In this document: positions 1-64,000 of the stretch, piece after piece
Layout of the letters: each line of letters opens with the position of its first letter
How positions within the stretch are numbered: position 1 is the first letter of the stretch
Assembly (NCBI GenBank): GCA_937951485.1
Contig: CALEDJ010000005.1
Location: 124,001 to 188,000 of the forward strand
Reading direction: 5' to 3'
Length of the DNA stretch: 64,000 nucleotides
From: an uncultured bacterium
Lineage (GTDB): Bacteria > Hydrogenedentota > Hydrogenedentia > Hydrogenedentales > CAILVY01
Program-made: the position numbers and the translations under genes
Notes under the pieces: model-generated
Seen by the model: only the letters and a program-made list of their open reading frames with translations
Databases searched by the model: none
Told to the model about the DNA's origin: nothing

Positions 1-466
1 CCGTCACAAGCACCACCATGAAACTGATGGCGAAGCCAACAGCGTACCATTTGAAAAACGCGCCGCCCTTGGCCTTGTGCAACTGCACCATGCGCCGGAA
101 AAATGTCGTGTTTTTCACCTCCGCCCGCACCTTGCCGGGGTCCTCCGCCGGCGAGAGAAGCACATCCCGGTTGCTGCCGGTCCATTCATAAACGAATGAG
201 GCGCCGGTGCGGCGGATGCGCTCACCGCCGCTGGGCGGCGAGAAACCTTCTGATTCAAGCAACGCCATGGCCATCGCACGGCATGTGTCCAAGTCAGCCT
301 GCAGCGGGGCGTCCACGGGCAACACGTACTCCTTCGTCTGGTAACTGCCCACGATGCCCATGGTGTAGCAGGCGCCGGTGATGAAAAACAGGACCGCGGC
401 GGGCAGGAAAAAACAGGAGAGAATCAAATGCACATTGATTAAAAAATTCAAACTCTTTCCAGACAT
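1..466 (-). CDS. PepSY-associated TM helix protein, partial
   Basis: This leftward reading frame starts at ATG 466 and runs off the left edge of the window, so only about 155 codons are visible; it is missing from the ORF track for that reason. The N-terminus holds a hydrophobic helix (residues about 8-34, 'LPAAVLFFITGACYTMGI'), then a soluble stretch. Near the window edge are 'FFRRMVQLHKAKGG' and a second helix 'WYAVGFAISFMVV'. The arrangement helix, short periplasmic loop, 'QLHKxKGG', helix resembles short PepSY-associated TM proteins, which are often linked to metal or iron handling; that link is family knowledge, not seen here. A GAGAGG sequence lies just upstream of the ATG. Confidence 0.6.
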   Translation of the reverse strand, partial: MSGKSLNFLINVHLILSCFFLPAAVLFFITGACYTMGIVGSYQTKEYVLPVDAPLQADLDTCRAMAMALLESEGFSPPSGGERIRRTGASFVYEWTGSNRDVLLSPAEDPGKVRAEVKNTTFFRRMVQLHKAKGGAFFKWYAVGFAISFMVVLVT

Positions 467-609
467 GGCACCTCTCATCTTTACGAACGGCCCTGCCGAA
501 GAAATTTTTATTTGTCTTATATTATGCCCTATTTAAGACAAGATGAAGCAAAAAGTTCCGTTTAGGACAAGACTTGAGGATACCGGGTTCTTTTCGGGCG
601 CAGGACAGC

Positions 610-2523
610 CTATTCATCCGGTTTTCGTTTTGCGTCTTTTCGGGATACTTCCAGGTAACGTTCTCGGCAATATTCCACCAGATCGGTTGCGCCGCAATGC
701 CGCGCGGCGCGCTTCCACAGCCGTGCCGCCTCACCAGACTTGCCCATGTCAATCAACAAGTCTGACAATGCATTGTATGTCTTCATGTCATCGGGATACA
801 GAGTGAGGGTTTCATACAGCGTCTTGAGCGCCTTGTCGGTATTACCTGTTCCGGATTGCGCCTGGCCCAGGAGCCGTAACGCCGCACGGTGATGGGGATA
901 ATCGCGGACAAACATTTCAGCGGCTTCCAGCGCTTCGGCATGGCGCCTTCGCTCCACCAGTCCCGACACCCAGGTCATGTAAAGAAGAGGGTCTGGTTCG
1001 GGATATTGCGCCGCGCTTTGGATGAACAGGAACTCGTCTTCGTGGGTTTCAATATCGAACTTGGAATCAAAGTCGCGAACGACTTGCTCCAGGGCGCGGG
1101 TCACCTCCTCCGAGCAACTTTCGTGTTTCAGAATGACGTAATGGATGTGATGGACCATTTTGACCGGCGGAATGCCCGACATCAACATGCAGTCCTCAAA
1201 ATCCAACGAAGATGGTCCCGCATCTGCACGGCGCACCCAGTCCGGCAGAATCTCCACGACGCGGTCAAATATGGTTTGCGCCGCCAGGTATGCCCCTTTC
1301 AAATTGAAGTGACAAGGGTCGTAGAAGAACTCCACGCCGGGGCACCCGTGCGGACTTGCCTCCCGTATCGCCCCTTTTACATCCGCCAACACCACCCCCA
1401 TGTCCGCACATTGTTCCGCCGTCTCGCAGATGATGTCGTTGATGGCCTGTTTGGCGCGGTTGTAAATGAAACCATCCAACTCATGGGCCTGAATGAAATG
1501 CTGGCAAGCCGCGTCGAAGTCTTCAAGCGCCCACAGGCATGTTCCGAGGTGAAAATGCAATTCAGCATGGGTGTCGTCCATCTCAAGCGCCCGCAGATAC
1601 TCCGCGAGCGCCGACGGGCAGTCGCCCTGCTGCTGCAGCAGGCGTCCCCGCTGGAAGTGCTCTTCCCATCGCCGCTTGTGTTCCTCGGTCATCGGGCGCA
1701 AATGCTCGGAGGTTTTCGGGCACCAGTGCCGCCAGTTCGCGGGCACTGTACACAAGACGGTGCGCGCTCCCGCGCGGTGCGCAAGCCCGATCATGTCATG
1801 CAGATTCTGCCGGTAGTAGGCGTAGATTTTCTGCGCGGCGGGATTGTCCGCCCGCAGTGGCCGCCCAAAGGCGCGGTCCGGACTGAACGCCTGCTCATTG
1901 GAGAAGAGTTGCACGAGACGAAGATTCCGCGCAAACAAGTACATGCGAATCCACCAGAGCGGCAGAAGGTCTGTCGTCTCTCCTGGAGGCGGCTGAACAG
2001 GGCTGAACGGGCCGTGGACCTCATTGTTGCCCATGTAGATGATAAACAGGTCCGGTTCCAGTCGCGCGAGCGTTCTGGTCTGGTGCAGCAACATGTGAGA
2101 GTTGATGGCCATGTGGGCCGTATTGAACACCTCGAAACGCACGCCGGGGTACCGGCGCTTGAGCATGGCATGGAGCATGCGCCCGAAACTTTCGTGCGGG
2201 GAAGGGCTGCCGTGCACGACGGATTCGCCAATCAAGAAAATCCGGCAGGCATTGGGTTGTTTCGATTTGGGGATGCAGCAATCGCTGGCCTCCCATGCCT
2301 CCTGTAATGGGAACAGCATTGGCCGGAAGAACTGACGGTTTCGGGTAAAAAACACTTCGCCCTTGTGCGTCTTGCGCAGAAAGGGGCGCTTCGCTTCGCC
2401 ATAGCCATACAGCCGCAGGGACCATTCCACGCAGCCGACGATACCCAGGGGCAGCAGGAGAAATAGAAAGCAGTAACGCGCCAAAGAAAGCGTTATGGAC
2501 CGAATTCGGCTCATGGCGGACAC
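610..2523 (-). CDS. SGNH/GDSL-type hydrolase with TPR repeats, membrane anchored
   Basis: This is a 637-residue protein with one N-terminal membrane helix (residues about 10-32). The SGNH signature blocks are present: 'IGESVVHGS' (98-106, nucleophile Ser), 'YMGNNEVHG' (block III, Asn) and 'DPCHFNLKG' (block V, Asp and His). TPR-like helices ('RGRLLQQQGDCPSALAEY') are inserted between blocks III and V, and more TPRs form the C-terminal third. The likely role is ester or acetyl hydrolysis on a glycan or lipid at the cell surface; the substrate is unknown. The start is GTG 2523, about 10 nt after AAGGA; ATG 2514 is an alternative. It lies 42 bp downstream of the DUF6807 gene on the same strand, so the two are probably cotranscribed. 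Confidence 0.75.
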   Translation of the reverse strand: MSAMSRIRSITLSLARYCFLFLLLPLGIVGCVEWSLRLYGYGEAKRPFLRKTHKGEVFFTRNRQFFRPMLFPLQEAWEASDCCIPKSKQPNACRIFLIGESVVHGSPSPHESFGRMLHAMLKRRYPGVRFEVFNTAHMAINSHMLLHQTRTLARLEPDLFIIYMGNNEVHGPFSPVQPPPGETTDLLPLWWIRMYLFARNLRLVQLFSNEQAFSPDRAFGRPLRADNPAAQKIYAYYRQNLHDMIGLAHRAGARTVLCTVPANWRHWCPKTSEHLRPMTEEHKRRWEEHFQRGRLLQQQGDCPSALAEYLRALEMDDTHAELHFHLGTCLWALEDFDAACQHFIQAHELDGFIYNRAKQAINDIICETAEQCADMGVVLADVKGAIREASPHGCPGVEFFYDPCHFNLKGAYLAAQTIFDRVVEILPDWVRRADAGPSSLDFEDCMLMSGIPPVKMVHHIHYVILKHESCSEEVTRALEQVVRDFDSKFDIETHEDEFLFIQSAAQYPEPDPLLYMTWVSGLVERRRHAEALEAAEMFVRDYPHHRAALRLLGQAQSGTGNTDKALKTLYETLTLYPDDMKTYNALSDLLIDMGKSGEAARLWKRAARHCGATDLVEYCRERYLEVSRKDAKRKPDE

Positions 2524-2565
2524 GGTCGTGTTTTCCTTCGCAGGCCCGTGGCCCGTGGTATCCCG

Positions 2566-3480
2566 CTACGGATTGATTGATTCGACATACTCCCGGAATG
2601 CCTCCGCGATGCGGGCGTCTTCGGCGGAACCGCGATGGACGACGAGGCGGTAGCGCAGCCGGAAAGATTCGCCGGCGGGCAGGGTGAATTCCTCCTCGTG
2701 GGGCCAGCAGACGCCGAGAAAGCCGTAGTGGCGCATGATCCAGCCGGGATGGGGGTAGCCGGGGTTGCCGGGATGCTGGAAGATGGCCGCGCCGGAGAGG
2801 GGGCCGTCGGAGTGGACCGGATAGGAGACGTCGGTCCACGGGGTGTCGTAGCGGAGTTGGTCCTCGTCAATCGGGCCGGCGGCGGTGGTGAACTGCATGG
2901 GTTTGCGGGTGGCGTCGGGACGGAGGCAAAGGCCGCCGTAGCCCTTGTCCTTTGCGCCGAGAAAGGTGGCGGTTTCGCCGCTGACATTTTCGAATTGGAG
3001 GTCAAAATCAATGTCGCGGCGGTTCTCGCGGACGGGATGCACGACGATGCGGATGGTCTCGCGGATCAGTGGTTTTTCCGGGGCATCGAGATACACCCAC
3101 ACGTTGTTCACGGCGATTTCCGCGCGGTCCTCGCCCGCCTCGCGCGCAATCCATTTCTCGTGCAATTGCCGGGCGCTGCTGGTGACCCACACATCCAGCG
3201 GTTTGCCGCCGATGCTGCACAGGGGCCACGCCCAGAAGACGCCGCGATGATGGAAGTGGTCGAGCGGAAAATCCTGCGTCATGACCTCGCCGTCCAGGCC
3301 GTAGAGCGGATGGATGTAGCACGACCGCCGGTGCTGTTCCGGCACCAGCCGGGGCGGTTCCACCGTCTCGTAGTTGTACACGAAGACGGGCTTGCCGTCG
3401 TCGAGCAGCGTCAGCGATTTCCCGTCGTCCTCCAATGAGAACGCCGCGCACAACATGACAAGCGTGGCCAGGTATGTCAT
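2566..3480 (-). CDS. DUF6807 (PmoA-like) family protein
   Basis: This 304-residue protein matches the family annotated as 'PmoA family' or DUF6807. Its hallmark is 'DHFHHRGVFWAWPL' (about residues 93-106), followed by beta-rich sequence with 'ENVSGETATFLGAKDKGYGGL' and a C-terminal 'HYGFLGVCWPHEEEF'. The family is not a real methane monooxygenase subunit; it is common in Planctomycetota-type genomes beside sugar oxidoreductases and is thought to act on carbohydrates, with no proven activity. The first 15 residues are a weak signal-like segment. The start has a strong ribosome-binding site (GGAGGAATAAGCC before ATG). It is probably cotranscribed with the downstream SGNH hydrolase. Confidence 0.8.
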   Translation of the reverse strand: MTYLATLVMLCAAFSLEDDGKSLTLLDDGKPVFVYNYETVEPPRLVPEQHRRSCYIHPLYGLDGEVMTQDFPLDHFHHRGVFWAWPLCSIGGKPLDVWVTSSARQLHEKWIAREAGEDRAEIAVNNVWVYLDAPEKPLIRETIRIVVHPVRENRRDIDFDLQFENVSGETATFLGAKDKGYGGLCLRPDATRKPMQFTTAAGPIDEDQLRYDTPWTDVSYPVHSDGPLSGAAIFQHPGNPGYPHPGWIMRHYGFLGVCWPHEEEFTLPAGESFRLRYRLVVHRGSAEDARIAEAFREYVESINP

Positions 3481-3591
3481 GGCTTATTCCTCCTTGCCGC
3501 TGTCCTTGGCACGGGATGAACACTTCATCGCAGAGGCGCTGAGGCCGCCATGAAACGCAGAGCAATGTCTTGTTCTGCTTTCCTTTGGACT

Positions 3592-3609
3592 GCGGTGGCT
3601 TGCCACCGC
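3592..3609. repeat. Perfect 8-bp stem hairpin in intergenic region
   Basis: GCGGTGGC-TT-GCCACCGC is a perfect dyad in the 246-bp gap between two leftward genes. There is no T-run on either side, so it looks like a REP-type repeat rather than a terminator. Nothing else in the gap looks coding. Confidence 0.5.
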
Positions 3610-3726
3610 CTTCATGTGTCCGGGCTTGCCTGGACGCCCGCTGCGGCTCTTTGCGATCTCTGCGCTGAATTTGTTCCGGGCCGAAATATTCTTTCTTCTC
3701 GTTGGCTTCAAGCGTCGGCGTTCAGC

Positions 3727-4761
3727 CTACCATGTTTCGGCGGCGGCTTCCAAGAACGCCTCGATGTTTTCCGTGGGCGCGCCCGGCGGCATGCCGCCGC
3801 CGCAGGAGAGCAGCACCCCCGCACGGTCGTTCAGGCCGCGAATCAATTCGCGCACCGAGACGCGCACGGCGTCGGGAGTGCCCTGCGCCAGCACGTCGCG
3901 CGGCGGGATATTGCCGAGCAGGGCGACTTCCGGCCCGGCGAGGCGGCGCACTTCGTTCATGGCGTGTTCATGGCTGAAGTTGAAGCAGTTGACGCCGGCC
4001 TCGGCGAGATACGGCGCGCAGACCAGGCCGTGGGCGTCGTTATGGAAGAGGCGCACCGACGCGGGGATCGCGGCAAAACACCGCTTGAGACAGGGCAGGG
4101 CGAATTCCCGGAAGTCCGCATCGCCGCAGAAGCCGACGAGATCATCCAGCAACAGAATGCCCTCAATCGTGGGGAATGTCGCCGCCTGCAATTGGAGCCA
4201 TTCCACGAGGAAACCGGTAATCTTGTCGAGAAACGTATGCGTCGTGTCGGGCGCCATCTTCATCGCCATGAGAAATTCCGTGTTTCCCAGGAGGAATCCG
4301 GCGATGTTGAGCGGACCGCGCGTGACCGCGAAGCGGATGACATGGCCCTGCGCCTCGATCATCGGCCGCGCGTGTTGCAGCCGCTTGATGACGAACGGGG
4401 CGAGGCCGTCGGTGCGGGGATTGGGCGCGGGCGCGGCGGCTGCCGCTTCGATGCTGTCAAAGCGGCGCTCGGCGAAGGGGAACTCGTTCTCATGCCAGAC
4501 ACACTTGGCGCCGAAGGCCGAAGGTTCCGTGCACATGCCCCATTCCGCCCAGAAGCCGGGCAGGAAAATCACGCCGGGGAAACGGCGTATGGCGGCAAGG
4601 TGCGCATCGAGCCAGCGCGATTCGCCCGTGTAATAGTCCAGGATGCTCATGCCCGCCCAGTTGGGCAGCCAGGGGCTGTCAACGATGAATGCGACGACGG
4701 GCCGGTCCGGCGTTTCACCGGCCACAACGGCGCGGATGCGGTCCCACTGTTCCTGTGTCAT
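3727..4761 (-). CDS. Uroporphyrinogen decarboxylase (URO-D) superfamily protein
   Basis: This is a 344-residue URO-D fold protein of the group that includes MtaA/CmuA-type methyltransferases rather than HemE. Supporting segments are 'LLLDDLVGFCGDADFREFALPCLKR', 'VRLFHNDAHG' and 'SHEHAMNEVRRLAG', then 'LLGNIPPRDVLAQGTPDAV' and 'SCGGGMPPGAPTENIEAF', typical of the URO-D C-terminal half. The N-terminal arginine-rich substrate motif of genuine HemE is not evident, so haem synthesis is unlikely. Members in this kind of genome are usually of unknown function. I chose ATG 4761 ('MTQEQWDRIRA'), preceded by GGGAAAAG; the ORF track's 4830 start adds a non-conserved stretch. Confidence 0.75.
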   Translation of the reverse strand: MTQEQWDRIRAVVAGETPDRPVVAFIVDSPWLPNWAGMSILDYYTGESRWLDAHLAAIRRFPGVIFLPGFWAEWGMCTEPSAFGAKCVWHENEFPFAERRFDSIEAAAAAPAPNPRTDGLAPFVIKRLQHARPMIEAQGHVIRFAVTRGPLNIAGFLLGNTEFLMAMKMAPDTTHTFLDKITGFLVEWLQLQAATFPTIEGILLLDDLVGFCGDADFREFALPCLKRCFAAIPASVRLFHNDAHGLVCAPYLAEAGVNCFNFSHEHAMNEVRRLAGPEVALLGNIPPRDVLAQGTPDAVRVSVRELIRGLNDRAGVLLSCGGGMPPGAPTENIEAFLEAAAETW

Positions 4762-5127
4762 GCGATGCTTTTCCCGGCTGTCCCGGCCATAAAATGATTG
4801 CAATGCACTATAGCAGATTGACCGGGACAAGCACAGTCAACAGCATCGCTGCAAAATCCCCCGGACCTGCAGGGGCTGCGGCGTATCAACAGATTTGTAC
4901 ATTTTTGCGTCACATATCCTTCCGGACCAGCAGAGGCTGGGCCTGTTCTTCTTCCCGGCCTGCAGGCGATCCCTGCTTGGCTGTCCCGGATGTGTTCGGG
5001 GATTTCAAATACCGCTGCTGGCAACTATGGATTTTGTCGCAACGGAACACATGAAAGGCGGACGGCGCGCACGCTGGAGGTCATACCGAAAGACGCGGGA
5101 TGATGGGAATGTTCTGGAAAAACGGGT

Positions 5128-5156
5128 GCCGCAGGGAAGAATGCCTTCCCTGCGGC
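5128..5156 (-). terminator. Perfect 12-bp stem hairpin with T-run on minus strand
   Basis: GCCGCAGGGAAG, a 5-nt loop, and its exact reverse complement. Read on the minus strand the stem is followed by ACCCGTTTTT, so it could end leftward transcription. It lies about 340 bp downstream of the leftward sigma-54 promoter at 5497-5514. Confidence 0.5.
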
Positions 5157-5263
5157 GTGCACATCTACCTCTGCCTCTGAGCCAGTCTCCTCACCGGAGC
5201 CAACATGCCCCTGGCATTCCGGATGCGCAAAGACTAGGATAATTGCTGTTTCATGCCCTCCAC

Positions 5264-5280
5264 TGTCCCATATTGGGACA
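5264..5280. promoter_or_regulatory. 17-bp palindrome TGTCCCATATTGGGACA
   Basis: Perfect dyad with a 3-nt centre. It shares the TCCCA/TGGGA arms with the sites at 5622 and 5645 but lies downstream of the predicted sigma-54 start, inside the proposed transcript. It may be a second regulator-binding site or an RNA hairpin. Confidence 0.5.
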
Positions 5281-5496
5281 CCGAGCATAATGGATGCAGC
5301 AACCTCCTGTTCCAAGCGATGCGGGTTGGAAGCGAACAACCGGGGGGTGTTTCCGGTGTGTGGGGTGCGGAAACATCCCTGTATTCCTGCCGTTTGATAG
5401 CATGGCTGCCCGCTTCCAAACCGTATCTCCGGTCACGCCGGTGATTCATCTGTGGCCTGTGGCACGCACGATGTCTTTACGTTGCCGCCAAAGGTA

Positions 5497-5514
5497 TTGC
5501 AAGGATGGTGCCAA
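5497..5514 (-). promoter_or_regulatory. Sigma-54 promoter (leftward), orphan
   Basis: Read on the minus strand, TTGGCACCATCCTTGCAA matches the sigma-54 consensus TGGCACG-N4-TTGCW at all but one position, with the required 10 nt between the GG and GC doublets. Transcription would start near 5485 and run left into a region with no recognised gene. The palindromes at 5622-5680 lie 110-170 bp upstream, a usual distance for bacterial enhancer-binding protein sites. Confidence 0.65.
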
Positions 5515-5621
5515 CGATGATTGACTTGACCGGATATTTCTTAATCTATTGCCATTACTTGCATTACAACGGTATCCATTTCTGTGGCGAAGGTTTTCCG
5601 GTTTCCAGGACCCCGCACGAT

Positions 5622-5680
5622 TCCCAATATGGGACGACAGAAAATCCCAAATTGGGACACAAGGATAATTTGTATCCCAT
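5622..5680. promoter_or_regulatory. Cluster of TCCCAnnnTGGGA palindromes (putative enhancer sites)
   Basis: Two perfect palindromes (TCCCAATATGGGA at 5622-5634 and TCCCAAATTGGGA at 5645-5657) have centres 23 bp apart, about two helical turns. A half-site (TCCCATATTA) follows at 5675. Their position upstream of the leftward sigma-54 promoter suggests binding by an NtrC-family activator. The activator is not encoded in this window. Confidence 0.5.
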
Positions 5681-5941
5681 ATTATCGCCCACCGTACGGA
5701 GGAATAAGCGCCCCGCTGCGGTCCATGCGGCGCTTATTCATGCCGCCCTGAGCAATTCGGATCACAAAGCGGGATTGTGTTTGGGCGGATTGCTCCCTTT
5801 TGCAGCGCACTGCACCGCACCGCGCGCTGGGCCGTCGCGGTGGGCATTCCTGGTAAGACGGATTGCGCGGTTGAGTTCGTGTGCCTGGGGGCGTTCAGGA
5901 TGCTTGTGGAGGTCGTCGTGGGGTCTGTTGCATGTTTTGAT

Positions 5942-5978
5942 TCAAACGTTTGACTTAAACAAACATTTGAGTTAAAAT
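5942..5978 (+). promoter_or_regulatory. Sigma-70 promoter with tandem operators for the RND cluster
   Basis: TTGACT (5950-5955), a 17-nt spacer and TAAAAT (5973-5978) form a good sigma-70 promoter. TCAAACGTTTGA (5942-5953) is a perfect palindrome overlapping the -35. CAAACATTTGA (5960-5970), nearly the same dyad, sits in the spacer. Both are flanked by TTAA sequences. This is a standard layout for autorepression by the TetR-family protein encoded just downstream. Confidence 0.65.
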
Positions 5979-5987
5979 GGAGGAACA

Positions 5988-6035
5988 ATGGCGCCACAAT
6001 CCCGTGGATTTGGCGACAGCGATAGGGACGGGTGA
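5988..6035 (+). CDS. Possible 15-residue leader peptide ahead of the TetR gene
   Basis: ATG 5988 follows a strong ribosome-binding site (GGAGGAAC) ten bases after the -10 box. It opens a 15-codon frame (MAPQSRGFGDSDRDG) whose stop overlaps GTG 6032, the first possible start of the TetR frame. It could couple translation into the regulator, or be a chance reading frame in the leader. No homology is recognised. Confidence 0.3.
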   Translation: MAPQSRGFGDSDRDG

Positions 6036-6070
6036 TTTTCAGTCTGAAAGCAGACAAAGGAAACAGCCGC

Positions 6071-6718
6071 ATGGCGCAGGAAATGGCGGGCAGAAAACTG
6101 GCCCTGATTCTGGCGGCGGGGGAGTTGTTCGCCGAAACGGGGCTGGATGGGACAAGCGTGCGGGCGATTGCGGAAAAGGTGGGCGCAAACATCGCAGCGA
6201 TCAACTATCATTTCGGCGGCAAGGAAAACCTGTACACGGAAGCGCTGCGTCATGTCATCCAGGAATGCGAGTGTCGGGGGGCGCGGCAGGCGCTGGAAGA
6301 CGAGAGTCATTTCGCCACGCCGGAGCGCAAGGCGGCGCTGCTGCGCGACCTGGTGCGGGAACGGTTCACCTCGTATTTTTCGCCGAGCCGCCCGCAGTGG
6401 TATGGACGGTTGGTAATCCGAAGCATGCTGGACCCGACGCCGTCGCTGGAGACCGTGGTGAAACAGTTGATGTTCCCGGAACATGAGGCGCTGGTGCAGG
6501 TCTTTCAGCGGATCAACCCGGCGTTGACAGCGGACGCGGCGCGCCTGTGGGCCTTCTCGCTGATTGGTCAGATCGGATTCTATGTGTTCGGGGAATCTGT
6601 CATCCTGATGGTCTTGAACACCCGACGCTATACCGCAGATTTCATGGATGCGGCGGCGGAGCATGTCTCCCGGATGATGATCGCTGCGATGGGGCTTCCG
6701 CTCCTCGCCGAGCATTGA
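6071..6718 (+). CDS. TetR-family regulator with CecR-type C-terminal domain
   Basis: This is a 215-residue repressor. The N-terminal helix-turn-helix is classic: 'ILAAGELFAETGLDGTSVRAIAEKVGANIAAINYHFGGKENLY'. The C-terminal half ('FPEHEALVQVFQRINPALTADAARLWAFSLIGQIGFYVF') resembles the DUF1956/CecR domain; in Escherichia coli, CecR controls drug-export genes. It is the first gene of a rightward cluster with outer-membrane factor, adaptor and RND permease (10 bp to the next gene), so it most likely represses this cluster and itself through the palindromes at 5942-5970. ATG 6071 follows AAAGGAAAC; GTG 6032 would add 13 residues. Confidence 0.85.
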   Translation: MAQEMAGRKLALILAAGELFAETGLDGTSVRAIAEKVGANIAAINYHFGGKENLYTEALRHVIQECECRGARQALEDESHFATPERKAALLRDLVRERFTSYFSPSRPQWYGRLVIRSMLDPTPSLETVVKQLMFPEHEALVQVFQRINPALTADAARLWAFSLIGQIGFYVFGESVILMVLNTRRYTADFMDAAAEHVSRMMIAAMGLPLLAEH

Positions 6719-6728
6719 GGACGGCAGA

Positions 6729-8171
6729 ATGGGAAGAAGTGTTTGGAAATGCGCGGCGGCGCTGCTCCTGTCGGCGGCAATAATGATTTCCGGGTGCGCG
6801 ACCGGCAAATGGGAGCGCATGCGGTCCGAGCAGGCGACTGCGTTCCGGGAACAGATCAACGCGCGCATGGAGGCGATGCTTGCCGATGGCGCGGCGCTGG
6901 ACCTGGAAACCTGCGTTGATACGGCACTGCGCAACAACCTGACCATCAAGACCGCCGAAATTCAGCAGCGGATTGCACGGCTGGAGCGGAAGGCGGCGTT
7001 CGCCAATTTCCTGCCCCAGGTGCAACTGGACATGAAGTATGTGACCTGGGACCGGCAGCCGCAGAGCCGGATGATGGGGCTGCTGAGCGTGCCCATGCAC
7101 GATCAGGACATGCTGAACGCGGAATTGGGTGTGCAGATGCCGATCTTCGTGCCCGCCACGTGGTATCTGTATGCGATGCGGCGGCGCGGCGCGGAAATCG
7201 GCGCGCTGGTGACGGAGCACACGCGCCGGCAGATTGTGTTGATGGCGACCGCGTTGTATTTCCAGTGCGTCGCGTTGGACGCCGCCATCCCGGCGCTGGA
7301 GAGCCAGGTCGCCGCCGCCGAGACCCTGGAACGCGAGGTGTGGCTTTTCTTTGATGAAGGTCTGGTGACGGCGTGGCAGGCGGAGCAGGCTTCCGCGCTG
7401 GTGTTGTCGCGGCGGACCGCGCTGGAAAAGACCCGCCGCGCGCGACGTCAAGCGGGGGCGGACCTGCTCGCCGCGATGGGCTTGTCGCCGGTGGCGGAGA
7501 CGGTGCTGGTGGCGGACACGCCGCTGGAAGCGCCCGATGATGCGCTGGAAGACCTGGTCTTTGAGGCGTTGATACGAAATCCCCGGCTGATCATCGCCGA
7601 CCGGAACGTGACCATCCAGAAGAACCGGGTGCGGCTGGCCATAGCGGAATTTCTGCCTAAACTCGTCGGCATCCTGAACCAGTCGCACACGTCCAACAGT
7701 TTCACTCGTTATCCCGATGCCACCATGTTGGGCGTGGCGGGTGTCATGACGGTTTTCAACGGGCTGGAAAATGTGCGCGAGTACCAGATAGCGCGGCAGG
7801 CGCGCGAGGCGGCCTATGTGCAGCGCGAAGAGGCATGTTTTGCGGTCATGTCGGGGGTGGTGCGCGCGTGGCTGAACCTGCAGGACGCCCGCGATGAGTT
7901 GGCGCTCGCGCGCAAGGCCTATGAAGTGGAATCGGCGCGGCGTGTCGAGGTGGAGGCGCAATGGCGGGAGGGGCTGGTGAACGCCTCTGACCGACTCGAT
8001 GCGGCGGCGCGATGCGACATCGCGCAGATGCGGGTAACGCAGGCGGCCTTCAGCGAGCAGGTCCGCATTGCGACCCTGCTCGAATTGCTTGGGCGGCCCA
8101 TTACGGGAATGGAACATGAGGAAACCGCATCTGAATCGTCGGAAGCGTCAGCGCCGGCGCAAAGCGAATAA
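6729..8171 (+). CDS. TolC-family outer-membrane efflux lipoprotein
   Basis: This 480-residue protein is the outer-membrane channel of the tripartite exporter. The signal peptide ends in a lipobox 'ISGC' (Cys23), so it is likely a lipoprotein like OprM/NodT rather than free TolC. The two OEP halves are recognisable: 'LDLETCVDTALRNNLTIKTAEIQQRIARL' (about 58-86), and later 'IRNPRLIIADRNVTIQKNRVRLAIAEFLPKL', which marks the second helical repeat. A long helical tail, 'VRAWLNLQDARDELALARKAYEVESARRVEVEAQWREGLVNASDRLDA', is typical. It starts 10 bp after the regulator and ends 15 bp before the adaptor gene. Confidence 0.9.
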   Translation: MGRSVWKCAAALLLSAAIMISGCATGKWERMRSEQATAFREQINARMEAMLADGAALDLETCVDTALRNNLTIKTAEIQQRIARLERKAAFANFLPQVQLDMKYVTWDRQPQSRMMGLLSVPMHDQDMLNAELGVQMPIFVPATWYLYAMRRRGAEIGALVTEHTRRQIVLMATALYFQCVALDAAIPALESQVAAAETLEREVWLFFDEGLVTAWQAEQASALVLSRRTALEKTRRARRQAGADLLAAMGLSPVAETVLVADTPLEAPDDALEDLVFEALIRNPRLIIADRNVTIQKNRVRLAIAEFLPKLVGILNQSHTSNSFTRYPDATMLGVAGVMTVFNGLENVREYQIARQAREAAYVQREEACFAVMSGVVRAWLNLQDARDELALARKAYEVESARRVEVEAQWREGLVNASDRLDAAARCDIAQMRVTQAAFSEQVRIATLLELLGRPITGMEHEETASESSEASAPAQSE

Positions 8172-8186
8172 AGAGGTGCCAGGAAC

Positions 8187-9428
8187 ATGAATGCGATCCG
8201 CAAGTACGCTGAGAAGGTGACAGGACAATTCCCGCACAGCGCGCGCGGCCGGGGCGGCTCGGTCTGCGCTTTAATGCTGGTTCTGATTGGCAACGTTTTA
8301 ATGGGATGCTCCAGGGGCGCATCGCAACCGGAGGGACATAAGGCCGACGCGGCGTTCCGACCGCCCGTGGTGCCCGCCGCCGTCACGCTGCGCGATTTGG
8401 AGGAGCGCCTGACGGTGCAGGGCAATGTGGAGTCGAAGGACAGCGCGCAGGTGCATCCGCGCATCCCGGGTGTCCTGGATGAAATCTATGTGGACCTGGG
8501 CGATGAGGTGGAGGCGAACAAGACGCCGCTGTTTCAAAGCGACTCGCTGAAGGTGGGCAAAGCGGTGGAGATCAGCAGACAGGACCTGGCGGTCGCCCGG
8601 CTCGGCGCCCGTGAAGCCGAGGCGAATCTGGAGCGGATGCAGGCGGATTTCGACAAGGCGGAGATTGATTATCACCGTTTCAAGCGGCTGTATGAGCAAA
8701 ACGCGGTGACGCTGGATGTCTTCGAGCGGCAGGAATCGCGTTACAAGCAGACGGCCGCGGGACTGAAACACGCCAAGACGATGGTGGAGCATGCCGCCGA
8801 GCGGGTGCGCCAGGCAGAGTTGGCCCTGCAGATCGCGGAGAAAAACCTCAGCGATTCATTGGTCTATGCGCCGATCAGCGGGCGGATCAGCCACCGCTTC
8901 CGCGAACCCGGCGAAATGGGCGACACGGGCAGGCCGGTGGTGCGGATTGCGGGGCTGGACCCCCTCGAAGTTTCCGCGTTTCTCCCCGCCGCACACTATC
9001 CGCACATCATTCCGGGGGAAAGTCGGGCGCGCATCCAGGTCAGCGGCATAGACCTTGGCATGCGGACCATCACCTACAAAAGCCCGACCATCGAACCGAC
9101 CCTGCGTTCCTTTCAGGTCAAATGCCTGATTGACGGTCCGCCGGAAGGCGTGGCGCCGGGCGCGATGGCGCAGATCGAAGTAGTGCTCCAGCAGCGGCGG
9201 GCGCTCAGCGCGCCGACGGCATCCATCCTGACGCGCGGTGACCGGCAGGTCATTTTCCTGCTGGACGGCGATATGGTGAAGATGGTGCCGGTGGAGGTCG
9301 GACTGAGTTCGGACGGCTGGACGGAAGTGCGTGGCGACGGCATCGTCGAGGGGGCGCTGGTGGTCAGCATGGGACAGTATCAACTGAACGACGGCATGCG
9401 GATCACCGTGCAACAGGAGGCCTCCTGA
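8187..9428 (+). CDS. RND efflux periplasmic adaptor (membrane fusion protein)
   Basis: This 413-residue adaptor joins the inner-membrane pump to the outer-membrane channel. A signal sequence ends in a lipobox 'VLMGC' (Cys41). A biotinyl-lipoyl-like half ('VHPRIPGVLDEIYVDLGDEVEANKTPLFQSD') comes first. A long alpha-helical hairpin follows (about residues 125-225, 'LERMQADFDKAEIDYHRFKRLYEQNAVTLDVFERQ'), then the second lipoyl half ('DSLVYAPISGRISHRFREPGEMGDTG') and beta-barrel and membrane-proximal domains. The stop codon overlaps the permease start (TGATG), so the two are translationally coupled. Confidence 0.92.
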   Translation: MNAIRKYAEKVTGQFPHSARGRGGSVCALMLVLIGNVLMGCSRGASQPEGHKADAAFRPPVVPAAVTLRDLEERLTVQGNVESKDSAQVHPRIPGVLDEIYVDLGDEVEANKTPLFQSDSLKVGKAVEISRQDLAVARLGAREAEANLERMQADFDKAEIDYHRFKRLYEQNAVTLDVFERQESRYKQTAAGLKHAKTMVEHAAERVRQAELALQIAEKNLSDSLVYAPISGRISHRFREPGEMGDTGRPVVRIAGLDPLEVSAFLPAAHYPHIIPGESRARIQVSGIDLGMRTITYKSPTIEPTLRSFQVKCLIDGPPEGVAPGAMAQIEVVLQQRRALSAPTASILTRGDRQVIFLLDGDMVKMVPVEVGLSSDGWTEVRGDGIVEGALVVSMGQYQLNDGMRITVQQEAS

Positions 9429-12400
9429 TGTTTTTGGCCAATGCCTCCGTGCGCCGCCCCGTGGCGATGTGCTGCCTGATCATCGGCCTCATCATCCTCG
9501 GTGTCAATACGTACCGAACCATGCGTGTTGAGTATCTTCCGAAGATGGATGCGCCGTACTGCACCATCCTCACCGTCTATCCGGGCGCCACGCCGGAGGA
9601 AATCGAAACGGACATCGCCAAGCGCATCGAAGATGCGGTGGTATCGGTGGACGGCATCAAGCACATCAAATCGGTGTGCATGGAAAACGCGAATCTCATC
9701 CTGCTCGAATTCCACCTGAACGTGGACATTGACGCTGCTGCGAATGATGTCCGCGAGCAGGTGAACATGATTGTCAACGATCTGCCTGCCGACGCCCAAG
9801 AGCCGAAGGTGTTGAAATACGACATCAACGCAAAACCAGTCATTGACCTTGCGCTCTTCGGGGATGTTCCGCTGGATGAACTTTTCGACTATGCCGATAA
9901 CGATCTGCGCGACCTGTTTTCCGTGATTCCCGGCGTGGCCGACCTGCAACTCATCGGCGGTTCCAAACGCGAGGTGCAGGTGTTGCTGGACCGCGATGCG
10001 CTGGGCGCGCGGGGCCTGACCAGCATGGCCGTTGTCGAGGCGATCCAGAAGGGCATCCGCACGATTCCCTCCGGCCGCATTCGTGATGGGGGGACGGAAT
10101 TCGCCGTCAAGTTTGATGCGGAATTTGAGACCGTCGAAGCCATCGGCCTGCTGGAGGTTGCCGGGGCGGACGGCGCGCGCTGTTACATCAAAGATGTGGG
10201 CCGCGTCGTCATGGCGATGGAGGAACAGCGGCAAATCGCGGAGATTGACGGCCAGCCTTGTGTGGGCATTCGCGTGGTGAAGAAAGCCGAAGCGAACACC
10301 GTCGAGGTGGTGAACCGCGTCAGGGAGGCCGTGGACGAATTGAATCGGCGCCTGCCGGGCGGCATGCAACTCTCCTGGATTACGGACGACGGCACCTTCA
10401 TTGAGGCGACCGTGGACAGCACGACAACGAGCATTCTGCAAGGCGTGCTGCTGACGGCGCTGGTGCTGTTTATTTTCCTGCACAACATCCGGTCCACCAT
10501 CATCGTGGCGATCACCATGCCGCTGACCATCCTGATCAGCCTGTCCTTCATGCAATTTCTGGATTACACCCTGAATCTGGTCACGCTGACCGCCATCGGA
10601 CTTTCTGTCGGCATCCTGGTGACCAACTCCATTGTGGTTCTGGAAAACATCATCAAGCGCCTGGAGAGCGACCCTCACCCCTGGCGCGCCGCGCGCCACG
10701 GCGCCAACGAAATCGCCGTGGCGGTATTGGCCAGCGCCGGCACCAATCTCGTGGTGCTGTTTCCCATCGCCGCGATGTCAAGTCAGGTTGGCGTGATCTT
10801 CCGCCCCTTCGCCTTGACCATGGTGATTGTAACCGTCGTGTCTCTGTTCATTTCCTTTACCCTCACGCCCATTCTCGCGGCGGTGCTCCTGAAATCGCGC
10901 AAAGACCGCAGCCCCAAGAGCCTGTCGGTGCGCGCCGAGCACGCCTGGAATCGGGGTTTTGGCGCAGTTTCCGGAACTTATCTCCGTTTCCTGGCCTTTT
11001 TCTCCCGCCACAAATCACCTGCGCTGATTGCCCTGACGTTCACCGTGGTCATCTTTGTGCATGCGCTGACGCTGGCGCCGCGAATCGGTTTCGATTTTAT
11101 GCCGCATCCGGACCGGGGGGAGATTTATATCAAACTCGAATATCCCACCCACTACAGCCTCCGGATGACGGAATCCCGTGTGCGCGAAGTGCAGCGTACG
11201 GTCGAAGACTTGCCCGGACTCAGGCATGCGTTTGTGACTATCGGCAAGGTGCAGGGCATGATGGGACAGGTGAGCGAGGGTGTCTATCTGGCGCAAATCC
11301 TGCTCAAGTTTGTGGACAAGATGGACCGGACCGTGACGGTGAATGAGTTGATGGACGATATTCGATACCGCTTGCGCGACCATTCCGAATGCAACGTCAC
11401 GGTGACCGCCGCCTCCGGCATCGGCGGCATGGAGTTGCCCCTGCAACTGGAAATCGCCGGCGACGACTATGCCACGCTGAACCGTCTTATTCTTCATGCC
11501 TTGGAACTTTCATCGGAAGTTCCCGGTCTCGTGGATGTGGATACCACCGTGCGCGCAGGCAAGCCGGAATTGCGCGTGCGCCCTGATCGCGCCATTCTCG
11601 CCGACATGAAGGCGCCGGTGATCGGCGTGGGCATGGCGCTGCGCGGCAACCTGGAAGGGCTTGTCGCGGGCGTCTATAAAGAGCAGGGGCGCAACTACGA
11701 CATCCGCGTGAAGTTGGAGGAAAAGGAGGGAAAGCACCAGGTCCGGGAGTTTCTGTTGCCCGGCGCTCCAGGTCATCCCATTGTGCTCAGCACGGTGGCG
11801 CAGATTGAAGAGGGCCTGGCGCCGGTGCAGATCATGCGGCATGACAAACAGCGGGTCGCCCGCCTCTTTTCGGAGTTGGAGCACGGCAGACCGCTGGGCA
11901 CCGCCGTGCAGGAACTCAGCGCCCTCATAGACGCGCATATCCCCCTGCCGCCGGGATATTCCTACAAGTACGTCGGCCTCTATGAACTCATGTCCGAAGG
12001 CATCGCGGATTTCCTGGAAGCGGGTATCCTGGCGGTTATTCTGACCTACCTCGTGCTGGCCGCCATTCTGGAATCCTGGCTCCGGCCCTTGATCATTCTC
12101 ATCACCATCCCCTTGGCGCTGATCGGCGTCCTGTGGGCGCTGGTGCTTGGCGGCGAGGCGATCAACATGTTTGTCCTGCTGGGCTTTGTCATGCTCATCG
12201 GCATTGTCGTCAACAACGCCATCCTTATCATGGACCTCGTGAACGAGCGCCTGAAAGCGGGGGATTCCCGCCGCCAGGCCATGCTTTATGCCGCTTCCGA
12301 GCGTTTCCGGCCCGTGCTGATGATTACCCTTGCCGCGATTCTCGGCATGCTCCCGCTCGCATTGGGCCGCGGCCTCGGCAGCGAAATCCGCAGCAGCATC

Positions 12401-12646
12401 GGCGTCGCCTCCATCGGTGGCATCGCCGTCTCCGCAGCGCTTACGCTTATCGTGCTGCCCCTGCTCTTCAACTTCTTCACGCGGTCCGGGCCGAAAAGCG
12501 GCGGCAACGCGCCGAAGAATACCCCCAAGGATGACAAATCACCCGAGGACGCCGCAGCGAAGCCTGGGGAAACGCCGTCCCCCAAAGTGAAGAAATCCGA
12601 CGCCGCCGCTGAAGACACGCCGCCGGAAAAAACCTCTCCCGCCTGA
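9428..12646 (+). CDS. RND-family efflux permease (HAE1/AcrB-like)
   Basis: This 1072-residue inner-membrane pump has the RND plan: TM1 (about 13-30), a large periplasmic loop, TMs 2-6, a second large loop (about 555-865) and TMs 8-12. It ends in a charged, disordered tail rich in Lys, Pro and Glu. Recognisable segments include 'MRVEYLPKMDAPYCTILTVYPGATPEEIETDI' and 'LVLAAILESWLRPLIILITIPLALIG'. In the TM4 motif, usually 'VGLLVDDAIVVVEN', it reads 'VGILVTNSIVVLEN', so the two proton-relay Asp positions are Thr-Asn. The TM10 position of AcrB Lys940 falls in 'VVNNAIL'. Energy coupling may therefore differ from AcrB. Substrate is not predictable. Confidence 0.92.
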   Translation: MFLANASVRRPVAMCCLIIGLIILGVNTYRTMRVEYLPKMDAPYCTILTVYPGATPEEIETDIAKRIEDAVVSVDGIKHIKSVCMENANLILLEFHLNVDIDAAANDVREQVNMIVNDLPADAQEPKVLKYDINAKPVIDLALFGDVPLDELFDYADNDLRDLFSVIPGVADLQLIGGSKREVQVLLDRDALGARGLTSMAVVEAIQKGIRTIPSGRIRDGGTEFAVKFDAEFETVEAIGLLEVAGADGARCYIKDVGRVVMAMEEQRQIAEIDGQPCVGIRVVKKAEANTVEVVNRVREAVDELNRRLPGGMQLSWITDDGTFIEATVDSTTTSILQGVLLTALVLFIFLHNIRSTIIVAITMPLTILISLSFMQFLDYTLNLVTLTAIGLSVGILVTNSIVVLENIIKRLESDPHPWRAARHGANEIAVAVLASAGTNLVVLFPIAAMSSQVGVIFRPFALTMVIVTVVSLFISFTLTPILAAVLLKSRKDRSPKSLSVRAEHAWNRGFGAVSGTYLRFLAFFSRHKSPALIALTFTVVIFVHALTLAPRIGFDFMPHPDRGEIYIKLEYPTHYSLRMTESRVREVQRTVEDLPGLRHAFVTIGKVQGMMGQVSEGVYLAQILLKFVDKMDRTVTVNELMDDIRYRLRDHSECNVTVTAASGIGGMELPLQLEIAGDDYATLNRLILHALELSSEVPGLVDVDTTVRAGKPELRVRPDRAILADMKAPVIGVGMALRGNLEGLVAGVYKEQGRNYDIRVKLEEKEGKHQVREFLLPGAPGHPIVLSTVAQIEEGLAPVQIMRHDKQRVARLFSELEHGRPLGTAVQELSALIDAHIPLPPGYSYKYVGLYELMSEGIADFLEAGILAVILTYLVLAAILESWLRPLIILITIPLALIGVLWALVLGGEAINMFVLLGFVMLIGIVVNNAILIMDLVNERLKAGDSRRQAMLYAASERFRPVLMITLAAILGMLPLALGRGLGSEIRSSIGVASIGGIAVSAALTLIVLPLLFNFFTRSGPKSGGNAPKNTPKDDKSPEDAAAKPGETPSPKVKKSDAAAEDTPPEKTSPA

Positions 12647-12708
12647 GAGGCGCGTGTATTGGCGTTCGCGGGCATTGCCTGTAAATGGCGACAACGCGCC
12701 GCACAGGT

Positions 12709-14124
12709 TCAGGGATGTGCGGCCAGCGGGCGGATACGGAGATTGCGGAAAGCCACGGGGCCGTGGTCGCCCTGGAACATGATGGGTCCGAGCGGCTGTT
12801 CGTCTTTGAAGAGGGCGGCGCGGGTGGGGCCGCTTAATTCCTGGTTTTCGTGAATCACGACGCCGTTGTGCACCACGCGCACGAATGCGGCGTTGGCGAT
12901 CTTGTTCCCGTTTGCGTCGAAGCGCGGCGCGCGAAACACCACCTCGAATCGTTGCCATTCACCGGGCGGCCGGGAGGCGTTGACGCGGGGCGGGTGGCCG
13001 TCGAAACCGCGTTCGGCGTCGGGGATGCCGGGGTCTTCGCGCCAGCGCTGGTAAATGCCGCCGCAATCGCTGTGCTGCGGCGTTTCGACGCCCCAACTGT
13101 CGAGAATCTGGATTTCGTAGCGGCCTTGAAAATATACGCCGGAGTTGGAAGCCTGCGGCACCATGAATTCAATTGCCGCCTCGACGTCGCCGTGTTCCGC
13201 CCTTGAGATGAGATGCCGGGTCCGGCCGGTATCGCCATTGAGCGCAACACCAACGCCGGGCATGCCTGAAAGCCTCTTGGGATCGTTCGGGTCAAGAACG
13301 GCATCGCCGGCAATTTTCCAGTCGCCCAGCGGTTCACGGAAGGCGCTCAGGTCCGTAAGCGGGATGACGCCCTCGTCGTCTTCTGCGGTGACGCCGGCGG
13401 CCCACCGGATGGCTTGCGCCACGAGGCGGCGGTAATTCGGGCTGGCGAAAATGTCCGGGCCGTGGCCGGGCTGCAGGTAGCAGACCCGCGCATTGCGGTA
13501 GTGCTTGGCCAGCCCGACGATGCGGTCGCTCTTGGGGTGGTCGGTCGTCAACAGCACATGTGCACTGGGGTCAAAAACCGCGCCGTTGTAGGTTTCATCC
13601 ACGATGGTGAAATCCGCAACGCCGCGCGTTACCGGGTGGGCGGCGTCGGCGACGCGTACAACGAATTCCACGTCGTGCTGATAGCCCGATTTCGGGTGGC
13701 GCACACCAGCCACTTCCTTTTCGTTGAGGAAATAACGACAGCCGATGATATCCGCAAACTCCGGCCAATCGTTGAAGGCGGCCACCGCATGGTGCAGGGC
13801 CACCAGCCCCACGCCCCGGTCCAAAAGAGCCAGAAGATTCTGTTGCCTTTTTTCGGAAATGCGCTGGGTCATGTTGTAGAGCACGATGACGTCATAGGGC
13901 CACGCGGAGATGTCCTCGAAAATCTCGCTGTCGTCCTGCTGATGCAGCATCACGCTGTCTATGTCCGCGAAGGACGCAAACATGGCGTCAAAGGCCGCTT
14001 TGTCGTAACCGTGTCCGGCGGTGACCACCGCCGCTTTGATCGTATTCGCTTCGGCGGCGCCCGTCGCTTGCGCTATAAGGCCCGCCGCAATCAGCGCGCA
14101 CCACAGAGTCGTTGTTCTTTTCAT
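12709..14124 (-). CDS. ThuA domain plus DUF1080 domain secreted protein
   Basis: This 471-residue exported protein starts at ATG 14124 ('MKRTTTLWCALIAAGLIAQATGAAEA', a signal peptide). Residues about 27-245 form a ThuA (trehalose-utilisation-like, glutamine-amidotransferase-fold) domain: 'AAVVTAGHGYDKAAFDAMF', 'DVIVLYNMTQRIS', 'GVGLVALHHAVAAF' and 'VCYLQPGHGPDIFASPNYRRL'. Residues about 275-470 form a DUF1080 (3-keto-disaccharide hydrolase-like) domain: 'NSGVYFQGRYEIQILDSWG' and 'RVVHNGVVIHENQELSGPTRA'. The pairing suggests keto-sugar or glycoside processing in the periplasm. It is convergent with the RND permease and separated from it by 62 bp. The ORF track's 14301 start is too long. Confidence 0.88.
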   Translation of the reverse strand: MKRTTTLWCALIAAGLIAQATGAAEANTIKAAVVTAGHGYDKAAFDAMFASFADIDSVMLHQQDDSEIFEDISAWPYDVIVLYNMTQRISEKRQQNLLALLDRGVGLVALHHAVAAFNDWPEFADIIGCRYFLNEKEVAGVRHPKSGYQHDVEFVVRVADAAHPVTRGVADFTIVDETYNGAVFDPSAHVLLTTDHPKSDRIVGLAKHYRNARVCYLQPGHGPDIFASPNYRRLVAQAIRWAAGVTAEDDEGVIPLTDLSAFREPLGDWKIAGDAVLDPNDPKRLSGMPGVGVALNGDTGRTRHLISRAEHGDVEAAIEFMVPQASNSGVYFQGRYEIQILDSWGVETPQHSDCGGIYQRWREDPGIPDAERGFDGHPPRVNASRPPGEWQRFEVVFRAPRFDANGNKIANAAFVRVVHNGVVIHENQELSGPTRAALFKDEQPLGPIMFQGDHGPVAFRNLRIRPLAAHP

Positions 14125-14297
14125 GTTCCACATGCTCCTGTTCTGCCGCCCATGCGGCTCTCCTTCTTCAGGATAACGCAAACACCGGCGATTGCGCGAA
14201 TTGGCGGCGGATGCAAGGCAGGCAAATGTTTTCAGGTGTGTCGTCTGCATTCCTGACAGGTTGAAGCCTGGACTCCGGATCTTTGCATTTTTCCCAG

Positions 14298-14795
14298 TCA
14301 AGCAACGCGGGCGCGCGCCGCTTCCAGCGCGGCGGCGAGTTGTTCGGGTTCCTGAGATCCGAGGAGGTAGCGGCGGCGTATGGTGTCAATCAGGACGCCG
14401 CGGTCGCCGCGGGCATTGTAGAAACGGCAGGATTTTCCTTCGAATCGGCCGAATCGCAATCCCCATCCTCCCGCATCGCGCAGGGGCCGGTATTGCACGA
14501 TGCGGATCGCCTGGATGTCGGCGATGGGGATACGCGCCCAGAAGATGGGCACAATCGCTCCGATCCGGGCGTACACATGGTCTGGATAGACCTGAATGAC
14601 CAGTTGCAGCAGATTGATCAGGACGGGGACAAGTGCGAAGGAGACCAGCGCGGCATAGCGCAGCGGCCGCATGTCGGCGGTCGCGTTCGTGACGAACCAC
14701 ACGTTCACCGCCGCCCCGACCAGCAAGGCGACGATGACAAAATAGACCCACAGGGCAAAACCCTGTCGTTCTTCGTAAATGACGCGCGTGTCCAT
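14298..14795 (-). CDS. Small membrane protein with PH-like domain
   Basis: This is a 165-residue protein of unknown function. Two hydrophobic helices come first ('FALWVYFVIVALLVGAAVNVWFV' and 'YAALVSFALVPVLINLLQLVIQV'). A compact beta-rich domain follows: 'VYARIGAIVPIFWARIPIADIQAIRIVQYRPLRDAGGWGLRF' and 'FYNARGDRGVLIDTIRRRYLLGSQEPEQL'. Two N-terminal helices followed by such a domain resemble bacterial PH-domain (DUF6141 or bPH-like) membrane proteins. ATG 14795 is preceded by AGAAAGGAAGG, which fixes the start; the longer ORF-track version reads into upstream sequence. It lies between CoA-binding and ThuA genes on the same strand with gaps of 150-170 bp. Confidence 0.65.
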   Translation of the reverse strand: MDTRVIYEERQGFALWVYFVIVALLVGAAVNVWFVTNATADMRPLRYAALVSFALVPVLINLLQLVIQVYPDHVYARIGAIVPIFWARIPIADIQAIRIVQYRPLRDAGGWGLRFGRFEGKSCRFYNARGDRGVLIDTIRRRYLLGSQEPEQLAAALEAARARVA

Positions 14796-14944
14796 GGCCT
14801 TCCTTTCTCTTGGGGTGCAAACCGGTTTGACGCCGTCCTGCCGGATAGATACCCCCGAACGCCGGGAATAGTCTTGCGGGGAACGGGATTCCCGTTTCGG
14901 ATGGCGACCGGTCTGCACGTGCGAAGGTGGTGCATTCCCTGCGC

Positions 14945-15325
14945 CTATTCATCCGGGAACATTTCCGGGCGCAGGCCGATGTTGACCACGCTGCACGCCA
15001 GAATGGGCGACAGCCCCAATGCTTTCGCCTGGGCGACCAGTTCCTCATCTTCGGAGCCGGGATTCAGGAAAAACTCGGCCGGGCGCATGCGCGCAATCTC
15101 CGGCAGCAGTTTCCTGCCGACGCCGGGCGGCACATACAGCGACACGCGGTCCACCGGACCCGGCAGGTCGGCGAGACTGCCATAGCATTTCAATCCCTCG
15201 ATTTCCTCTTCCTGCGGATTGACCGGATACACCGTCCAGCCGCCTTGGAGGAATGCGCGCACGGCCTTGTTGCCGTATTTACGACGGTCCGCCGAAGCCC
15301 CCACGATGGCAATGCTCTTGTTCAT
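14945..15325 (-). CDS. CoA-binding protein (Rossmann-fold, YccU-like)
   Basis: This 126-residue single-domain protein is of the CoA_binding_2 family. The N-terminus reads 'SIAIVGASADRRKYGNKAVRAFLQGGWTVYPVNPQEEEIEGLKCY', a Rossmann nucleotide-binding loop. It continues with 'VDRVSLYVPPGVGRKLLPEIARM' and 'FFLNPGSEDEELVAQAKALGL', and ends near 'ACSVVNIG'. Family members bind CoA or a related nucleotide; the physiological role is not established. ATG 15325 follows GAGGAGTGAATTCG, a good ribosome-binding site; the ORF track adds 64 residues that do not belong. It is full length for the family. Confidence 0.85.
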   Translation of the reverse strand: MNKSIAIVGASADRRKYGNKAVRAFLQGGWTVYPVNPQEEEIEGLKCYGSLADLPGPVDRVSLYVPPGVGRKLLPEIARMRPAEFFLNPGSEDEELVAQAKALGLSPILACSVVNIGLRPEMFPDE

Positions 15326-16173
15326 CGAATTCACTCCTCCACACGGTTTTCTTCCATCATCGTTGCTGTCCACTATTAATTTGGCATTCGGCCGTTTCTT
15401 TTTTGCCCTGCGCTTCGCCAAGAAAGGGCGAAGAAGGCCGGCCCGCCGAAAGTTCTGTGAACTTTTCGGGATTCTGTCGTGTCGTCGGGCTTTCAGCGCA
15501 AAGTATACAGGATTCATGACGTATCCTGTCCGACTGAATCGGGGGCTTGAAAACCTGTGACATTTCAGCCCTATGGTACAAGAGACAGGTCTGATTTCAC
15601 ACTGCCCTCATATCTGCCATTGCGCGTCCCACGCCGCCATCGGGGGCGATTCGCTGAAGGAGGTGGGGGACTCGAAATGACAAAAGGGACAACTGTTCAG
15701 CCGGTTGGTGAAGCCCTGGATTCCGGAATCTATATGGGACGACACCGAAGCCGGATATTCCCGGGGGAAATTGCTCCTGCACGTGCCGGCGGGACCCATC
15801 AAGCAAATGCTTTACCGCATGCCTCTTGACGCAGGAAGCGGTATTCTGGTATAAGTAATATTGATCATCGGCGCAGGAATTCAATGTAGATCGTATCTAT
15901 ATGTATACGCAGGTATTTAGTTGAGTTATTTATATGATACGCATCTGACGGTGGATTCGTGACCGGACAGGGCAAGGCGTCAAAGGGGCGGGTCAAGTTC
16001 AGAAGTCGGGGTCCATGGCCTTGGTCTCTTGGCTGGGATGAACGGTTCAGGCGCGGCGTTGCGCCTTTTCCATATGCAGTGGAGTAATATCTTCAGTCGC
16101 GATGGGCTGTTTTTTCCGGGAATGTGACCTGAAAAAACGCGCGGCTGATCATCCCAAAGAGAGGAATCTCGCC
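15326..16173. other. Long intergenic region and 5' leader of the EF-hand protein
   Basis: There is no credible gene on either strand in about 850 bp. It contains ATATGGGACGACA at 15732-15744, a 13-nt match to the palindrome cluster at 5627-5639. A sigma-70 promoter lies at 15826-15855, followed by an AT-rich stretch and a weak GC hairpin followed by TTTT near 16049-16069. The leader from that promoter would be about 310 nt. No known riboswitch class is recognisable. Confidence 0.5.
15826..15855 (+). promoter_or_regulatory. Sigma-70-type promoter for the EF-hand protein
   Basis: TTGACG, an 18-nt spacer, then TATAAG, followed by AT-rich sequence. It faces the secreted EF-hand protein gene. Confidence 0.45.
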
Positions 16174-18633
16174 ATGCGGACCCATGTGTCGTTCCCGTTT
16201 CGGTGCTTTGTCATCAGCGCCATGCTGTTTTCCGGCGCGGTCGGACTTTCGTTCCCCGCGGCCCATGCGCAGGGCGACATTGACTGGTGCAGCATCCAAC
16301 CGTGTTCATTGTCTTTTTGCCTGAGCCTCGGCTACAACGCCGGATATGAGCAGGCCACGCGGGACATGTACGCCGCCATCCCGTTCATCGGCAATCCCGA
16401 TCTGATGGACCTGAATTTCAACGGGATGAAGGATGTCGCGGAGGCGCGCCTGCTGGATGCCATTCTGGCCAACCGCCAGGCCCCCAACCATTGCTGCGTT
16501 TATAATCCCTACATCCAGAATCGGATTGCCGCGGCCCTGATCGCCCCGGCCATCATCGCCGCCTTGGACCAGATTCCCGAATACCTGCGCCCGAACATCA
16601 CCTCAAATCAACTCGCGGCCTGGATGGCCGGACTGGCCACGAGCGGCCAGGCGGAAACCATCAATGCCACCTTGTCGTTTCTAACCGTCCTTGTTCCCGA
16701 TCTGCCAGACATTGATCTGGCCGTTTTTGACGGGTCCGCCCAGATTTATCTCGCGCCCGGGGGACACGCCGACGCCGACGGCGTCTGCAATCGGGGCGAA
16801 TACAATGCCGTGGTCAGCAGCAGCACCTTGGAGCCCATCACCGAGCAGGAGTTGGCCGGCTATGTCGCCGCCGCCATGCATGCCGCCGTGAACGATGACG
16901 GCGGCGGTTGCCCCGTATGTGAAGGGGAAGGCGAGGGCGAAGGGGAAGGAGAAGGAGAAGGCGAGGGGGAAGGCGAGGGCGAAGGGGAAATCCCCTGCCA
17001 TTATGCGGAACCATGTACCTTGGTTTGTTCCGGACAGGCCCGGAGCGTCGGACTGGAGACGCTGCTGCGGACCATTTATGGCAACCCGCTTATCGGCCTC
17101 AATCCCGATACCCTGGACAACGACAGTAACGGCATCGTGGACGTCGCGCATGCCAAACTGCTGGATACGGTGCTTGCAACCCCCTCGTTGCCTGTCTTCT
17201 GCTGCGTGGACGCCGCCTATGAGAACAATCTGGCCCCCGCGCAAGCCGTTGCCGACGCCATCTATGCCGCCGCTCCCTATCTGGGGTTAGTGTTGCCTAA
17301 AGCGAACTTCATCGCGCTGCTGCGCGGCATCGCAACACTGGGCGAAGAAAGTACATTGCAATCTATCGTGGACCTGTTACGGCAGATTCCGGGCATCCCT
17401 GCCATTGACATCAGCGTATTCGACATGTCCGCCGGGCAATACTTGGGCGCAGCCTTTGGCGATGCCGACCGCGACGGCGCATGCAACCTCGGCGAATACA
17501 ACGCCGTGGTGACAGGCCCCGAGGATTTTGCCGCGTTTGTCGCGGCGGCGCTCAATCCGGCATTGCGCGATGATGGCGGCGGTTGTGATCCATGTGAAGG
17601 CGAAGGCGAAGGCGAGGGCGAAGGCGAAGGCGAAGGCGAAGGTGAAGGCGAAGGCGAAGGCGAGGGCGAGGGCGAAGGCGAGGGCGAAGGCGAAGGTGAA
17701 GGCGAGGGCGAAGGCGAAGGTGAAGGCGAGGGCGAAGGTGAAGGCGAGGGCGAAGGTGAAGGTGAAGGTGAAGGCGAGGGCGAAGGTGAAGGCGAAGAAT
17801 GCGTACTTGCAGCATGCCCGGATTTCGACAGTGAAGGTGCGGCGTTCATCGCCCTGTTGTCTGCACTGCTCGGAATGGTCCTGCCGGGATGGGACGTTTG
17901 TGATCTGGATTCGTCGGGCATTCCGGACAGTTGGGAAATCGCCCTTTTCGAGGAAGTCATATGTCGGGGGGGCGGCGATTTCGACGATGCCCCGCTGTGC
18001 GCGTTTCTTCACAACCGCGCCATTCTGCGCGGAGAGACCGATCCCGGTGTCGTGGGACCGTTTGAAAATGTCCTCGCGGCCTTGTTGTCCATCAGTACGG
18101 AGATGCAGGACACCATGCGCACCCTGGGTCTTCTGGGCGGCTACGTCGTGGCCGGCGCCACGGAAGCCGGGGAACCCTTCTCGGCGACTGGTGACCCGGA
18201 TGGGGACGGCCTGATCAACCTCGTGGAATTCGGCAGCGTGTTTGAGGCGGGGCTTGGCCGCGCAGCCTATGTTCAGGCCGCCCTGACACCCGATGGCGGC
18301 GAAGGCGAAGGCGGAGTGGAGGGCGATATCCATGCCGCCGACCTGAATGGCGATGGCGTCATCTCGCTGTCCGAACTGCTGCGCGTCATCCAGTTCTTCA
18401 ATACCGGCGGCTACCACTGCGCCGCGCCGCCGGACAGTACGGAAGACGGTTACGCGCCGGGCGCCAATCCCGCGCATCAGGAGTGCACGCCGCATTCCAG
18501 TGACTACAATCCCCAGGACTGGCAGGTCAGCATCTCCGAATTGCTGCGTTTGATTCAGTTCTTCAATTCCGGCGGTTACCATGCGTGTCCGGAAGGCGAA
18601 GATGGATTCTGCCCCGGCCATACAGTCCGCTGA
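16174..18633 (+). CDS. Secreted three-module EF-hand protein with (Gly-Glu)n linkers
   Basis: From ATG 16174 (after AAAGAGAGGAATC) this is an 819-residue exported protein; a signal peptide ends near 'FPAAHAQG'. Three related modules of about 200 residues follow. Each starts with a cysteine-rich opening, has a calcium-loop-like segment ('DLNFNGMKDVAEARLL', 'DNDSNGIVDVAHAKLL', 'DLDSSGIPDSWEIALF'), and has a second loop near its end ('DADGVCNRGEYNAVV', 'DADRDGACNLGEYNAVV', 'DPDGDGLINLVEF'). Modules are joined by Gly-Glu repeats of about 23 and 68 residues. The C-terminus carries two dockerin-like repeats ('SLSELLRVIQFFNTGGYHC', 'SISELLRLIQFFNSGGYH'). The function is unknown; calcium-dependent adhesion or assembly is an inference. 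Another possible start is ATG 16102. Confidence 0.8.
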   Translation: MRTHVSFPFRCFVISAMLFSGAVGLSFPAAHAQGDIDWCSIQPCSLSFCLSLGYNAGYEQATRDMYAAIPFIGNPDLMDLNFNGMKDVAEARLLDAILANRQAPNHCCVYNPYIQNRIAAALIAPAIIAALDQIPEYLRPNITSNQLAAWMAGLATSGQAETINATLSFLTVLVPDLPDIDLAVFDGSAQIYLAPGGHADADGVCNRGEYNAVVSSSTLEPITEQELAGYVAAAMHAAVNDDGGGCPVCEGEGEGEGEGEGEGEGEGEGEGEIPCHYAEPCTLVCSGQARSVGLETLLRTIYGNPLIGLNPDTLDNDSNGIVDVAHAKLLDTVLATPSLPVFCCVDAAYENNLAPAQAVADAIYAAAPYLGLVLPKANFIALLRGIATLGEESTLQSIVDLLRQIPGIPAIDISVFDMSAGQYLGAAFGDADRDGACNLGEYNAVVTGPEDFAAFVAAALNPALRDDGGGCDPCEGEGEGEGEGEGEGEGEGEGEGEGEGEGEGEGEGEGEGEGEGEGEGEGEGEGEGEGEGEGEGEGEGEECVLAACPDFDSEGAAFIALLSALLGMVLPGWDVCDLDSSGIPDSWEIALFEEVICRGGGDFDDAPLCAFLHNRAILRGETDPGVVGPFENVLAALLSISTEMQDTMRTLGLLGGYVVAGATEAGEPFSATGDPDGDGLINLVEFGSVFEAGLGRAAYVQAALTPDGGEGEGGVEGDIHAADLNGDGVISLSELLRVIQFFNTGGYHCAAPPDSTEDGYAPGANPAHQECTPHSSDYNPQDWQVSISELLRLIQFFNSGGYHACPEGEDGFCPGHTVR
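16921..16989 (+). repeat. First (Gly-Glu)n coding repeat
   Basis: A run of alternating GAA/GAG and GGC/GGG codons encodes a 23-residue Glu-Gly linker between modules 1 and 2. Synonymous codons vary, so the 6-bp units are not identical. Confidence 0.85.
17596..17799 (+). repeat. Second, long (Gly-Glu)n coding repeat
   Basis: A 204-bp imperfect 6-bp tandem repeat (GGC/GGT GAA/GAG) encodes a 68-residue Glu-Gly linker between modules 2 and 3. The repeat opens other frames too, which gives several spurious low-complexity ORFs in the track. Length variation by slippage would stay in frame. Confidence 0.9.
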
Positions 18634-18654
18634 ATCCAACCGCATTCGCATACA

Positions 18655-18687
18655 TGCCGCCCCCTGCCGCCGGCGGGGGGCGGTTTC
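18655..18687 (+). terminator. GC-rich hairpin after the EF-hand gene
   Basis: CCGCCCCC, a short loop, then GGGGGGCGG and TTTCG lie 22 bp past the stop codon. The stem is strong but the T-run is short, so the terminator call is moderate. The rest of the 374-bp gap before ileS shows no gene and no T-box-like AGGGUGGNACCGCG. Confidence 0.5.
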
Positions 18688-19007
18688 GTGCGCACCCCGG
18701 CAACAATGTTGTCATGCCCGCCTGGGGATGCGCATATTTTCGGGGAAACTTGAAAAAACCGGGGCGAAAGCGCGATCATAGGGCATCCCCAGTGTTCTTA
18801 TGCCCCTGACTATCATCTTTACTGGGAACAACAACCACCGGAAGAGTGTCCGAGTTGATTCGCGTTGTCCATGGCGGCGCTTTTCGGCAGGAAGGACGCA
18901 CCCGGAATCGTGGGGGTGGTCATTGCGCGTGATAGGGCGCATCGCGCCACATTACGTGGCAACCTGGTATGAACCAGCACTTTTGCTGCTGAAGGAAAGT
19001 CGTTTTC

Positions 19008-22000
19008 ATGAGTGACCCTGTTTTTGCGCCGGTTCCGACGTCGTTCAGTTTTTCGAAGACGGAACTGGAGATCATTCGTTTCTGGAAGGAACGGGACATC
19101 TATCACCGCAGCCTGAAGCAGCGGGAGGGCGCGCCGCGTTTTGTGTTTTACGAGGGGCCGCCCACAGCCAACGGCATGCCGCATCCCGGCCACTGCCTGA
19201 CCCGCACGATCAAGGACATTTTCCCGCGTTACAAGACCATGGCCGGGTACTATTGTGAGCGCAAGGCGGGCTGGGACACGCACGGTCTCCCGGTGGAGGT
19301 GGAGGTCTGCAAGGCGCTGGGCATTCTCGACGGCGGCAAGGCGGCCATCGAGGACTACGGCATCGAGGCGTTCAACCGCCGCTGCATCGAATCGGTTTTC
19401 CGTTACAAAAAGGAATGGGAAGACCTGACGGATCGCATCGGCTTCTGGGTGGACCTGGATGAAGCCTACGTCACTTTCCACCAGCGTTACATCGAGAGCG
19501 TCTGGTGGGCGTTGAAGCAACTCTTCGATCGCGGTCTGCTCTACAAGGGCCACAAGGTGGTCTGGTGGTGGGCGCAGGGGGGAACGGCGCTGTCGGCGGG
19601 CGAAGTGGGCGAAGGCTACCGCGACACCGACGACCCCGCCATCACAGTCGCGCTGGCGCTCACCCCCGAAAGCCGCGCGCGGATCGGCATGGCCGACCGC
19701 CCGGTGAGTCTGCTCATCTGGACGACAACCCCCTGGACGCTCGTCAGCAATTGCGCGGCATGCGTGGGCGCGGACATCGAGTACGCCGTGGTGCAGCCCG
19801 ACCCCGCCAAGCCGGATTGCCATATCCTGGCGGGGCCGCTGGTGGCATCGTATTTCGGCGAAAGCGCCGCCATCCTCAAGACCCTCAAGGGCGCGGATTT
19901 GCTGGGGCTGCGCTATGAGCCGCTGTTCAATTACGACACGCCGCGGATCATCGGCACGGGACGCCCTTCTGAAAAACACTGGCTTGTCATCGCAGGCGAT
20001 TTCGTGGACCTCGCCACCGGCACGGGCATTGTCCATATCGCCCCCGCATTCGGGGAGGATGACTACCGCGTCTGCCGCGAACAGGATGTCGGCTTTCTGT
20101 GTTTCATCAAACCCGATGGCGCGTTTGACGACCGGGTGACGGATGTGGACCCCTACGACCAGACGCCCCTCGCGGGGCAATTCTGCAAAACGGCGGACAA
20201 GGCCATCATCCGCATCCTCAAGGAACGCGGGCTGGTGCTCCGCCATGAGCAGTACCGGCACGCTTATCCCTTTTGCCCGCGCGCGGAGGATGACCCGCTC
20301 ATTCAATACGCGCGGGAGAGTTGGTTCATCCGCACGTCGGATTTCATCGCGGATTTTCTGGCGAACAACCGCGAAATCCGCTGGCAGCCGGAGCACATCC
20401 GCGACGGGCGTTTCGGCAATTTCCTGGAAACGAACGTGGACTGGGCGCTTTCGCGCGAACGTTACTGGGGCACGCCGCTGCCGGTGTGGGTCTGCGAGAA
20501 AACCGGCTACATGGAGTGTATCGGTTCCTACGCCGAACTGATGGCGAAGCCCGGCGTAGCGGGCATGGAATGCTGGGAACGCGAGAAGGCGGAACACCCG
20601 GAACTCAGCGAGGATCTGCGCATCCACAAGCCGTTCATTGACGCCATCACCTACCAAAGCCCCAAGGATCCGTCCGCGCGGATGCGCCGCGTGGCGGAAG
20701 TGATTGACTGCTGGTTCGACGCGGGCTGCATGCCCTTCGCGCAGTGGGGCTACCCCCATGTTCCCGGATCGGCGGAAAAATTCGAGGAACGTTTTCCGGC
20801 GGATTTCATCAGCGAGGCGATTGACCAGACGCGCGGCTGGTTCTATGCCCTGCTGGCCATCAGCACGCTTGTCTTCGGCAGGGAAAAAGCCCCTTGGCCG
20901 CATCCTTTCCGCAACTGCATCTGTCTCGGTCTCATCCTCGGTGAAGACGGGCAAAAACTGTCCAAGCGTCTCAAGAATTACAGCGAGCCGGCGGTGCTCT
21001 TCGAGAAGTACAGCGCCGATGCGTTGCGCTGGAGTTTCATCGCGAAGAATCCGCCCACGACCAGCACCCGCCTCTCGGAACGCATCGTGCAGGAAGTGCA
21101 GGGCGAACTCCTGATGCGGTGGTTTAATGTGTACAGTTTCTTCACCATTTATGCGAATCTCGACGGCTTTCAGCCCGCGGCGGCGCCGCCGGAATTTCTG
21201 CGCGATATGGCGGCGGACCCTTCTGCGCTTGCCGACCAGCCCGTCGCCGGCGCTTCGGTCTGCCCCTGTGCGCCCCGGGACGCCCGCTGCGAATTGGACC
21301 GATGGGTGCTCCACGAACTCGACCGGACCGTGCTGGAGGTGCGGGCATCGCTGGACAACTACGAAACCTTCCCCGCCGCCCGTGCGATTTCCGCCTTTGT
21401 GGACAGCCTCTCCAACTGGTATGTGCGCCGCAGCCGCGCCCGTTTCTGGGCAAGCGAATGGACGCAGGACAAAGCCGACGCCTACTGGACGCTCTATGAA
21501 TGTCTGCTGAAACTCGCGCGACTCGCCGCGCCGTTCACGCCGTTCTTCAGCGAATACACGTGGCGCGCGCTGGCCGCCCCGCTGCCGGGCGCGGCCGAAA
21601 GCGTGCATCTGGCCGCCTATCCGGCGGCCGACCCCGCCGTTATAGACCGCGACCTGCTCGACGGCATGGCAATCACGCGCGAGGCGGTCACGCTGGGGCT
21701 GAGCGCGCGCCGCGCGCAGAACATCAGGGTGCGTCAGCCGCTGGGCCTGTGCGAACTGGTTCTCACCGACGCAACCCTGAAGGAGGCGCTGCGCCGCCAT
21801 CTGGATCTCATCCAGGAGGAACTGAACATCAAGCGGGTGGAATTCTGCGATACCCCGGAAATGTATGTGGCCTACGAGGTGCGGCCGAACTTCAAGACGC
21901 TCGGACCGCGCTTCGGCAAGAAAGTCAACGCCGTGCGCCAGGCGCTGGCCGCCGCCGACGGCGCAGACCTCCGCGCGCGCATGCAGACCGGTGGCATCCA

Positions 22001-22412
22001 ACTCGACATCGAGGGCGAGACCGTCGAACTCGGTCCCGACGATGTGGATGTGCGGCTCACGCCGAAGCCGGGCTTCTCCGCCGCGCAGGGCAGGAACATG
22101 GTGGTGGTCATCTCCACCGAGATCACCGAAGAACTCCGGCACGAGGGCTGGGTCCGCGAATTCATCCGGCTCGTGCAGGAAATCCGCAAGGAACAAGGGC
22201 TGCCCTACGATGCGCGCATTGATGTCCGGCTCCGCACCGCCGACGAAGAATTGGCGGCGGTCATCGCGCGCTACCGCAACGCTATCAGCGGAGAAGTCCT
22301 TGCCACTTCCCTCGAGGCCACGGACGAACCCGGCGACGGCGCAAAAACCCTGGAGATTGACGAGCGCAGCGTCGCGGTGCATATTGTTCCGCATACCGCG
22401 CCGGCGCAATAG
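19008..22412 (+). CDS. ileS: Isoleucyl-tRNA synthetase, type-2-like
   Basis: This 1134-residue cytosolic class Ia synthetase charges tRNA-Ile with isoleucine. The HIGH-type motif is 'MPHPGHCLTR' (about residues 55-64) and the KMSKS-type motif is 'QKLSKRLKNY' (about 649-658). The editing domain carries 'WTTTPWTLVSNCAACVG'. The anticodon-binding domain is near 'DRWVLHELDRTVLEV' and 'FVDSLSNWYVRRSRARFW'. The length, 'GWDTHGLPVEVEVCKALGI', and lack of a C-terminal zinc-finger Cys cluster match the eukaryote-like type-2 enzymes rather than the about 940-residue type 1. In other bacteria type 2 enzymes are often mupirocin-insensitive. Start ATG 19008 follows AAGGAAAG. Confidence 0.96.
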   Translation: MSDPVFAPVPTSFSFSKTELEIIRFWKERDIYHRSLKQREGAPRFVFYEGPPTANGMPHPGHCLTRTIKDIFPRYKTMAGYYCERKAGWDTHGLPVEVEVCKALGILDGGKAAIEDYGIEAFNRRCIESVFRYKKEWEDLTDRIGFWVDLDEAYVTFHQRYIESVWWALKQLFDRGLLYKGHKVVWWWAQGGTALSAGEVGEGYRDTDDPAITVALALTPESRARIGMADRPVSLLIWTTTPWTLVSNCAACVGADIEYAVVQPDPAKPDCHILAGPLVASYFGESAAILKTLKGADLLGLRYEPLFNYDTPRIIGTGRPSEKHWLVIAGDFVDLATGTGIVHIAPAFGEDDYRVCREQDVGFLCFIKPDGAFDDRVTDVDPYDQTPLAGQFCKTADKAIIRILKERGLVLRHEQYRHAYPFCPRAEDDPLIQYARESWFIRTSDFIADFLANNREIRWQPEHIRDGRFGNFLETNVDWALSRERYWGTPLPVWVCEKTGYMECIGSYAELMAKPGVAGMECWEREKAEHPELSEDLRIHKPFIDAITYQSPKDPSARMRRVAEVIDCWFDAGCMPFAQWGYPHVPGSAEKFEERFPADFISEAIDQTRGWFYALLAISTLVFGREKAPWPHPFRNCICLGLILGEDGQKLSKRLKNYSEPAVLFEKYSADALRWSFIAKNPPTTSTRLSERIVQEVQGELLMRWFNVYSFFTIYANLDGFQPAAAPPEFLRDMAADPSALADQPVAGASVCPCAPRDARCELDRWVLHELDRTVLEVRASLDNYETFPAARAISAFVDSLSNWYVRRSRARFWASEWTQDKADAYWTLYECLLKLARLAAPFTPFFSEYTWRALAAPLPGAAESVHLAAYPAADPAVIDRDLLDGMAITREAVTLGLSARRAQNIRVRQPLGLCELVLTDATLKEALRRHLDLIQEELNIKRVEFCDTPEMYVAYEVRPNFKTLGPRFGKKVNAVRQALAAADGADLRARMQTGGIQLDIEGETVELGPDDVDVRLTPKPGFSAAQGRNMVVVISTEITEELRHEGWVREFIRLVQEIRKEQGLPYDARIDVRLRTADEELAAVIARYRNAISGEVLATSLEATDEPGDGAKTLEIDERSVAVHIVPHTAPAQ

Positions 22413-22600
22413 AGGCTGAGATTCTGGCCTGAACGGCATACTCTCTATTGCTTCCCGGTAAGATTGGAAGCAATGCAACGAGTTGAAACCAAACAAGGTG
22501 CTGCTGGAACAAATGGTGAAACGGGATTGTTCAGATCATCGTTGTCCCGTTTTACGCTTCAAGAAACAGGTATCAGATATTTGAGGGTGCACCATGAAGA

Positions 22601-22643
22601 ACATCCCCCGGCGCTTCGCGCCACCCCCTTCAAAGGGGGATTT
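22601..22643 (+). repeat. REP-like element, copy A
   Basis: ACATCCCCCGGCGCTTCGCG and following bases form two small hairpins: GGCGC-TTC-GCGCC and CCCCCTT-CA-AAGGGGG. The same element recurs at 22777-22818, 22819-22857 and 48809-48843. Confidence 0.75.
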
Positions 22644-22776
22644 CACTTCCATGACCCTAAGTGGAGTTGTACGCCCTTCTAAAGGGGATTTCGTCTCCAT
22701 CCTTCAAGGGGGATTGCATGCCTTTGAATATGTGCGCGTTACGAAGATGCGCCTTTACTTGGAATCACGACAAGAA

Positions 22777-22857
22777 AATCCCCCTTTGAACGCGGTGGGG
22801 CGGAGCGCCGGGGGATGTCCCCCTTTGACGGGGGTGGCGCGAAGCGCCGGGGGATGT
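22777..22857 (-). repeat. REP-like element, tandem copies B and C
   Basis: Two back-to-back copies in the orientation opposite to copy A, about 42 and 39 bp. Copy B differs at a few positions (GGAGCGCC instead of GAAGCGCC). Inverted pairs such as A versus B/C are typical of REP clusters and could fold together in RNA. Confidence 0.75.
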
Positions 22858-22909
22858 TTCTTCTCTTTCCAGGTTTTCGTCGAGGGACAATAACAGCAGG
22901 GAGTCCATT

Positions 22910-24112
22910 ATGAAAGCGGTGATAATGGCGGCGGGGAAATCCACCCGCACCTATCCGTTGACGCTGACGCGCCCCAAGGCGCTGCTGCCCGTCTGCAATA
23001 AAAGCATCCTGGAACACCAACTGGAGGCGCTGCCGGACTGCGTTGACGAGGTCGTGCTTGTCGTGGGTTACAGGGGCGACATGATCCGCGAACGCTTCGG
23101 CGATGTCTTTGGCGGGCGGCGCCTGCGTTACGTGGAGCAGAAACAACAACGGGGCACCGGCCATGCGATCCTTGTGTGCGAAGATGCCATTGATGGCCCC
23201 TTTCTCGCGATGAACGGGGACGACCTCTTCGCGGCGGAGGACCTGGCGCGGATTGCCGAGGCACACCAGGCCGCCCTCGCGAAGTGTGTCGAAGACCCGC
23301 GCCTCTACGGCATCTATGAAACCGACGCCGAAGGGCGCGTCCTCCGCCTCGTGGAAAAACCCGGCGAGGTGTTTTCCAATCTGGCCAACATCGGTGTTTA
23401 TAAATTCAATCCGGACGTGTTTGACGTGTTGCGTCGTACGCCGCTGTCGGAACGCGGCGAAATCGAAATCACCTCGGCGGTGCAAACGCTCGCGGAGACC
23501 GGCGAATTCCGCGTCATCGAAGCGTCCGGATACTGGCTGCCCATCGGATATCCGTGGCATCTGCTCGACGCAAACGCCTATCTGCTCGATCACCATTTCC
23601 GCCCGGAGGTCCTCGGCGAAATTCATCCCGCAGCGCATATTACAGGCCCGGTGGCCGTCGGCAGGGGCACGATCATCCGCCCGGGGACGGTCATTGAAGG
23701 CCCCGTCTGCATCGGCGATGACTGCATCATCGGCCCCAACTGCTGGATTCGACCCCACAGCACCATTGGCCACGGCTGCCGCGTCAGTCAGGCCAGCGAA
23801 ATCAAGAACTCTATCCTCATGAACGGCGCATGCGCCCCGCACCAGAATTACGTCGGAGACAGCATCCTCGGTGAAAAGGTCAACCTGGGCTGCGGCACGG
23901 TCACCGCAAATTTCCGCCATGACGGGCGCACCCACGGCTCCGTCATCCAAGGCGTTCTTATTGACTCCGGCCGCACCAAACTCGGCGCGGTCTTCGGTGA
24001 CCACGTTCACACCGGCATCAACACCTCCATCTACCCCGGACGCAAACTCTGGCCCCACACTTTCACCCGCCCCGGCGAAATCGTGGATCGGGACATCATC
24101 GGCGAGGAATAG
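22910..24112 (+). CDS. Sugar-1-phosphate nucleotidyltransferase with acyltransferase-like left-handed beta-helix
   Basis: This 400-residue two-domain enzyme is related to GlmU and archaeal bifunctional nucleotidylyltransferases. The N-terminal NTP-transferase domain has 'VIMAAGKSTRTYPLTLTRPKALLPV' (pyrophosphorylase signature), 'QQRGTGHAIL' and 'AMNGDDLF' (metal-binding acidic pair). Residues about 240-395 form hexapeptide repeats: 'IGDDCIIGPNCWIRPHSTIGHGCRV' and 'EKVNLGCGTVTANFRHDGRTH', close to the GlmU acetyl-CoA site region. It would make an NDP-sugar such as UDP-GlcNAc or dTDP-glucose for envelope glycans; which one cannot be read from sequence. Start ATG 22910 has CAGCAGGGAG upstream. 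It stands alone. Confidence 0.85.
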   Translation: MKAVIMAAGKSTRTYPLTLTRPKALLPVCNKSILEHQLEALPDCVDEVVLVVGYRGDMIRERFGDVFGGRRLRYVEQKQQRGTGHAILVCEDAIDGPFLAMNGDDLFAAEDLARIAEAHQAALAKCVEDPRLYGIYETDAEGRVLRLVEKPGEVFSNLANIGVYKFNPDVFDVLRRTPLSERGEIEITSAVQTLAETGEFRVIEASGYWLPIGYPWHLLDANAYLLDHHFRPEVLGEIHPAAHITGPVAVGRGTIIRPGTVIEGPVCIGDDCIIGPNCWIRPHSTIGHGCRVSQASEIKNSILMNGACAPHQNYVGDSILGEKVNLGCGTVTANFRHDGRTHGSVIQGVLIDSGRTKLGAVFGDHVHTGINTSIYPGRKLWPHTFTRPGEIVDRDIIGEE

Positions 24113-24177
24113 AACGCCTTGGCCGCCTTTGTCTTGCCACCGTTCATATTTTTTAACGCAAAGGCGCAAAGGAATAC

Positions 24178-24562
24178 TCACAGGCCATTGATTACGCGAT
24201 GAATGCCATTCTTGACCGAGCGTTCGCCGAAATGAATCACCAGACCAGGTTTCAGATTGCGCAGGCGTAAACAGGTCAGGCACTGGGCTTCAAATATTGC
24301 ACTGTATTGCGTTGTGGCCTTGTTTTCCACGATAACGAGGTCCTCGAAACACATCTATGACCTGAGGCGATACCAAGAACCGGCTTTTGCAGAGGATCGG
24401 CAAGGGCACTTGCCGGGTTCCCTTCAGGCCGCGATGATCCAATTCCCAAAGCGGCGCCTTTTGGTAAACACTCTCCAGCAGGCCCGGCCCGCCCAGTGTC
24501 GGGTGCGCCTCAATCGCAGCATCCACAATCACAGACGCGATGTCGTTTTCTTTGAGTTTCAT
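24178..24562 (-). pseudogene. GxxExxY family gene, broken by frameshifts and a stop
   Basis: The first part reads 'NDIASVIVDAAIEAHPTLGGPGLLESVYQ' and 'RGLKGTRQVPLPI', the start of GxxExxY (DUF2800-like nuclease-fold) proteins. After about residue 48 the frame is lost. The expected continuation is found in another frame as 'FEDLVIVENKATTQYSAIF', 'RLRNLKPGLVIHFGERSVKN' and 'IHRVING', ending at the stop 24178-24180. A stop codon and at least two indels separate the parts. The ORF track's 90-residue version is therefore not a working protein. Such genes are scattered and mobile in many phyla. Confidence 0.8.
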
Positions 24563-24584
24563 GCCCTTCTCTTTGCGTTTTGCG

Positions 24585-25400
24585 TTAATCCGCCATCAGC
24601 GCCTGCCAGGTCGGCCGCTCCAGAAAACTCCCGGCGACATGGCCTTCCATTTCCTCGAATTTCTTCCAGGGCATCGCAAAGGTGAACAGGTTCTTTCCGA
24701 GTTGCTTGCGCACGCCAAGCCGCGCGGAGAGGTCCGTCATGCCTACCACCGCGCGTGGGGTTTTGGCGGTTGTTTCTTTGCAGGGAAAGATGCCGATGCA
24801 CTGGCAACCTGCGGCGAAGGGAATCCGCACATTGTCCACGCCCGGGCTCCCATAGTTGGCGAGCACAACAAGCGCGGCCAGTTGGTCCGGATTCGCCATG
24901 AAAACAATAACCTGCGGTTGTTCTTTTTCAAGGTGCACTTCAGGCAGCGGCTTGAAGATCACATATTTCGCCGGGACTTGCATGATCGGGAGGTTTTCGA
25001 TGAAATCGCGTACGAGTTCCGGCGATTTCATATAGCACTCGCCGTGCAGGAAATCGTCCATGAGTTCCGCCGTCATGTACGGCGCGATCTGTTTCGCGAC
25101 CGCCCGACCCTCCGGCGAGGACTCGTTGCCCGTGGAGAGGAAACGCTGGAAGCATTCGACACCCCCCGGAAACTTCAGGTACTCGTTGCCAAAGCCAAGT
25201 CCCACGCCCCCGCCCCAGCAGCCGTAGGTTTCGGGGCTGAACACCGCGGTCTTTCCTTTTGCCGCCGCCGCCAGCCACCACATCACACAACCCCACTTTC
25301 CCGGTTTGAATGCCACCACCCTTTCCGGCATCTCGTCCGTCCAGAGAATGGCCACCGGCGGATAGGCGGCCTTGATCGCCGCTGCAATTTTGCTCTCCAT
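24585..25400 (-). CDS. DUF169 family protein
   Basis: This 271-residue soluble protein belongs to DUF169, a family of unknown biochemical function common in anaerobes. Features are 'MESKIAAAIKAAYPPVAILWTDEMPE', 'WGCVMWWLAAAAKGKTAVFSPETYGCWGGGVGLGF' and 'MANPDQLAALVVLANYGSPGVDNVRIPFAAGCQCIGIFPC', followed by 'LSARLGVRKQLGKNLFTFAMPWKKFEEM'. The conserved Cys residues in 'YGCWGG' and 'AAGCQCIG' could bind metal, but this is only an inference. It has no signal peptide. It lies 22 bp downstream of the GxxExxY pseudogene and divergent from the next gene. Confidence 0.8.
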   Translation of the reverse strand: MESKIAAAIKAAYPPVAILWTDEMPERVVAFKPGKWGCVMWWLAAAAKGKTAVFSPETYGCWGGGVGLGFGNEYLKFPGGVECFQRFLSTGNESSPEGRAVAKQIAPYMTAELMDDFLHGECYMKSPELVRDFIENLPIMQVPAKYVIFKPLPEVHLEKEQPQVIVFMANPDQLAALVVLANYGSPGVDNVRIPFAAGCQCIGIFPCKETTAKTPRAVVGMTDLSARLGVRKQLGKNLFTFAMPWKKFEEMEGHVAGSFLERPTWQALMAD

Positions 25401-25589
25401 GAGATGTAATTCCTTTTTTTGCGGTAAACTGATGTCGCTTCATTATGCGGCGATGATCCGGACCACGCAAATTACGCCTGCGCAATCCTGGCGATGGAAA
25501 AGCATAAGCAATCTGCGCGGATGGAAACGCGGGTGATTGGGGGGGCATAATGCCGCTTGGATGTCAATCAACCTTGAGAGGGTCTGAAC

Positions 25590-26606
25590 ATGTCAACGAC
25601 AGTATCTTTCCTGCGATGTTTTCTGATTGTTGCGATGCTGCTGTTCTCCCTTTCCTGCATGGCGCAGGCGCGCGACGCCGCCGCGTTTTTCCCTGAGACG
25701 GAGGACCCCTTCATGGGCAACTGGAAGGGGCGCTGGTCAGCGGAGGAGGATGTTAATCCGGACATTGCGGCGCAGGTGATTGCGCGTGGTCGAAACCGCT
25801 ACGAAATCCGGATCGTGTCGAAATTGTTTATGCGTTGCCCACCGCTTGCACAATTCGAGGTTGAACCCAAGGGCGATACGATTACCTTCAGCGAGGCCGG
25901 CATTCGCGGGAAAATCCAGGGGGGCCTGTTCACCGGAAGCCAAGGCAAGAAAACCTTTGAGATGCGCCGTTATGTGCATGAAATCCCCACGCTCGGCGCC
26001 CCGCCGCCGGAAGGCGCGCTGGTGCTGTTCGACGGGTCGAATTTCGATCAGTGGGAAGCCGCAGAGGGGTGGGAAATCCTGGAGGACGGCGTGGCGCTGG
26101 TTACGCCCACCGGAAAATATCTGGTGTCGAAGGGACGTTTCAGGGATGTGAAACTGCATGTGGAATTCATGCTGCCTTTGATGCCGACAGCCCGCGGGCA
26201 GCAACGCGGCAACAGTGGGGTTTTTCTTCAGGACAAGTACGAGGTGCAGATACTCGACAGTTTCGGGCTGGAAGGCTATTACGACGAGTGCGGTGCGCTC
26301 TACAAGGTCGCCGCGCCCATGGTGAACGCCTGCCTGCCGCCGCTGGTCTGGCAGGCCTATGACATCGAATACCGCGCGCCGCGCTTCGACGAGGCCGGCA
26401 ATCTCCTCGCCTATCCGCGCATGACCGTTTATCACAACGGCGTGCTCATCCACAACGATCAGGAGATGCCGCAGATTACCGCGTGGAAGGAACGAGAACG
26501 GCTTGAAGCGCCGCCCCGTGAGCCCGGCCCCATCAAACTGCAGGGACACAACAACTTCGTGAAATTCCGCAACATTTGGCTTGTTGAATTGGACGGCGAC
26601 CGCTGA
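25590..26606 (+). CDS. Secreted DUF1080 (3-keto-disaccharide hydrolase-like) protein
   Basis: This 338-residue exported protein has a hydrophobic signal (residues about 7-28, ending near 'CMAQARDA'). An N-terminal region of about 100 residues with 'DPFMGNWKGRW' precedes a DUF1080 domain from about residue 140: 'GALVLFDGSNFDQWE', 'VKLHVEFMLPL', 'NSGVFLQDKYEVQILDSFG', 'VYHNGVLIHNDQEMP' and 'IKLQGHNNFVKFRNIWL'. DUF1080 proteins include 3-keto-glycoside hydrolases and sugar-binding jelly rolls in soil and gut bacteria. It is convergent with the glutamate-synthase-like gene. Confidence 0.85.
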   Translation: MSTTVSFLRCFLIVAMLLFSLSCMAQARDAAAFFPETEDPFMGNWKGRWSAEEDVNPDIAAQVIARGRNRYEIRIVSKLFMRCPPLAQFEVEPKGDTITFSEAGIRGKIQGGLFTGSQGKKTFEMRRYVHEIPTLGAPPPEGALVLFDGSNFDQWEAAEGWEILEDGVALVTPTGKYLVSKGRFRDVKLHVEFMLPLMPTARGQQRGNSGVFLQDKYEVQILDSFGLEGYYDECGALYKVAAPMVNACLPPLVWQAYDIEYRAPRFDEAGNLLAYPRMTVYHNGVLIHNDQEMPQITAWKERERLEAPPREPGPIKLQGHNNFVKFRNIWLVELDGDR

Positions 26607-26662
26607 TTTTTTGCTTAGACGGTTTTTGCTTTCTTCAGGCCCGCCCATCGCCCGGCGCGCGG

Positions 26663-28201
26663 TCAGGCGTGTTCAATGCCTGCGTGGCGCGCGATTTCGT
26701 CGCTGATGGTGACCAGGTCGCTGCGGTCGAGTGCGTGAATGTCGCTGCGCCCGCTGATCCGCGCAAACGTTTCCAATTCGCGGCGCATGGCCGCGAAGCA
26801 ATTGACCAGCCGCTGCGTGGACTGGCCGACGTCAAATCTGGCGCGCAATGCGGGGTCCTGTGTGGTGATACCGACCGGACATTTCCCTGTGTGGCAAACG
26901 CGATATTGCTGACAGCCGATCGCGATCAGCGCGGCTGTGGCCAGCGCCACGGCGTCCGCTCCCATGGCCAGGGCCTTGGCGATGTCCGCGCTATCACGGA
27001 ATCCCCCGGTGATGCAGAGGGTGGCGGGGCAGCCGGCTTTGTCCAGGAAGCGTCGCGCACGGTACAGGGCGTAGACCGGGGGGAGACAGGTGTTGTCTTT
27101 GACAAAGACCGGCCCTGCGCCGGTGCCGCCGCCCCGGCAATCAATGGTGATGAAATCGGGTTTGGCGGCTGTTACAATCGCCAGGTCTTCCTCGATATGG
27201 CCTGCAGCAATCTTGACGCCCACGGGCCGGCCTTCCGCCCATTCGCGCAGTTGGGCCACGGTGTGAATGAGGTCTTCCGGACGTTTCAGATGGAAAGGGC
27301 GGTTCGGCGAGACGCTGTCCCGGCCAAGGGGAATGCCCCGGATGGCCGCTATTTCTTTCGTGATCTTCGCTTTGGGCAGATGGCCGCCGAGACCGGGTTT
27401 GGCCGCCTGGCCAATCTTGATCTCGACGGCATCGGCCTGTCGCACGGCCTCCTGGCGATACGAAAAATCCGCCGTGCCGATTTCGTAGATGTAGATACCC
27501 GCTTCGGCGCGTTCGTCCGGAAGCAGTCCGCCTTCGCCGGAGCAAATCGCCGTGCCCATGCGGCGCGAACCGCGCGCCAGCGCTGTTTTCGCTTCACGCG
27601 ACAACGCGCCGAAGGACATGTGCGAAACGTAGAACGGGATATCCAGTGTCACGGGGCCTTCCGCCGTTGGGCCGATCACCGTGCGCATGACCACCGGCTC
27701 GTCTTCATTGAGAGGAAGCCGGTGTAACTGCGCGCCCTTGAAGAGGATGTCATCCCAACCGGGCACTGGGCATCTGGTGCGCATGGCCGTCACTTCGCTC
27801 TGTCCTGTAAGCGCCAACTGCTGGATGCGGGCGAAGCGCGGTTCGACGTCATCTTTATCACGTCGCCACGCGGCCAGATAATCCGCGCGCAAACCGCGGG
27901 CCTCTGCGTGGGGTGCTGCTGCCTCGGCGGGCTTTTGCGCCTCGAAATCATCGGGACCTGCGCCGCACTGCGGGCATTCCGAGGGCGGCTGCTCGCCGGT
28001 GTGGACATGACCGCACACAACGCAAACCCACGCCGCAGGGGGCGTTGCGGCGCGTTCATCGTCCGCCGCATCCGCTATTTCGATGGCTTCGAACTGGGTG
28101 GCATCGGCCCCGCAGACCGGGCATTCTTCGGGTGGCTCCGGACCTTTATGGACATACTCACAAACCATGCAGCGCCATGTCTTGACTTTTTTCCCGGGCA
28201 T
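26663..28201 (-). CDS. FMN-dependent glutamate synthase-like protein with two N-terminal rubredoxin domains
   Basis: From ATG 28201 this is a 512-residue protein. Two rubredoxin-like iron sites come first: 'WRCMVCEYVHKGPEPPEECPVCG' and 'WVCVVCGHVHTGEQPPSECPQCG', each with two Cys pairs. The rest is the FMN-binding domain of glutamate synthase (GltB-like): 'FYVSHMSFGALSREAKTALARG', 'AKPGLGGHLPKAKITKEIA' and 'TIDCRGGGTGAGPVFVKDN'. A 3Fe-4S-type Cys motif, 'GCQQYRVCHTGKCPVGI', follows. There is no glutaminase domain. The rubredoxins suggest electrons come through iron sites. It lies 59 bp downstream of rubrerythrin on the same strand, which suggests a redox or oxidative-stress role in an anaerobe. 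Confidence 0.88.
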   Translation of the reverse strand: MPGKKVKTWRCMVCEYVHKGPEPPEECPVCGADATQFEAIEIADAADDERAATPPAAWVCVVCGHVHTGEQPPSECPQCGAGPDDFEAQKPAEAAAPHAEARGLRADYLAAWRRDKDDVEPRFARIQQLALTGQSEVTAMRTRCPVPGWDDILFKGAQLHRLPLNEDEPVVMRTVIGPTAEGPVTLDIPFYVSHMSFGALSREAKTALARGSRRMGTAICSGEGGLLPDERAEAGIYIYEIGTADFSYRQEAVRQADAVEIKIGQAAKPGLGGHLPKAKITKEIAAIRGIPLGRDSVSPNRPFHLKRPEDLIHTVAQLREWAEGRPVGVKIAAGHIEEDLAIVTAAKPDFITIDCRGGGTGAGPVFVKDNTCLPPVYALYRARRFLDKAGCPATLCITGGFRDSADIAKALAMGADAVALATAALIAIGCQQYRVCHTGKCPVGITTQDPALRARFDVGQSTQRLVNCFAAMRRELETFARISGRSDIHALDRSDLVTISDEIARHAGIEHA

Positions 28202-28260
28202 TGATGCAGTCTCCCCGTTGCGCTGAACACGCGACAGACCATTCAGCGCCAGGTGCGGGC

Positions 28261-28764
28261 CTATTTGATTTCCATGAAGCGTTCGCGTGGCGCATTGCAC
28301 ACGGGGCAGCGGTCGGGCAGTTCATCGCCGACGATGGTATGGCCGCAAATGGCGCAGACGTAGATCGGCGCGGCAGGCAGGTCTTTTCCCGCCTTGACGG
28401 CGTCCAAGGCCTCGGCATAAAGATTGTAATGCGTTTGCTCGACGGCCATAGCGTTCTTGAAACTGATCTCCGCCTTCTTGTCCCCTTCCTGAATCGCGGC
28501 TTCCACATAAGGGGGATACATTTCCCGGAACTCATGGCCTTCGCCGGCCATGGCTTCCGCGAGATTGGCCGTCGTGTCATCGATACCGCCCATGGCGCGC
28601 AGGTGGGCATGCGCATGCACGGTCTCCGCTTCCGCCGCCGCGCGGAACAGTTTCGCCACCTGCGGAAATCCGTCCTGTTCGGCCTTCTTCGCAAATGCGA
28701 GATACTTCCGGTTGGCCTGGCTTTCCCCCGCGAACGCCGCTTTCAGATTCTCTTTGCTACCCAT
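28261..28764 (-). CDS. Rubrerythrin
   Basis: This 167-residue peroxide-reducing protein consists of a diiron four-helix domain followed by a rubredoxin domain. The diiron ligands are visible in 'FAGESQANRKYLAFA', 'AAAEAETVHAHAHL' and 'AMAVEQTHYNLYAEAL'. The C-terminal iron site is 'YVCAICGHTIVGDELPDRCPVCNA'. It is full length. In anaerobes rubrerythrin reduces hydrogen peroxide using electrons from rubredoxin-type carriers, and the rubredoxin-fused flavoprotein directly downstream is a plausible partner. A possible sigma-54 promoter lies about 390 bp upstream (29154-29171). Confidence 0.94.
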   Translation of the reverse strand: MGSKENLKAAFAGESQANRKYLAFAKKAEQDGFPQVAKLFRAAAEAETVHAHAHLRAMGGIDDTTANLAEAMAGEGHEFREMYPPYVEAAIQEGDKKAEISFKNAMAVEQTHYNLYAEALDAVKAGKDLPAAPIYVCAICGHTIVGDELPDRCPVCNAPRERFMEIK

Positions 28765-28910
28765 GATGTCGTCTCCTTTCTCCGGCGGCGCACGTACGGC
28801 ACCCGCTGTTCGGGTTCTTCAGACAGAGATTTTCCCCATGTCGTGGTGATTGTCCGGAAGCATATCAGAAACGATTCAGACCTTTCATTTTTCGTGACAT
28901 TTTGGCCGAC

Positions 28911-29008
28911 TGAAGCAATCACTTCGCGTAATCCCGACGAATGTACTGATTCAAGACAGACGCGCGGTTCATGTATGTTGAACATGGTCTCCAGATGAAT
29001 TGGCGCTG
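28911..29008. repeat. Dispersed 100-bp repeat, copy 1
   Basis: Strong match to 55832-55933, including GAAGCAATCACTTCGCGTA in both copies, with scattered substitutions and small indels. A short fragment (GCTTCAGTCGG with flanks) also recurs near 46131. Confidence 0.65.
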
Positions 29009-29104
29009 ATTCGGCGTGCGCCGTCTGTTCGGCGCTTTGGCTAAGTTTTCCAATCCATGCTGCCCTATCCAGGCAACGCGCCGAACAGACGGCGCACGCC
29101 GAAT
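29009..29104. repeat. Perfect 27-bp inverted repeat with 42-bp loop
   Basis: The arms at 29009-29035 and 29078-29104 are exact reverse complements, GC-rich and contain TGCGCCGTCTGTTCGGCGC. It directly abuts copy 1 of the 100-bp repeat. It could be a cruciform, a transcription attenuator, or a non-autonomous mobile remnant. Confidence 0.85.
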
Positions 29105-29153
29105 ACTTGCCTCCGCGAACCGTGGGATGCAACGGGGGAGAATGTGACTGATA

Positions 29154-29171
29154 TTGCAAGGTCTTGGCCAG
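29154..29171 (-). promoter_or_regulatory. Sigma-54-like promoter, leftward
   Basis: On the minus strand, CTGGCCAAGACCTTGCAA has TGGC, ten bases between GG and GC, and TTGCA. It faces rubrerythrin, whose start is about 380 nt away, with the 27-bp inverted repeat in the leader. Chance occurrence cannot be excluded. Confidence 0.45.
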
Positions 29172-29268
29172 TTGGTGTTCCCTGGGGCTCATGCGGCATG
29201 ATAGGTGTCGGTTGAAACGATTTTGGGAAACATGTCCGGTTTGGGACCGGGATATCGGAGAGACGATC

Positions 29269-30675
29269 ATGAAGAAAAAGACATTGGGGCGGCGGGCGTT
29301 CATGCGGGCGGCATCGGGAATGCTGGCGGGCGCGGGGGTGGGCGCGCTGGCGTCGGGGCGCTGTGCGCCGGCGCGGGCGGTGACAGCGAACAGAAAGCGA
29401 TTGGCGGTGTTTCAGTGCGATGTCACCCCGCCTCTGGGCACGGTTATGTACTCCAGTTATGAGCCGTTGACGGTGGTCGAGCATCCGCTGCTGGCGAAAG
29501 GCGTCATCCTGGAAGAGGACGGCGTCTGCCATGTGCTGTGCGCGGTGGATTGGTGCGAGTTGCTGAATTCAACCCATCGCATGTTCCGCGAGAAACTGGC
29601 CGCCGCAACGGAAACGGATATTTCGCGGGTCGCCGTGCAGACGGTGCATCAGCACACCGCGCCCTATGCCGACGGCGATGCCTTCCGCCTGTTGCAGGCG
29701 GCGGAGAATCCCCCGGCCACGCCCGGCCCGGAAACGCTGGAAGGGCCGGCGGATCGCCTGGCGGAGTCGGCGCGCCGCGCCATGGCGTCGCTTGCGCCCT
29801 ATGACGGCGTGGGGGTCGGACGGGCGAAGGTGGAGCGTGTGGCGTCGAACCGGCGCGTGCCGATTGGAGAGGGCAAGGTGGGGTTCCGGGCGAGTTCCTG
29901 CCGCGACCCGAAACTGGTGGAGGCGCCCGAAGGCGAGATTGATCCCTTCGTCAAGACCGTAACGTTTTTTTCCGGCGACACGCCGCTGGTCCGGATGCAC
30001 TACTACGCAACGCACCCGCAGAGTTTCTATGGCGACACCCGCGCGTCATACGATTTCCCCGGCATGGCGCGCGAAACCCTCCAGGAAAAGGAGGGCATTT
30101 TCCAGATTTACTTCACGGAATGCGCGGGGGACATCGCGGCGGGGAAATACAACGATGGATCGCGCGAGGCGCGCGAAGGGTTGTATCAACGGTTGCTTGC
30201 AGGCATGGAGGCGTCGGTGTCGGCAACAACACGGATTCCGCTGGAGGAAATTCGCTGGCGCACGGAACCTTTGCGGCTCACCCCGCGCGATGACGCCGGA
30301 TATGGCGAGGCGGAAATGCGCGCGCAGTTGGCGGCGAATCCCGCCGAGACGCCCCGCAAGCGATACGACGCCGCCTACGCCCTCGCCTTTCGCGAACGCG
30401 CCCACGTTCCGTTTGAATTGAGTTCGCTGGAGATGGGGGGCATCCACATCCTGCACCTGCCCGGCGAACCGATGATTCCCTACCAGTTCTACGCCCAATC
30501 CCTGCGGCCCGACGCGACGGTGCTGGTCGCCGGCTACGGCGACTGCGCGCCGGCCTACCTGTGCCTGGAGCGGTCCTTTGCGGAAGGCGGCTACGAACCT
30601 TCCGCGTCGCTGATAGTCCCGGAATCAGAACCCTTGATCCGCGCGGCAATTCAAAGATTGATGGGCATGGCCTGA
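29269..30675 (+). CDS. Tat-exported neutral/alkaline ceramidase-like protein
   Basis: From ATG 29269 this is a 468-residue protein with a twin-arginine signal ('LGRRAFMRAASGMLAGAGVGALASG'). The mature part begins 'RLAVFQCDVTPPLGTVMYSSYEPLTVVEHPLLAKGVILEEDG', the pattern of the neutral/alkaline non-lysosomal ceramidase N-domain. 'VQTVHQHTAPYADGDAF' and 'MHYYATHPQSFYGDT' give metal-binding histidines. Similar proteins in Planctomycetota-type genomes are annotated as ceramidase-like without proof of lipid cleavage. The function may be amide hydrolysis of a lipid or glycan. It is the first gene of a rightward group but lies 34 bp before DUF58, a functionally unrelated gene. Confidence 0.75.
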   Translation: MKKKTLGRRAFMRAASGMLAGAGVGALASGRCAPARAVTANRKRLAVFQCDVTPPLGTVMYSSYEPLTVVEHPLLAKGVILEEDGVCHVLCAVDWCELLNSTHRMFREKLAAATETDISRVAVQTVHQHTAPYADGDAFRLLQAAENPPATPGPETLEGPADRLAESARRAMASLAPYDGVGVGRAKVERVASNRRVPIGEGKVGFRASSCRDPKLVEAPEGEIDPFVKTVTFFSGDTPLVRMHYYATHPQSFYGDTRASYDFPGMARETLQEKEGIFQIYFTECAGDIAAGKYNDGSREAREGLYQRLLAGMEASVSATTRIPLEEIRWRTEPLRLTPRDDAGYGEAEMRAQLAANPAETPRKRYDAAYALAFRERAHVPFELSSLEMGGIHILHLPGEPMIPYQFYAQSLRPDATVLVAGYGDCAPAYLCLERSFAEGGYEPSASLIVPESEPLIRAAIQRLMGMA

Positions 30676-30709
30676 TTGTTCCGCGCCGCAAACGTGATAC
30701 CATAGACGC

Positions 30710-31999
30710 ATGAAAAATGCGTTCTGGTTTGCCGCCGCCGGTGTCGCCCTGGTGGTCGCCTTTATTGCACAAAGCCCCTACATGGCTTTTGCCATGTACG
30801 CTTTCCTGCTGCTGGTGGGGCTGGCGAACCTGTCGTCGCTGGCGTGGATCAGCGGCCTGGACTGCGAGCGGAGCATCAGCCGGACCACCGTGCAGCAGGG
30901 CGAAGATGCCGAAATCGAGGTAACGATACGCAACGACCGGGGCTGGCCGATCCCCTGGATTTATTTTGAGGATTACCACCCCCAGGATTTTCCGCGCGTC
31001 GGCGACAACAAACGGCTGGCCATCCTGATGCCGGGCAGGTCCGTCACGCTGAAATACCGGCTGACCTTTCCCCGGCGCGGATACCACAGGGTCGGGCCGG
31101 TGCTGATGGAATCGGGCGACCTCTTCGGCCTGCAGAAACGCTTCCGGACCGGCGTCCGCCGCGATTACGTTTCGGTGCTGCCCACCGTCGCCTACATAGA
31201 CACCTTCAACATCGCCGCGAAGCGGCCGCAAGGGCCGGTGCGCATCTCGAACCGCATCTATGAAGACCCGACCCGCATCCACAACATCCGCGAGTACATC
31301 CCTGGAGACCCGATGCGCGCCATTCATTGGAAAGCCACGGCGCGTACCGGCGTGCTCCACGTGAAAACCCACGCACCGTCCAGCGTCACCGGCGGCACGC
31401 TTATCCTCGATCTGCACGAGGACAGTTACCTGCCGGAAAAACGCGAGGAGCGGATCGAACTCGCCGTCACCACGACCGCATCCATCGCCTGCCTGCTCCA
31501 GATGTCGGGCGAGCAGGTCGGCATGATCACCAACGCGGGCGATGCGGCAGAGGCCGCCCGCTATGAAGTGGAAAGCCAGGGCGCGCTCGCCCGCGACGAG
31601 GCGGACGAATATCTTCAGATGGAATCCGACCCGACGCGGATCAGCCCGCTTTCCGTGATGACGGCGCGAAGCCCGATCCAGGCCATGAAGATCATCGAGA
31701 ATCTGGCGCGGGTTGTGCCGGGCCGAGGGCTGGACGCCGTGAACATGATTCTCTCCGAACACGAGCGCCTCCCGCGCGACGCAGCCCTGCTGCCCGTCGT
31801 GCCGCAGGTGAGCGATCGGCTGGCGTTGACGCTCGCCTCCATGAAGGAAGTCGGCTTCAACGTGACGGTCTTTTTCATCAAGCACCAGCAGGGCTACGAA
31901 GAGGCGGCGTCCCTGCTCGCGCCGCACAACATCCACGTCTTTCACATCGAGCATGAATGGAGTCTGCACGAGATTTCCCCGGCGAAGATTGGACAGTAA
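30710..31999 (+). CDS. DUF58 domain membrane protein
   Basis: This 429-residue protein has two N-terminal membrane helices (about 5-20 and 25-45), a beta-sandwich region, and the DUF58 hallmark 'REYIPGDPMRAIHWKATARTGVLHVK' (about residues 195-220). A VWA-like segment follows. In many bacteria DUF58 proteins are encoded with a MoxR ATPase and a transglutaminase or DUF4129 protein, where they are thought to act in envelope assembly. Here the DUF4129 partner is next downstream (286 bp), but no MoxR gene is in the window. Confidence 0.88.
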   Translation: MKNAFWFAAAGVALVVAFIAQSPYMAFAMYAFLLLVGLANLSSLAWISGLDCERSISRTTVQQGEDAEIEVTIRNDRGWPIPWIYFEDYHPQDFPRVGDNKRLAILMPGRSVTLKYRLTFPRRGYHRVGPVLMESGDLFGLQKRFRTGVRRDYVSVLPTVAYIDTFNIAAKRPQGPVRISNRIYEDPTRIHNIREYIPGDPMRAIHWKATARTGVLHVKTHAPSSVTGGTLILDLHEDSYLPEKREERIELAVTTTASIACLLQMSGEQVGMITNAGDAAEAARYEVESQGALARDEADEYLQMESDPTRISPLSVMTARSPIQAMKIIENLARVVPGRGLDAVNMILSEHERLPRDAALLPVVPQVSDRLALTLASMKEVGFNVTVFFIKHQQGYEEAASLLAPHNIHVFHIEHEWSLHEISPAKIGQ

Positions 32000-32285
32000 A
32001 GCATAACGAAGCCCGCCGACCAGAAGCACAAAGGACACAAAGGACATAAAGGACGACAAGGACAGCAAGGCCCAAGAGAGTCAGACAGAATGAATAAAAC
32101 GACAAACACAACAGCCATGCAGCAAAGATCATTCTCCATGCCTGTTCGAGAATCTGTTCTTTCAGCGTGTGCCTTTTGCGCAATATGGTTGTCTTTTCAT
32201 TTGTCTTTTGTTTTCCTGGGCGCTAAACCGTCCTGTATGTCCTTTTTGTCCTTAGAAAAATTTTCTCCCCCCCGGATTTTTCCCC
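32000..32285. repeat. AAAGGACA-type direct repeats between DUF58 and DUF4129 genes
   Basis: About 32025-32070 holds five or so imperfect 9-10-bp units around AAAGGAC(A). A complementary GTCCTTTTTGTCCTTAG lies near 32237, so the two ends could pair. No gene is seen in the gap. Confidence 0.5.
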
Positions 32286-34100
32286 ATGCCCCCTGAACCC
32301 TATAACCCAAACCCCGATCAAGCCCCGGATATCGTGGAGCGCACGGATTTCCACTCGCTTGTGCGCACGTCGGACGCGCCGCCGGAGGCGTTGCCGCAAG
32401 GGCCGGCGTCCGCGCCGCCCAAGGACCGTCTCTCCCGCACGGACTTCTCGACGCTCAAGACGCATTTCAAGGCAGCGCCCGCAATCAGACCCCGCCGCAC
32501 GATCACCGACAGGCTGATAGACGTTCTCACCCCCGTGATGGTGTTCACGATGGTCTATGCGGTCATCTATTTCCTGCTCGATGTCCGCTATGTGTACACG
32601 GCGGTGCATGACGCCAACCTGCGCTGGGTGGCGTTCTGCTTCGTCATGGGCGTCGTGGCGTTGAACCGCCTTATCGCCCAGGAGAACATGTACAGCGGCT
32701 ACATCTACTTCATCGGGTTGGCGGGCGCGGTCGGGCTGTACACCCTGTCCACCACGGGCATGTACGCCGTGGGTTCCGTGTCGCGCAATTTCATGAATGA
32801 CAACCCCTGGCTGGCGACGGCCTTCAATCTTGTCATCGTGGCGTTCACCTGGTGGCTGACCAACCGGCTGACATACGAATGCTGCATTGACGAGAACCGG
32901 GCCGCGGGCGATGTGGGCATTCTCACCGGCACCGCGCGGAAATTGCAACAGGCCATGCAGCGGGATCCGGAAGGATCGGCGCGCCGCGCGAAGCGCCGCA
33001 AGAAAGAGCCGTTGCTCATGCCGTTCTACGAGTTGGAACCCTATGACCCGCTGGAAGGCCCGAAACCCGACACGCAACCGGCGCCCGTGCGCCCGCCGAA
33101 GTCCCCCAGTCTGGCCGACCGCATGGCCGGCCGGCATCCGGGCATGTCCATCTTCTATTTTTCTGTGCCGGTCATGTTTATCTTTGCGGTGGGACTGCGC
33201 ATCGTCCAGCACGGCGGGGCGCCGATGGTCAGGTCGGGCCTGATGTACATGACAATATATACGGTGGCCGCGCTCATGCTGCTGCTGCTGACAAGTCTTG
33301 GCGGTCTCCGCGAATATTTTCGGGTGCGCGGCGTCGCCATGCCGCCGGGCATCGGGCCGTTCTGGATAGGCCTGGGCATCGTCATGATCGCCGTGGTGCT
33401 GGTCGGCGCGGCGCAACTGCCCAAGCCCGGCCTGCCGCCGATGCTCCCTGTGGACGAGCACATCGCCGACCCTTGGGCGCGCGGCCGGCACTTCCAACTT
33501 TCGCCCATGGCCGCCACCGCCGTCGAAGCGCTGGAGCAGTCCCGGTTCATGGAACGTATCGGCAACACCGTCCTCGTCATCCTGGGACTCTTCCTCGCCT
33601 ACGGCGCGCTGAAAGGCATCGGCGCGATTGCCGCTCGGTTCGCCCGCAACCGGGATGTCCTGCCCAAACCCGTCACCCGCTTCTTCGACGGCGTTGAATA
33701 TGTCGCCGCGCGCCTGACGCGCCTGCCGCAACTGCCCAAGGTCAAGCGCCGCATCCGCATCCAGCGCGACATCGCCACCTGTGCGCGGTATGGCAATTCC
33801 ATGGCCGACCCTGCAAAGGCGGCCCGCATGACTCCCGCCGACCACGTGCAGTACGCCTACGAGGCGCTATGCGCCCTCGCCTATGACCTCGGCGTGCCGC
33901 GCAAGCAGGATCAGACCCCCTACGAATTCATTGACGCCTTTCCCGAAGCGATGGAGTCGCTGCGCGACGAGGCGGCGGAACTCACCCGGCTCTACGTGAT
34001 CGCGGCATACTCCCCCGAAACCGTCGGCCCCCGCGCCCTCGACCGCCTCCGCCGCTTCTGGATCACCTACCACCGCGTCCGCAACCGCCTCGTCAAATAA
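32286..34100 (+). CDS. Polytopic membrane protein with C-terminal DUF4129 domain
   Basis: This is a 604-residue protein. A polar N-terminus of about 75 residues precedes two groups of membrane helices (about 80-205 and 285-450), with a charged cytosolic loop between them. The C-terminal part ('HVQYAYEALCALAYDLGVPRKQDQTPYEFIDAFPEAM' and 'AAELTRLYVIAAYSPETVGPRALDRLRRFW') matches DUF4129. That domain usually ends transglutaminase-like membrane proteins in MoxR/DUF58 clusters. No papain-like transglutaminase core (Cys-His-Asp) is evident, so this may be a core-less version. It is convergent with the HEAT-repeat gene. Confidence 0.75.
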   Translation: MPPEPYNPNPDQAPDIVERTDFHSLVRTSDAPPEALPQGPASAPPKDRLSRTDFSTLKTHFKAAPAIRPRRTITDRLIDVLTPVMVFTMVYAVIYFLLDVRYVYTAVHDANLRWVAFCFVMGVVALNRLIAQENMYSGYIYFIGLAGAVGLYTLSTTGMYAVGSVSRNFMNDNPWLATAFNLVIVAFTWWLTNRLTYECCIDENRAAGDVGILTGTARKLQQAMQRDPEGSARRAKRRKKEPLLMPFYELEPYDPLEGPKPDTQPAPVRPPKSPSLADRMAGRHPGMSIFYFSVPVMFIFAVGLRIVQHGGAPMVRSGLMYMTIYTVAALMLLLLTSLGGLREYFRVRGVAMPPGIGPFWIGLGIVMIAVVLVGAAQLPKPGLPPMLPVDEHIADPWARGRHFQLSPMAATAVEALEQSRFMERIGNTVLVILGLFLAYGALKGIGAIAARFARNRDVLPKPVTRFFDGVEYVAARLTRLPQLPKVKRRIRIQRDIATCARYGNSMADPAKAARMTPADHVQYAYEALCALAYDLGVPRKQDQTPYEFIDAFPEAMESLRDEAAELTRLYVIAAYSPETVGPRALDRLRRFWITYHRVRNRLVK

Positions 34101-34244
34101 TCGCACCGACCGCTGCATCCCCGCGCCCCTCGTTCCCAAATGCAATTGCTGATCAGGCTGATGGGTGGGTTCCATTACGCCGCGCACAAATACAGCCTGC
34201 CAGGCGCTGCGCGGTTTTGCGCCTTTGCGTTCATCGTCCTGCAG

Positions 34245-34271
34245 GGTGGGTGTAGCGAAGCGGAACCCACC
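34245..34271. terminator. Hairpin between convergent genes
   Basis: GGTGGGT, 13-nt loop, ACCCACC. The loop and surroundings (GTAGCGAAGCGGA) resemble a widespread REP-type sequence, and a related piece, GGTGGGTTCCATTACGCC, is at about 34164. It may terminate transcription from either side, though no T-run is present. Confidence 0.4.
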
Positions 34272-34277
34272 ATGTTC

Positions 34278-36815
34278 CTATTCAGGAATCCGGGCGGTGA
34301 TGCCTGGGAGCGGCCCGCCGCCGGGGGCGCGGAGGCGGGCGCAGGCGTTCCAGTCGCCGCCCTGCTGGAACACGGCCATCATGAGGGTGTTGTCGCCGGG
34401 CCGGAGCGTCACATCGAGGACGTCCTCGCCGGGGGTGAGCGTGCGCCCGACGTTCAGCGCGTGAATCTGCTCCCCGTTCAGCCACACCTTCACGCCGTCA
34501 TTGCTGCCGATTTCCAACACCGCGGGCATCGCTTCGGGCGCGCGGATCACGGTGCGCAGGAACGCGACGCGGTCGTTGCCGCCGATGGCGCGGTTGAGAT
34601 CAATGACCCACGGCGCGTCCGGGTTGAGACCCATCGGCATGATGCGCCAGGGGACCGCCGCGTCGGGCGACTCCGGCGGAAAGGTATCGAGAAAAAGCAT
34701 CAAAGCGCCTTTGCCGTCTTCGAAATACGGCCCGGCCACTTCCCACGCCGTCAGGTAGCCGTCGAAGCCGTCCACGGCCCGGATCACCGCCTCGGCCTGT
34801 GCGCGCAGGTTCTCCGGGGCGTCCGGCGACAGATAGCGCTGTACGGCGGCGCGCGCCGCGTCGGGATACGCCCCGCAAATGGCCTGCGCGATGCGGACGA
34901 TGGCGTTGTCGGCCTCACCCGCGACTTCGGCGTCTTCGCGCGCCTTCTCCGCCAGGGTCAGCGTCGCCAAGGCGGGCGCATCGGCCAACCCCGCGAGGAC
35001 GGCGCGCTTTTCCCCGGCGTTTCGCGCCAGGGTCATGGCCTCTTCATGGCGTTGAACCCGATCGCGCATGGGCAGGGTCAGCGCGGCGCGCAACTGGCGC
35101 ACATAACCTTCAAAGGCGCGGTCGCGTTCTCCGTCCGACTTGGGAGTGAGCACGGCGGCCCGTAGATCATCGAGGGGTTCCTGGGACGGCCAAGCGGCCA
35201 GCGCGGCCAGCGCCGTGAGGCGCGCATCCGCGTCAGCGTCTTCCAGTGTCGCGCGCAGCGCCGCCAGGGTTTCCGGCGCGGGCAGGCTGCCCGCCACACG
35301 CAGCAGCGCAAGCCGCACCGCCTTGTCCCGCGCGCCTTCCAGGCGTTTCAGGACCAGCCCGACACGCTGCGCTTCAGGAAGCGCGCGTTGGGCCACGGCG
35401 ATGACGGCATTCTCGATGGCGGGCATGTCGCCGGGATCACGCGGGGCGGCCAGCAGGTCCAGGATCGCGGGCACATCCTCGGCGGCGGCGGTCACTTGCG
35501 CGCCGCGGATAGCCTCGCGGCGCACCGCGTCGTCCTTGTCCGAGGCGAGCCGCAGCAGCAGCGCCTTCTCGTCCGCGGCGTTGCGGTCGGCCAGGGCGCG
35601 GACCGCCTCCACGCGCAGCGGCTGCCTGCCCCGACGGGTGTTTTCCGCCAGCACGCCGTTCACGTCGCCGCCGGGCAAGGCGACCAGCGCCTCGCGTGCG
35701 GCGCGCCGCAACTCGCCGGTGGCGTTTGCCGCCAAATCCAGCAACAGCGCCACCGACGCGCCGTCACCGATCGCGCCCAGCGCCTTTACCGCCGCGACCC
35801 GGACCGATTCATCGCCGTCCCGCGCGATGCGTTCGGCGGCTCCGGCCGCCGCAGGATCGCCGCGGTCGGCGAGCGCGCTCAGCAGGATGGACTGATTTCC
35901 CGGCGTGGCGGCTTCCAGCGCCTCGGCGAAGGCTTTTGTTGCGGCTTCGCCGGGCAGGCGCCGGGTGTCGCGCACATAGCCGGCGGCCACCTGCATCAAC
36001 ACGGGATCGGCGTCGCGCAGGGCCGCGCTCACGCGCGCCAGCGCCTGATCCGGATCCGCGAGGATCAGGCCGCTCAAGGCTGCCGCCCGCACATGTCCCG
36101 CCTCGCCGACGCCGGAAAGCCGCTGGTACCACGCGGCGGCGTCCGCCGCACGACCTGCTTCCAGGAGCCGCTCGGCGCACTGGAGGCATGCGTCCGCCAC
36201 GGCGGCGCGCCGCGCGCCGCGTGCGTCCGCCAGTGCGTTGCCCAGCGCCGCGCAGGCGGCATCGCCGCCGATATTTCCGAGCGCCGCGGCCGCGGCCGCG
36301 GCCAGGGATTCCTCCTGATGCGCAAGAAACGGAATCAATACAGGCGCGGACGTCGCATCGCCGCGCCGCCCCATCACTTGGATGAGGCCCAGTTTCCGCG
36401 CATCCGGCAGGGCGTCCAGCGCCGTCGCCAGCGCCGCCGCCGCTTCCGGTCCCGGAATGCTCTCCAGCAGTCGCTGGCCGATGTCCGCCGTGGCGGGGTC
36501 GGCCAGCAGCGACGCGGCCACGGGGACCGCGGATGCGTCACCGATCACGGCCAGTTGCCGGCAGATGAAACGTTTCGCGTCAATGGGGCACCCTTTCGCG
36601 AGCAGGTCCGTCAAGCGTTGCGCCAAGGCGCGCTGGGCCGCGGGGTCGCCGTGGGCCGCGTGGATGGCGGACTCAATGGATGTCAATGGCAGCCGACTCT
36701 GACCAAACTCATAAACGGCAAGCCGCGCGAACGCATCGTCCAGCGGCATGGATGCTTCCTGCGCCCCCGCGAACGCCGCCGCAAAGACGGCCAAAATCAT
36801 CATTGCCATACGCAT
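34278..36815 (-). CDS. Secreted HEAT-repeat protein
   Basis: From ATG 36815 (after GGGAGGAATATGCA) this is an 845-residue exported protein; the signal peptide is 'MRMAMMILAVFAAAFAGAQ'. Most of the mature protein is HEAT/PBS-lyase-like repeats of about 30 residues ('APVLIPFLAHQEESLAAAAAAALGNIG', 'VRVAAVKALGAIGDGASVALLLDLA'). The last about 140 residues are a beta-rich domain ending 'VKVWLNGEQIHALNVGRTL' and 'DNTLMMAVFQQGGDWNACARLR', similar to carbohydrate-binding-like tails of Planctomycetota proteins. It is likely a scaffold or binding protein outside the cytoplasm. It is 29 bp downstream of the Gfo/Idh gene, the same transcription unit. Confidence 0.8.
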   Translation of the reverse strand: MRMAMMILAVFAAAFAGAQEASMPLDDAFARLAVYEFGQSRLPLTSIESAIHAAHGDPAAQRALAQRLTDLLAKGCPIDAKRFICRQLAVIGDASAVPVAASLLADPATADIGQRLLESIPGPEAAAALATALDALPDARKLGLIQVMGRRGDATSAPVLIPFLAHQEESLAAAAAAALGNIGGDAACAALGNALADARGARRAAVADACLQCAERLLEAGRAADAAAWYQRLSGVGEAGHVRAAALSGLILADPDQALARVSAALRDADPVLMQVAAGYVRDTRRLPGEAATKAFAEALEAATPGNQSILLSALADRGDPAAAGAAERIARDGDESVRVAAVKALGAIGDGASVALLLDLAANATGELRRAAREALVALPGGDVNGVLAENTRRGRQPLRVEAVRALADRNAADEKALLLRLASDKDDAVRREAIRGAQVTAAAEDVPAILDLLAAPRDPGDMPAIENAVIAVAQRALPEAQRVGLVLKRLEGARDKAVRLALLRVAGSLPAPETLAALRATLEDADADARLTALAALAAWPSQEPLDDLRAAVLTPKSDGERDRAFEGYVRQLRAALTLPMRDRVQRHEEAMTLARNAGEKRAVLAGLADAPALATLTLAEKAREDAEVAGEADNAIVRIAQAICGAYPDAARAAVQRYLSPDAPENLRAQAEAVIRAVDGFDGYLTAWEVAGPYFEDGKGALMLFLDTFPPESPDAAVPWRIMPMGLNPDAPWVIDLNRAIGGNDRVAFLRTVIRAPEAMPAVLEIGSNDGVKVWLNGEQIHALNVGRTLTPGEDVLDVTLRPGDNTLMMAVFQQGGDWNACARLRAPGGGPLPGITARIPE

Positions 36816-36844
36816 TGCATATTCCTCCCGGGTTTCTTTGGGAA

Positions 36845-38170
36845 TTACAGGGTCCACGGGGTCCGCATGGAGGGGATCATCATGCGGTTGGCCTCGTCGT
36901 CGTTGATGAATTGTTCATTTTCAGGGTCCCAGCGCAGTTTGCGGCCCAGCCGCATGGCGATGTTGGCCATGTGGCACATGGTGGCGGTGCGATGGCCCGC
37001 TTCGACGGGCGCCTTGCATTCGCCGCGCGTCTTCACGTTCTCGATGAAATCAACGTGGTGGCCGCGACTGCGTCCCAGGCGGATTTCGTTCGGGCCGATC
37101 ACTTCCCGGAGCAACGAGGCGGGTTCCGCCTCCAGATCGCCGCCGTGGATGTGGATGAAGACCCATCCGGCGTCGCCTTCAAAGCGGATGCCGCGCGGCG
37201 CTTTGCTCTCGCCGATCATGCGCACGCCGTTGGCATATTCGAACTGGAACTTGTATTTCATTGCGGTGTTGAACAGGCCGTCGGGCGGGAACCAGCCCTC
37301 ACCCTCGACCGAGATCGGACCGGTATGATCGGTGTTGTTGCCCAATTGCCCCAAGTCGATGATGTGCGCACCGCGGTCGGTCATTTCGCCGCCGCTGTAA
37401 TCGAGGATGTAGCGGAACCAGAAGTGGCAGCGTTTTTCCGTGTATGGCTCATAGGGCGCGGGGCCGAGCCAGAGGTCATAGTCAAAGCCTTGCGGAATGG
37501 GCATCGGCGGCTGGTTTTCGATGGGACCGTGGTTGTCCACCGGCATGTTCACGCGGATGGTATGCAGTTTGCCGATGCGCCCGTTGCGCACCAGTTCGCA
37601 GGCGAAGCGCGCATTGTCGCGGGAACGCTCATGGCTGCCGGTCTGGAAGACCCGGCGATAGCGCCGCACCGCGTCCACCACCGCGCGGCCTTCCGGGATG
37701 GAATTGGCCAGCGGCTTCTCGCAGTAGATGTCCTTGCCCGCCTTGGCGGCGGCCACGCTCATCACCGCGTGCCAGTGGTCCGGGGGTGCGAGCATCAGGG
37801 CGTCAATGTCATCGCGCGCCAGCACCTCGCGGAAGTCGTTGTACTCCGCGCAGCCTGAAAACGTGGCCCTGTCCGCGCGGCCGGCGTAGTATTCCTCCAC
37901 CATGCGCCGCGCCTCCGCGCGATGATTCGCGTCCACATCGCATACGGCGATCATCTGCACATCGGGCAGGCTCATCAGCGCCCGCATGTCGTGGCGGCCT
38001 TGGCCGCCCACGCCGATGGAGGCCATGACAATCCGGTTGCCTGGGGCGGTTGCGCCGTTTGCGCCCAGGGCGGACGCCGGGATGATCGCGGGGAATGCAG
38101 CCCCCGCCGCGGCGGCCCCGGCGGCGCGCTTCAGGAATCCGCGCCGCGTGATTCGTGTGCATTCCGACAT
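36845..38170 (-). CDS. Tat-exported Gfo/Idh/MocA family oxidoreductase
   Basis: This 441-residue protein has a twin-arginine signal ('TRRGFLKRAAGAAAAGAAFPAI'). The N-terminal Rossmann domain reads 'IVMASIGVGGQGRHDMRALMSLPDVQMIAVCDVD'. The family motif is 'DIYCEKPLANSIPEGRAVVDA', with the catalytic Lys in 'EKPLA', and is followed by 'VFQTGSHERSRDN'. The C-terminal domain carries 'FRYILDYSGGEMTDRGAHIIDLGQL'. Exported members of this type are abundant in Planctomycetota-like genomes; some act on glycosides by transient oxidation at C3, which would fit the DUF1080 proteins nearby. This functional link is inference. Confidence 0.88.
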   Translation of the reverse strand: MSECTRITRRGFLKRAAGAAAAGAAFPAIIPASALGANGATAPGNRIVMASIGVGGQGRHDMRALMSLPDVQMIAVCDVDANHRAEARRMVEEYYAGRADRATFSGCAEYNDFREVLARDDIDALMLAPPDHWHAVMSVAAAKAGKDIYCEKPLANSIPEGRAVVDAVRRYRRVFQTGSHERSRDNARFACELVRNGRIGKLHTIRVNMPVDNHGPIENQPPMPIPQGFDYDLWLGPAPYEPYTEKRCHFWFRYILDYSGGEMTDRGAHIIDLGQLGNNTDHTGPISVEGEGWFPPDGLFNTAMKYKFQFEYANGVRMIGESKAPRGIRFEGDAGWVFIHIHGGDLEAEPASLLREVIGPNEIRLGRSRGHHVDFIENVKTRGECKAPVEAGHRTATMCHMANIAMRLGRKLRWDPENEQFINDDEANRMMIPSMRTPWTL

Positions 38171-38433
38171 GGTGTTTGCTCTCCGTAGTGAATTCCCGCG
38201 TAGTTACAGGCGGCGCCCCGGCGTGTCCATGCGCCGGAACCAGACAACTGCGCCGTGCTTATGGGCGGGATGCATTATACTGCCTGAATCCAGGCGCCGC
38301 GTCAAACCGGTGCCCCCGCTTGCGCTTTTGACGGCGACAAGGTACCCTGTTGTTGAATTGGATGGTGGATGTGCCGGGCATTGACGGTCCGGAAAGGGTC
38401 CGGGCCATATGCCGGAAGGAGAGATCATTCCCT

Positions 38434-39090
38434 ATGAAAAACATGCGTTGGACAGGATGCGCCGTCCTGTTGACGGCGGCGCTCGCCGCGATGGCCGTCG
38501 CCGATGTGCAGGTCTCCATCACGCTTACAGGAGACTTGGATGAGTTGCTGGGTATCCTGCAGCAGTTGCGGCGGATGGGCTATGGCGGGGGGGGGTATGA
38601 CGAGGACCCCTTGCGGCTGCGTGTGCACAGCACCCACCAGGCCCAACAGGAGAGCGTAATGCTGCCGCCGGAAAACGAGACAGTCCCAGTGGAAGAGGAA
38701 GCCGTTCCGGAACTGCCGCCGCAGCCTGTCATGGCACTGAATACGCCGGCGATCGAACCCGCCTCTGCGGCTGCCGGAAGCGCCGTGCGGGTGACGGTGC
38801 AGGTCATTGATATGGAGAACGCCATTGATACGCTTTCCGCAATCTTGAACGCCGCCAACGTCACCGCGGATTTATTTGACAATGGACAGAACGGCGACAT
38901 CGCCGCGGGCGACGGGATTTGGTCGGCCATGTTGGCCCTGCCGCCGGATTTGCCCGCGGGGCAGTATGAAGTGAAGATTCTGGCCTATGACGCCAACGGC
39001 GCGCCCATTCTCACCTTGACCCCCGACCAGCGCGTCACCCAACTGAGCGCCGTCCTCCCCCTCGCGGTAACGCCGCCGCCCGCGCCGTAA
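38434..39090 (+). CDS. Secreted protein with choice-of-anchor-X-like C-terminal domain
   Basis: From ATG 38434 this is a 218-residue protein. The signal peptide ends near 'AAMAVADVQ'. A short N-terminal part ('ITLTGDLDELLGILQQLRRMGYGGGGYDEDP') and a Pro/Glu-rich linker precede a C-terminal beta domain: 'NVTADLFDNGQNGDIAAGDGIWSAMLALPPDLPAGQYEVKI', which resembles the choice-of-anchor X fold seen in extracellular proteins. Function unknown. Only 6 bp separate its stop from that of the convergent pilin gene. The ORF-track start (38350) lies upstream of the AAGGAGAG sequence and is less likely. Confidence 0.6.
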   Translation: MKNMRWTGCAVLLTAALAAMAVADVQVSITLTGDLDELLGILQQLRRMGYGGGGYDEDPLRLRVHSTHQAQQESVMLPPENETVPVEEEAVPELPPQPVMALNTPAIEPASAAAGSAVRVTVQVIDMENAIDTLSAILNAANVTADLFDNGQNGDIAAGDGIWSAMLALPPDLPAGQYEVKILAYDANGAPILTLTPDQRVTQLSAVLPLAVTPPPAP

Positions 39091-39096
39091 TCAAGG

Positions 39097-39531
39097 TCAT
39101 AGCGCTTTGCCCAACACCGGGCTGTCGGCATTGGCCTCGCCGTTGGGCTGATAGCGAATCACCCCTGAACAATCAATGTAGAAACCATGCCACCCGGTCC
39201 GTCCAAAGACAACCGGCGTGGCGTACGCCCCAAAATTACCCGGTACGCTCTCCAGGCGATACTGGTACCCGGCGCGCGCTTCGTCCCATTGACCGCTCAA
39301 GAAGGGCGGGTCCGTGTCCGTCAACGCCGCAAATTCCCCGGCATAGACGTGGTGGACGGTGTTGTATGTGATCTGCGCATCAAGAATGACCCGCAGGTTC
39401 GACACCGCCGCCGTCTCATTGGATTGTATGCGCGCACGAATGTAATTCGGCACGGCCAGCGCAGCGATGATGCCGAGAATCTCGACGACAATCATCATCT
39501 CCAGCAGTGTAAATCCATAGTTCCTTTTCAT
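39097..39531 (-). CDS. Type IV pilin / pseudopilin
   Basis: This 144-residue prepilin begins 'MKRNYGFTLLEMMIVVEILGIIAALAVPNYIRAR'. The short basic leader ends in Gly before Phe+1, with Glu at +5, the signature cut and N-methylated by prepilin peptidase. The rest is a small globular domain with 'AVSNLRVILDAQITYNTV' and 'YRLESVPGNFGAYATPVVFG'. It could be a type II secretion major pseudopilin or a type IV pilin; no assembly genes are adjacent. A sigma-54 promoter sits 54-70 bp upstream of the start codon, as for many pilin genes. Confidence 0.88.
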   Translation of the reverse strand: MKRNYGFTLLEMMIVVEILGIIAALAVPNYIRARIQSNETAAVSNLRVILDAQITYNTVHHVYAGEFAALTDTDPPFLSGQWDEARAGYQYRLESVPGNFGAYATPVVFGRTGWHGFYIDCSGVIRYQPNGEANADSPVLGKAL

Positions 39532-39584
39532 GGCCTGTCCTCCGCAGTTCAGTATTCTGTCACTGTACCACTCCGCGAAAGAAG

Positions 39585-39601
39585 TGCAAGAATGAGGCCA
39601 A
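39585..39601 (-). promoter_or_regulatory. Sigma-54 promoter of the pilin gene
   Basis: On the minus strand, TTGGCCTCATTCTTGCA has the GG-N10-GC spacing and TGGC/TTGCA cores. The predicted start is about 40 nt before the pilin ATG, with AGG in a good ribosome-binding position. This supports activation by an enhancer-binding protein. Confidence 0.65.
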
Positions 39602-39690
39602 ATCCGGAAAAATAACCAAGTTATTGATATGCAATGACTTGTGAATTACGCCATCCAGATTCTGTGACGCTCGGCGTTGTTTCGGGACCA

Positions 39691-39726
39691 TTTTTGTCAT
39701 TCTCATGAGGTTTCGTATGACAAAAA
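39691..39726. promoter_or_regulatory. Inverted repeat upstream of the pilin promoter
   Basis: TTTTTGTCAT, 16 bp, ATGACAAAAA: a perfect 10-bp dyad about 90 bp upstream of the sigma-54 promoter. Position and symmetry fit an upstream activator site. Confidence 0.5.
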
Positions 39727-39777
39727 TTGAGAGCCGCCGCATCCGCGATGGCTCCCAAGAGCAGTTGATATGGCGTC

Positions 39778-40251
39778 TTATACGGGTTCTTTCGGGGAAG
39801 ATGGTCCTTGCGCCGCCTGTTTCATCATGTGTTCATGGTATTCCTGAACCCGCAGGGCGTACAGGCGCTGCAATTCGGCGGTCACCTCGCGCAGGGTGCC
39901 GGTTTCCTCGGGGGTGAGATTGCCTTGGGTCTTCTCCTTCAGCATGACCAGGACGCTGATGTAATACTCGGCTCCATCCAGGTCAATATAGATTTCCTTG
40001 GTTTCTCTTGGCGCGATAACGCCCAGCGTCATCAATCCCTGTGCGGCCAGAAACTGCACAAGCCCCTGAAAAGGTGTCGGCTGTTTTCCCTCGTTGTGCG
40101 CGTCGCCGGCCGCGTGGGAGGCCGGTGTATCGGAAGCAAGCGCCTCGGAAGCAGGGGCTTCCTGCGCCTTTCTTGCCGCTTCTTCCTTCTCCCGCTTGAC
40201 CTTTTCTTTCCAGTCCTCGTCCACGATGATTCTGGGTTGATCTTCCGCCAT
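39778..40251 (-). CDS. DUF1844 domain protein
   Basis: From ATG 40251 (after GAGGGCG) this is a 157-residue cytosolic protein. The N-terminus 'RIIVDEDWKEKVKREKEEAARKAQEAP' is charged and helical, followed by an Ala-rich spacer. The C-terminal half is DUF1844: 'FQGLVQFLAAQGLMTLGVI', 'IYIDLDGAEYYISVLVMLKEKTQGNLTPEE' and 'LREVTAELQRLYALRVQEY'. Such proteins are widespread in Planctomycetota, Deltaproteobacteria and Acidobacteriota and their function is unknown. It is on the same strand as the COX24-like gene (130 bp upstream) and ndk. Confidence 0.85.
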   Translation of the reverse strand: MAEDQPRIIVDEDWKEKVKREKEEAARKAQEAPASEALASDTPASHAAGDAHNEGKQPTPFQGLVQFLAAQGLMTLGVIAPRETKEIYIDLDGAEYYISVLVMLKEKTQGNLTPEETGTLREVTAELQRLYALRVQEYHEHMMKQAAQGPSSPKEPV

Positions 40252-40381
40252 CAAATCGCCCTCCGCATCCAGGGATGCCGTAATGGACAGCACTTGCAAA
40301 GCGAATCGCCCGGCCCCGCTGGTCGGGGCCGGGATTCTTCAGAATAACACGAGCCATTGCCGCCGTAACGCTTTTGAGGCG

Positions 40382-40474
40382 TCATTTCTTGTTCTTATGG
40401 CGGTTCAGCCGGCGCTTCTTTTTGCGCTTGTGCTTGTTGATCTTGGCTTTGCGGGTCTTTCTTCCACCAGCCAC
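40382..40474 (-). CDS. AURKAIP1/COX24 domain-like 30-residue basic protein
   Basis: This gene is too short for the ORF track. GTG 40474 follows AGGAGG at 8-nt spacing and opens 30 codons, over half Lys or Arg: 'RKTRKAKINKHKRKKKRRL' then 'NRHKNKK' and stop. The pattern 'K(I/M)(N/S)KHKxKK...NR.KN+' is that of the C-terminal domain of mitochondrial AURKAIP1/COX24, and tiny proteins with only this domain are annotated in several bacterial phyla, probably bound to the ribosome. The strong ribosome-binding site, conserved pattern and position between ndk and DUF1844 support a real gene. Confidence 0.75.
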   Translation of the reverse strand: MAGGRKTRKAKINKHKRKKKRRLNRHKNKK

Positions 40475-40533
40475 TCCCAAATCCTCCTGCGGTTAATGCC
40501 TGTTGCTGCAGCGCGTTTTCGAACGCCAGGCCG

Positions 40534-40983
40534 CTAACGCAGCCAATCCTCGTCCGGCATGGCGTAATGCAGCAATTCTTCGTCCTTAAAATACAGCGCG
40601 ATTTCCCGCGCAGCGGTTTCCGGCGAATCCGACGCATGCACGATATTGCGCCGCCCACTCAAGGCGAAATCGCCCCGAATGGTGCCCACCTCCGCGTTCA
40701 GGCTGTTCGTCGCGCCGTTCATTTTGCGCACCTGCGCAATCGCGTCCTCGCCTTCCCAGACCATCTGGACGCTGGGTCCGGAGACGATGAAAGCAATCAG
40801 CCCTTCATAATACGGCTGGCCTTCATGCTCCGCATAATGGCGCTCCGCCTGTTGGCGGCTGAGCGTCAGCATCTTCATCCCGACAAGTTTGAGACCGCGC
40901 TGTTCAAAACGCCGGATGCACTCGCCGATGAGCCGCCGACTCACGCCGTCCGGCTTGACCATCACAAAAGTGCGCTCCGTCAC
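40534..40983 (-). CDS. ndk: Nucleoside diphosphate kinase
   Basis: This 149-residue enzyme passes phosphate from ATP to nucleoside diphosphates through a phospho-histidine. It has '[34 protein letters not shown]' at the start and the active-site motif '[20 protein letters not shown]' (His about 118). It is full length, with the Kpn-loop region 'GTIRGDFAL' intact. It appears to lead a leftward run with the COX24-like and DUF1844 genes. Confidence 0.97.
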
Positions 40984-41217
40984 GAATCATCATTCCTTAA
41001 AATGCATTGAAAGGTCGCCCGGAATCTTGCCCTCACAAGGAACGGGCAGGGCACACAGAACCGTTCAAGAAGAGAAGTATAACAAACGCCGGGGGTTACG
41101 CGCAAACAGCCCCGCGCAACGCGCATCACCCGCTGGTTTTTCGCCTTTGCACGGTCTATACTGAAGGTGCTGTTGGTCGTTGTGTGGATATCAACCGAAC
41201 GGGGAGGAAGTCGGGTC

Positions 41218-41364
41218 ATGCGCATGACGAAAACCAGGGAAACGATAGCGGCGATCTTTGCCATTGTGTTGATCATTGTGTTCGCCGCGATTGCGACGGG
41301 GCTTTTCGGGTGGAATATCCCCGTGTTGCGGGATATCGCCAACGCCCTGGGCGTGGGCGGATGA
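41218..41364 (+). CDS. Small single-pass membrane protein
   Basis: ATG 41218 follows GGGGAGGAAG and encodes 48 residues: a basic N-terminus ('MRMTKTRET'), one hydrophobic helix ('IAAIFAIVLIIVFAAIATGLFG') and a short tail. No family is recognised. The strong ribosome-binding site and clean membrane segment support expression. The longer ORF-track start at 41167 lies upstream of that site. The gap that follows (41365-41535) contains GGAC-type short repeats only. Confidence 0.5.
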   Translation: MRMTKTRETIAAIFAIVLIIVFAAIATGLFGWNIPVLRDIANALGVGG

Positions 41365-41535
41365 AGCCAATGCGCCCGCGAATGGCAACACAGGACGAAC
41401 AGGACCTGTAGGACAGACAGGCCCTATTGCATTTGTTGAGAGAACTGCGAAGGCAACAGCCGAAGTCAGGGTCTTTTTTCCCGTCCTGTAGGTCATATTG
41501 GTTTTATACGTCGTATTCGATCTGAATTCGACAAC

Positions 41536-44193
41536 ATGTTGCCAAGGTGGAAATGGCGGCGCGTCCTGTGGGGGGAAAGGAGTGCATACCGGTTGGCGTG
41601 GAAGCGGCGATGCGGGCATCCGGTGGTCCGGGCGGCGATAGCGGCGGCATTGGGGTTATGCGGCGCGATGCCGGGGTTTGCCGATGATTCACGGGAGGAA
41701 TTGTCGGTCTGGGTGATCTGGCGGGACAGGGGTCTGGAAGCGGCCTTCCGCCGTTTCGAGGTGGAATACCCCCGATACAAGATCATCCAGGGTTTTCATA
41801 CGGGGGTGCTGGGGACCGGCCAGCAGAAACTGCTGACCGCGATTGCGGGACGCCGCCCGCCGGACCTGCTCATCTTTGACAGGTTTTCCGTGGGGGAATG
41901 GGCGGTGCGCGGCGCGCTGGAGCCGATGAATGCGCTGGTCGCCGAAAGCGTCCGGCAGGAGGCCTTGGCGGAGGCTGCGCTGGCGGCGGCGCGCGCGGGA
42001 CAACCCGAAGCGGCGGCGCAGCCGCTGCGGATTCTTCGCGATTCCTTCGCGATGTTCGAGGGCGGCCATATCATCGGGCGGATTGACGCGGCCTTGGCGG
42101 CCATCGCCGACGACGCTTCCGGGGCGCAACTGCTCCCCATCGCGGAGGAATTGCGCGACCTCTGCGATGGCATCCGTGAGGAGGAGTTCTACGAAGCCTG
42201 CTGGCAGGAGGCCAGTTATGGCGAGGGCGACGAACGCGAGGTTTACGCCATTCCGCTCAATTCCGACGACCGGGCGCTTTACTACAACGAGGACCTGCTG
42301 GAACGCGCGGGCTTTGTGGATGAACATGGCCGCGCGCGTCCGCCGCGCGATTGGGATGAACTCAAGGAGTACGCCATCGCGCTGACGGAGCGCAACGAGA
42401 CGGGCGAAATCACCCGCATCGGGTTTGCGCCGAATTACGGCAACAGTTGGCTCTATCTCTATGGCTGGCAGAATGGCGGGCGCTTCATGTCGGAGGACGG
42501 GCGCACCTGCACGCTGGATGATCCCCGGATCGTCGAGGCGCTGGAGTGGATGGTGGAGGTGTATGACGCGCTGGGCGGCATCGAAAAGGTCGAGGTTTTC
42601 CAGACCACCTTCCAGGGTGGCGAGTACGATCCGTTCATCATCGGCAAGGTCGCGATGAAGATTGACGGGGACTGGTTCCTGACCTCCATCGCCGACCTCG
42701 CGCCGAATCTGCGCTTCGGCGTCGCGCCCGCGCCGCCCCCGAAGGGTCGCCCGGCCATCACCTGGTCCGGCGGCTTCTCCTGGGCGATACCTCGGGGCGC
42801 GCGGCATGTTGAAGCCGCCTTTGAACTCACGCGTTTTCTCACGACGGAGCGCATGTGGCGGTACCAGGCGGAGGTCAATGCGCGTTTCTTCCTGAGCCGG
42901 GGCCGCGCCTATGTGCCGCGCATGGCGCCCATGCCCGCCATCAATGAATGGTACAACGAGACCATGATCGCCGGGAATCCCGACCTGCCGCCCCGCGTGC
43001 GGCAGTACTATCCGCTGTTCACCGAGTTGATGAATGTGTCGCTGTATCGTCCGGTTACGTCGGTGGGCACGTATCTGTGGGATGCGCACGCGCGCGCGGC
43101 GGAAAAGGCGTGGCGGCATGCAATGACGCCGGCGGAAGCGCTGGAGACGGGGCGACGCACGGTGCAGGCGCATCTGGACCGCGTCTATTCCGGGGTGGAA
43201 TACGCGCAGGTGCATTGGGGCCGCGTGGCTGCGGTGGTGGCGGCATTGCTTGCGGCGTCGGGCGCGTGCGTATTTTTCCTGGGCGGCGGCCCGGCGCTGT
43301 GGCGGCGCTTGCGCGAACCGGAAAGCCGCGCGGCGCTGTGTTTCGCCTCGCCTTGGCTCTTCGGATTCTCGCTGCTCACGGCAGGTCCGATCATCGCTTC
43401 GTTCATTTACAGTTTCTGCCGCTACGATGTGCTGAACCCCGCCGAATGGGCCGGACTGGAAAACTATCGCCGCCTGCTCTTTGATGATCCGCTGTTCTGG
43501 AAGTCGCTGGGCAACACCGCGTACATGATGATCGGCATCCCGCTGGGCATGAGCGTCGGGCTGGCCATCGCGTTGCTGCTGAACACGGACGTGCGGGGGA
43601 TGAAATTCTACCGCACGCTGTTCTATCTGCCGGCCATCGTGCCGATGGTCGCCAGTTCGATCCTCTGGATTTGGGTGCTCAACCCGACCAGCGGCCTCGT
43701 CAATTCATTTCTGCGGATGTTCGGCGTCTCGAATCCGCCGTTGTGGCTGCAAAGTCCGTCGTGGCTGCTGGGTTCCAAGGCGGCGATTATTCTGATGGGC
43801 TTGTGGGGCGCGGGCGCGGGGATGATCATCTGGCTGGCCGGACTCAAAGGCATTCCCGACCACCTGTATGAAGCGGCGGAAATTGACGGTGCGGGAACGC
43901 TTCGCCGCTTCTTCAACATCACCCTGCCGATGCTCTCGCCCTACATCTTCTTCAACCTGATCATGGGCGTGATCGGCACCATGCAAATCTTCACGCAGGC
44001 GTATGTGATGACGATGGGCGGTCCCGACGATTCCACCATGTTCTACGCCTATTACCTTTTCAACAATGCCTTCAATTACTTCAACATGGGGTATGCGTCG
44101 GCGATGGCGTGGATTCTGCTCGGCATCGTGTGCGCGCTGACGGTGCTGCAACTCTGGCTGTCCCGCAGGTGGGTCTATTACGGAGGCGAATGA
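41536..44193 (+). CDS. ABC importer: substrate-binding protein fused to MalF-type permease
   Basis: This 885-residue protein joins two parts that are normally separate. A signal or membrane segment (about 32-50) is followed by a family-1 solute-binding domain (about 55-500): 'LSVWVIWRDRGLEAAFRRFEVEYPRYKI', 'VYAIPLNSDDRALYYNEDLLERAGF' and 'WSGGFSWAIPRGARHVEAAFELTRFLTTERMW'. A membrane helix near 560 leads to a MalF-like permease (about 585-885) with 'SPWLFGFSLLTAGPIIASFIYSF' and the ATPase-docking EAA loop 'EAAEIDGAGTLRRFFNITLPM' (about 779). It likely imports sugars or oligosaccharides. The second permease is next, 1 bp away; no ATPase gene is present. Confidence 0.85.
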   Translation: MLPRWKWRRVLWGERSAYRLAWKRRCGHPVVRAAIAAALGLCGAMPGFADDSREELSVWVIWRDRGLEAAFRRFEVEYPRYKIIQGFHTGVLGTGQQKLLTAIAGRRPPDLLIFDRFSVGEWAVRGALEPMNALVAESVRQEALAEAALAAARAGQPEAAAQPLRILRDSFAMFEGGHIIGRIDAALAAIADDASGAQLLPIAEELRDLCDGIREEEFYEACWQEASYGEGDEREVYAIPLNSDDRALYYNEDLLERAGFVDEHGRARPPRDWDELKEYAIALTERNETGEITRIGFAPNYGNSWLYLYGWQNGGRFMSEDGRTCTLDDPRIVEALEWMVEVYDALGGIEKVEVFQTTFQGGEYDPFIIGKVAMKIDGDWFLTSIADLAPNLRFGVAPAPPPKGRPAITWSGGFSWAIPRGARHVEAAFELTRFLTTERMWRYQAEVNARFFLSRGRAYVPRMAPMPAINEWYNETMIAGNPDLPPRVRQYYPLFTELMNVSLYRPVTSVGTYLWDAHARAAEKAWRHAMTPAEALETGRRTVQAHLDRVYSGVEYAQVHWGRVAAVVAALLAASGACVFFLGGGPALWRRLREPESRAALCFASPWLFGFSLLTAGPIIASFIYSFCRYDVLNPAEWAGLENYRRLLFDDPLFWKSLGNTAYMMIGIPLGMSVGLAIALLLNTDVRGMKFYRTLFYLPAIVPMVASSILWIWVLNPTSGLVNSFLRMFGVSNPPLWLQSPSWLLGSKAAIILMGLWGAGAGMIIWLAGLKGIPDHLYEAAEIDGAGTLRRFFNITLPMLSPYIFFNLIMGVIGTMQIFTQAYVMTMGGPDDSTMFYAYYLFNNAFNYFNMGYASAMAWILLGIVCALTVLQLWLSRRWVYYGGE

Positions 44194-44194
44194 C

Positions 44195-46051
44195 ATGGCC
44201 CGCCTGCTGACAGCATGGGCGATCTTTCTGGAACTGACGGCGCTGGCGCTGATCGCGCTGGCGGTGGCGCTGGGTCGTTTCGACCAGGGAACGACATTCT
44301 TCCTCGTGCTGTTCGGCATCCTCGCGGCGTCGGCGATGGCGGTGGGGTTTGCGTTTCCGAAGAAGACGGGCGCGTCCGTCGCCGTGCACGGCATGCTGGT
44401 CTTCGGTTCGGTCATTTTCGTGTTCCCTTTCGTCTGGCTGGTGGGCACCAGTTTCAAGTATCCGGAGGAAATCGTCGTGTATCCGCCCAAGTGGATTCCC
44501 TCCGCGCCGCATGCGGTTGACGAGTCGCCCTATGTCAGCGCGGAACTTTACAAGCCCGTGGAGCGTCCGCCGGGGATGTCGAGGGATCGCTGGGAACGGC
44601 TCTGGCCTGCCATCGAGGCGGCATTGTGGACGCAGGCGGTCGCAATACTCGGACCGGAACGCACTTCGGGCCTGGATGCGGCTGAGATACGGTCGGCTGT
44701 CACGCAGGGGCTGTGGCAGACGGTCGCGGCGGGCATGCCCGCCGATGTTTGGGAACAGCCTGACGAGGCATTGACGGCGGCTTTCGCCGGACGGGTGGAC
44801 GAGGGGCGCGTGGACGATGTGTGGACCACGGTGTTCCGCTGTGTGGCGTTGCGCGATCCGTTCATCACCGCTGTGGACCGCCGGGAACATTTCCTGGGGG
44901 ACGGAAGCCGGACCCTGCTCGAAGATCATGCCGTCCCGGTCGGCGATGTGCGCCTTAAACGCCGCCCGGTTTCCCTGACAGCGGCGGAATCGCCGCCACC
45001 CCTGATTATGGAATATGGATTCGCGCGGGCGCGGCGCGCCGGCATCACGGCGGACCTGCCGCTGCCCGTGCCGGAACCGGAACTGCTCAGCATCACCCTG
45101 CCCATCCGGCAGGACAGGTCCTGGCACCGGCTCGGTTTCACACTGGAATTCGGCGGTCGCCGGTATGTCTCCCGCAATGCGCTGTTCCTGGGCCACTACC
45201 GCTGGCAGGAATTGACGTTCAAGTTGTCCGACCGCGACAGCCGCGACGAGCGCGACCTCGGCATCTGGCCGTTGACCCCCGCACCGCGTCATGACGGCGC
45301 GCTGGATGCGCCCGGACGCATGCGCATGATCCTCCATGTTGACCGCGCCTCGCTGCCCGCCGCGACGCTGTTCAAATACACCCAGAGTTACCGGAACGCA
45401 TGGAACGTGGGGCAGTATTGGCGTTATTACATCTTCAACAGCGCGTATCTTGTGACATTGACGGTGTTCGGGCAGATTCTGAGTTGCTCGATGGTGGCGT
45501 TTGCGTTTGCGCGGCTGCGCTGGCCCGGACGCGATGCGTTCTTCTTCCTGCTGCTGGCCACGCTGATGCTGCCCGGACAGGTGACGATGATCCCCGTCTT
45601 CCTCATCTTCCGCACGCTCGGCTGGTACAACACCCTGAGACCGCTCTGGGTCCCGGCCTTCTTCGGCGGCGCGTTTTTCATCTTCCTGCTGCGACAGTTC
45701 ATGAAGGGCATTCCGCGCGAACTGGAAGAAGCGGCGCGCATTGACGGCTGCGGCTACGCCGCGATCTACTGGCGCATCATCCTGCCGATCATGAAGCCCG
45801 CGCTCGCCGCCGTCGGCATTTTCACCTTCATGGGCACCTGGAACGAGTTTATGGGGCCGCTCATTTACCTCAGCGATCAGCGGCTCTTTCCGCTGGCCCT
45901 CGGCCTCTTCGATTTCCGCGCCCAACACGGCGGCGATTTCGGCATTCTGATGGCCGCGTCCACCATCATGGTGCTGCCTGTCGTGGTGCTTTTCTTCTTT
46001 GCGCAGAAATACTTCATCCAGGGTGTCACGTTGACGGGATTGAAAAACTGA
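44195..46051 (+). CDS. ABC importer: MalG-type permease with large extracytoplasmic insertion
   Basis: This 618-residue permease is more than twice the usual length of about 280. It has two or three N-terminal helices ('WAIFLELTALALIALAVALG' and 'VFGSVIFVFPFVWLVGTSF'). About 300 residues (about 105-410) then sit where MalG has only a short periplasmic loop. The core follows: 'FNSAYLVTLTVFGQILSCSMVAFAFARL', EAA loop 'EEAARIDGCGYAAIYWRIILPI' (about 511) and 'FTFMGTWNEFMGPLIYL'. The insertion contains beta-rich segments and may be an extra ligand-binding domain that works with the fused binding protein upstream. The first stop codon and this start are 1 bp apart. Confidence 0.85.
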   Translation: MARLLTAWAIFLELTALALIALAVALGRFDQGTTFFLVLFGILAASAMAVGFAFPKKTGASVAVHGMLVFGSVIFVFPFVWLVGTSFKYPEEIVVYPPKWIPSAPHAVDESPYVSAELYKPVERPPGMSRDRWERLWPAIEAALWTQAVAILGPERTSGLDAAEIRSAVTQGLWQTVAAGMPADVWEQPDEALTAAFAGRVDEGRVDDVWTTVFRCVALRDPFITAVDRREHFLGDGSRTLLEDHAVPVGDVRLKRRPVSLTAAESPPPLIMEYGFARARRAGITADLPLPVPEPELLSITLPIRQDRSWHRLGFTLEFGGRRYVSRNALFLGHYRWQELTFKLSDRDSRDERDLGIWPLTPAPRHDGALDAPGRMRMILHVDRASLPAATLFKYTQSYRNAWNVGQYWRYYIFNSAYLVTLTVFGQILSCSMVAFAFARLRWPGRDAFFFLLLATLMLPGQVTMIPVFLIFRTLGWYNTLRPLWVPAFFGGAFFIFLLRQFMKGIPRELEEAARIDGCGYAAIYWRIILPIMKPALAAVGIFTFMGTWNEFMGPLIYLSDQRLFPLALGLFDFRAQHGGDFGILMAASTIMVLPVVVLFFFAQKYFIQGVTLTGLKN

Positions 46052-46153
46052 CGGGGAAAAACACAGCGGCGAAAGACCGGACGAACACCACGAAAACGAC
46101 GTTTCGGTGTTTGGCTTCCCTTACATAATTGCTTCAGTCGGGCAACATACGAT

Positions 46154-47491
46154 TCACATTCTTTGCATGGTATATAGATGGACGGTGACGTCGGTGTTTA
46201 CACGCCGGATATCGTGAAGATCGTTCAACGCTTTCCTGCCGCTGCATGCCCCGCGCAGGGGGGACAGGTACAATTGCCCGCAGTAGCGGGTGTCGCGGAT
46301 GGCGTGGATGATGTCGCCGGAGTGCAGTTCTTCGGCAATGATGAAATTGCCGGATATCTTCACCTTGCGCCGTTTCCTGTTGATTTCTCCGGCTTTCTTC
46401 ATTCCCGCGGTCACTTCGGCAGCGGTTTGTCGTTTTCCCAGGCGCGCCAGGGCGGCATCTGTGGCTGCTTCCCAGCCGATATTGACATACACGTTCTCGA
46501 AGGGCAGCGCGTCGAGCATGTCAAAGGTGCTGTCCGGCGCTTCGCAGAGGGTTTTGTTGGTTGAGAAGAAGAACAGACTTGAACCGAGATGAAAGGACGC
46601 GCCGCAACGGAATGCATCGAAGGATCGGCGCGCGGCGTATTCCAGCAATGGAGAGGCAAGCGCGTCGCATTCTCCAAATACAACGGCGTTGTAATTACAG
46701 AGGTCGCTTCCATAGATTTCCGGCAAGGCGTCAATCTGCCTGTCAATGTCGCTCTTGCTTCTCAAGGCAAAAGGCGCTTCGCCCCGCGCCACGCAGAATC
46801 CGCAATCATTGACGCACCCATCCATGACCTTGACCAGGATCACCCGGTAGTCAACATGGATGGTGTCCGGCGGGAGCACGCGCATGTGGCCGTGGATGCT
46901 GTGCAACTTGTCCGCCACCTGCTGCAGGTGTTCCCGATCATGCTTCGCCGCTTTGGCCAGGAAATCCCAGAGCCGGTTTGCATCCATTGCGGACGCGGTT
47001 TCCGTTCCGGATTCGGAGTGCACCGCGGGTCTGTCCCGCAGCCAGTCCCGAATGTCGCCTATCAGCGCGTCAAAGGCAACGAAAGCCTTCGCGACATAGT
47101 CTCTATCAAGGCCCTTATGACCGGCAAGCATCGGCAGGTCTGTCCTGCCGTTCACGGCCCACGCCGCATCCCCGATAATCGAAGCGGGATGGGGAATGCC
47201 GCCGTGCGTCCAGACCTTGTCATAATAAATCCAGTCATTGGCCATGGTCCGTTGCAGCCAGTCCCAACTGTGCGGAGAAGGGAAACCGTCTATTCGGTGG
47301 ATTCTGCCTTCCAGGTCGAAATTGAAATTGTAGGCATCAGAGAGAATCCGGACGAATCTTCCGAGAAAATCATGCATCCCGGCCTTGTTAAAGGTTCTGT
47401 TTCCATCCCTGTCCAATTGGACTTTCACATTCCCGATGCGCAAGGCAAGTACTCCAGTTCGTGCATTCGGTGACGGATTTCTGCCGCCCAA
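46154..47491 (-). CDS. Radical SAM protein
   Basis: This is a protein of about 445 residues with the iron-sulfur motif 'GCVNDCGFCVARG' (Cys226, Cys230, Cys233), the CX3CX2C of radical SAM enzymes. The unusually long N-terminal part (about 210 residues) contains 'GRIHRIDGFPSPHSWDWLQRTMANDWIYYDKVWTHGGIPHP' and 'RDYVAKAFVAFDALI' and has no recognised family. After the cluster come 'YNAVVFGECDALASPLLEY' and 'FENVYVNIGWEAATDAALARLGKRQTAAEV', typical of the TIM barrel. The substrate is unknown. The annotated start is TTG 47491 with weak ribosome-binding signal, so the true start is uncertain. Confidence 0.75.
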   Translation of the reverse strand: MGGRNPSPNARTGVLALRIGNVKVQLDRDGNRTFNKAGMHDFLGRFVRILSDAYNFNFDLEGRIHRIDGFPSPHSWDWLQRTMANDWIYYDKVWTHGGIPHPASIIGDAAWAVNGRTDLPMLAGHKGLDRDYVAKAFVAFDALIGDIRDWLRDRPAVHSESGTETASAMDANRLWDFLAKAAKHDREHLQQVADKLHSIHGHMRVLPPDTIHVDYRVILVKVMDGCVNDCGFCVARGEAPFALRSKSDIDRQIDALPEIYGSDLCNYNAVVFGECDALASPLLEYAARRSFDAFRCGASFHLGSSLFFFSTNKTLCEAPDSTFDMLDALPFENVYVNIGWEAATDAALARLGKRQTAAEVTAGMKKAGEINRKRRKVKISGNFIIAEELHSGDIIHAIRDTRYCGQLYLSPLRGACSGRKALNDLHDIRRVNTDVTVHLYTMQRM

Positions 47492-47775
47492 AAGGTATCA
47501 GATCATCGTCCTTGAGAGCGAAGCGACACAATGTGCCGCTGAGTCAAGCGGTCCGCTGCAGGCGAACAAGCGAGAGGGGACCGTCTCTGTGTTCCGCATT
47601 AACGCTTTTTCATTTCGGGAGAGCATAAGCGACCGCGAAATCTGCATGGACGATGCAAAGCGTCATGACAAACCGTATCCCGAATCCGGCAATGCCGACA
47701 AGGGTGCTGTGCTGCGATTGCGGCATGCCCGGGGGCATGCTACAATCCGCGGCGTCGGGCGTGGGAGAACGGACC

Positions 47776-48732
47776 GTGCCGGAAAAAGGACTTTTTCTTC
47801 AGAACATCATCGCGATCATCTGGGATTTTGATCGCACGCTGTCGCCCCGGTACATGCAGGCGCCGCTGTTCCGCGCCTACGGCGTTGACGAGGACTCCTT
47901 CTGGCGCGAGGTGCGCGCGCTGCCCGCGTATTATGCGCGGGCGGGCATCCGCATGCAGGCCGACACCTGCTACCTTGGCCACCTGCTGACCTATGTGCGG
48001 GCGGGCCGCATGCCGGGCCTCTCCAACGCGCGCCTGCGCGAACTGGGCGCCCAAATCCCCTTTTTCCCCGGAGTGCCGGACATATTCGACCGCCTCGGCC
48101 GGGTGCTGGATGCGCCGCCCTTTCGCGAAGGCGACCTCCGCCTCGAGCATTACGTCGTCAGCACCGGTCTTGCCGAGATGATCCGTGGGTCCGCCATCGC
48201 CCCGAAACTCGCGGGCATATGGGCTTCGGAATTCATCGAATGTCCCGCCGCCCCCGGATTTGATGCCGACGCCGCGCCGCAATCCGGAGAAATCAGCCAG
48301 ATCGCCGGTCTGCTCGACAACACCACGAAAACCCGCGCCATCTTCGAGATCAACAAGGGCGTCAACAAGGTCCCCGAAATCTCCGTCAACGACATGATCC
48401 CGGAGGAAGAACGCCGCGTGCCATTCAAGCATATGGTTTACATCGCCGACGGCCCCAGCGACATTCCAAGTTTTTCCGTCGTCCGCAAGCACGGCGGCCT
48501 CACCTATGCCGTCTATGACCCCGCCGCACAGGACCAGTTCGCCCAGGCCGTGCGCATGCAGGAAACCGGCCGCATTGATGCCTTCGGCCCGGCGGACTAC
48601 CGCGAAGGCACCCAGACCGACCTCTGGCTCTGCCTCCAGGTGCGCCGCATCGCAGAGCGCATCATGGAACGGCGCAAACAGGCCCTCGGCAGCCGTGTCG
48701 CCCCCGGCCCCGTCCACAGCGACAGCGCATGA
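47776..48732 (+). CDS. HAD-superfamily phosphatase-like protein
   Basis: From GTG 47776 (after GGGAGAAC) this is a 318-residue protein. Motif I is 'IIWDFDRTLSPRYMQAPLF' (nucleophile and acid Asp). A helical cap contains 'ARAGIRMQADTCYLGHLLTYVRAGRMPGLSNARLRELG', and motif II is near 'EHYVVSTGLAEMIRGS'. The C-terminal 'VYIADGPSDIPSFSVVRKHGG' carries the motif IV acidic pair. It resembles the HAD proteins annotated as haloacid dehalogenase-like hydrolases, with phosphatase activity likely; the substrate is unknown. The ORF-track start at 47653 has no ribosome-binding signal. Confidence 0.75.
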   Translation: MPEKGLFLQNIIAIIWDFDRTLSPRYMQAPLFRAYGVDEDSFWREVRALPAYYARAGIRMQADTCYLGHLLTYVRAGRMPGLSNARLRELGAQIPFFPGVPDIFDRLGRVLDAPPFREGDLRLEHYVVSTGLAEMIRGSAIAPKLAGIWASEFIECPAAPGFDADAAPQSGEISQIAGLLDNTTKTRAIFEINKGVNKVPEISVNDMIPEEERRVPFKHMVYIADGPSDIPSFSVVRKHGGLTYAVYDPAAQDQFAQAVRMQETGRIDAFGPADYREGTQTDLWLCLQVRRIAERIMERRKQALGSRVAPGPVHSDSA

Positions 48733-48808
48733 TTCGCCCCGGCAAAACCTCAGAAAGGAGTAGCATTTTAACCGAGTGGCGTGCAGCGGGGAGTGTCGTG
48801 TTTTTTCT

Positions 48809-48843
48809 ACATCCCCCGGCGCTTCGCGCCACCCCCTTCAAAA
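48809..48843 (+). repeat. REP-like element, copy D
   Basis: The same ACATCCCCCGGCGCTTCGCG element as at 22601, truncated before the second hairpin arm closes. Confidence 0.75.
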
Positions 48844-48972
48844 TGTGGCCGCGGATTTTCAAGATATGTTGAAGGGGCTGTGTGAAACACCCTTGGAGTC
48901 TTGCCGTCGTTTTTCGGCACGGTCGGGAAACCGGCCGCAATAGACAATCCGCGACCGATGACAGGAGCCGCC

Positions 48973-50469
48973 ATGCTGCGAAAGAATGTGTTGTTGATCA
49001 TCGCCGATGAATTCCGCGCGGACTGCCTGGGCGCCGCGGGAAACCCCGTGATTCAAACGCCGCACCTCGATGCATTCGCCCGCGAATCGGTCCGGTTTGA
49101 CCAATGCTATGTGCAGACCTCGCCCTGTGGTCCCAGCCGCATGTGCATTTACACGGGGCGCTACCTGTGCGCCCACAACTCCAGCGATAACATGACCCCG
49201 TTGATGGCGGCGGAGGATAATCTCGCGATGCACCTGCGCCGCCACGGGCTGGACCCCGCGATCATGGGATACAATGACTACGCCATTGACCCACGCATCC
49301 TGCCGGAGGGTCACCCGCACAAGACATCGTTGTGCTACGACTATTTCCTGCCGGGCTTCGAGGTGGCGCTCGACCACGAATACGATTCCCCGGAGTGGTA
49401 CGCCGCGCTGAAGCGCAAGGGCTATCCCCCGGAGATGTGCCGACGCGAGGTGATGTACGCGCCCAATGTGCCGCCGGAAGGTCCCGGCGATCACAACCCC
49501 TTTGTCTATCCCGCGCATTACCGGGCGGAGGACAGCGAATCGCAGTTCATGACCGACGTCGCGGTGGATTACTGCGCACGGCACAGGGGTGAGGGATGGT
49601 TTCTGAGCGTGAACTACATCAAACCGCATGGGCCGTATATCTGCCCGGCTCCCTACCACGCCATGTACGACCCGGCGGCCATGCCGCCGCCCGTGCGGCG
49701 CCCGGAAGAACTCACCCGGCCCCATCCGTATTTTGCGAGGCTCCTGCTGAACGCGCCGGGCGAACTCATGCAGGAACGCGACTGGCGCGAACTCCGCGCC
49801 TGCTATTACGGCATGATCTCCGAACTGGACGCCTGTCTCGGCAGGCTCTTCAGAGCGATCAAGGAAAGTGGTCAATGGGACAACACGCTTATTATCTTTA
49901 CCTCGGACCACGGCAGTTACATGGGCGACCACTACCTCGTCGGCAAAGCGCATTTCTACGATACCGCGTTGCGCGTGCCATATATACTGCGCGACCCGGA
50001 CCCGGCGGCCGACGCCACGCGCGGCAGCGTAATCAGCGACTTCTGCGAATGCATTGACACCGCCCCCACTGTCTGTGAATTCTTCGGTCTGCCGCCGCAT
50101 GATCGGTTCCAGGGGCGCAGCCTTCTCGGCGCGGCGCGCGGCTTGGGGGATACGCCGCCCAGACCCCGTATCCACCATGAATATTACTACTATTCGTCAT
50201 TGAAGCCGGAAGAACGATCGGTCGCTGACCCCGACGCCTGCCGCCTGTGGACCGTGCGCGACCGGCGTTTCAAATACGTCCAGTTCGGCGAAGAAGCCCT
50301 TCCGCCGCTGCTTTTCGATCTTCAGGCCGACCCCGGTGAGTTCGAGAACCTCGCTGCGCGCCCGGAATACGCGCTGAAAGTCGCGGAGTACTGTCAGCAT
50401 CTTCTTCGTTGGCGCATGCGCGTTGAAGATACCCGCATGGAACGATGGGCCAACCGATACCGCGCGTAA
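48973..50469 (+). CDS. Sulfatase family protein
   Basis: From ATG 48973 (after AGGAG) this is a 498-residue alkaline-phosphatase-fold protein. The S1 sulfatase signature is 'TSPCGPSRMCIYTGRY' (Cys about 54), whose Cys becomes formylglycine in active enzymes. Metal-binding segments are 'LLIIADEFRADCLGA' and 'IIFTSDHGSYMGDHYLVGK'. No signal peptide is evident, so it may act in the cytoplasm or be exported by another route. The substrate is probably a sulfated sugar or polysaccharide. The formylglycine-generating enzyme gene is not in this window. Confidence 0.9.
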   Translation: MLRKNVLLIIADEFRADCLGAAGNPVIQTPHLDAFARESVRFDQCYVQTSPCGPSRMCIYTGRYLCAHNSSDNMTPLMAAEDNLAMHLRRHGLDPAIMGYNDYAIDPRILPEGHPHKTSLCYDYFLPGFEVALDHEYDSPEWYAALKRKGYPPEMCRREVMYAPNVPPEGPGDHNPFVYPAHYRAEDSESQFMTDVAVDYCARHRGEGWFLSVNYIKPHGPYICPAPYHAMYDPAAMPPPVRRPEELTRPHPYFARLLLNAPGELMQERDWRELRACYYGMISELDACLGRLFRAIKESGQWDNTLIIFTSDHGSYMGDHYLVGKAHFYDTALRVPYILRDPDPAADATRGSVISDFCECIDTAPTVCEFFGLPPHDRFQGRSLLGAARGLGDTPPRPRIHHEYYYYSSLKPEERSVADPDACRLWTVRDRRFKYVQFGEEALPPLLFDLQADPGEFENLAARPEYALKVAEYCQHLLRWRMRVEDTRMERWANRYRA

Positions 50470-50945
50470 GCCGTGCCAAGTGGGGTAACAGGGGCAAATG
50501 CCATGACTTCGCTGTCTGCACCCCATTCAATGACACTGCCGTCCAAAACAGGCTGAACGCTTTCTTCTGGATTCTCACGATATGGCTCCGGCCTGAAAGG
50601 CCGTCATACGTCAGCCCAGGGCAAGGCAGTGGATTAGTTGAATAGTTCATATGTACGCCCTGAAAGGGCGAAACAATCTTTCAAATATGATCATGCGCCA
50701 TTCGCGCCAGTCTATTCCCATGCGGCACTGTTGCCGCGTCCCTGCTCTTTCCCGGTAATATTTCAAAACGAGGGCGCCTGTCATGGGGTGATTGACATGC
50801 CAAAGGAGGCTGTGTTGTAATGGCGCGCGGGCAGGAGATGTGTGAAATGGCGGCGGAAATACCTGTTTTTGGGTGGTTTTTCGGTCTGCGATGCCGGCGG
50901 CCGGGGGCCATTCCCTGATGTTGCGCCGGCCGCGAGGATAAATCC
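50470..50945. other. Intergenic region with palindromic CCTGAAAGG repeats
   Basis: A 476-bp gap without a gene. It has two related palindromes, CGGCCTGAAAGGCCG (50589-50603) and CGCCCTGAAAGGGCG (50656-50670), with CAGCCCAGGGCAAGGC between them. This arrangement recurs in many genomes and is often mis-annotated as small proteins. Confidence 0.6.
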
Positions 50946-51965
50946 ATGAGCAGACGCATGAAACGGGTGGTGGTGTCGAGCGGCCTTCAGGAAGCCGAGA
51001 TTCGCCCGCCCGCGTTGTTGTCTGAATTCAAACGCCTGTCGCTGCAGGATGCCATCGCTTTCTTCGGCGATCCGGCGCAACTGGTTGAGACGCCGTGCCC
51101 GGCTTGCGGGGCGGACGCGCGGGAGGCCGTGTTCAAGAAACACGAGTTCTTGTACAACCAGTGCCGGGACTGCGAGAGCGTGTATGTGTCGCCGCGCCCC
51201 ACGGACGCCGCATTGGAGCGCTATTACGCGCATTCGCGCGCGAGCCGGTTCCGCGTGGATCACTATTCCCGCGACACGGCGAAGGCGCGGCGCTATCATC
51301 TGCTGGCATCACACGCGAACTGGATGGGGCAGATTTACGATGAAACGGGCAACCGCGATGCACGTGTCTATGCCGATCTGAACAGTTATTCGCCGCAAAT
51401 CTTCGACGAGATGCACGCGCTGGGCGTTTTCGACACGCTCTTGAGCGTGGACCCGCTGCTCCCGCCGGAGCGGGAGTCGTCCGCGCCGGTGCGCACCATC
51501 GCGCGCGCCGAACTGCGCGATGCCGGCGCGGTCAGCGCTTTCGAGAAGATCGAGCACCAGTTCAGCCCGTTCGACTATGTGCGACGACTGCGCGGGGCGC
51601 TCGCGCCGGGCGGTCTGTTCTTTTTCACCACGCGCACGATCAGCGGCTTTGATCTTCAGGTGCTGTGGGACAAGACGCCCTACATCTTTGTGCCGGAACA
51701 CCTGAATCTGCTGTCCATCGAGGGCATTTCGCGGCTGCTGGAACGCTGCAACATGGAATTGGTCGAGTTGAGCACGCCGGGCCAGTTGGACGTGCAGTTC
51801 GTGCGCCATGCGCTGGATCAGGACCCTTCGATCCGGCTGCCGCGCTTCGCGGGCTATCTGGTCACGCGGCGCGACGCGCTCGCCCACGCCGATTTCCAGG
51901 AATTTCTGCAGAAACACCGCCTGAGTTCGCATGTCCGTGTGGCAGCGAAAAAGGCGGGGGAGTAA
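50946..51965 (+). CDS. Methyltransferase-like protein with N-terminal zinc ribbon
   Basis: This is a 339-residue protein. A zinc ribbon ('CPACGADAREAVF' and 'NQCRDCESVYVSPRPTDAALERYY', about residues 55-100) is followed by a class I methyltransferase-like domain: 'EHQFSPFDYVRRLRGALAPGGLFFFTTRTISGFDLQVL' and 'FVPEHLNLLSIEGISRLLERCNMELVELSTPG', a layout typical of methyltransferases in sugar and polysaccharide operons. The usual glycine-rich SAM motif I is not visible between about 140 and 180, so catalysis is in doubt. It is followed after 5 bp by an SIS isomerase and then a Gfo/Idh gene, which suggests one pathway. Confidence 0.7.
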   Translation: MSRRMKRVVVSSGLQEAEIRPPALLSEFKRLSLQDAIAFFGDPAQLVETPCPACGADAREAVFKKHEFLYNQCRDCESVYVSPRPTDAALERYYAHSRASRFRVDHYSRDTAKARRYHLLASHANWMGQIYDETGNRDARVYADLNSYSPQIFDEMHALGVFDTLLSVDPLLPPERESSAPVRTIARAELRDAGAVSAFEKIEHQFSPFDYVRRLRGALAPGGLFFFTTRTISGFDLQVLWDKTPYIFVPEHLNLLSIEGISRLLERCNMELVELSTPGQLDVQFVRHALDQDPSIRLPRFAGYLVTRRDALAHADFQEFLQKHRLSSHVRVAAKKAGE

Positions 51966-51970
51966 CGCCG

Positions 51971-52591
51971 ATGCACAGACTCGCGCAATTGTTCTCGCAA
52001 TCCGCATCGTTCGCCGACTACGCGCGCGCCTATGCCGCGCGCTTGCATGAGGTCACGATGGCGCTGGATTTCGACGCGCTGGGCCGCGCGGCAGACCGCA
52101 TCGCGCAGGTCGCGGACGCGGGGCGTACGCTGTTTGTCATCGGCAACGGCGGCAGTGCGGCCGCGGCGGCGCACCTGGTCAACGATTTGGTGGCGGGCGC
52201 ATATCTGCCGGACGGCCCCAATTTCCGCGCAATGTCGCTCACGGACAACATTTCCACGCTGACCGCGATCGCCAATGACTGCGGTTACGAGCAGATTTTC
52301 GAGCGGCAACTGGCGGTGTATCTGGCGCCCGGCGATGTGGTGCTGGCGATGTCGGTCAGCGGCAACAGCGAGAACATCCTGCGCGGGGTGCGCTATGCGC
52401 GCGCGCGCGGCGCGACCGCCGTCGCCCTGTGCGGCTTCGACGGCGGCCGACTCGCGGCGGCGTGCGACATCGCGATTCACGCGCCCACCACGCCCGACGA
52501 GTACGGGCCGGTGGAGGACATCTTCGGTATTGTGGGCCATATCCTGAGCGGGCACCTGTCCATGAGGCGCGGCAAATGGTTGCACCATTGA
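51971..52591 (+). CDS. SIS-domain phosphoheptose isomerase-like protein
   Basis: From ATG 51971 this is a 206-residue SIS-domain enzyme of the GmhA type: 'LFVIGNGGSAAAAAHLVNDLVAGAY' and 'LTDNISTLTAIANDCGYEQIFERQL'. 'VLAMSVSGNSENILRGVRYARARGATAVALCGFDGG' follows, with 'VEDIFGIVGHILSGHL' near the end. GmhA makes heptose-7-phosphate for lipopolysaccharide or glycoprotein sugars; closely related SIS proteins act on other phosphosugars, so the substrate is likely but not certain. The ORF track starts far upstream in the methyltransferase gene. It is 5 bp after that gene and 23 bp before the oxidoreductase. Confidence 0.85.
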   Translation: MHRLAQLFSQSASFADYARAYAARLHEVTMALDFDALGRAADRIAQVADAGRTLFVIGNGGSAAAAAHLVNDLVAGAYLPDGPNFRAMSLTDNISTLTAIANDCGYEQIFERQLAVYLAPGDVVLAMSVSGNSENILRGVRYARARGATAVALCGFDGGRLAAACDIAIHAPTTPDEYGPVEDIFGIVGHILSGHLSMRRGKWLHH

Positions 52592-52614
52592 GCGCGCAGC
52601 GACGGAGCGGCAAC

Positions 52615-53658
52615 ATGACGGACACGGTGCGCATAGGCATCATCGGCTTGGGCAAAATGGGCATGATCCGCGCCCAGGAAGTGGAGAAGCATCCCGCTGC
52701 GCAACTCGTCTGCGGTTATGACCCTGCGCCGCAGCGTTTTGCCGAACGCTTCCCCAAGGTGGCCCTCTGCGGCAGCATGGAGGAATTGCTCCGCAGCGAG
52801 GTGGACGCCGTCTTCGTCTGCACGCCCAACCGCTTCACGCCCGGCGCGGTCATCGCCGCGCTGGATGCGGGCAGGCACGTGTTCTGCGAGAAGCCGCCCG
52901 GCCGCACCTTGCGGGACATCGAGGACATCGTCGCGGCGGAACAGCGCCACCCCGGCCTGAAACTCAAGTTCGGGTTCAACCATCGCTACCATGGCGGCAT
53001 TCAGGAAGCGAAGCGGATTGTGGACAGCGGGCGGCTCGGCCGCATTCTCTGGCTGCGCGGTATTTACGGCAAATCGGGCGGCGCGGGGTTCGAGCAGGAA
53101 TGGCGCAATAACAAGGAGATGGGCGGCGGCGGGATTCTATTGGACCAGGGTATCCACATGCTCGACCTTTTCCGCTTTTTCTGCGGCGATTTCGTCGAGG
53201 TGAAAAGCATGGTCACCACGGCGCACTGGAACATTCCGGTCGAGGACAACGCTTTCGCGCTCCTGCGCGACGCGCAGGGGCGCATCGCCATGCTCCATAG
53301 TTCCAGCACCCAATGGAAGCACCGGTTCAGCCTCGAAATCTATCTCAGCGAAGGATACATCTCGGTCAACGGCATCCTTTCCTCGACGCGCAGTTACGGG
53401 GACGAGACGGTCTCCGTCGCGCGCAAGCAATTCAATGAGGGCTTCGCCCAGGGCAAGCCGCGCGAGGAAATCATCTATTTCGACGCGGACCCCTCATGGG
53501 AACTCGAAGTGGCAGGATTTCTGGAAAATATTCTGAATGATACGCCGGTGGAATCCGGTTCCTCCGAACAGGCGCTCAAGGCGATGCAACTGGTTTTCGC
53601 CATTTATCACGGCGACGACCGATTCATGCAATCGTCCGCCGCGCCGCTGGAGGCATAA
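52615..53658 (+). CDS. Gfo/Idh/MocA family oxidoreductase (cytosolic)
   Basis: From ATG 52615 this is a 347-residue NAD(P)-dependent oxidoreductase. The Rossmann loop is 'VRIGIIGLGKMGMIRAQEV', the catalytic-lysine motif is 'HVFCEKPPGRTLRDIEDI', and 'LKLKFGFNHRYHGGIQEAKRIVDSGRLGRILWLRGIYGKSGG' leads into the C-terminal domain with 'ILLDQGIHMLDLFRFFCGDF'. It has no signal peptide, unlike the exported relative at 36845. Relatives in nucleotide-sugar pathways oxidise hexuronates or amino sugars at C3. Its position after the SIS isomerase supports a role in unusual sugar synthesis. Confidence 0.88.
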   Translation: MTDTVRIGIIGLGKMGMIRAQEVEKHPAAQLVCGYDPAPQRFAERFPKVALCGSMEELLRSEVDAVFVCTPNRFTPGAVIAALDAGRHVFCEKPPGRTLRDIEDIVAAEQRHPGLKLKFGFNHRYHGGIQEAKRIVDSGRLGRILWLRGIYGKSGGAGFEQEWRNNKEMGGGGILLDQGIHMLDLFRFFCGDFVEVKSMVTTAHWNIPVEDNAFALLRDAQGRIAMLHSSSTQWKHRFSLEIYLSEGYISVNGILSSTRSYGDETVSVARKQFNEGFAQGKPREEIIYFDADPSWELEVAGFLENILNDTPVESGSSEQALKAMQLVFAIYHGDDRFMQSSAAPLEA

Positions 53659-53772
53659 CGCAACGCCCCGCCATTCATTCGTTTCCTGGCTGGAATCCGA
53701 CGCAGGGGGATGCAGATCAACATAAGGCGTATTGCGGCACCAGGGAAATCCAGGACGGCATTGGGAAATAAC

Positions 53773-53800
53773 GGGGCAAGGCGCATGATCGCCTTGCCCC
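53773..53800. terminator. Bidirectional terminator between convergent genes
   Basis: GGGGCAAGGCG, a 6-nt loop, CGCCTTGCCCC: a perfect 11-bp stem between the Gfo/Idh gene (+) and the DUF1559 gene (-). T-runs are short on both sides (AAAGCATTTT; minus GTTATTT). Confidence 0.65.
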
Positions 53801-53829
53801 AAAGCATTTTGCGGAATTCCTTTTCAGTC

Positions 53830-54741
53830 CTACGACATCAGATCCATGAACTCCACCATACCCCTGCAGACGGGCCATTTCGTGGAGTAGCGCAGGAACT
53901 CGACGTGCCCGTCCATATACAGGACATTGGCGCCGCCGGGAATATGGCTGAAGTAACTCTGGTCGCCCCATACGCCGGGCTTCCAGACCGTGTCCCACTG
54001 CACCGGAATTTCGCTCTGCGCCATGGAGGAGGCCGCGGGGTTGTTGATGTCGGTGATAAAGAACCGTTCGATCCCCTCACGCAGCCGATAGACCGTCTTG
54101 CCTGTACCCTCAATGGCAACGTCATTCTCAAAACGTTGGGCGGTGGGGGTTGTCGCCGCCTGGGCGAATACGGTGCCTATGGAGGCAATGAGGGCCCAAT
54201 TCCAGCCATTCGAGGGGATTGGTTGATTCACATCCACCCCTGGCATGAACAGGTCCTGCGCCATAAGCGCCCAGCCATAATAGGTGTACGAGATTTCCCA
54301 GAAATAACAGGGGTTGATGTAGCCGTCCGGGGCGGTGGGGTCAAACTGTTTGGTCCATTGCCGCAGTTTGTCCATTTGCGTCCGGCCGTCGGCGTCCGAA
54401 GGACAGATAATGACGTTGATGTCCGTCAGGTATTCCGGATACACCGAAGGCCCGTGCCAGAACTGGTTGACGTTATTGGGGTAATTTTCGTCGCACGGGG
54501 GAAAGAGCGTTCCCTCGGAGGGCGCCTTGTATTTCATCATGGTGGGGAAGGCGCCGCCCCTGCTTTCATTGGCATACATTTTGAAGACGATTCCCAGTTG
54601 CTTGAGATTGTTCTGGCAACTGGAGCGGCGGGCCGCCTCTCTGGCGCGCGCCAGCGCCGGCAGCAGTATTGCCGCCAGGATGCCGATGATGGCGATCACC
54701 ACCAGCAGTTCGATCAATGTAAACCCTGCGTGCTTTCTCAT
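53830..54741 (-). CDS. DUF1559 prepilin-like protein
   Basis: From ATG 54741 (after AGAAGGAGTAATT) this is a 303-residue protein. The N-terminus '[42 protein letters not shown]' is a prepilin signal with Glu+5. The following '[19 protein letters not shown]' and the C-terminal '[17 protein letters not shown]' are the hallmarks of DUF1559, the G-H motif family greatly expanded in Planctomycetota, Lentisphaerota and relatives. It is a secreted or surface pilin-like protein of unknown role. The ORF track adds 110 residues of upstream sequence. Confidence 0.93.
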
Positions 54742-54829
54742 ACTGAAATTACTCCTTCTGTTGTGCGCGCCGTGTGCGCGCCCTTCGTTACAACCAACCC
54801 GCAACCCTGCGGGAAATACGCGAAATGCC

Positions 54830-55624
54830 CTAGAAGCGCCGCCTTGCGCCGGGATGCTTCGGACCCATGTCGCCGTACCAGCATCCCTCGCCGTAGACCA
54901 GCTGCGCTTCCACGGGAAAGAGATTGCGCCGCACATCCGCCAGCGTCTCTTCCCAATCCCACTCCCTGAAATACGGCCGCCAGCCATAGGCGTCGGCCAG
55001 CCGGTTGAAAATCCACCACATTTCCAGGATGGGCGCTTCGATTCCCAGCGTATGCTCCGGGAATCCCCCTTCAATCAGGGTGTATCCGCCTTCAATCAAC
55101 GCGCACAGGCCAAAGGCCATCTCTTCGACCGTCGCATCGCCCTTGAAAACCAGTTCGCCGTCGCGCATCGCCTCAGTCAGAAGACCATGCAGCACCGCCA
55201 CCGTCTCGGATTCCCGCCGGCGCACCGCGTCGAGCCGCGATGCCTCCCCTTTCTCCCGGATGGGGCCGGTGGCGATGTGAATGATGCGGGAGTCGTCAGG
55301 CCGCAGGCGCGCAAACAGCGACACCGCCTCGCCCACCGCCACCGCGCGCGCGCGGGTCTTCCCCGGATAGGTTATGGCACGGCGGATCATCGCCAGTCGT
55401 CGGTCCAGGCATTCCGCCGCCAGTGCCAGGATCACATCTTCCTTGCAGCCGAATTGAAGATATATCGTGCCCTTGGGATATCCCGTCGCCGAGGCAACCG
55501 CATCCATCGTCATGCCATAGTAACCGTGCTGCAACAACAACTCGCGCGCCACCGTAAGAATGCGTTTTCTGCGGGATTGGATGCGGCGCATCATCGGGGA
55601 AATGGGTTCCGCGTCGGTGGCCAT
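54830..55624 (-). CDS. TetR-family transcriptional regulator
   Basis: This is a 264-residue regulator. The DNA-binding part is '[49 protein letters not shown]' (about residues 20-70). The ligand-binding part is longer than usual and of no recognised subfamily ('[41 protein letters not shown]'). Two copies of a TGACGAAAYGTC palindrome lie 20-80 bp upstream of its start, which suggests autoregulation. The DUF1559 gene is 88 bp downstream on the same strand and may be cotranscribed. Confidence 0.88.
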
Positions 55625-55646
55625 GATTCGTGTCTCTTCCCAAAAC

Positions 55647-55699
55647 TGACGAAACGTCGTTTTTCGCTCGAAGGATACAACAAAGATGACGAAATGTCA
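55647..55699. promoter_or_regulatory. Tandem TGACGAAAYGTC operators
   Basis: TGACGAAACGTCG (55647-55659) and TGACGAAATGTCA (55687-55699) are 40 bp apart and share the dyad TGAC-nnnn-GTC. They are in the promoter region of the TetR gene. The second copy is a perfect TGAC/GTCA palindrome. Confidence 0.6.
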
Positions 55700-56147
55700 A
55701 GGGATTGCTATAACAGAGGCATTGGTGAAAGGGGCGTTTCGGACCCCCGTTCCCATCAAAAAACCCGGATATTTCGGGTTCTTGAACGCAAAAACAGTCC
55801 ATTTTGCAAATGCCTCTGACACGGTGCCTATTGAAGCAATCACTTCGCGTACCCCGATCAATGCATGGATGCAAGCCAGCCGCGCCGGTCATGTACGCTG
55901 AATGTTGAATACGGTCCCCATCGAAATTGGCGCCCTCCAGATGACAGCCCCTTGAAAACCGTGTGGTGCAAGGTCCGCGAAACATGCTGCCACATCATGC
56001 GAGGCGGGAGCGTCGCGGTGGTGCGTTGCACTGTGGGAGCGGTGTAATGAGGGGGATGGAACTGAGGTCCAGAACGCCATTTCGCAAATGCCTCAGCATC
56101 GGAGAGCATTGACGGATTTCGCCGGTTTCTGTTACGATCATTATGTG
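55700..56147. other. Intergenic region with dispersed repeat copy 2
   Basis: No gene is seen. It contains the second copy of the 100-bp repeat (55832-55933) and GCAAATGCCTC, which occurs twice: at about 55806 and 56086, bracketing the repeat-bearing segment at 280-bp spacing. Confidence 0.55.
55832..55933. repeat. Dispersed 100-bp repeat, copy 2
   Basis: An imperfect copy of 28911-29008. It shares GAAGCAATCACTTCGCGTA and most of the following bases but lacks the adjacent 27-bp inverted repeat seen at copy 1. Confidence 0.65.
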
Positions 56148-56816
56148 ATGAAAAGTGGAAATAGCCGGTTAAGCCGTTTTTTTATGGCGATGGTGGCGGG
56201 GATGGTGGCGGGGGCCTTGGCGGGCATGGTGATAAAAAGCGGCCTGCACCGTTGGTCGGGGCGTGCTTCGCCTGCGGGGGATGCATCTTCAGCGCCCCTG
56301 GCGGACATAGATAAGACGATGGGGTCGGAGGCGGCGTTGCGATATGCGCAGGCGCTGAAGGAGGGGGACTGGGAACGGGTGATAGACCAGACCCTGTGGA
56401 TGCGCGAACGGTTGGATTATGTGCGGTTGGAGGGCGGCGGCGAGGAAGAGACGGCGCGTGAGCGGCAGTATCTGGCGCGCAGGCTGGCGGAGCGGTCGCC
56501 GGAAGAGAACCAACTGCGCCCGGAGGGCGTTGAAGACCAGTTTGTATTTGCGCCCGGGGTGGAGGTTGCGGTGGCGGGGGTGGATGCCGGACGGGATGAT
56601 CTGGAGCGCCCCGTGGCGGCGCGGACCTGGCTTCGGGTGACGTATCCCCGCCGGGCGCAGGCGCTGCGCGACGAACGGAATCTGCCGATTCGCGCGATGA
56701 CGGTGGGGGTGAACGTGGACGAAAAAGGTTATGTGCTGAAGGCTGGTGTGATAGGAAACCTGGAGATAGACATGGACTCGGTTTCCCGAGATTGGAGCAT
56801 GTCGGTGGGAGGGTAG
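56148..56816 (+). CDS. Conserved hypothetical membrane-anchored protein
   Basis: From ATG 56148 this is a 222-residue protein with a basic N-terminus and a hydrophobic helix rich in Gly and Ala ('FFMAMVAGMVAGALAGMVI'). A charged middle ('SEAALRYAQALKEGDWERVIDQTLWMRERLDYVRLE') and a C-terminal domain with 'VAARTWLRVTYPRRAQALRDERNLPIRAMTVGVNVDEKGYVLKAGV' follow. I recognise no family. The C-terminal part looks like an extracytoplasmic beta domain. It starts the rightward envelope gene run; its stop is 4 bp from the next ATG. Confidence 0.6.
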   Translation: MKSGNSRLSRFFMAMVAGMVAGALAGMVIKSGLHRWSGRASPAGDASSAPLADIDKTMGSEAALRYAQALKEGDWERVIDQTLWMRERLDYVRLEGGGEEETARERQYLARRLAERSPEENQLRPEGVEDQFVFAPGVEVAVAGVDAGRDDLERPVAARTWLRVTYPRRAQALRDERNLPIRAMTVGVNVDEKGYVLKAGVIGNLEIDMDSVSRDWSMSVGG

Positions 56817-56820
56817 TGTG

Positions 56821-57243
56821 ATGCCGCTTGCGAAGTGCGCCCGGTGCAACCGGATATTCAACAAAACGACGTCGCCTGTTTGCGGGCAGTGCGAGGCCGC
56901 GGAAGAAGCCGATCGGGAGAAGGTGCGCGAGGTGATCAACCAGGAGCCGAATCTGAGCGCGGACGAATTGGCGGCGCGGGCGGAAGTGGATATTCGCGTG
57001 GTGTATTGGATGATAAACGAAGGACAATTGACGTCCATTGAAACCGCAAAGGATGTGCGATGCGGCCGTTGCGGCGCGCCAGCCATCAGTCTGAGCAAAA
57101 AACTGTGCCAGTCATGCTTGGACAAATTGAACGCCGAGATGGCCCGCGCCCAGGCCAGCATCAAACTCGACGCGAAGCGGCCTGTGCAAATTGGCGAGCG
57201 CATGACCGTGCACAAGACAATAGATACGAAAAGGAGAACCTGA
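56821..57243 (+). CDS. Zinc-ribbon protein resembling flagellar-operon YvyF
   Basis: This 140-residue protein has an N-terminal zinc ribbon ('LAKCARCNRIFNKTTSPVCGQC'). A helical, helix-turn-helix-like stretch is next: 'EKVREVINQEPNLSADELAARAEVDIRVVYWMINEGQL'. A second ribbon ('VRCGRCGAPAISLSKKLCQSC') follows. The first two parts match the YvyF/TIGR03826 family found in flagellar operons of Gram-positive and other bacteria. No flagellar genes are adjacent here, so it may instead be a small transcription or RNA-linked protein of the envelope run. GTG 56818 is a possible alternative start. Confidence 0.7.
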   Translation: MPLAKCARCNRIFNKTTSPVCGQCEAAEEADREKVREVINQEPNLSADELAARAEVDIRVVYWMINEGQLTSIETAKDVRCGRCGAPAISLSKKLCQSCLDKLNAEMARAQASIKLDAKRPVQIGERMTVHKTIDTKRRT

Positions 57244-57313
57244 ACCGGATTCGCGTATATCGCAGGCAGGATGTTGGCGCGGACCAGCGAAGGGCCTCCA
57301 GGGATGACGCGCG

Positions 57314-57478
57314 ATGAGCAGCAAGGAAAAATGGGGCGTCGCCGTGCTGATAGGCATTTTGTCAGCGTGCGCCATGGGCCTCATATGGATGCGGACCCGT
57401 CCCGAAGGCCCCTACCGGGGCTTCGACAACAATGTCGTCGTTGAACAGCGTTTACACAACCTTCAGAAAAGCAGATAA
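57314..57478 (+). CDS. Small single-pass membrane protein in the cell-envelope run
   Basis: Too short for the ORF track. ATG 57314 opens 54 codons: polar start 'MSSKEKWG', a helix 'VAVLIGILSACAMGLIWM' and a soluble tail 'RTRPEGPYRGFDNNVVVEQRL' that should face the periplasm. No family is recognised. It fills the gap between the zinc-ribbon gene and the amidase gene, which begins 10 bp later, so it belongs to the run. It resembles small division- or envelope-associated bitopic proteins only in outline. Confidence 0.55.
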   Translation: MSSKEKWGVAVLIGILSACAMGLIWMRTRPEGPYRGFDNNVVVEQRLHNLQKSR

Positions 57479-57487
57479 GCAATCGTG

Positions 57488-58789
57488 ATGCAACCATCTC
57501 TCAGCGGAAAATCCCGGCTGATCGCCGTTTTTTTTATATGCGCGGCGTTCGGCGCGCAGGCCGCCGGACCGGTCACCTTCACCGCCCTGGTGGATGGCGA
57601 ATCGCGCGCCGCCGTCGTCACGCCGATATCCGTGCAGGATACGCCGTACCTGCCGCTGGTTGAACTCGCCCGGCAGTTGGGGGGCGGGGTGCGCCTGGCG
57701 CCGGCGCGCATCCAGGTGGATTTGGCGGGAAAAAGCGCCGTTGCGGCGGTCAACGACAGCGCCGTGGAGGCGTCCGCGAGCCGCTTTTTCCTCCGCCATC
57801 CCGTGATTCGGCAGGACGGGAACGTGATGATTGCGTTGGAGGATATCGAGGTGTTTTTCTGGCGGGCGTTTCAGGTGTCGCTGCGGATGCCCGAAGCCCC
57901 CGCCGAAACGCCGGTCGCCCCGCGCGAATCCGAGGAACTTGAGGCGGCGCGCATCCTGACGGAATGGTCTCCAGCCCCCCCGCCATCCGAGGAGTTGCCG
58001 CCCGCACCGCCTCCAATACCGCCGGAAATCGCGCCACCCGCCGCGCCGCCGGCATCCGCCGACCCGGCGTTGCATGTGGCGACGCCGTCGCTGGAAGCGG
58101 CTTCGGAAGCGTTGATGCGGCTGGACGCGGCGCCGCCCGCTCCCCCGCCGGCGCCGCATGCCGGAACGGTGGACACCATTGTTGTGGACGCGGGACACGG
58201 CGGCAACGACATCGGCAGCGGCGGCCAGGGCGGTTTGCTGGAGAAGGACCTGACGCTGGCGCTTGCGCTGGCGCTGCGGCAGGCGCTGAAGGAAAAGTCG
58301 GACTTGCGGATCGTGCTCATCCGCAGCGAAGACCGCGACATGCCGATGAAGGAACGCGTAAACATCGCCAATCAGCAGCGGAATGCGCTGCTCGTCAGCC
58401 TGCATGGGGGGGCGAGTTTCGCGCCCCAGGCGAATGGCATTGCGGTCTTCTGCGCACTGCCTCAATCGTCGGGTGGAGAAACGGGCGACCGGGCGCGCGC
58501 GGAGATGCGGCGCGACCACGCCGCCACCGGCAGGCATTATGCCGCGCATGTGGCCGGCGCGCTGGCGGAGACGACCCAGGCCGCCGCGCGCGGGGTCCAC
58601 GAAGCCCCCCTGCAACTGCAACGCGACCTGAACATGCCGGTGGTGCTTATCGAGGCGGGTTTTCTGAGCAATCCCGCCGAGGAGGCGCTGCTGGCCACCC
58701 CGGCATATCAGCAGTCGCTCGCGGAAGGTATCGCCACGGGCATTATCCGGGCGCGCGACGCCATGCGCGCGGGGAGGGCGAATCCGTGA
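57488..58789 (+). CDS. N-acetylmuramoyl-L-alanine amidase (Amidase_3)
   Basis: This 433-residue secreted enzyme cuts the bond between MurNAc and the peptide. The signal peptide ends near 'FGAQAAG'. Residues about 28-125 form a copper-amine-oxidase-like or AMIN-type domain ('VQDTPYLPLVELARQLGGGV'). A long Pro/Ala/Glu linker (about 135-225) precedes the zinc-dependent catalytic domain: 'TIVVDAGHGGNDIGS', 'LEKDLTLALA', 'ALLVSLHGGASF' and 'MPVVLIEAGFLSNPAEEALL', which give the His, Glu, His ligands and catalytic Glu. GTG 57485 is an alternative start. The stop overlaps the next start (GTGA). Confidence 0.92.
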   Translation: MQPSLSGKSRLIAVFFICAAFGAQAAGPVTFTALVDGESRAAVVTPISVQDTPYLPLVELARQLGGGVRLAPARIQVDLAGKSAVAAVNDSAVEASASRFFLRHPVIRQDGNVMIALEDIEVFFWRAFQVSLRMPEAPAETPVAPRESEELEAARILTEWSPAPPPSEELPPAPPPIPPEIAPPAAPPASADPALHVATPSLEAASEALMRLDAAPPAPPPAPHAGTVDTIVVDAGHGGNDIGSGGQGGLLEKDLTLALALALRQALKEKSDLRIVLIRSEDRDMPMKERVNIANQQRNALLVSLHGGASFAPQANGIAVFCALPQSSGGETGDRARAEMRRDHAATGRHYAAHVAGALAETTQAAARGVHEAPLQLQRDLNMPVVLIEAGFLSNPAEEALLATPAYQQSLAEGIATGIIRARDAMRAGRANP

Positions 58790-59478
58790 ACGCCGAAAAG
58801 CGCAAACAAATCCTCCAGCGGCTCATGCTGGCGGTCTGGGCGATGGTCACGTTGGTCCTGGTCTTCTGTCTTGTGCTGCTCATGAACGAAATGACGAAGC
58901 GCGGCCGGGACCCCTTCGCCGCCATCGCCCCCGCGCCGGCGGCTGAAGCCCCTTCCCCGATTGCGGCGCAGGACCGCATCCGGGCGGACGCGATGGCGAC
59001 CACGCGGGAAATCGTCTGCTATTTCGGCACAGGCGACGGACGCGCGCTCTCCCCGGAAACACACGCCATCGAGTTCAGCGATTCCACCGTGGAGAACTGT
59101 CGGCGCGCGCTGAAGGCGCTTATCGCCGGTCCGCGCGACATTCTTGCGCCGGTCCTGCCGGCGACGGCCCAGGTGCGCGCCTTATATCTGCTCGAAGAAG
59201 GGGAACTGGTGGTTGATTTTTCGCGTGAACTGCTTTCGGAACACGCGAGGTTCAAGAGCGCCGCGCTCGAAGCGCTGATGGTCTATGCGGTGGTGAACAC
59301 ATTGACGCAGCCGGCGTTGCAAGCGCCCTCGGACATGACGGTGCGCCGTGTGCGGTTTTTGTTCGAGGGGTCGCCGCCCCAGGAGATATTTCCGGCGCAT
59401 CTGGATTTGAGCGAACCCGTGGCGCCTGACGCGCGGTGGGTTGAGCAAACAGCGCAGGATGCGCTTTCCCATGGGTGA
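58786..59478 (+). CDS. GerMN domain protein
   Basis: From GTG 58786, overlapping the amidase stop, with GGGGAGGGCG upstream, this is a 230-residue protein with a membrane anchor (about 12-35, 'LMLAVWAMVTLVLVFCLVLLM'). A GerMN domain follows: 'TVENCRRALKALIAGPRDI', 'LPATAQVRALYLLEEGELVVDFSRELLSEHARFKSAALEALMVYAVVNTLTQ', then 'VRRVRFLFEG'. GerMN domains occur in sporulation and in Gram-negative envelope proteins and often neighbour amidases. It probably assists the amidase at the peptidoglycan. The ORF track wrongly extends it 274 residues into the amidase gene. Confidence 0.85.
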   Translation: MNAEKRKQILQRLMLAVWAMVTLVLVFCLVLLMNEMTKRGRDPFAAIAPAPAAEAPSPIAAQDRIRADAMATTREIVCYFGTGDGRALSPETHAIEFSDSTVENCRRALKALIAGPRDILAPVLPATAQVRALYLLEEGELVVDFSRELLSEHARFKSAALEALMVYAVVNTLTQPALQAPSDMTVRRVRFLFEGSPPQEIFPAHLDLSEPVAPDARWVEQTAQDALSHG

Positions 59479-60274
59479 TTGCGACCGTCCCATCGGGGTA
59501 TTCGATTCCGGTGTCGGCGGCCTGACCGTGTTTCGGCAGATTGCGCGGCAGGCGCCCCGGGAGTCGCTTATCTATCTGGGCGATACGGCCCGGGTCCCGT
59601 ATGGCACAAAATCCCCGCAGACCGTCATCCGTTATGCGCGCGCCTGCGCGGCGCTCCTGCTGGAACGCGGCATCAAGATGCTGGTCGTCGCCTGCAATAC
59701 GGCATCCGCTTTTGCGATCGATGCACTGCGCGACGGCCTGGATGTGCCTGTAATCGGCGTCATCGAACCGGGTGCGCGCGCCGCCGCGCGCAAGAGCCGC
59801 ACAGGCCGCATCGGGGTCATCGGCACCGTGGGCACGGTCGCCAGCGGCGCGTATGAGAAGGCCATCGCCGGTGTTGCGCCGCAGGCGCGGGTATTCGCCC
59901 GGGCGTGCCCGTTGTTCGTGCCGCTGGCGGAGGAGGGGTGGACGGAAGGTCCGGTGCCGGAATCGGTCGCCCAGACCTATCTCGCGGCGCTGCTCGACCA
60001 CGGCATTGACACGCTGGTGCTGGGATGCACACACTATCCCCTGCTGGCGGGCGTGATTGCGCGGGCCGCCGGCCCGGCGGTGGCGCTTGTGGACAGTGCG
60101 GAAGAGACCGCCGGGGCGGTCCGGGAAACTTTGGAGGCGCTGGCCTTGTCGCGCCAGTCCGCCGACCCGCCGACGCGCCGCTTTCTGGTCAGCGATGACC
60201 CGGATGGATTCGAGCGCATCGGCCGCCGTTTCCTGGGCTGCGAGATGGACTATGTGGAATGGGTGGACTGCTGA
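59471..60274 (+). CDS. murI: Glutamate racemase
   Basis: This 267-residue enzyme makes D-glutamate for peptidoglycan. Motifs are 'GVFDSGVGGLTVFRQI' (substrate Asp/Ser), 'LVVACNTASAFAID' (first catalytic Cys) and 'TLVLGCTHYPLLAGVI' (second catalytic Cys). Length is normal. ATG 59471 overlaps the end of the GerMN gene by 8 bp, and the stop overlaps the next start (TGATG), so the genes are translationally coupled. Confidence 0.96.
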   Translation: MGDCDRPIGVFDSGVGGLTVFRQIARQAPRESLIYLGDTARVPYGTKSPQTVIRYARACAALLLERGIKMLVVACNTASAFAIDALRDGLDVPVIGVIEPGARAAARKSRTGRIGVIGTVGTVASGAYEKAIAGVAPQARVFARACPLFVPLAEEGWTEGPVPESVAQTYLAALLDHGIDTLVLGCTHYPLLAGVIARAAGPAVALVDSAEETAGAVRETLEALALSRQSADPPTRRFLVSDDPDGFERIGRRFLGCEMDYVEWVDC

Positions 60275-61914
60275 TGCCCGGTGCCAAGACGCCAACGCCG
60301 ACAAAAGCCAAGGGCGCGCCTCCGCCGCCCGCGCCGCGTGGCGCGGGCCGGAGCGCCCGGCTGTATTATTTTTTTCTGGTGAGCGCCATTCTCGCCGCGC
60401 TGGCCGCCGCCGCCGCGCTGCTGATCCAGTTTTTTGAAACCCGACCTCTGAATCTGCGTCATCACAGCGCACGCCTCGCCACCATCGCTGAACAAACGCT
60501 CGTCGAGCATTTCGTGCCCGCGGAGAGCATCCGGCGTCATCCCTCGGAAGTCCGGCGCGATGACGGCGCGGTGTGGGACTTTTATCTCTTCGATGCGGAA
60601 GCGCCGCGCCACGCCGCCGTGGATGGCGTGGTGCAGGTGCTGCGCGAAGCCATGCTCAGGCATTACGTCAATACCGCGGACGCGCCGGAGGAAGGCGGCG
60701 CGCGCCGCATCTCCCTGTCGCTCGGTGAACGGGAATTCGCCCGATTCATACTGCGGCCCGCCCCCCCGCCGCGTATCATGCGACGGGACCTGCGCGCCTC
60801 CTGCGAACGCCTCGCGCGGGAAATCGAGCAGTTGTTTCCCGACGCGCTGCAACGCGACGGCGCCCTGGACCGCGAGGATGACGCCGCACGGTGGACCTTC
60901 ACGCGACTTCGGGTGCGCGGCGCGGCGGAACTCCGTCCGGGCGATTTGCTCGAACGGATCGGCGCGGTGATTGGAACGCTGGATATCGCCGCCACGACGC
61001 GGGAGGATGCCGCCGGAGCGGTCGTGGTGGACATCGCCTGTTCCGGCAAACCCGCCGTCGAAATCCGTTTCGCGGCTCCCGCGTCCGCTGAGACCCCGCC
61101 CCCCCCGCCGGAAAGCGCCCCAACGACGGCGCCGCCGGAAGCGCATAAGGAGGAAACCGGCCTTTCCGCTTCGGAGGAAATGCCACAGGAAGTCCCGGAA
61201 GCCGATGCCGTCGCACTGGAGGAGCCGGAAACTGCTGCGCCGATACCGGCGAAGGTCGCACGCGTGGCCATTGTTCTCGACGACGGCGGCTACGGAGGTG
61301 AGGTCACGGACCGGGTGCTGGACCTCGACACGCGGCTGACCCTGGCCATCCTCCCCAATACGCCTTTCGCCAAGAGCACCGCAGCGCGCGCGACCGAAAA
61401 GGGCTTCGAGGTGATGCTGCACATGCCGATGGAAACGGATGGCAATGCCGTCAAGCCGTTTCCCGGCGAGATCAGCCCTGCAATGGACCGCAAGGAGATT
61501 CAACGATTGACCCGTGACGCCATTGATCAGGTTCCCGGCGCGCGCGGCGTGAACAATCACCGGGGTTCGCGCTTCACCGAAGATGCGGCGCGGCTGAATG
61601 ACTTCTTCGATGTGCTCAAGGAGGAACGGCTCTATTTTTTGGACAGCCGCACCCACGCCGCTTCCAGAGCCTATGATGTCGCCCGCGAAAAGGGTGTGCC
61701 CGCCGCCGCGCGCGACGTGTTTCTGGACAATCACGCGGACACCGAGTATATCCGCAACCAACTGGCGAAACTCGTGGAGAAGGCCAAACGACAGGGCAGC
61801 GCCATCGGCATCGGCCACTTCCGCAACGCCACCGCCGAGGTGCTGGCGGAAGAACTGCCAAGATTGCTCGAAGCCGGCGTGGAACTGGTCCCCGCTTCGG
61901 AATTGGTCCAATGA
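60274..61914 (+). CDS. Divergent polysaccharide deacetylase (YibQ/DUF610)
   Basis: This 546-residue membrane-anchored protein has a Pro/Ala-rich start, one membrane helix (about 28-48, 'YYFFLVSAILAALAAAAALLI'), a middle domain of unknown fold (about 60-270) and a Pro/Glu linker. The C-terminal Deac2 domain (about 325-545) reads 'RVAIVLDDGGYGGEVTDRVL', 'LTLAILPNTPFAKSTAARA', 'EVMLHMPMETDG', 'RGVNNHRGSRFTEDAARLNDFF' and 'FLDSRTHAAS'. The family relates to NodB-type deacetylases and is often beside envelope amidases. The start shares its first base with the murI stop. Confidence 0.85.
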   Translation: MPGAKTPTPTKAKGAPPPPAPRGAGRSARLYYFFLVSAILAALAAAAALLIQFFETRPLNLRHHSARLATIAEQTLVEHFVPAESIRRHPSEVRRDDGAVWDFYLFDAEAPRHAAVDGVVQVLREAMLRHYVNTADAPEEGGARRISLSLGEREFARFILRPAPPPRIMRRDLRASCERLAREIEQLFPDALQRDGALDREDDAARWTFTRLRVRGAAELRPGDLLERIGAVIGTLDIAATTREDAAGAVVVDIACSGKPAVEIRFAAPASAETPPPPPESAPTTAPPEAHKEETGLSASEEMPQEVPEADAVALEEPETAAPIPAKVARVAIVLDDGGYGGEVTDRVLDLDTRLTLAILPNTPFAKSTAARATEKGFEVMLHMPMETDGNAVKPFPGEISPAMDRKEIQRLTRDAIDQVPGARGVNNHRGSRFTEDAARLNDFFDVLKEERLYFLDSRTHAASRAYDVAREKGVPAAARDVFLDNHADTEYIRNQLAKLVEKAKRQGSAIGIGHFRNATAEVLAEELPRLLEAGVELVPASELVQ

Positions 61915-62894
61915 CAAGCATTCTGGGCATCGAAACCTCCTGTGACGAGACCGGCGTGGCCGTGGTGGCCGACGGGCGGCGGGTGCTCGCCAATGAAGTG
62001 GCCTCGCAAATTGACATCCACAAGGAATTCGGCGGCGTGGTGCCGGAGATCGCCTCGCGGCAACACACGCGGGTCATCTCGCAATTGACGCGGAAGGCAC
62101 TCGGCATCGCAGGCATTGAAATCCCCGACGCGGTGGCGGTCACGCGCGGCCCCGGGCTGATGGGGTCGCTGCTGGTGGGACTCTGTTTCGCGAAGGCGAT
62201 TGCCTATGCCTGGAACAAACCGCTGATCGGCGTACACCACATCGAGGGGCACATCTTCGCCGCCATGCTCTGCGATTCCCCCCCGGAATTCCCCTTCCTT
62301 GCGCTCGTGGTCAGCGGCGGCCACACGCAACTCGTGGATTGTCCCGCGCCGCACCAATACGCCATACTCGGCGCCACCCGCGACGATGCCGTCGGAGAAT
62401 GCTTCGACAAGGTGGCGCGCCTGCTCGGATTGCCCTATCCCGGCGGACCCAGCATCCAGAAAGCCGCCGAAGGCGGCGACCCTCAGGCCTTTCGGTTCCC
62501 GCGCGCCATGCTCGATGCGCCTCACCTCGATTTCAGTTACAGCGGCCTGAAGACCGCCGTGCTCTACACCCTCCGCGATGACCCCGGCGCAAAGGACCGC
62601 CTGCCCGATCTCGCCGCAAGTTTTCAGGAGGCCGCCGTGGACGCGCTGCTGGCCAAGACGCGCCAGGCCATGCGCGAAACCGGCGCGCGCCGCCTGGTGC
62701 TCGCGGGCGGCGTCGCCGCCAACCGGCGCCTGCGCGAACGGCTTCTGGCGGATATTGACGGCGACGTGTTTCTTCCACCCTTCGCCTACTGCCTCGACAA
62801 CGGCGCGATGATCGCCGCCGCCGCCGATTCGCGGCTGCGGCATGGCCTGACCGACCCGCTCACCATCACCCCCGACGCCGCGCTGCCGCTGTAA
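61911..62894 (+). CDS. tsaD: tRNA threonylcarbamoyladenosine transferase
   Basis: This 327-residue enzyme transfers the threonylcarbamoyl group to A37 of tRNAs reading ANN codons. Signatures are 'ILGIETSCDETGVAVV', 'VPEIASRQHTRVI' (first metal His) and 'VGVHHIEGHIFA'-type 'GVHHIEGHIFAAML' (metal His pair). Substrate and ATP loops 'LVVSGGHTQLV', 'GGPSIQKAAEGG' and 'VLAGGVAANRRLRERL' follow. It is full length. ATGA overlap with the deacetylase gene places it at the end of the run. Confidence 0.97.
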   Translation: MTSILGIETSCDETGVAVVADGRRVLANEVASQIDIHKEFGGVVPEIASRQHTRVISQLTRKALGIAGIEIPDAVAVTRGPGLMGSLLVGLCFAKAIAYAWNKPLIGVHHIEGHIFAAMLCDSPPEFPFLALVVSGGHTQLVDCPAPHQYAILGATRDDAVGECFDKVARLLGLPYPGGPSIQKAAEGGDPQAFRFPRAMLDAPHLDFSYSGLKTAVLYTLRDDPGAKDRLPDLAASFQEAAVDALLAKTRQAMRETGARRLVLAGGVAANRRLRERLLADIDGDVFLPPFAYCLDNGAMIAAAADSRLRHGLTDPLTITPDAALPL

Positions 62895-63004
62895 GGGGCG
62901 CTCGTTTGGCACGCAAAACGGGGGCAGGTGCGGCGCGTCCGGGGACGCGGCGTTCATTGGTGCACGATGATTCTTGGGTGGCATTGCTACGAATCCGGAT
63001 GTTT

Positions 63005-63065
63005 TTGACCCGAAGCCGTGTCGTGTATTACTATTCACAAGCGATATGTCTGATGGTGCATAACG
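63005..63065 (+). promoter_or_regulatory. Promoter and ModE-like operator
   Basis: TTGACC (63005-63010), 18 bp, TACTAT (63029-63034) is a plausible sigma-70 promoter. CGATATG (63042-63048), 10 bp, CATAACG (63059-63065) is an inverted repeat just downstream, similar in half-site and spacing to ModE boxes. The regulator two genes down has a ModE-like DNA-binding domain. Confidence 0.45.
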
Positions 63066-63077
63066 GGAGCAGGAACG

Positions 63078-63269
63078 ATGGAAGATCGGGATGCGTTGAT
63101 GGAGGCCGTGAAGCAGGCGGCGGTCGAGCGGGATGGGCGGATGACGCTGTCCTGCGCGGAGGCGTTTACGCTGGCGCGGAGCCTTGGCGCGAATCCGGGC
63201 GCCGTCGGCGCGGCGTGCAACGAGGCCGATGTCAGGATTGTGCAATGCCAGTTGGGTTGCTTCAAGTGA
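63078..63269 (+). CDS. Small conserved protein ending in CQLGCF
   Basis: This is a 63-residue soluble protein. It is helical, with 'MTLSCAEAFTLARSLGANPGAVGAACNEADVRIVQCQLGCFK'. The C-terminal 'R(I)V(x)CQLG(C/L)F' pattern is found in small uncharacterised proteins of anaerobes that lie beside ModE-like regulators. The three Cys (in SCAEA, AACNEA and QCQLGCF) could bind metal; this is inference. ATG 63078 has GGGAGCAGG upstream. Its stop overlaps the next gene's start (TGATG). Confidence 0.75.
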   Translation: MEDRDALMEAVKQAAVERDGRMTLSCAEAFTLARSLGANPGAVGAACNEADVRIVQCQLGCFK

Positions 63270-63643
63270 TGGCCGTGGCATCGCAGAGAAAAGGCGCCAT
63301 TCGGCCGGGCTTCAACGTCTGGCTTCGCGGCGCGGACCCGAAAGCGGTGTTCGGACGGGGGAAGTGGCGTCTGTTGGAGGCGATCGAATGCGAGGGTTCG
63401 CTGCGTGCGGCGGCGGATGCGCTGGGGATCAGTTACCGCAAGGCGTGGGGCGATTTGCGGGAGGCGGAGGCGGCGCTGGGCGTGATGCTGCTGGCGCGGC
63501 GGCGTGGGGGCAGCGACGGCGGCAGGTCCACGCTTACGGATGCGGGCAGGAAATGGCTGCGGGAATACCGCCAGTTTCACGCGCGGGTGGAAAAAGCCGT
63601 GGCCCGGGCCTTCGCGGCGTGGGAAAAAGGGATGCAGCGATGA
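63269..63643 (+). CDS. ModE-like/LysR-type winged-helix regulator (DNA-binding domain only)
   Basis: From ATG 63269 this is a 124-residue protein, a single winged helix-turn-helix: 'FGRGKWRLLEAIECEGSLRAAADALGISYRKAWGDLREAEAALG' and 'STLTDAGRKWLREYRQFH'. It matches the N-terminal domain of ModE, the molybdate-responsive regulator, but lacks the C-terminal molybdate-binding (MOP) domains, so it may sense something else or need a partner. The ORF track's 62906 start runs through the preceding genes. It overlaps both neighbours by a few bases. Confidence 0.85.
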   Translation: MAVASQRKGAIRPGFNVWLRGADPKAVFGRGKWRLLEAIECEGSLRAAADALGISYRKAWGDLREAEAALGVMLLARRRGGSDGGRSTLTDAGRKWLREYRQFHARVEKAVARAFAAWEKGMQR

Positions 63644-63918
63644 AAGATAAAACCAAGTACAGCGACGAACCAATGGGGAGGCTCCGGGTCGTCCCTGATT
63701 TCCTGCTTTCGCCTGAACAACTTGTTCTGAAAGAGGATCAGGTGAAAGTGACCGTTTCCTTGAGCAGGAGGAGCGTCGAATTTTTCAAGAGCATTGCCCG
63801 CAAGCATCATACGTCCTGTCAGAAGATGAACCGGCGTGTGGTGGACCTGTACACCACGCATTATGACGCCGGCGAGCGACGGGCTGCCTGCAGGGCCGGC
63901 GACCGGAGCCGGGCATAG
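63640..63918 (+). CDS. CopG-like ribbon-helix-helix protein (antitoxin-type)
   Basis: From ATG 63640 (ATGA overlap) this is a 92-residue protein. 'VTVSLSRRSVEFFKSIARKHHTSCQKMNRRVVDLYTTHY' is a ribbon-helix-helix motif of the BrnA/CopG antitoxin kind, where the usual segment is 'YQKMIRxLLDxY'. The start, 'TKYSDEPMGRLRVVPDFLLSPEQLVLKEDQ', is also typical. No toxin partner (BrnT-type) is visible in the window; a partner could lie past the right edge. It probably binds DNA and may be a second regulator of the cluster. Confidence 0.7.
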   Translation: MKDKTKYSDEPMGRLRVVPDFLLSPEQLVLKEDQVKVTVSLSRRSVEFFKSIARKHHTSCQKMNRRVVDLYTTHYDAGERRAACRAGDRSRA

Positions 63919-63932
63919 GCATAGGCCTGAAA

Positions 63933-64000
63933 ATGGCATTTGGGATAAAGAAGAAATACGGCATGAGAACAGGAGAAGGAAAACGCAATCAGGGAACGAT
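63933..64000 (+). CDS. Possible start of a gene cut by the window edge
   Basis: ATG 63933 opens a frame 'MAFGIKKKYGMRTGEGKRNQGT' that runs off the right end. AGGAGAAGG at about 63969 followed by CAGGGAACGAT at the very end could instead be the ribosome-binding region of a gene starting at 63999. No family can be named. Confidence 0.2.
   Translation, partial: MAFGIKKKYGMRTGEGKRNQGT

Follow-up and report, generated by a model that had tools for sequence, protein, structure and literature searches.

The window, that is, the whole 64,000-nucleotide stretch analysed (G000:C5:124001-188000), belongs to a genome of 4.55 Mb in 77 contigs, G000. Within it, a gene desert of ~1.3 kb without a convincing gene separates a URO-D-family gene (3727-4764, minus strand) from an efflux operon's TetR-family regulator gene (plus strand, from 6032-6718 onward). 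Read along the minus strand, the desert holds a palindrome pair, a sigma-54 promoter, a third palindrome and a terminator hairpin with a T-run, in that order. A sequence-only reading had pointed to a near-consensus sigma-54 promoter on this strand, to two perfect palindromes upstream of it and to a hairpin with a 12-bp stem and a downstream T-run on the same strand; all were found again in the sequence, at 5514-5497, at 5622-5634 and 5645-5657, and at 5156-5118, respectively.

The promoter, TTGGCACCATCCTTGCAA on the minus strand (TTGGCAC-CATCC-TTGCAA), is assigned from its sequence, from its fixed distance in relatives and from the presence of RpoN in the genome. It lies 107 bp from the pair of activator-type operators, TCCCAAATTGGGA (distal) and TCCCAATATGGGA (proximal). 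The unmapped transcription start is inferred from the -12 element at ~5487 and the end is placed by the terminator T-run, giving a non-coding RNA of ~370 nt (5118-5487, minus strand). The third perfect palindrome, TCCCATATTGGGA at 5266-5278, is inside the transcribed region, and a relative (L009) carries TCCCGAATTGGGA at the corresponding place. Two short minus-strand motifs follow: motif A (CUCCGGUGAGG, 5189-5199), perfect complement of CCUCACCGGAG in a tandem sRNA, and motif C (GCAGAGGUAG, 5165-5174), which is perfectly complementary to CUACCUCUGC of one of the tandem sRNA copies in this genome. The 12-bp stem of the intrinsic terminator occupies 5128-5156; the minus-strand sequence after it is ACCCGTTTTT, with the T-run at 5122-5118, and the L009 RNA terminates with an identical GCACCCGTTTTT. 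The third palindrome, the RNA family in relatives, its complementarity to a second family and this tandem sRNA family itself were missing from the earlier reading.

Recurrence of the unit and of its activator

The operator pattern TCCCAwnwTGGGA occurs at only five sites in the 4.55-Mb genome, three of them within these 400 bp, against none for the reversed pattern, and TTGGCACN5TTGC occurs nine times against two. The search was extended to 68 genomes of the phylum (one order). With two palindromes and an allowed gap of 5-20 bp, six of the 68 genomes matched, always with a gap of exactly 10 bp, and the reversed pattern gave 0. Paired palindromes with up to two mismatches were found in 15/68 genomes, against 1/68 for the control. 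A search for one palindrome plus a sigma-54 promoter returned 23 matches (two for the control) and added G040 and G050; matches in G010, G034:C285, G051 and G054 were left out, as they had no paired layout at the usual distance. In total, the unit is present in 17/68 genomes of families f1, f7, f10 and f11, about once per genome, and in an eighteenth genome, G022, the palindromes sit at the end of a contig.

The geometry is fixed. The operators of a pair are spaced by exactly 23 bp in all relatives, and wherever the contig is long enough the sigma-54 promoter lies 104-107 bp beyond the pair, or 83-85 bp in genus g8, a distance shorter by ~22 bp, about two helical turns. Activator sites placed upstream of a -24/-12 promoter, in phase with the helix, define a sigma-54-dependent unit, and this one has them. 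Comparison of whole-segment DNA similarity in 40 relatives gave nothing except a chance coding match, and the genes downstream of the unit differ between genomes. One outcome that would have refuted the earlier reading was loss of promoter and palindromes beside conserved flanking genes; the opposite is observed, the unit being kept in 17 genomes with differing flanks. Operators, promoter, RNA fold, terminator and conservation of the unit are direct observations on the DNA. The activator-controlled RNA of ~370 nt that had been proposed is thus supported by promoter, operator pair and structured RNA being conserved together in 17 genomes. That a sigma-54-controlled RNA is real is well supported, and we have little doubt of it.

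Some features of individual units are recorded here. The sigma-54 RNA of L005 (G049) adjoins a gene of the glnB/glnK type that has a sigma-54-like promoter to itself, and those of L006-L008 and L014 (genus g8) adjoin a sulfate adenylyltransferase-like gene, both genes being named by eye. Several of the RNAs of L004-L008 and L014 carry ACARUUGAAY near the 5′ end, a motif also seen upstream of several sRNA arrays (5′ regions L247-L261 and L293-L296).

The need for an NtrC-type activator, stated in the sequence-only reading, can now be matched to a protein family, FHA-GAF-Sigma54_activat-HTH_8, which combines FHA, GAF, sigma-54 activator AAA+ and Fis-type HTH domains; its binding to these operators is inferred. 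An ortholog with at least 42% identity is present in 17/17 genomes with the unit, as truncated fragments in G040 and G042. Searching with the N-terminal half gave one ortholog group (42-66% identity) in which all 17 genomes are represented, and G016 and G021 have an ortholog without a recognised unit. The activator gene is divergently adjacent to the unit in seven genomes (G001, G002, G008, G015, G020, G025 and G049). The copy of the window genome (L194, C45:49063-50910) has a GAYTGA loop besides its FHA, GAF, Sigma54_activat and HTH_8 domains, and RpoN is encoded on the same contig, C45. As this contig is away from the RNA locus, the activator would act from a distance in the window genome. 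With roughly one paired operator in each genome, we infer that the RNA is probably the main or only target of the FHA-GAF activator. In G026, a second paired palindrome with two mismatches (C176:5322-5357) was seen ~1 kb from the activator gene, a possible case of autoregulation or another target.

The sigma-54 RNA and a tandem sRNA family

The window RNA (minus strand, 5118-5488) is predicted to fold far more stably than shuffled sequences, with a z of -4.9 (60 shuffles) or -6.8 (20 shuffles). For 256 control segments from both strands of the window, the mean fold z was -0.4 with a standard deviation of 1.5, and one locus (22501) was more extreme. That intergenic locus, 22500-22740, has the most extreme fold z (~-10 for one strand, ~-9 for the other) and contains repeated AAGGGGGATT-like segments. 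Fold z went beyond -2.9 in 13/17 sigma-54 RNAs. Past the promoter, the sequences of these RNAs diverge quickly between genomes. Among the four genus-g8 RNAs ten base pairs are changed on both sides, and an f1 hairpin that reads GGTGGGT/ACCCACC in L009 is GGTGGACC/GGTCCACC in L019. Rfam gave no family match at the gathering threshold for the window or any of the relatives. An own promoter, a terminator, a stable structure and the lack of a conserved coding frame mark an sRNA, and all four are met, the last by inspection of ORFs only.

Two short motifs, CTCCGGTGAGG and GCAGAGG, recur among the sigma-54 RNAs. The former has five occurrences in G000 (reversed, 0), two of them 102 bp apart on C64; the one on C58 lies within a pentapeptide-repeat gene and was treated as chance. 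When both motifs were searched together in the phylum, 32 places in 18 genomes were obtained (control, 1), mostly tandem arrays. The tandem sRNA of the window genome consists of two copies at G000:C64:6706-6894. We considered and rejected the possibility that the tandem module is a homologous domain common to the sigma-54 RNA: U-runs and pair counts give the other strand. Indeed, the array gene lies on the opposite strand, where a U-run comes after the GGAGATGCC...GGCATCTCC hairpin, in that direction only, and the array helices show 19 G-U pairs against one A-C on the assigned coding strand; the assignment rests on these counts together with the U-run.

In the sense orientation, the sRNA is composed of CCUCUGC, a variable hairpin, ACGCACCUCACC, a terminator hairpin with a CCCCCU loop (GGAGAUGCCGG-loop-CCGGCAUCUCC) and a U-run. 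The segment CACCUCACCGGAGAUG is unchanged in 26 sRNA copies, and the C-rich single-stranded parts resemble anti-Shine-Dalgarno sRNAs, by inference. A covariance model detected the tandem sRNA in 41/68 genomes (E <= 0.05, one marginal), mostly as a single array in each genome, made up of one to seven copies. All 17 genomes with the sigma-54 unit carry it; many others have it without a sigma-54 RNA, so a sponge would not be obligatory. The Rfam search with L214 and L215 gave no match at E<=3 and a literature search turned up no relevant work on small RNAs of the phylum. The tandem sRNA family, present in ~40/68 genomes, is previously undescribed.

Two neighbouring observations concern the arrays and their motif. 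In L252-L257 (arrays in f5, f9 and f11) the array comes directly after a gene whose product combines a cohesin domain with a C-terminal membrane anchor, a neighbour not recognised in f1 and f10. In the window genome, L215 (G000:C19:31000-36000, minus strand, ~2560-2210) holds another intergenic RNA, in which CTCCGGTGAGG immediately precedes a terminator-like hairpin; a sigma-70-like promoter (TTGCAA-TATAAT) and a hydrophobic ORF of 30 codons (MQAVCDTVCLLLWVAVVVALLASVLATVGY) lie ahead of it. It may be the message of a small membrane protein that serves as an sRNA target or second sponge.

Complementarity between the two RNAs and its possible meanings

Both invariant single-stranded segments of the sRNA have perfect complements in the sigma-54 RNA, of 11 and 10 nt in the window genome. 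The longest perfect antisense runs within the same genome are 14 nt in G037, 13 in G034, 12 and 11 in G001, 11 and 10 in G000, 11, 11 and 10 in G050, 11 in both G026 and G031, and 10 in G002, against at most 9 nt for sense-orientation controls. A sponge is expected to be perfectly complementary to an sRNA encoded alongside it in the genome, and 8/17 genomes show this over 10-14 nt. No antisense run of at least 10 nt was found in G040, G041, G042, G048, G049 and the four g8 genomes; in these lineages either the pairing sites have changed or the function is different. The divergent g8 sRNAs may pair through GGGCUGCGG, which contained the best sites of G015 and G025 in an interaction scan.

Motif counts were far above those of shuffled sequences: TCCGGTGAG occurs in 7/17 sigma-54 RNAs (0.04 in shuffles), GCAGAGG in 9/17 (0.56) and both together in 4/17 (0), with 0 for sense controls. 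Outside the arrays, both motifs are found together only in four sigma-54 RNAs and in two coding sequences; the latter matches, L244 and L233, look coding and were treated as chance. The flanks track the local sRNA in some genomes: GCAGAGGTAG of the window RNA matches one C64 copy, and TTCGCAGAGGAT of the G001 RNA matches the first copy of G001's own sRNA. An accessibility-weighted interaction scan was in most genomes no better than with shuffled sequences. For G000 its best site was motif A, and 5/25 shuffles were equally good. The failure to beat shuffles is attributed to both RNAs being strongly folded and G- or C-rich. Whole-molecule duplex energies were uninformative. The exact complementarity, the sRNA family with its coding strand, and the co-occurrence and adjacency of the activator can be read off the genomes themselves.

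Several readings of the locus can be weighed against these data. The first indications were consensus matches only, and such matches may arise by chance in intergenic DNA without any functional unit; we give this practically no credence, as once-per-genome recurrence at fixed geometry contrasts with near-zero controls and the unit co-occurs with one activator family, so that conservation refutes it. Sequestration of CsrA through GGA motifs, as by CsrB/RsmZ-like RNAs, is suggested by a weak, sub-threshold RsmY-like match in L011 and by some GGA excess in a few RNAs, but CsrA is absent from nearly all f10 genomes, which carry the RNA, ANGGA is not clearly enriched overall and no Rfam match reaches the cut-off. 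CsrB/RsmY/RsmZ membership is not met on these grounds and the reading appears most improbable. CsrA, missing for instance from G031, G041, G042, G048 and G049, is present in most other genomes of the phylum. The locus could also encode a 5′ leader of the URO-D-family gene (3727-4764) or a small-protein message, which we consider very unlikely. In L010 and L015-L017 a protein gene does follow the RNA on the same strand; the unit may be leader-like there, and those genes, judged by eye, could have promoters of their own. However, a strong intrinsic terminator of the window RNA stands ~350 bp before the URO-D gene, downstream genes vary by genome, and fold stability and compensatory changes favour an RNA. 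The ORFs, called short and unconvincing before, include frames of 71-104 aa; the sole long one reads through the terminator, which leaves the formerly entertained very small peptide message unsupported.

The remaining readings accept both RNAs and differ on what the complementarity means, for the motifs are also compatible with an inverted fragment of the sRNA gene, or with the sigma-54 RNA being a target and not a sponge. Pairing is symmetric in sequence and does not indicate which partner is consumed, so the tandem sRNA could be acting on the sigma-54 RNA as its target, or control could be mutual. Yet this RNA has no convincing coding frame and ends in its own terminator, and the two to three sites in f1 and G050 fit a decoy; we hold this version improbable. 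Less easily dismissed, while still unlikely in our judgement, is a sigma-54-controlled trans-acting sRNA that acts directly on mRNAs or a protein, its complementarity being secondary (cross-talk, or descent by inversion). The units without long complementarity (g8, G040, G042, G048 and G049) and the non-significant accessibility-weighted pairing speak for it. Against it, the most conserved short motifs of the hardly alignable RNAs in f1, f11 and f10 are exact complements of invariant sRNA segments.

We therefore favour, with some reserve, the sigma-54 RNA as a sponge (decoy) for the sibling sRNA family, because it carries complements of exactly the invariant sRNA segments; no transcript or pairing data exist. 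According to this proposal, the FHA-GAF-AAA+-Fis enhancer-binding protein would act at the TCCCAnnnTGGGA operator pair, with a third site downstream in this genome, and the activated sigma-54 promoter would give rise to a terminated, highly folded non-coding RNA of ~370 nt. Through CUCCGGUGAGG and GCAGAGGUAG this RNA is predicted to base-pair with the two invariant single-stranded sRNA segments, and with the activator on, the C-rich anti-Shine-Dalgarno-like sRNAs would be titrated and their mRNA targets released. Pairing of the RNAs in the cell, inactivation of the sRNA by it, the sRNA targets and the activating signal are all inferred. For the complete picture, an undescribed RNA-versus-RNA circuit in which tandem anti-Shine-Dalgarno-like sRNAs are gated by a sigma-54/FHA-controlled sponge, the only recurrent operator target found for the activator, we consider the case evenly balanced.

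Relation to known regulatory systems

Enhancer-binding proteins that drive production of a regulatory RNA from a sigma-54 promoter are known from Qrr/LuxO, GlmY/GlrR, CrcZ/CbrB and NrsZ. The present unit is like them in its activator, its sigma-54 promoter and its RNA product, and differs by the FHA-GAF activator, the TCCCAnnnTGGGA pair at 23 bp and an RNA unrelated in sequence. FHA domains fused to a sigma-54 activator are found in the NtrC-like activators of Myxococcus xanthus; unlike these, the activator described here contains GAF as well, and the one recurrent operator found for it stands ahead of a non-coding RNA. Most of what is known about RNA sponges comes from a small number of well-studied bacteria. 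If the proposal is true, the same logic operates in a distant, mostly uncultured phylum, which would suggest more than one origin, and two new RNA families come with a ready-made activator and operator code. An apparent gene desert then becomes a testable regulatory gene, and a functional handle is gained on the FHA-GAF class of sigma-54 activators.

In Campylobacter jejuni, the RpoN-linked sRNA CJnc230, processed from flgE mRNA, forms with CJnc170 a two-sRNA circuit with opposing effects in flagellar control (PMC11187230), which differs from the circuit proposed here in having no tandem array and another layout. The Alpha-r14 ('cuckoo') sRNAs, e.g. NfeR1 of Sinorhizobium, form hairpins exposing conserved C-rich anti-Shine-Dalgarno-like motifs (PMC10746234). 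The tandem sRNA is comparable in its exposed C-rich motifs, which are CCUCACC, CCUCUGC and the CCCCCU terminator loop instead of CCUCCUCCC; membership in Alpha-r14 is not met, with no Rfam match, a different motif and no homology shown. In Caulobacter crescentus, the CrfA sponge was shown experimentally to act on the sibling sRNAs SisA-D, a G/A-rich CrfA loop pairing with a 10-mer common to SisA-D that has an anti-Shine-Dalgarno signature (PMC12559287). Here, in contrast, a single array holds the siblings as tandem copies, the putative sponge is made from a sigma-54 promoter with a dedicated FHA activator, and the pairing is only predicted. The proposed circuit would follow the same logic and be functionally like that of Caulobacter, with unrelated sequences: the RNA families are new, and the type of regulation is already known.
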